Shown: piece by piece, positions 1-16,050 of the stretch
Layout of the letters: every line of letters begins with the position of its first letter
How positions within the stretch are numbered: position 1 is the first letter of the stretch
NCBI GenBank assembly: GCA_002784795.1
Contig: PFLZ01000029.1
Coordinates: 1 to 16,050, forward strand
Origin: Candidatus Magasanikbacteria bacterium CG_4_10_14_0_8_um_filter_42_12
GTDB lineage: Bacteria; Patescibacteriota; Patescibacteriia; Magasanikbacterales; UBA922
DNA: 16,050 nucleotides
Direction of reading: 5' to 3'
The notes under the pieces: generated by a model
What the model was told of the DNA's origin: nothing
Database searches by the model: none
The model's input: only the letters and a program-made list of their open reading frames with translations
Position numbers and translations under genes: made by a program

Positions 1-87
1 TAAGTTTACATAGACTTTTTGCACTAATTTTAGCACTTTTGTGTGAAAAACACTAAATGAGTTAAATAGTAATTAGTAAACGGTAAT

Positions 88-471
88 TTGGAATTGGTAT
101 TTTTTGCTTGTATGTTTTTGTTAGCTTTTCAACGAATCCTCTTTCAACTCATATTAGATATTCTTTATTTTCCACTGTGGTGGTATGGCGTCGGTCTTCG
201 TCGTGTCATGTTTGGATTGTTTCATATGTTGCAGGATGCCAATGCATCGCTCGCTCCTGGGTTGTGGCTTCGCAATATATTTACGCCGATGTACGGACAA
301 ACAGATTTTCAGGGGAGATTGATGAGTTTTTTTATGCGTCTTGTCAATATTATTGGCAGGCTATTTGCATTGATTGTGTATCTCTTTGCGCTTGTTGTGA
401 TGCTTTGTCTCTGGCTGACCGTTCCTGTTGCGATAATCTATATGATGATGCACGTTGTATTGGTTCAATAA
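88..471 (+). CDS. Small integral membrane protein, unknown function
   Basis: Predicted 127-residue hydrophobic protein that I cannot assign to a named family. Residues 1-35 form a hydrophobic segment containing FPLWWYGVGLRR. A short amphipathic stretch (APGLWLRNIFTPMYGQ) follows, and residues 85-125 form one or two further membrane spans. The start is uncertain: TTG at 88 is the first possible codon after an in-frame stop at 70-72, and ATG at 112 (residue 9) is an equally good choice. Neither has a clear Shine-Dalgarno site. The stop at 469-471 lies 6 bases before the ATG of the ClpC-like gene, so the two are almost certainly co-transcribed. Since that neighbour is also membrane-anchored, a shared membrane complex is a reasonable guess but no more than that. 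Confidence 0.7.
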   Translation: MELVFFACMFLLAFQRILFQLILDILYFPLWWYGVGLRRVMFGLFHMLQDANASLAPGLWLRNIFTPMYGQTDFQGRLMSFFMRLVNIIGRLFALIVYLFALVVMLCLWLTVPVAIIYMMMHVVLVQ

Positions 472-477
472 AACTTT

Positions 478-3201
478 ATGGAATTTCAATCACAAACACC
501 ATTGCCACTCCTGCCATATCGTCATGATGAGAGACATCGTCGTATGAGTATGGGCGTCGTGCTCCGAAAGAAACTTCTCTTTTGGGGGACGTCATTGTCG
601 CGCAGAGATATTGCGTTTCGGCGTATGCGTACATGGCTGGAGCGTTTTGAATTGTTGGGAAGTGCGCTGTTTGGTGTTGGGCTCATGGGATTTTTTGTCT
701 ATGCACTCTTTGTACAAGAACGTTTGGTAGAAGTATTGACGTTTGATTTTTGGTGGGGACGTCCAGAATTGAATACATTGCTTGTCTGGTTTTCATTGAC
801 TGCCTGGTGTTTTCTCTTGTATAGAAATATTGCAAGAAAAAAGGAAATACAAGTAGTAGAACAGTATGATGAAAATGTACTCCCGAATAAAGAAGGGATG
901 GTTGGTGTGGTAGATTCTTGGCAACAAGCCCTTTCTTTATATAAAGGAAAAAATAGAAGAGACATTTCTCGCGTTGCAACCCCAGAAGCTTTGCAGGTTC
1001 TTGAAAATGCGTCACTGTTTGCGCATCGACTGGGAGCTGATGTTGTCTCTCCGTGGCATGTATTTCATGCTTTGCTCGGATCTTCAAGTATTGCAAGCGT
1101 GTTTGTACGATTGGGATTGCCACAAAAAAAATTGCAAGCAGTCGTTGCCAAGGCATGTGGAAAAGGATCTACGAGGAAAGAATCTGTTGCTCTTTCAGAT
1201 GATGTACAGCAGATACTGTTTCATGCATACGAATATGCTTATGATGCCCGTCAAGAATATCTTCATGTGACAGAGCTCTTATTGGCGCTGGTACGACAAT
1301 CTGTTCCTGTCCAAGAATTATTTTATGATCTCAACGTAGATGGGCACAAGCTTCTCAATGTGATTGAGTGGCTTCGTATTCGTGAACGTTTGCAAAAACA
1401 ACATCGTGCTTTTCAAAAAGCAGCATCTCGACGGAGTAAATACGGACTTGACAAAGCCATGACTGCTGTCGCAACACCATTTCTCAATAGTTTTAGCCAT
1501 GATCTGACGCTTGCAGCAAAGTTTGGAAGGCTTGAACCATGTGTTGCACGAGAAAACGAAATTGATGAAATTTTTCGTATTATTGAAGGAGGCAGACAAA
1601 GTGTTGTGCTCGTCGGTGATAGAGGCGTGGGAAAGATGAGTATTGTTGCGGGTATTGCCGCGCGCATGGTAGAAGAAAAAGTACCTGCTAGAATCAAAGA
1701 TAAACGCCTTGTACAGCTCTCTACGTCATCGCTCCTCGCCGGCACGACGATCACTGGAGCACAAGAGAGACTTATCAATATCATGAATGAAGTAGCCCGT
1801 GCTGGAAATATTATTTTCTTTATCGATGGTATCGATGATTTGGTTGGGTCGGGTGGTCAGGGTGCTGTGCAGGGACTAGATGTCAGTGAAACACTCGCCG
1901 AATTTCTCGGTGCAGGACAATTTTTGACATTGTCAACCACCACGATTACTGGCTACAATCAATCAATCGTCAATTCTTCTGTTGGGCAAGTATTGGCCCG
2001 TGTTGATATCGATGAAATGACCGATGATCAAGCAATACAAGTATTGGAGTCAAAAGTTGGCTTTGTTGAATACAAACAACAAGTTTTTTTTAGTTATGAT
2101 GCACTCGAACAATCCGTGGTGCTTGCAAAGAAATTTTTGCATGATCAACATTTGCCAGAAAGCGCACTTGCTATCATGACAGAGAGTGCAAGTTTTGTAC
2201 ATAATACGAAAGGTGTGAATACGCTGGTAGAAGGCGAAGACGTTGCCTCTATCGTGGCCCAAAAAACAGGTATTCCTACGACCAGTATTACGGACGATGA
2301 ATCTACAAAACTCATGAAGCTCGAAGAAGATATGCACAAACAAGTTATCGGGCAAGACGAAGCTGTCTCGCTCGTTGCCAATGCGCTTCGTCGTGCGCGT
2401 GCAGAGGTACGCTCCCAAAAACGTCCAATTGCAAACTTCCTCTTTCTCGGGCCTACCGGTGTCGGAAAGACCGAACTTGCAAAAACAATTGCGCGGACAT
2501 ATTTTGGTGGGGAAGATCGTATGATCCGTATCGATATGAGTGAGTATCAGGACAAAAGCGGTATCTATCGACTCATCGGTCAGCCAGGACAGCAGGGGAC
2601 GGGTATTCTCACCGAAGCCGTCAGGCAAAATCCATTTTCCCTCCTCTTGCTGGATGAAATGGAAAAAGCAGATCCGGATGTGCTCAATTTGTTTTTGCAA
2701 GTCTTTGATGATGGACGCCTCACCGATAGTGTTGGGCGTGTGATTGACTTTACCAATACCATCATCATTGCAACGTCAAATGCAGGTACTGCATTTGTGC
2801 AACAACAGATTGCTTCTGGTATTCCTCTGGAAGATATCCGCCAGACATTGATTCATGGTGAGCTCAAACAATATTATCGACCAGAGTTTTTGAACCGTTT
2901 TGATGGTATCGTCCTCTTCCGTTCTCTCTCGCGAGATGAAATAAAAAAAATAGCCAGTCTCATGCTGGGAAGAGTCAAAAAAGATATCGAAGCAAAAGGG
3001 ATGTCGTTTGTGGTAGAAGAATCCGCACTCGAGGCGCTGGCAGAGGTGGGATATGATCCCGAGTTTGGTGCTCGTCCGATGCGTCGCGCGATCCAGGACA
3101 AGGTAGAAAATCAGCTTGCGGAGCTTATTCTTTCAAAAAAATTGAACAGACGTGATCGTCTTATCCTAGGAGAAGGTGCCAGAATTCGTGTAGAAAGGTA
3201 A
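478..3201 (+). CDS. Membrane-anchored ClpC-like AAA+ ATPase with degenerate first ATPase domain
   Basis: Predicted 907-residue Clp/Hsp100 protein unfoldase. Two hydrophobic segments (about 58-79 and 98-115) come first and are absent from ordinary ClpC. A Clp_N repeat domain follows (about 165-290, starting ISRVATPEALQVLENA). D1 then has a Walker A of GDRGVGKMS (380-388), with Met387 where Ser/Thr should bind Mg-ATP, and a Walker B of FFIDGIDD, with Gly451 where the catalytic Glu should follow Asp450. The D1 arginine pair is reduced to one Arg (R508). The coiled-coil M domain is essentially missing. D2 is intact: Walker A GPTGVGKT (K664), Walker B LLLLDE (D726, E727), sensor-1 N768, arginine finger R807 and sensor-2 GARPMRR (R866). 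Between N768 and R807 I see no [LIV]GF tripeptide of the kind that docks ClpP. I infer an unfoldase powered by D2 and held at the membrane, possibly without ClpP. It sits 6 bases after the small membrane protein gene. Confidence 0.93.
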   Translation: MEFQSQTPLPLLPYRHDERHRRMSMGVVLRKKLLFWGTSLSRRDIAFRRMRTWLERFELLGSALFGVGLMGFFVYALFVQERLVEVLTFDFWWGRPELNTLLVWFSLTAWCFLLYRNIARKKEIQVVEQYDENVLPNKEGMVGVVDSWQQALSLYKGKNRRDISRVATPEALQVLENASLFAHRLGADVVSPWHVFHALLGSSSIASVFVRLGLPQKKLQAVVAKACGKGSTRKESVALSDDVQQILFHAYEYAYDARQEYLHVTELLLALVRQSVPVQELFYDLNVDGHKLLNVIEWLRIRERLQKQHRAFQKAASRRSKYGLDKAMTAVATPFLNSFSHDLTLAAKFGRLEPCVARENEIDEIFRIIEGGRQSVVLVGDRGVGKMSIVAGIAARMVEEKVPARIKDKRLVQLSTSSLLAGTTITGAQERLINIMNEVARAGNIIFFIDGIDDLVGSGGQGAVQGLDVSETLAEFLGAGQFLTLSTTTITGYNQSIVNSSVGQVLARVDIDEMTDDQAIQVLESKVGFVEYKQQVFFSYDALEQSVVLAKKFLHDQHLPESALAIMTESASFVHNTKGVNTLVEGEDVASIVAQKTGIPTTSITDDESTKLMKLEEDMHKQVIGQDEAVSLVANALRRARAEVRSQKRPIANFLFLGPTGVGKTELAKTIARTYFGGEDRMIRIDMSEYQDKSGIYRLIGQPGQQGTGILTEAVRQNPFSLLLLDEMEKADPDVLNLFLQVFDDGRLTDSVGRVIDFTNTIIIATSNAGTAFVQQQIASGIPLEDIRQTLIHGELKQYYRPEFLNRFDGIVLFRSLSRDEIKKIASLMLGRVKKDIEAKGMSFVVEESALEALAEVGYDPEFGARPMRRAIQDKVENQLAELILSKKLNRRDRLILGEGARIRVER

Positions 3202-3223
3202 TGTGGTATATTTTTTCTATCGA

Positions 3224-3232
3224 TGCTAGTAT
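3224..3232 (+). promoter_or_regulatory. Extended -10 promoter, TGC-TAGTAT
   Basis: TGC (3224-3226) followed by TAGTAT (3227-3232) fits an extended -10 element, with no clear -35. Transcription would begin near 3239, only about 3 bases before the ATG at 3242. The same TGN-TAGTAT word precedes the phosphatidyltransferase gene and the non-coding RNA block. It would give the sugar-phosphate transferase gene its own start in addition to read-through from the Clp gene. The assignment rests on motif and spacing only. Confidence 0.45.
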
Positions 3233-3241
3233 TGAGAACAT

Positions 3242-4282
3242 ATGAATATTCTTTTGTTTGCAAGTACCCTTATTCTTTCCTTTGTGGCGACGGCGATTGT
3301 TCGCAGTATCATGAAGCGATATCGTATCGTCGATAGCCCAAAAGGAGAGAAGCGAAAAATTCATAAGAAAAATATTCCATTCGGTGGAGGACTTGCTATA
3401 TTTGTGGCATTTTTTCTTATGGCTGGGCTCGCATATATGTTTGAACTTGTGGGAGAAAGAATTTCTTTGTCTATGCTCATCACTATTTTTGTTGCGGGTG
3501 GGGTACTCATGGTAGGTGGTATTCTGGACGACGCAAAAAATTTGAAAGCACGGCAGCAAATAATATTTCCTTTTCTTGCTGCTGCAATTATAGCCTTTGT
3601 CGGTATTGGACCACACATCATCACCAATCCGTTTGGTGGTACATTTGTTCTGACGAGTCTCTTTTCTGGCATACTGGTATTTTTTTGGATCTTTGGCATG
3701 ATGTTTACCACAAAATTTCTCGACGGACTGGATGGATTGGTGAGCGGGATTGTGTCTATCGGGGCAATCATGATTTTCTTTTTATCTCGCCAAGAACAAT
3801 GGTTTCAGTCAGAGGTTGCGACGTTGGCCATTATCTTTGCAGGTGCATGTGTTGGGTTTCTTGTGTGGAATTGGCATCCAGCGAAAATATTTCTTGGTGA
3901 AGGTGGCAGTTTGTTTACGGGATTTATATTAGGCGTGCTTGGAATTATTTCTGGGGGAAAAATCATGACGACATTGCTCGTCGTGGGTATTCCATTTCTT
4001 GATGTAATTCGTGTTGTCATCATGAGATGGATAAAGAAAAAACCAATTTATCTCGGTGATGATGAGCATCTTCACTTCAAGCTACTTCATTCTGGTATGA
4101 CACAAAAGCAGGCCGTCTTGCTGTTATATGCAATTTCGTTTTCCTTTGGTGTAACAACCTTATTTTTACAAAGTAGCCAAAAACTTATTGCGTTTGCATT
4201 TCTATTTTTGCTCATGCTGCTGATGGCTGTGTGGCTCCAGGGCAGTGGAAAAAAGAAAAAGATATGGCAAAAAAACACATAA
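3242..4282 (+). CDS. Polyprenyl-phosphate sugar-1-phosphate transferase (WecA/MraY family)
   Basis: Predicted 346-residue multi-spanning membrane enzyme of glycosyltransferase family 4 in the older sense (WecA/TagO/MraY). It would move a sugar-1-phosphate from a UDP-sugar to undecaprenyl phosphate, the first membrane step of glycan synthesis. Family landmarks appear in order: RKIHKKNIPFGGG near residues 38-50, the Asp pair in GGILDDAKN (D96, D97), FLDGLDGL (D161, D164), LGEGGS (E220) and the C-terminal DDEHLHFKLLH loop. Two key positions differ from the textbook family. The metal-binding Asp of GDxGS is Glu220, and the Asn just before the DGxDGL motif is Lys158. Donor sugar cannot be read from sequence; the long HLHFKLL loop is more WecA/TagO-like than MraY-like. 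The start has GAG about 7 bases upstream. The 3' end overlaps the DUF192 gene. Confidence 0.9.
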   Translation: MNILLFASTLILSFVATAIVRSIMKRYRIVDSPKGEKRKIHKKNIPFGGGLAIFVAFFLMAGLAYMFELVGERISLSMLITIFVAGGVLMVGGILDDAKNLKARQQIIFPFLAAAIIAFVGIGPHIITNPFGGTFVLTSLFSGILVFFWIFGMMFTTKFLDGLDGLVSGIVSIGAIMIFFLSRQEQWFQSEVATLAIIFAGACVGFLVWNWHPAKIFLGEGGSLFTGFILGVLGIISGGKIMTTLLVVGIPFLDVIRVVIMRWIKKKPIYLGDDEHLHFKLLHSGMTQKQAVLLLYAISFSFGVTTLFLQSSQKLIAFAFLFLLMLLMAVWLQGSGKKKKIWQKNT

Positions 4283-4737
4283 TATTTGGGAAAAAATCCA
4301 TGTTTTTGCTTGGCGTATTTTTTTTGTGCTTTGTTTTTTTGTTTTTTTGGAATATGCGTCCGCCGAGCACACGAGATATTGTGCTTGGTGAACAAACGTT
4401 GCATGTCTATGTGGCAGAAACGATCAAAGATATGTATGTAGGTCTTGGTGGACGAGAGGATCTCGATGGGAAAGATGGCATGCTTTTTTTGTATGACTAT
4501 CCTGGGCGTCATGGTATTGTGATGCGAGATATGCTGTTTCCTATTGATATTCTGTGGTTCTCGGAGGGACAGCTTGTGGATATCGCTCCTGCTGTACCTG
4601 TTGAGCCTCAGGCCTCTGAATATGAGTTGACCTCATATCGTCCACGTACTGATGCTACCATGGTGTTAGAGCTCCCTGCAGGCTGGGCAGCAGCACATGA
4701 TCTCAAGATAGGGGATATGCTGTTTATCCCATTATAG
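4264..4737 (+). CDS. DUF192 family protein with N-terminal membrane anchor
   Basis: Predicted 157-residue protein. An N-terminal membrane anchor or uncleaved signal (KKSMFLLGVFFLCFVFLFFW) is followed by a DUF192 domain covering most of the rest. Recognisable DUF192 parts are the VAETIKDMYVGLGGRE strand-helix, GMLFLYDYPGRHGIVMRDMLFPIDILWF, and the closing TMVLELPAGWAAAHDLKIGD. DUF192 proteins are small secreted or anchored proteins without an agreed biochemical function. I chose ATG 4264 because it follows a purine-rich AAAAAGAAAAAG tract and puts charged residues ahead of the membrane span; GTG 4231 is also open. The gene overlaps the end of the preceding gene by 19 bases, indicating translational coupling. 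T-rich runs within 4318-4350 encode the Phe-rich span. Confidence 0.85.
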   Translation: MAKKHIIFGKKSMFLLGVFFLCFVFLFFWNMRPPSTRDIVLGEQTLHVYVAETIKDMYVGLGGREDLDGKDGMLFLYDYPGRHGIVMRDMLFPIDILWFSEGQLVDIAPAVPVEPQASEYELTSYRPRTDATMVLELPAGWAAAHDLKIGDMLFIPL

Positions 4738-4741
4738 CGTC

Positions 4742-4770
4742 TTGACAGATTGTCCAAACTACGGTATAGT
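4742..4770 (+). promoter_or_regulatory. Sigma-70-type promoter of rplU
   Basis: A perfect -35 TTGACA (4742-4747) is followed after exactly 17 bases by TATAGT (4765-4770). This is the strongest promoter in the window. Transcription should begin near 4777, leaving a leader of about 48 bases before the rplU ATG. Confidence 0.85.
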
Positions 4771-4774
4771 ATTG

Positions 4775-4801
4775 GTCGTCTTAGTCCTGGTACGACAAGA
4801 C
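4775..4801 (+). other. Hairpins in the rplU mRNA leader
   Basis: GTCGT (4775-4779) can pair with ACGAC (4792-4796), and GTCTT (4778-4782) can pair with AAGAC (4797-4801). The two helices are mutually exclusive and lie at the 5' end of the predicted rplU transcript. Leader structures often mediate ribosomal-protein autoregulation, but nothing here proves it. Confidence 0.3.
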
Positions 4802-4824
4802 TCTTATTTGAAACAATAATCGCT

Positions 4825-5139
4825 ATGTTTGCAGTAGTATTTACAGGTGGAAAGCAATACCTCGTTGAGGAAGGGCAGACCATCAATATAGAAAAACTTG
4901 AGACCGATATCGGCAGTACTGTTACCTTTGATCAGATTCTTTTGACAGCAAAGGCAGACGGGCAGGATGTTGAAATCGGAACGCCATTTCTCGCTGGCAA
5001 GACCATCACCGCAACGGTGAAAGATCAAGGACGTGCGAAAAAAATTCGTGTTGTCAAATACAAACCAAAAACTCGTTACAAACGAGTCAATGGACACAGA
5101 CAACCATTCACGACTGTCACGATTGACAAAATTGCTTAA
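4825..5139 (+). CDS. rplU: 50S ribosomal protein L21
   Basis: A 104-residue L21, of usual length. It opens MFAVVFTGGKQYLVEEGQTI, contains the beta-barrel core FDQILLTAKADGQDVEIGTPFL, and ends with the family signature in KYKPKTRYKRVNGHRQ. L21 binds 23S rRNA domain II and helps assemble the large subunit. The reading frame is open further upstream to 4750, but the family start is clearly the Met at 4825, and the promoter lies at 4742-4770. L21 is usually followed by rpmA (L27). Here it stands alone between its own promoter and terminator, with a non-coding block next. I see no rpmA in the window. Confidence 0.97.
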   Translation: MFAVVFTGGKQYLVEEGQTINIEKLETDIGSTVTFDQILLTAKADGQDVEIGTPFLAGKTITATVKDQGRAKKIRVVKYKPKTRYKRVNGHRQPFTTVTIDKIA

Positions 5140-5150
5140 ACATCAACAAA

Positions 5151-5179
5151 AAAAGACTATCCACAGGGTAGTCTTTTTT
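5151..5179 (+). terminator. Rho-independent terminator after rplU
   Basis: An 8-bp stem (GACTATCC at 5155-5162 with GGGTAGTC at 5166-5173, one T-G wobble) has a 3-base loop and is followed by six T. It lies 15 bases past the rplU stop. A-rich bases before the stem could let it also work leftward. Confidence 0.88.
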
Positions 5180-5192
5180 GTATGAAATAGTG

Positions 5193-5201
5193 TGGTAGTA
5201 T
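5193..5201 (+). promoter_or_regulatory. Extended -10 promoter for the non-coding RNA
   Basis: TGG (5193-5195) followed by TAGTAT (5196-5201) makes an extended -10. The predicted start, near 5208, falls on the first base of the 13-position terminal helix of the adjacent RNA block. That match supports both promoter and RNA. No good -35 is present. Confidence 0.5.
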
Positions 5202-5207
5202 GTGATT

Positions 5208-5528
5208 GTGCTACGGTGACTTGTGCATAAACCAGAGCCCTAGGGCGTCCTTTATTCGGCGGATTTTCCTTGCGGGGTGCTCCTTAACCTGGTTCATCTC
5301 GTTCGTTGCACGACATCGCGACGAATACAGCACGCCGGTACTCCAGGCCACTGCTTAACTTCCGTTGACCGGGTAATACTGGACTATGGAATTGTGCTTG
5401 TGAGTTTAGGTGGGCGAAAAGGTAATCATCGACACGTCGTTGTTACAGACTAGTCAACTGTGGAGGGCATTGCTCTAGAGAAAGAGGTGGCGGGCGTTCC
5501 TCGTCATATTGTGGGGTCGCCGTAGCAC
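5208..5528 (+). ncRNA. Candidate structured RNA of about 320 nt, family not recognised
   Basis: A 321-base block without a convincing reading frame and richer in GC than its flanks (32 of 60 bases in 5281-5340). Its ends pair over 13 positions (5208-5220 with 5516-5528). An internal 8-bp hairpin pairs 5302-5309 with 5318-5325. Each helix contains one U-G wobble when read on the + strand (5217-5519 and 5307-5320), which becomes a C-A mismatch on the - strand. This and the promoter at 5193-5201 favour the + strand. CCGGU (5335-5339) with ACCGG (5368-5372), and UCCAG (5342-5346) with CUGGA (5379-5383), could form a pseudoknot. Size and closed ends recall RNase P RNA, which the genome must encode, but I do not find its conserved GAGGAAAGTCC and ACAGAA blocks. 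I also find no tmRNA start, CCA end or T-arm, and no SRP GGAA-loop domain. It may be a very divergent member of one of these or something new. Confidence 0.6.
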
Positions 5529-5542
5529 ACCCCACTACATTC

Positions 5543-5570
5543 AAAAAAACTGCCTCTCTGGCAGTTTTAT
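5543..5570. terminator. Bidirectional terminator between the RNA block and recR
   Basis: AAAACTGCC (5546-5554) pairs with GGCAGTTTT (5560-5568) across a TCTCT loop. Read leftward, the hairpin is followed by seven U and ends recR, overlapping its stop codon. Read rightward, the stem ends in UUUUAUGUUU and can end the non-coding RNA. Confidence 0.8.
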
Positions 5571-6169
5571 GTTTGTGTTCGATGTTTGAGTGCACTTCCT
5601 AGTGTTATCTCATCTGCATACTGGAGATCACTTCCCATGGGGAGACCGCGTGCGAGGCGAGTTACTTTTACGTCAGGTTTTTCTTTTTTGATACTGTTTT
5701 GCAAATACAGCATGGTCGTCTCTCCTGGAAGGTCAGGATTCAGGGCGAGAATAATTTCTTTGATTGGTTCATTGTTCAATCGTTGCAACAATTCTGCTAC
5801 TTTCAAAAATCTGACACTATCTGGATTGCCAGGTTTGATGACGCCACGGAGTACATGGTATCTCCCAGGAAATGCGCCCGTCTTTTCTATTTGTTGGAGT
5901 TCTTGTGATTCTGTCACAATACAAATTGTCGAGGCATCACGTTTTGGGTCACTACACATTGTGCATGGTGAGGTGTCAGAAAAATCCCAGCAGGTCTCAC
6001 AGCTTTTTATATTTTCAATCAGGCCTTTCAGCGCATTGGTAATTTCGGCGACATCTTTTTTTCCTGATTTCAGCAGATGAAAAACGAACCGTTCAGCGGT
6101 TCGTGGGCCGACGGACGGCAATTTTGAAAATGCTCGAATGAGTTGTTCTATTGGTTTGCTGTACGGCAT
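5567..6169 (-). CDS. recR: Recombination mediator protein RecR
   Basis: A 200-residue RecR of normal length. RecR works with RecF/RecO to load RecA on gapped single-stranded DNA. An N-terminal helix-hairpin-helix (LPSVGPRTAERFVFHLL, 17-33) binds DNA. A four-cysteine zinc site follows (C57, C60, C69, C72 in CETC...CTMC). The Toprim domain starts at TICIVTESQE (81-90) and includes ALNPDLPGETT. The C-terminal stretch RLARGLPMGSDLQYADEITL matches the canonical RecR tail. It lies downstream of ybaB on the same strand, separated by 126 bases that hold an inverted pair of dispersed repeats. Its 3' end runs into the terminator at 5543-5570. Confidence 0.97.
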   Translation of the reverse strand: MPYSKPIEQLIRAFSKLPSVGPRTAERFVFHLLKSGKKDVAEITNALKGLIENIKSCETCWDFSDTSPCTMCSDPKRDASTICIVTESQELQQIEKTGAFPGRYHVLRGVIKPGNPDSVRFLKVAELLQRLNNEPIKEIILALNPDLPGETTMLYLQNSIKKEKPDVKVTRLARGLPMGSDLQYADEITLGSALKHRTQT

Positions 6170-6186
6170 ATATAGCAGAAATAGAA

Positions 6187-6284
6187 TTCTCCCCCTGGTA
6201 AGGGGAGTTAGAGGGGGTTACTTAGAAGCATTGAAAGTGCTAGTCCGTAACCCCTCCCTAACCCTCCCCTACTAGGGGAGGGAA
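6187..6284. repeat. Head-to-head pair of dispersed palindromic repeats
   Basis: Two diverged copies of one small element lie in opposite orientation. One, on the - strand at about 6187-6221, reads GTAACCCCCTCTAACTCCCC and onward. The other, on the + strand at 6247-6284, reads GTAACCCCTCCCTAACCCTC and onward. They are separated by 25 bases. Each copy is itself a small palindrome (CCCCT...AGGGG). A third copy sits inside the glycosyltransferase gene at 9120-9157. The pair can form a large hairpin in any ybaB-recR transcript and could reduce recR read-through or stabilise the ybaB mRNA. Confidence 0.88.
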
Positions 6285-6295
6285 CATTATATTTT

Positions 6296-6592
6296 TTATG
6301 AAAGGCCCGGTATATTTGGAAGTCCACCCATTTCTTTCATTTTCATTGCCATGATGCGTTGCATTTTTTTCATGGCTTCTTCGTAAGCTTTGATAATTTC
6401 TTTTTGGAGTTTTTCTTTTTTTGCTGGTGTGAGCATGTCTTCTGCTATATCAAGAGTTTTTACAGAAAGATTGCCATCCATGACGAGCGTGACACCACCT
6501 TCTTTTACAGTGACACTTTCTTGTGAGAGTGTATTTTGGAGTGTTTTGGCTTGTTCTCGGATGTCTTTGAACTGTTTCAGTTTGTTGAGCAT
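6296..6592 (-). CDS. YbaB/EbfC family nucleoid-associated protein
   Basis: A 98-residue protein with the YbaB pattern: an N-terminal helix (MLNKLKQFKDIREQAKTLQN), a beta hairpin (VTVKEGGVTLVMDGNLSVKTLDI), and a long charged C-terminal helix (KKEKLQKEIIKAYEEAMKKM) ending in the Met- and Gly-rich tail GGLPNIPGLS. Family members form dimers that bind DNA with little sequence preference and help organise the nucleoid. The gene normally sits directly before recR, commonly as dnaX-ybaB-recR. Here dnaB occupies the upstream place. Repeats fill both flanking gaps, 92 bases to dnaB and 126 to recR. No Shine-Dalgarno site is visible before the ATG. Confidence 0.93.
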   Translation of the reverse strand: MLNKLKQFKDIREQAKTLQNTLSQESVTVKEGGVTLVMDGNLSVKTLDIAEDMLTPAKKEKLQKEIIKAYEEAMKKMQRIMAMKMKEMGGLPNIPGLS

Positions 6593-6600
6593 AAAATAAG

Positions 6601-6680
6601 GCTTATCAGGCTCAGGAGGCCGGGGAGGCTTGGAAGGTTTATATATAAGCCTTCTTAGCCTTCTCGGCTTTCTAAGCCTT
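6601..6680. repeat. Nine-base periodic inverted array
   Basis: The left arm has four units in a 9-base register: GCTTATCAG, GCTCAGGAG, GCCGGGGAG, GCTTGGAAG. After a TATATATA centre (about 6639-6646) the right arm has units of the opposite sense: TTCTTAGCC, TTCTCGGCT, TTCTAAGCC. The arms are imperfectly complementary and could fold as one long hairpin. The array fills the gap between dnaB and ybaB and looks like a degraded small mobile repeat. Confidence 0.8.
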
Positions 6681-6684
6681 CTAT

Positions 6685-8106
6685 TTAAAATGATGGTGGT
6701 TTTTGGTTGGGGGGCGGTGGCGGTGGTGCACCAGTCTCAAACTGTGTATCGAGATTTTTATAACTCGCTCGCGCTGCATCAAAGAACACTTTGATGACGC
6801 CGGTAGGACCGTTACGATGCTTTGCGACATGTATTTCACCAAGGCTACGCTCGTCTGGTGGAATTTCTTCTAGCTGATAGTTTCTATCAGCCGCCTTTCT
6901 ATAAATAAACATCACAATGTCAGCATCTTGCTCAATACTACCAGAATCTCTGAGGTGTGACAACTTTGGAATAGCCGGTTTTGTCTGTTCTACGGCACGA
7001 GAGAGCTGTGAGAGGCAGAGCACTGGGACATTGAGTTCACGGGCGAGCAGTTTGAGTCCGCGACTCATTTCGGCTACTTCTTGGACTCGGTTGTCACTAC
7101 TTCGGTTGCCTGTCGTGTTCATGAGTTGCAGGTAGTCAATAATAATCATATCAAGACCATGTTCGGCTTGGAGACGACGTGCTTTGGTTCGGATTTGAAG
7201 GACATTTTGCCCTGCATTGTCGTCGATAAAAATTTTTGCTTCAGAGAGCAATCCCATAGCATGACCAATTTTTGGAAAGTCGTTGCTATCTGGACGGTCC
7301 GAAAGATTACCTGTACGCATTTTCCACAAATCAACACCAGCCTCTGCACAGAGGAGACGATCGACGAGTTGTTCTTTACTCATTTCGAGAGAAAAAATGC
7401 CGACTTTTGCTTTTCCTCTGATTGCTGCATTTCTGGCAAAGTCGAGTGCAAGAGATGTCTTTCCAACGGCAGGACGTGCTGCTAGAATGACAAGATCAGA
7501 TTTTTGGAATCCTGCCATGAGTTCATCAAGTTTTGTAAATCCAGATGGGACGCCGCGCAATTTGCCTCGTTCTTTGTGGAGTTCGTCCATGCGTTCAAAG
7601 GCATTGTGAAGGATCGTATTGATCGGAACAAAATTTTGCTTGAGATGTTTTTGGGTGATCCCATAGAGATGTTGCATGGCATCGTCAAGGACCGTTTCAA
7701 CTTCATCGACATCTTCTTTGTATCCAAGCTTGTTGATATGTTCTGCTGCAGCGAGCAATTTTCGTAGCGTTGACTTTTTTTTTATAATTTTTGCATATTG
7801 CAGTATGTGTGAGGCTGTTGGGACCGCATTTGACAATCCTACCAGATAGCTTCGTCCGCCGACCCCTTCAATCAATTTCTTTTCTTCCAACTTATTTCCC
7901 AATGTCAATACATCCACGGGTTCATTTTTTGCATACAGTTCACGCATGCTTTCAAAAATGTGCTCATGTGATTTTTTGTAAAAATCATCAACATCTACCT
8001 GATCTGCAATTTTGATCATTGCTTCCTTATCAATCAAAATAGAGCCCAAAAGGGATCGTTCTGCTTCAATGTTGTGCGGAGGGATGCGGGCGAGCTCGTC
8101 TATCAT
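6685..8106 (-). CDS. dnaB: Replicative DNA helicase DnaB
   Basis: A 473-residue DnaB, of usual length. This hexameric 5'-3' helicase unwinds the replication fork and contacts primase through its N-terminal domain. The N-terminal helical domain covers about residues 8-110 and starts PPHNIEAERSLLGSIL. The RecA-like motor holds Walker A ARPAVGKTS (K216, T217), the catalytic Glu in FSLEMS (E241), Walker B IIIDYLQL (D324), SQLSR (366-370) and the arginine finger in KHRNGPTG (R431). No intein interrupts these motifs. The tail carries six consecutive prolines (461-466) and ends NQKPPSF. The ATG is preceded by AGAGG four bases away. It is probably co-transcribed with ybaB and recR. Confidence 0.98.
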   Translation of the reverse strand: MIDELARIPPHNIEAERSLLGSILIDKEAMIKIADQVDVDDFYKKSHEHIFESMRELYAKNEPVDVLTLGNKLEEKKLIEGVGGRSYLVGLSNAVPTASHILQYAKIIKKKSTLRKLLAAAEHINKLGYKEDVDEVETVLDDAMQHLYGITQKHLKQNFVPINTILHNAFERMDELHKERGKLRGVPSGFTKLDELMAGFQKSDLVILAARPAVGKTSLALDFARNAAIRGKAKVGIFSLEMSKEQLVDRLLCAEAGVDLWKMRTGNLSDRPDSNDFPKIGHAMGLLSEAKIFIDDNAGQNVLQIRTKARRLQAEHGLDMIIIDYLQLMNTTGNRSSDNRVQEVAEMSRGLKLLARELNVPVLCLSQLSRAVEQTKPAIPKLSHLRDSGSIEQDADIVMFIYRKAADRNYQLEEIPPDERSLGEIHVAKHRNGPTGVIKVFFDAARASYKNLDTQFETGAPPPPPPNQKPPSF

Positions 8107-8207
8107 AGGACCTCTATCCTAACGGAAAAGGAGTGTCCAGGCAAGCTGGGTTGGGGAAGGGGTGTGGGGAGGCTGTGTATGAAAAATAAACATTGCTTCA
8201 TTGACAC

Positions 8208-8229
8208 ACCTGCCTGCCGGCAGGCAGGT
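8208..8229. repeat. Perfect 22-bp palindrome built on CCTGCCTGCCGGCAGGCAGG
   Basis: The 20-base core occupies 8209-8228 and one further complementary pair flanks it. From memory, this core occurs scattered through many Parcubacteria-type genomes, often mistranslated as a PACRQAG or PAGRQAG peptide. It lies in the 228-base gap between dnaB and the next gene, where I see no coding sequence. I do not know its role. Confidence 0.85.
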
Positions 8230-8256
8230 TGTTACATTGTTGGCGTGCTGACAATG

Positions 8257-8285
8257 TTGACAAATATGCATATTCGGGCTAGGTT
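8257..8285 (+). promoter_or_regulatory. Possible promoter for the 8335 gene
   Basis: A perfect TTGACA (8257-8262) is followed after 17 bases by the weak -10 TAGGTT (8280-8285). The spacer begins with the 12-base palindrome AATATGCATATT (8263-8274), which could be an operator. The predicted start, near 8292, leaves a 43-base leader. Confidence 0.4.
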
Positions 8286-8334
8286 TAGATATCATGCTTT
8301 GGACGGACCTTAGCCTGAGACTGCGAGGGACTTC

Positions 8335-8832
8335 ATGGACGTGACGATGTTTACAAATTTCTCGGAGGCCGCTGCCTATGTCGCCGTCACTTTGGCTGAC
8401 ACTGGTCGCGTCTGGACTGCTGAAGAGTTCGGTGAGATTCGCGAGGCTTTGAGAGTCTTGGTGGGCGTGCCTATGTTTCAGAGCACTGTCACAGAAGCCT
8501 GGGTGATGTGGTATACACGGGTCCTCCAGCACTACGAAGAGTACCTCGTGATGCCGACTGAAAGGCATGCTGAAGGCTGGAAGTACTGGCATCTCGGCCA
8601 CTGGGATGGAGTGCACCCCAGTTTTCCTTCGGGACTGTTGGTCAGCTGGAGCGATATCAATACATACCTGCATCATCGGTACCTTGGCGATGCGTTTGTC
8701 GAGATCTACCCGCAGGTGCAAGCGTTGGTCCTCCGTCTCGTCGAGGCGACGAAGGAATTGAACTATGGGGACTGGCAGGCTCGCCTGGACATGCTTGAAC
8801 GCACCTTGCTCAGCGGGCGGTTCCATCGTTGA
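8335..8832 (+). CDS. Hypothetical protein, GC-rich codon use
   Basis: Predicted 165-residue soluble protein of a family I do not recognise. It has no signal peptide or membrane span. It is rich in Trp, Tyr and His, with clusters such as EAWVMWYTRVLQHYEEYL and EGWKYWHLGHWDGVHPSF, and ends in a helical region with ARLDMLERTLLSG. The ATG at 8335 follows GAGGGA by five bases, a clear ribosome binding site in a window where these are rare. Base composition differs sharply from its neighbours: one line inside it (8701-8760) is 36 of 60 GC, against 23 of 60 in the glycosyltransferase gene (9781-9840). This suggests foreign origin or a distinct expression class. A longer frame on the opposite strand is most likely a shadow of this one. 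Confidence 0.65.
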   Translation: MDVTMFTNFSEAAAYVAVTLADTGRVWTAEEFGEIREALRVLVGVPMFQSTVTEAWVMWYTRVLQHYEEYLVMPTERHAEGWKYWHLGHWDGVHPSFPSGLLVSWSDINTYLHHRYLGDAFVEIYPQVQALVLRLVEATKELNYGDWQARLDMLERTLLSGRFHR

Positions 8833-8859
8833 CGATCCGTTTCTGGCACACGGATGTCC

Positions 8860-8882
8860 GCGTCATCGATCTTCGATGGCGC
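8860..8882. other. Strong hairpin after the 8335 gene
   Basis: A 10-bp stem with a TCT loop (GCGTCATCGA pairing with TCGATGGCGC, one T-G wobble) lies 28 bases past the stop codon. A weaker hairpin (ATCCGT with ACGGAT) lies just before it at 8834-8854. No T run follows directly; the next is near 8910. It may end or protect the upstream transcript. Confidence 0.4.
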
Positions 8883-8920
8883 GGGCGTTCCTTACACTAC
8901 CTATGGTGTTTTTTTATACA

Positions 8921-8949
8921 TTGCAGTTACTCTTTGTTTTCACTATACT
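8921..8949 (+). promoter_or_regulatory. Promoter of the GT4 glycosyltransferase gene
   Basis: TTGCAG (8921-8926) is followed after 17 bases by TATACT (8944-8949), predicting a start near 8956. This places the leader immediately before ATG 8976. It argues against the longer frame that begins at TTG 8829. Confidence 0.7.
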
Positions 8950-8975
8950 GTGTAGCAAAGCATAGTAGAACATTC

Positions 8976-10202
8976 ATGAACATTTGTGTTATCAACAATT
9001 TATATCCGCCACTGGCTCGTGGTGGGGCAGAGCAGGTAGTAGAGAAGACTGTGGCAGGTCTGCTTGATGCTGGGCATAGTGTTGTTTTGATAACACTTGG
9101 GAAAGGTGGTACTGATGTGGCAACCCCTCCTAACCTCCCCTTAAAAAGGGGAGGGACATGTGTTAATACATATGTATATCATCCCTGGAACTTATTTTTT
9201 TATACAGATGCGCACAAGCATGGATTTCTCGCTCGATTTGTGTGGCATCTCGTTGATATGTTTCACGTTGGTTCGGCTCGATTTGTCAGAGAAGTACTCG
9301 AAAAAGAACAGTCCGATGTTGTGCACACGCACAATCTGATGGGGCTTGGTTTTTTGATCCCTCGCGTGATCCGTTCACTTCGTATTCGTCACGTACATAC
9401 GGTGCATGATGTGCAGCTCGTAGAGCCGAGTGGCATTATTTTGAAACAAAAAGAACATGCATTCAGATACAATGGATTGCCTACGCGCGTGTATGCTGGG
9501 CTCATGCGCCGTCTGATGGGCTCTCCTGATGTAGTGATTTCACCATCAAATTTTTTATTAGAATTTTATCGACGATGGAAATTTTTTCCGCAGTCGCAAT
9601 TTGTGCAACTCAGAAATCCGATGACCTTTTCATTAATAAACAATAAGCAATTAACAATAAACAATGCTAACGCATTTCATTTTTATTACATTGGGCAAGT
9701 TGAGGAACACAAAGGGGTGTTGTTTCTACTGAAAACAATTTTGAATTTTTCTACCGAGAAAGATTGTGAACTTCATATTGTTGGAGATGGCTCAATATTG
9801 GAAGACGTGAAAAAAAAGGCAGAGAAAGATGAAAGAGTCATTATTCATGGAAGAGTCAGTAGAGAAAAATTGCCAGATATTTTTGCTGATGCAGATATGG
9901 TGATCGTTCCATCCTTATGTTATGAAAATTCACCGACAGTTATTTTTGAAAGTTTTGCGTTTGGAGTGCCAGTTTTGGCGAGTCATATCGAGGGAATTGC
10001 AGAACTTATTGAAGAAGGAAAGCAAGGAATAACATTTCGAGCAGGGGATGAAAAAGAATTATCAGAAAAATTGTCGTGGTGTCTTGATCATGCGGAAGAT
10101 GTTGCAGACATGGGAATGCATACGGGTACATTTCTCAAAGCAATGTCTTCTCAGGAATATGTGCCGACACTATTGTCACTCTACGAAGAAAAAAAGAAAT
10201 GA
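8976..10202 (+). CDS. Family 4 (GT-B) glycosyltransferase with two in-frame repeat insertions
   Basis: Predicted 408-residue cytoplasmic or peripheral glycosyltransferase of the GT4 group, transferring a nucleotide-activated sugar to a surface glycan or lipid. The N-terminal Rossmann half begins MNICVINNLYPPLARGGAEQ (glycine loop G16-G17). The C-terminal half has YIGQVEEHKG (K246), LHIVGDG, IIHGRVSREKLPDIFADADM, and the EX7E motif with E317 and E325 in YENSPTVIFE, followed by FGVPVLASHIEGIAELI. The frame is open upstream to 8829, but the family start and the promoter at 8921-8949 indicate 8976. Residues 49-61 (ATPPNLPLKRGGT) are encoded by a dispersed palindromic repeat, and the segment around LINNKQLTINNANA by a 14-base tandem repeat. 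Both lie in likely loops and keep the frame. A strong terminator follows. Confidence 0.93.
   Translation: MNICVINNLYPPLARGGAEQVVEKTVAGLLDAGHSVVLITLGKGGTDVATPPNLPLKRGGTCVNTYVYHPWNLFFYTDAHKHGFLARFVWHLVDMFHVGSARFVREVLEKEQSDVVHTHNLMGLGFLIPRVIRSLRIRHVHTVHDVQLVEPSGIILKQKEHAFRYNGLPTRVYAGLMRRLMGSPDVVISPSNFLLEFYRRWKFFPQSQFVQLRNPMTFSLINNKQLTINNANAFHFYYIGQVEEHKGVLFLLKTILNFSTEKDCELHIVGDGSILEDVKKKAEKDERVIIHGRVSREKLPDIFADADMVIVPSLCYENSPTVIFESFAFGVPVLASHIEGIAELIEEGKQGITFRAGDEKELSEKLSWCLDHAEDVADMGMHTGTFLKAMSSQEYVPTLLSLYEEKKK
9120..9157 (+). repeat. Dispersed palindromic repeat inserted in frame in a gene
   Basis: This is the third copy of the element seen at 6187-6284. It reads GCAACCCCTCCTAACCTCCC and onward, with the stem CCTCCCCTT / AAGGGGAGG around a short A-rich loop. 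It is translated as ATPPNLPLKRGGT between the second strand of the Rossmann fold and the sequence that follows. Confidence 0.88.
9639..9666 (+). repeat. Tandem 14-base repeat inside the glycosyltransferase gene
   Basis: AACAATAAGCAATT (9639-9652) is followed directly by AACAATAAACAATG (9653-9666), a 12 of 14 match. It encodes an Asn-rich stretch (NNKQLTINN) in the linker between the two Rossmann halves. Confidence 0.8.
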
Positions 10203-10213
10203 TATAAACAGCG

Positions 10214-10238
10214 CACGCTTGCAAAAGCGTGTTTTTTT
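10214..10238 (+). terminator. Rho-independent terminator after the glycosyltransferase
   Basis: CACGCTT (10214-10220) pairs perfectly with AAGCGTG (10225-10231) around a GCAA tetraloop and is followed by seven T. It lies 11 bases past the stop codon. Confidence 0.95.
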
Positions 10239-10277
10239 GATATTATCGTGCGATAAAATTCATGAGGCTTTTGTTGA

Positions 10278-10294
10278 AGAGAAATGATTTCTCT
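10278..10294. other. Perfect dyad, possible operator
   Basis: AGAGAAA-TGA-TTTCTCT is a 7-bp inverted repeat with a 3-base centre, 34 bases before the GTG of the broken gene. A TTATCG-TG-CGATAA dyad (10243-10256) and a TAAAAT -10-like word (10254-10259) lie just upstream. These could form a regulated promoter, but no regulator gene is visible nearby. Confidence 0.3.
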
Positions 10295-10327
10295 CTACCG
10301 TTGGCTTTATGAATCACAGGGGGAATT

Positions 10328-10794
10328 GTGAACGGTCCAGCATGGAGATCTCCGAAAGTTCCTTTTGTACCTGAGGTAGTCAGGAATGCCCTGTTAGAGA
10401 GTCGTGTCAAGACGACGTCTCTCTCAATTGTCTATCGGTCTTCTGAAGACATTTGCATTCTGGTTCCACCTTCGGGCAACTGTGTCCATAGAGATGGAAC
10501 CTGCCATGTGCATTGGTATGTCACCGACGCACATGACATTTCGGTCTCTGGAATAAGCTTTATGCGAGTGGTGAATTTTACCAGATTGACAGGGTTTCTT
10601 GCCTTTGCAACGATTTCCCGCCTCTCGTGATTCGTGGCGACACGAGCCGCAAGCAAGGCACGTACGTCGTGGTTGGTGAAGATACCCTCGATCATACTGG
10701 AAAAGTGGTCAAGCGTACTATTCGACGTGTTGTCGTTACGCTAAATGCATCACTTCAAAAAGTCGCCAACATCATCCGGAATGGATGTAGGTAA
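10328..10794 (+). pseudogene. Hypothetical gene split by an apparent one-base deletion
   Basis: The first part reads from GTG 10328, preceded by AGGGGG at good spacing, to about 10540 (…HVHWYVTDAHDI). That frame then turns into unlikely sequence and stops at 10628-10630. The frame one base earlier is open from 10537 to a stop at 10792-10794 and continues sensibly (FGLWNKLYASGEFYQIDRV … VKRTIRRVVVTLNASLQKV). Adding one T to the TTT at 10539-10541 joins the two into about 156 codons. Codon use is GC-rich, like the 8335 gene. I recognise no domain; the product would be soluble with several Cys and His residues. It could be a real pseudogene, an assembly or sequencing error, or less likely a programmed shift, since no classical slippery heptamer is present. 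Confidence 0.6.
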
Positions 10795-10879
10795 GCCGAC
10801 AACGAGAAGCTGATTTTGTTCTTTTTTCCTCGACCCAACGTCTTCACTGACGACAGGGCGAGGAGCTGACAGGAGGGGA

Positions 10880-10908
10880 GAGATGCCGCCGAGAGCAGCG
10901 CGCATCTC
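10880..10908. other. Hairpin in the gap after the two converging genes
   Basis: GAGATGC (10880-10886) pairs with GCATCTC (10902-10908) across a 15-base loop. It lies 30 bases past the stop of the leftward membrane-protein gene and could help end that transcript, although no T run follows in either direction. Confidence 0.3.
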
Positions 10909-10937
10909 CTTCCGACTATGGTTCGTAGCTATACGAA

Positions 10938-13145
10938 TTATTGAGGAAGCAGTGGTGTTCGATCATATTCAAAAATCCATACAGCGCCATTATCAATGAT
11001 CTGCCAACTATCGGCAGTTTTTTTTGCGCCTTCGATAATCTGGTCTGCATTTGCCCAGTACCTGTTTACGACAAAATAGCTGGTGTCAACATGCACGAGA
11101 TCCATCGCAGCATTCATGAATTCGCGTTTTTGTCCTTCGTAGAGCATCTTGCCGTATTGTTGATAGAGCGGACCTCCTGTGGGAACTGAATAGTAAAATA
11201 GTTCACCGACAGATGTATGATAACTTTTTGCAAAACTAAATTTTGTGAGTGCGGCTGCTGACACCAGTTGATTTGCGAGAACGATGTAGTCTTCCTGATA
11301 GATCTCGCTGATGATGTCATCACGTTGCAACTCTCCGATAGTGCCGATTGTGAGTGTAGGATCTGGAATAAACGAGGGCGAAATGGCAAATCGTGTTTCA
11401 TGTTTGTATATCCACTCGACAGCATCAAAGTCAGCTTGTGTAATATTGAATCCGGGAAATCGTGCTTTGATATTTCTCTGTGGATATGAAAAATAAAGTG
11501 ACATGGTAAGTGCTCCTGCACAACAGAGGATGGCAAGTGTTTTGATTGAGGATTTTTTTAGTGTTGTGAAAAATAGGTATATGCCATACATCATCCATGG
11601 CAAGAGAAAAAGCATGCTGGCTTTGACTAAACGAAGGGGATAGTCACCTTGTTCATATACGACAACGTCTGGGAATGTTACCCAAGAACGCAGGAGCCAT
11701 GCACTGAGAAATAGTGCGAGCGCCGTAACCGGATAGAGATATGTGTTGATTGTTTTTTTCTTGTACAACAGAAATCCACCAGTTGCCAGGACAAGTGCAA
11801 TAGGAATAATCAATCGTTCCCATGTATACACCAGTTCCCACTGTATTGGTGCGTGCTGGAGATACCAATATGGTCGAGCAAACAGTTCCAGAAAGTGTGG
11901 AATTGCTGTGAAAGGATTTCCAAATACTGGCAGTCCATTGCCAGTACGAAAATTATTGATACTAAAAAGAAGGGGGAGAAGAATGAGTTGGCCGAGACTG
12001 CTCAGTGACAGCCATACAAATTTCCAGACTCGTGATGCTGATTTTTTTAGGAGCACTGCTGTGAGAAAAAAGACAAAGATTGGCGCCCCAATCAGTGGAT
12101 GCGTGATGAGTGCTGAGAGGGTGAGGAGAAGAGGAATGTACCAGGAAGTCCCATTTTTTTGATATGCAAACGTTGCAAAAATTGCGAGGAGCGAAAGAAG
12201 CACAACCAGATTGTGTGGCGTGGTGAGATGAAATGACAAAAATGGAATGAATACAATGCCAAGAGTGAGGAGTATCTGCCACGATGATTGGATATGTGGC
12301 CAGACTCGTTTCAGCGTTTGTGCTACCATCGCCGGAATCAGACTTGCAGCGAGTATCGGCACCAGCAAGACATCTATCCAAAAAAGTGGTACATAGGTGA
12401 GATGAGAAAGAAAGACCACAAGGCTATACTGACCAATATAATATGGTTGTTTTGGGAGTATAGATCCGTACGCAAAAATCCATTGCTCAGTGGCTCTATG
12501 AATAAAGGCGTCAAATCCGTACCCAAGTGGATACAGGAGTGGTGCAATGGCATAGAGTGTAAAGAGGTGAAGTGAGACGAGCGCAAGTGCCATCGATCTA
12601 TAGGAGTGTTTTGAAACTGTATAGAATAAGAGTAGGGTAGACAAGGTGAATATAACAAAAAACCAGAGTGTCACAGCTTGCCAGGGAGAAGGCATGAGTT
12701 CCACGGTTCTCCGAGACCAGAGCAGACCGAGGAGCGTTGTATCAAGAAAACCAACAGTGATTGTCAGGAAGACGATCTTTGCATCGCGGAATGGATGACG
12801 AATATCTTCAAAAAATCGTTTCCATTTGTATGCAAACTGCATGGTCTTTTGTATTGGGCGCATTCTGAGAGGAATCCAAAAGAGTCCCCACGATATACAG
12901 AGTATCGCAAGACTTGTGATGAGTGTCGTGCCATATGCATAGTACACAATGGCATTTGACAGAATCAGATATGACAGCAGAACGAGTGCGCCGGATATGT
13001 GACTCCCCAAAGACCTCCGACTGTGGGCAAGAAAGAGATACACATATACTGCAAGACCACCCAGGCCAAGTACCCACGAGTGGAGAAAGAGGCTATTTAG
13101 GAGTACAATAGAGAGTGGCAGTAGGGGAAGAAATCGATGTCTCAT
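10938..13145 (-). CDS. Large multi-spanning membrane protein, GT-C-like
   Basis: Predicted 735-residue protein with roughly a dozen membrane spans up to about residue 570, then a soluble C-terminal domain of about 160 residues. After the first group of spans, an external loop carries D-x3-H-x3-E-Q (D212, H216, E220, Q221), followed by GSILP. This position and pattern recall the acidic first loop of GT-C enzymes (Pmt/ArnT/STT3), which take sugars from polyprenyl-phosphate donors. The C-terminal part (ITQADFDAVEWIYKHE … YIVLANQLVSAAAL … YFVVNRYW) resembles the soluble domains attached to such enzymes. Function is inference; no canonical DxD is seen. It is transcribed divergently from the phosphatidyltransferase, and the partial gene at 13825-16050 shares its layout and motif. 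No Shine-Dalgarno site precedes the ATG. Confidence 0.8.
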   Translation of the reverse strand: MRHRFLPLLPLSIVLLNSLFLHSWVLGLGGLAVYVYLFLAHSRRSLGSHISGALVLLSYLILSNAIVYYAYGTTLITSLAILCISWGLFWIPLRMRPIQKTMQFAYKWKRFFEDIRHPFRDAKIVFLTITVGFLDTTLLGLLWSRRTVELMPSPWQAVTLWFFVIFTLSTLLLFYTVSKHSYRSMALALVSLHLFTLYAIAPLLYPLGYGFDAFIHRATEQWIFAYGSILPKQPYYIGQYSLVVFLSHLTYVPLFWIDVLLVPILAASLIPAMVAQTLKRVWPHIQSSWQILLTLGIVFIPFLSFHLTTPHNLVVLLSLLAIFATFAYQKNGTSWYIPLLLTLSALITHPLIGAPIFVFFLTAVLLKKSASRVWKFVWLSLSSLGQLILLPLLFSINNFRTGNGLPVFGNPFTAIPHFLELFARPYWYLQHAPIQWELVYTWERLIIPIALVLATGGFLLYKKKTINTYLYPVTALALFLSAWLLRSWVTFPDVVVYEQGDYPLRLVKASMLFLLPWMMYGIYLFFTTLKKSSIKTLAILCCAGALTMSLYFSYPQRNIKARFPGFNITQADFDAVEWIYKHETRFAISPSFIPDPTLTIGTIGELQRDDIISEIYQEDYIVLANQLVSAAALTKFSFAKSYHTSVGELFYYSVPTGGPLYQQYGKMLYEGQKREFMNAAMDLVHVDTSYFVVNRYWANADQIIEGAKKTADSWQIIDNGAVWIFEYDRTPLLPQ

Positions 13146-13178
13146 GTGAATTGATTTTTTTTACTTTTCATATATATC

Positions 13179-13187
13179 TGCTAGTAT
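13179..13187 (+). promoter_or_regulatory. Extended -10 promoter of the phosphatidyltransferase gene
   Basis: TGC (13179-13181) is followed by TAGTAT (13182-13187). The predicted start, at about 13194, is one base before the ATG at 13195, which implies an essentially leaderless mRNA. It shares its -10 bases with the leftward promoter. Confidence 0.5.
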
Positions 13188-13211
13188 ACGTGGTATGAGG
13201 AAAGTCATCAA
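13183..13211 (-). promoter_or_regulatory. Promoter of the 735-residue membrane protein gene
   Basis: Read leftward, TTGATG (13211-13206) is followed after 17 bases by TATACT (13188-13183), predicting a start near 13176 and a leader of about 30 bases. Its -35 lies inside the opposing gene, and its -10 overlaps the rightward -10 almost completely. Confidence 0.6.
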
Positions 13212-13821
13212 CAAAGCAAAATCTACCGAGCCGGCACTCTTTGCTTATCAGGAAGCGCATCATGTACATCCTCATGATCGTTTTTTGGCGTGGACTGTGC
13301 TCCGCTGGCTTCCAACATCTATCACACCAAATATTTTGACAGTGACTCGTATTGTCTTGACGCCTGTTGTGTTTTGGCTTTTGGCAACGCATTCATATCG
13401 TTTTGGTGTGTTCTTGTTTTTGTTTGCTGCGTTTACTGATGCGCTCGATGGGTCACTCGCACGAACCCAAAACAAAATTACCAATTTTGGGATTCTTGCT
13501 GATCCGTTGGCAGACAAACTGCTCATTGGATCTGCAATTATTTTGTTGGTATTTCAAAACTTCAATATATGGCTCGGCGTTGCAATTCTTGGTTTTGAGA
13601 TTTTGTTTATTCTTTCTGCCGTTATTTTGAAAGTAAAATTCAAAACAGTGCGCATGGCAAATCTGTGGGGGAAAATTAAAATGATTTCTCAAGTTGTCGC
13701 CGTGTCTCTCACGATGTTTGCGTTGTTATTCAACGATCCATTCCTCATGACACTCGCTGCAGGTATTTTTGGGCTTGCAATTGGATTTGCTATCCTCAGT
13801 CTTTTTACACATGGTGTGTAG
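13195..13821 (+). CDS. CDP-alcohol phosphatidyltransferase family protein
   Basis: Predicted 208-residue membrane enzyme. It carries the complete family motif D-x2-D-G-x2-A-R-x8-G-x3-D-x3-D in DALDGSLARTQNKITNFGIL and the following ADPLAD (D82, D85, G86, A89, R90, G99, D103, D107). Such enzymes swap CMP of a CDP-activated lipid or alcohol for another alcohol, making phospholipids such as phosphatidylglycerol phosphate or phosphatidylinositol phosphate. The motif is followed by about four membrane spans. An N-terminal 30-residue soluble stretch with HHVHPHD precedes the amphipathic helix SITPNILTVTRI. It is most like PgsA, but the acceptor cannot be fixed from sequence. The stop lies 3 bases before the next gene, so the two form an operon. 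Confidence 0.92.
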   Translation: MRKVINKAKSTEPALFAYQEAHHVHPHDRFLAWTVLRWLPTSITPNILTVTRIVLTPVVFWLLATHSYRFGVFLFLFAAFTDALDGSLARTQNKITNFGILADPLADKLLIGSAIILLVFQNFNIWLGVAILGFEILFILSAVILKVKFKTVRMANLWGKIKMISQVVAVSLTMFALLFNDPFLMTLAAGIFGLAIGFAILSLFTHGV

Positions 13822-13824
13822 TGT

Positions 13825-16050
13825 ATGAATCGATGGAAGTCACAATTAATTATCACAGCCATTGGGGGGGGCCTTGGATGGATGCTCTATATGCAACTGT
13901 TGGTATGGCAGATACCGTTGTTAGGGATGTTTCTGAGTATTGCGTTGCTTTCGTACCTTACCTATCTTTGGAGGGATATATTTCATCATGTATTCAGATT
14001 TGAACGTGGATTTGTTTCTTGGTTTTTGTCAGCTTTTGCCGCAGTATTTTTTCTCATCAGTATTGAATCAATCGCACTGACATTCTACACCACCACACTC
14101 CTGGTGACCTTTGGATCTTTGGTCGTTGCACTTGTGAGTAGTATGGTGCTTCATTTTTTTCTCGAACGAACACAATACGGATATACTATTGTTGACAAAA
14201 ATGTTCGTGAAGCGTTGGTGGTGTTTCCGCGTCTCACATGGCTTTCTTGGGTCTATATTGGTCTGTGGGTTATCACACTTGGATTGTTTTTCAAGGCAGA
14301 AGGCACTGGGGTGTTCTTTTCTCCATGGCAATCGTTGTCAACGGGTATCCTTCCACTGATATGTGTATTGAGCATTATCTTGGGGATATTGATTGCATCA
14401 AGGACGCTCACAAAGCAGGTACTGGTGTTTATCATGATGTTTAGTTTTTTGTTGCATGTCTATATGCCACTGTCTCATGTGCTCCCCTGGGGTGGGGATG
14501 TCTGGCGACATATCGGCGTAGAAGAACAATTGGCGGCAGGAGACATTATTCCACCAGTATTGTTTGGTTCAGAGGCGAGATGGCGTGAAGTTGCTGGTGT
14601 CGATATTCCAGAAGTGTTTGTCATACCACAAAAATATTCGTATGGACAATTTTGGTCTTTGGCAGTGATCACACAGCAGCTCACAGGGATTTCATTTGAG
14701 GCCATCAATATCTGGATGATACCTCTGTTGTGGTCATTGACATTTCCTCTTCTTCTTTTTCGTATTGGAAGATTGGTGCTTGGGTCTTGGCGCGGTGGTC
14801 TGTTTTTTGCATGGCTCTCTAGTATTGCGTTTCCACTTCAGGCACTCGGTGCATTGTCATTGCCGGTGAGTCTCGGTGTCCTCACGTTTCTCTTTGTGTT
14901 CATGTTGTTGTTACAATACCTGGCAAAGCCTCATCGATCGCAACGGATGCTACTGGTACTGTTTGGTTTTTTGATGTTGTTTGGGTACGCGTTGTCATTT
15001 TTGCTGTTTCTTTTTATCATTTGTGGTGCGTGGCTTTTTGGTCAGATTGGCAGACGTGTGGATCATCCTGCTCTACGCTGGGCATTGGCGGTACTTTTGG
15101 TGATTTTGGGCGGTTTGTTTTTTCCCGCTGTAGAATTGGTGGCACATACGAGTATTCTGCCAACAGAGGTGCATACAATTGAATCAGCGAAGACGATACT
15201 CGGACAACTGAGTGGGTGGTATTATGCGAGTGCGATTCGACCGCATGATATCCTGAGTAGCAATCTCATATTCAATCATACTCCGACATATGCATTTGTA
15301 TCATCACTCTTTACTGTCTGGCGATGGTGGATTATTCCCTTCATGATAAGTATGTGGGGAGTATTGTTCTATGCATTGCTTGTCTTTGTTCGTGAGAAAA
15401 AAACGTTTGTGTCATTGCTTCCTGCATGGCTTTTTGTATCACTCATGGGAGCATACAAAATTGGATGGTTTTTCCTTGATGGCGATCGAACGTTGATTCG
15501 TCGATTGGACCCTTTTATTTCAGTATTGGCATTGTTGTTTGTTTCTCTTGGATTATTGCTCTTGTTTTCTCGGATACGATATCGATCTCTTGCATTGCGA
15601 CGTATGTTTGTTGGACTTTGTATTTTTCTTATTGCGTGGTGCACCGCTAGTACGTATGCATCAGGGCCTGATATGAGGAGTACGAGTAGTGAGGAATATG
15701 CTGTTGCGTCATTTCTTGCTTCGGACGATGTTTGTGTTCTTGCTGATACATGGATATTGCTTCCACTCGAGGGACTTTCGCACGGTACTATTGTTGGTGG
15801 CAATTTTCCAATAGATTCTCAATTTGCTCAGGAAGAACGAGTTGCGCTGTATGATATATTTCTGCACGACGATGTCACCTCTGAAGCCGTACAGTCAGTA
15901 TTTGATACTGCGAAAAAAATGCATTGTTATATTGTCCTGCCAGAGCAGATGTCAGAAGATCGTGTAGAAAAAATTTCTATTGAACTCGACACGTTGCCTG
16001 TCTCATATCCAGGATTCCGTATCTGGGATGCTCAAAAACCGCTCTTGAAT
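13825..16050 (+). CDS. Large multi-spanning membrane protein, GT-C-like (3' end outside window)
   Basis: The frame is open from ATG 13825 to the last base: 742 codons with no stop. The product is very hydrophobic, with roughly a dozen spans, then a soluble C-terminal region from about residue 615 (SSEEYAVASFLASDDVCVLA). The loop PWGGDVWRHIGVEEQLAAGD has D225-x3-H229-x3-E233 with Q235, G239 and P243 after it. This matches the motif at nearly the same position in the divergently transcribed 735-residue protein, as does the next element (YGQFWSLAVITQQLTGI against IGQYSLVVFLSHLTYV). I infer a polyprenyl-phosphate-sugar-dependent transferase or a related GT-C enzyme. A run of eight G at 13864-13871 (codons 14-16) makes the gene a candidate for slipped-strand switching. 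It is co-transcribed with the phosphatidyltransferase. Confidence 0.8.
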   Translation, partial: MNRWKSQLIITAIGGGLGWMLYMQLLVWQIPLLGMFLSIALLSYLTYLWRDIFHHVFRFERGFVSWFLSAFAAVFFLISIESIALTFYTTTLLVTFGSLVVALVSSMVLHFFLERTQYGYTIVDKNVREALVVFPRLTWLSWVYIGLWVITLGLFFKAEGTGVFFSPWQSLSTGILPLICVLSIILGILIASRTLTKQVLVFIMMFSFLLHVYMPLSHVLPWGGDVWRHIGVEEQLAAGDIIPPVLFGSEARWREVAGVDIPEVFVIPQKYSYGQFWSLAVITQQLTGISFEAINIWMIPLLWSLTFPLLLFRIGRLVLGSWRGGLFFAWLSSIAFPLQALGALSLPVSLGVLTFLFVFMLLLQYLAKPHRSQRMLLVLFGFLMLFGYALSFLLFLFIICGAWLFGQIGRRVDHPALRWALAVLLVILGGLFFPAVELVAHTSILPTEVHTIESAKTILGQLSGWYYASAIRPHDILSSNLIFNHTPTYAFVSSLFTVWRWWIIPFMISMWGVLFYALLVFVREKKTFVSLLPAWLFVSLMGAYKIGWFFLDGDRTLIRRLDPFISVLALLFVSLGLLLLFSRIRYRSLALRRMFVGLCIFLIAWCTASTYASGPDMRSTSSEEYAVASFLASDDVCVLADTWILLPLEGLSHGTIVGGNFPIDSQFAQEERVALYDIFLHDDVTSEAVQSVFDTAKKMHCYIVLPEQMSEDRVEKISIELDTLPVSYPGFRIWDAQKPLLN

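Follow-up and report, generated by a model that had tools for sequence, protein, structure and literature searches.

A candidate new family of structured RNA in the rplU-recR gap of Candidatus Magasanikbacteria

What occupies the gap between the tail-to-tail genes rplU and recR in the genome of a member of Candidatus Magasanikbacteria, an uncultured CPR bacterium with a small genome? In the 16,050-nucleotide stretch of DNA analyzed here (the window), a sequence-only reading had pointed to a structured RNA in this gap, which it took to be an essential RNA that had diverged strongly or, alternatively, a member of a new class. The copy in the window (here referred to as own) was compared with those of three other species of the genus, namely, G001 (CG_4_10_14_0_2_um_filter_41_10), G002 (UBA12086), and G003 (CG1_02_41_34). 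It is very likely that positions 5208-5535 of the + strand form a free-standing non-coding RNA gene, and the chances are good that, by the tests applied here, it would represent a new RNA family. The locus shows clearly how compensatory changes can preserve a fold even though the bulk of the sequence has turned over, among species that share 84-91% identity in RecR. What would be new is the RNA family; the mechanism is proposed with low confidence.

Layout of the gap and its transcription signals

Neither a reading frame of 80 aa overlapping 5208-5528 nor an ATG-initiated frame of 40 aa within the gap was found, and GC in 100-base windows is 0.45-0.56 in the RNA block vs. 0.35-0.37 immediately upstream, in line with the GC-richer non-coding block described earlier. 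The same holds for the TGG-TAGTAT promoter with its start at the first paired base: an extended -10 box precedes a predicted start at ~5208, and TGTGNTAGNATGT is found in all four genus members (Table 1). Boxes like TG-G-TAGTAT also precede other genes of the window, e.g., at 3224 and 13179. A consensus promoter scan found no promoters; the -35 of the RNA gene is poor, and the T-run of the hairpin that follows rplU overlaps its position. The RNA is flanked by two terminator-like hairpins (5149-5179 and 5546-5568). The 3' terminator hairpin noted in the sequence-only reading sits just beyond 5208-5528 and is shared with recR; the primary transcript probably ends at ~5570.

The whole arrangement recurs across the genus. 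Promoter box, terminal helix, and 3' hairpin are common to all four members, each of which has a unit of 304-329 nt (329 nt in own and, by the same end definition, 306, 308, and 304 nt in G001, G002, and G003), in gaps of 404-427 nt and in the common order rplU terminator, TGTGNTAGNATGT, P1, interior, P10, recR terminator. A cis-regulatory RNA or riboswitch was considered and rejected because no same-strand gene follows: recR is convergent in all four, and a terminator lies at 5546-5568.

Table 1. Features of the rplU-recR gap (positions in the window)
Feature	Positions	Strand	Evidence or remarks
rplU (ribosomal protein L21), upstream neighbor	4825..5139	+	Pfam PF00829, E 1.8e-35
Terminator-like hairpin after rplU, flanking A-run and T-run	5149..5179	.	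14-nt arms, 93% complementary; in 4/4 genus members
Promoter of the RNA gene, extended -10 box TG-G-TAGTAT	5193..5201	+	TGTGNTAGNATGT in 4/4
Structured RNA, from the P1 5' end through the P10 hairpin	5208..5535	+	fold-based 4-way alignment with controls
P1, 5' strand	5208..5221	+	98.1% of cells paired; two-sided change in 4/14 pairs
J1/2 joining stretch, unpaired in consensus	5222..5233	+	similar in 4/4: UGC[A/U][U/G]A; G001 AGCAGA
P2, 5' strand (CTAGGGC + GTCCTTT)	5240..5253	+	outer helix letters differ in all four
P6/P7 long arm	5330..5416	+	fold-based alignment
P7b tip hairpin (TTCCGT/ATGGAA), inner CCGG-GUAAUA-CUGG	5360-5391	+	letters differ in the four members, pairing kept
P8 hairpin	5445..5461	+	ACAG/CTGT in own; GAAA-loop hairpin in G001/G002
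P2, 3' strand (GGAGGGC + GCTCTAG)	5462..5478	+	fold-based alignment
P9 hairpin	5489..5505	+	fold-based alignment
P10 hairpin GTGGGGT[11-nt loop]ACCCCAC	5511..5535	+	three versions among four sequences
P1, 3' strand	5515..5528	+	same P1 test
Intrinsic terminator, back-to-back with recR	5546..5568	+	sole terminator-like site found in 5100-5650
recR, downstream neighbor, convergent	5567..6169	-	Pfam RecR domains

Conservation of the fold in four species

The terminal helix P1 is formed by GTGCTACGGTGACT (5208-5221) and GGTCGCCGTAGCAC (5515-5528), and a repeat finder reports nearly the same arms (5207-5220/5516-5529, 14 nt, 93%). In a sequence-only alignment of the four genus members, 98.1% of its cells hold standard pairs and two-sided change is seen in 4 of the 14 pairs; slid registers reach at most 58.5% paired, and 9 of 500 column shuffles attain the observed covariation score. 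The terminal pairing noted in the single sequence is confirmed.

Within the interior, letters alone suffice to align only one pair, G001/G002 (z 22); z is 0.9-2.4 in the remaining five. Fold-based alignment, by a Sankoff-type program written for this analysis rather than a published tool, brought all four members onto one architecture, and there is computed support for the + strand, the promoter box, P1, P2, a branched core P3-P8 with the long P6/P7 arm, P9, and P10. Since the four-way interior alignment is fitted to structure and comprises four sequences, it is to be read against shuffles handled identically: 55 of the 90 interior pairs are standard in all four genomes and 46 show two-sided change, vs. 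means of 17.2 and 16.1 and maxima of 32 and 31 in 40 full four-way shuffles. The consensus energy is -86.3 (best shuffle, -37.9), and none of the 40 shuffles reaches the real value on any of ten measures. The outer helix of P2 illustrates the change by eye, with the versions CTAGGGC/GCTCTAG, CCGCC/GGCGG, CCGA/TTGG, and TGTATAC/GTATACA. In 12 tests covering all six genome pairs (z 2.9-8.7), the real interior score was never reached by any of the 30 dinucleotide shuffles per test. Fold-align scores within the RNA family are 22203-30168; those of 72 control comparisons, made with pieces of the RNase P RNA and tmRNA loci of the own genome, blocks from other genera, and reverse complements, do not exceed 18264. 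Most of the RNase P RNA and tmRNA pieces in this set are antisense, and therefore sense-strand pieces were added, for which 24 comparisons (8 of them repeating the 72-set) give at most 14131.

The strand assignment, made earlier from a U-G wobble that exists only on the + strand, is borne out by the same alignment: 55 pairs are standard in all four members on the + strand vs. 21-25 on the - strand, with consensus energies of -86.3 and -82.2 vs. -28.0 and -39.9. The full-length alignment also holds 63 G-U and 8 A-C cells; the four-way comparison is the fairer test, because folding the + strand favors G-U. As to the other structural proposals of the sequence-only reading, the pairs of the rplU/recR homologs do covary in the four genus members by the pair counts above, an 8-pair internal hairpin is present in the predicted fold, and the possible pseudoknot helices are not established. 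In a single sequence, the folding energy is modest (+ strand, z -2.1, with 2 of 100 shuffles as good; - strand, over a longer stretch, z -1.3). When 150 gaps in a 957-kb portion of G002 were scanned for folding, the RNA gap ranked 77th at z -3.6, and in 46 of the 150 the best window was at z -5.6 or lower. Fold energy alone is not diagnostic; genome-to-genome comparison reveals the RNA.

Known RNA families and the range of the RNA

Rfam 15 gives no match at gathering in the window on either strand. With relaxed thresholds, three matches (E 0.3-3.9) are found in 4900-5900, none of which lies within 5208-5535, and none of the 37 matches in the gaps of the relatives (E up to 2) attains the gathering cut-off. 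The new-class half of the earlier alternative is supported; the other half, a strongly diverged essential RNA, is disfavored. Size and terminal pairing do recall RNase P RNA and tmRNA, and the RNAs of CPR bacteria can be divergent. However, both RNAs are found over their cut-offs elsewhere in the own genome (RF00010 on contig C29, 105.5 bits, with no RF00010 match at the locus; RF00023 on contig C99, 103.9 bits), ARAGORN finds no tRNA or tmRNA genes in the window, and the interior scores against sense-strand RNase P RNA and tmRNA pieces in the control range, so that structural similarity to either is not above controls. For these two RNAs the reading is largely refuted. The bacterial small SRP RNA, likewise a structured small RNA gene, has no match here: among 20 genomes of the order, the own genome included, none has an RF00169 match over the cut-off (one sub-threshold match, E 0.31), the window has no match at all, and the Ffh M-domain (PF02978, the Ffh domain searched) is found in 0 of the 20 vs. 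14 of 14 controls. The SRP RNA is disfavored because no SRP is visible for it to serve, and a diverged standard RNA of any of the three kinds is considered exceedingly improbable. Apart from the locus, the joint lack of detection of RF00169 and PF02978 in 20 genomes, 18 of which are at least 90% complete, suggests that this lineage has lost the signal recognition particle; in passages of PMC8321541, SRP loss in CPR is not discussed. A - strand word that resembled 5S rRNA in the sequence-only reading lies opposite 5353-5365 in the P7 arm, and Rfam lends it no support, with no 5S match near it on either strand of 4900-5900 at E up to 5.

A 6S-like RNA that would occupy RNA polymerase offers another reading, in which P1 would be the closing stem, J1/2 and the P9-bearing strand the bubble, and the P2 domain the terminal stem. 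The layout resembles that of 6S: a closing helix leads into an unpaired strand on the 5' side, which faces a 3' strand bearing a small hairpin. 6S also evolves fast in sequence, and RF00013 has no match in the own genome, a silence that says little because this model is insensitive (matches in 5 of 14 control genomes). The RNA is longer than the usual 6S, its core is branched beyond P2, and the locus has no Rfam 6S match; the 6S-like reading is improbable on this analysis. A likeness may also be sought among the orphan stand-alone RNAs OLE, ROOL, and GOLLD, which are likewise multi-helix and supported by covariation; raiA is a further orphan stand-alone structured RNA of bacteria. Unlike these, the RNA here measures 304-329 nt, matches no Rfam family, and has been found in a single genus. 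In its passages on ROOL, GOLLD, and OLE, PMC12286853 describes sequences that are not highly conserved with stems that covary, and many GOLLD members of >800 nt. Within the literature covered, which leaves most subscription papers and preprints outside, no report of noncoding, structured, or 6S RNA in Patescibacteria, Magasanikbacteria, or CPR was found, and for small RNAs in Patescibacteria one paper, on TIGR-Tas, was found.

The RNA is either narrow in range or undetectable elsewhere by these means, as nothing outside the genus was found in 192, 288, or 46 genomes. A DNA search of 192 genomes with the own copy matched own, G001, and G002 only, and one of 288 genomes with the G002 copy matched G002 and G001 only. 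A covariance model (R1) built from G001 and G002 matched only these two among 46 family genomes and, even unfiltered, gave no match on the own or G003 RNA. Because a two-member model misses the other two members of the same genus, CPR bacteria may commonly carry RNAs of this sort that go unseen. Among the 36 recR loci examined (L086-L121, out of 46), a convergent rplU occurs in 29, three of which belong to genus members; the gaps measure 28-2377 nt. Outside the genus, many rplU-recR gaps are too short to contain the RNA, and the gaps of other genera that were inspected hold reading frames or blocks unlike it, with scores in the control range. On these scores, the second block of L090 and the blocks of L093, L099, L106, and L107 were rejected as orthologs; the blocks in the same gap of L090 (two), L093, L099, L106, and L107 have fold z of -3.4 to -6.8 on the + strand and may be ordinary hairpin-rich DNA. 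In two other genera, at L093 (G034) and L135 (G040), structured blocks in the rplU-recR gap have a 58-nt 3' end in common (86% identical), the remainder of the blocks being unalignable; among 288 genomes, this 3' end is found only in G034 and G040, plus a borderline 21-nt match in G027 (E 0.00995). In addition, partial second matches to the C-terminal end of recR occur downstream of recR at G036:C33:29094-29216 (in L083) and G028:C31:13564-13659, hinting at duplication in the rplU-recR gap.

Inverted repeats at the ends, a sharply variable interior, and a gap that holds other inserts in other genera could also be expected of a MITE-like mobile or selfish DNA element. This is very improbable: the RNA occurs at one place each in own, G001, and G002 (the three covered by the copy count), the position is the same in all four members, the interior pairs covary, and the + strand is far better than the - strand. 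No match was found in phage records with the own copy or in plasmid records with the G002 copy; in viral contigs, the 5'-end pattern has 10 matches, none with the P1 3' strand within 700 nt, and the P10 pattern has none.

Turnover of the interior, the P1/P10 choice, and possible function

Divergence along the RNA is uneven. Between own and G001, identity is 95% for terminator and promoter, 92% for the P1 5' strand, 91% for the P10 region, and 58% for the interior, which is the shuffled level (mean 56%, maximum 58%). The interiors of own/G003 (55%), G001/G003, and G002/G003 also fall inside the shuffled range, that of own/G002 lies slightly above it (61% vs. a shuffled maximum of 60%), and that of G001/G002 clearly so (76% vs. 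62%). Own/G003, the closest pair by RecR (91%), have a whole-RNA structural identity of 0.30 vs. 0.61 at recR fourfold sites, and RNA identity is below recR fourfold identity in five of the six pairs, the exception being G001/G002 (0.58 vs. 0.54); these RNA identities are low estimates, as the structural alignment is not identity-maximizing and is one base off register at P1 of G002. Judged from these comparisons, the RNA seems to diverge further than recR fourfold codon sites yet keeps its fold. Exchange of the interior between alleles, or diversifying selection on it, e.g., in an RNA arms race or as self/non-self RNA, would explain both the rate and the mosaic pattern in these four genomes. 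As an account of the locus it is nevertheless unlikely, as there are four genomes and no excess in G001/G002, as the alignment understates identity, and as letters relaxed under a pure fold constraint could contribute; nor does Pfam show an obvious defense gene among 10 proteins of the window.

At the 3' end, the P10 loop comprises most of the P1 3' strand, so that full P1 and P10 are mutually exclusive. The segments flanking the P1 3' strand pair with each other in all four members by eye, as GTGGGGT/ACCCCAC (own, G001), AAGGGGT/ACCCCTT (G002), and GGATGT/GCATCC (G003). Computed energies favor P1 (-20.9 to -25.5 kcal/mol) over P10 (-8.4 to -12.2 kcal/mol): in the full-length RNA P1 (~-21 to -25 kcal/mol) would win, and P10 (~-8 to -12 kcal/mol) would form in transcripts or fragments that lack the 5' strand. 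The choice might then control 3'-end maturation or assembly. The exclusivity may serve as a switch or as a signal for maturation, or it may simply be a by-product; a real switch is considered rather unlikely.

The explanation that best fits the locus as a whole, and one that is held on balance to be probable, is an independent non-coding RNA gene on the + strand with a conserved promoter box and fold, in which P10 competes with P1 and which would act in trans. A trans-acting RNA or RNP is favored, with selection on the fold and the ends and not on the core letters. The RNA would be bound by a protein or another RNA via its fold and conserved ends (P1, J1/2, P10); its role as a scaffold or decoy is put forward tentatively, at somewhat less than an even chance. 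A more far-reaching proposal is that selection keeps fold and ends while the core turns over at a rate above neutral, either because alleles are swapped between the conserved ends or because selection is diversifying. The RNA would then be a variable module for recognition or decoy, conceivably in conflicts with phages or neighbors, and its 3' end would toggle between P1 and P10. On this view the rplU-recR gap would be a home for such RNAs: two other genera have the common 58-nt 3' end there with the rest unalignable. This proposal is quite unlikely as it stands.

Further structured stretches were seen in the window and elsewhere. In another convergent gap, a 676-base block (10245-10920) folds unusually well, with z of -4.6 and -5.5 on the two strands and 0 of 20 shuffles as good. 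Positions 10404-10748 have a 66% identical counterpart at G002:C2:59897-60227, ~4 kb from recR in both genomes; mismatches are spaced like codons in just one stretch, so the block may be either coding or an RNA. By eye, a long inverted repeat of the CCCCTCCCTAACCCTCCCC type lies at 6185-6290 between recR and the ybaB/ebfC gene, and at L002 the tmRNA gene carries closely similar palindromic stretches around AAAGCAGC...GCTGCTTTTCGTG on both sides.
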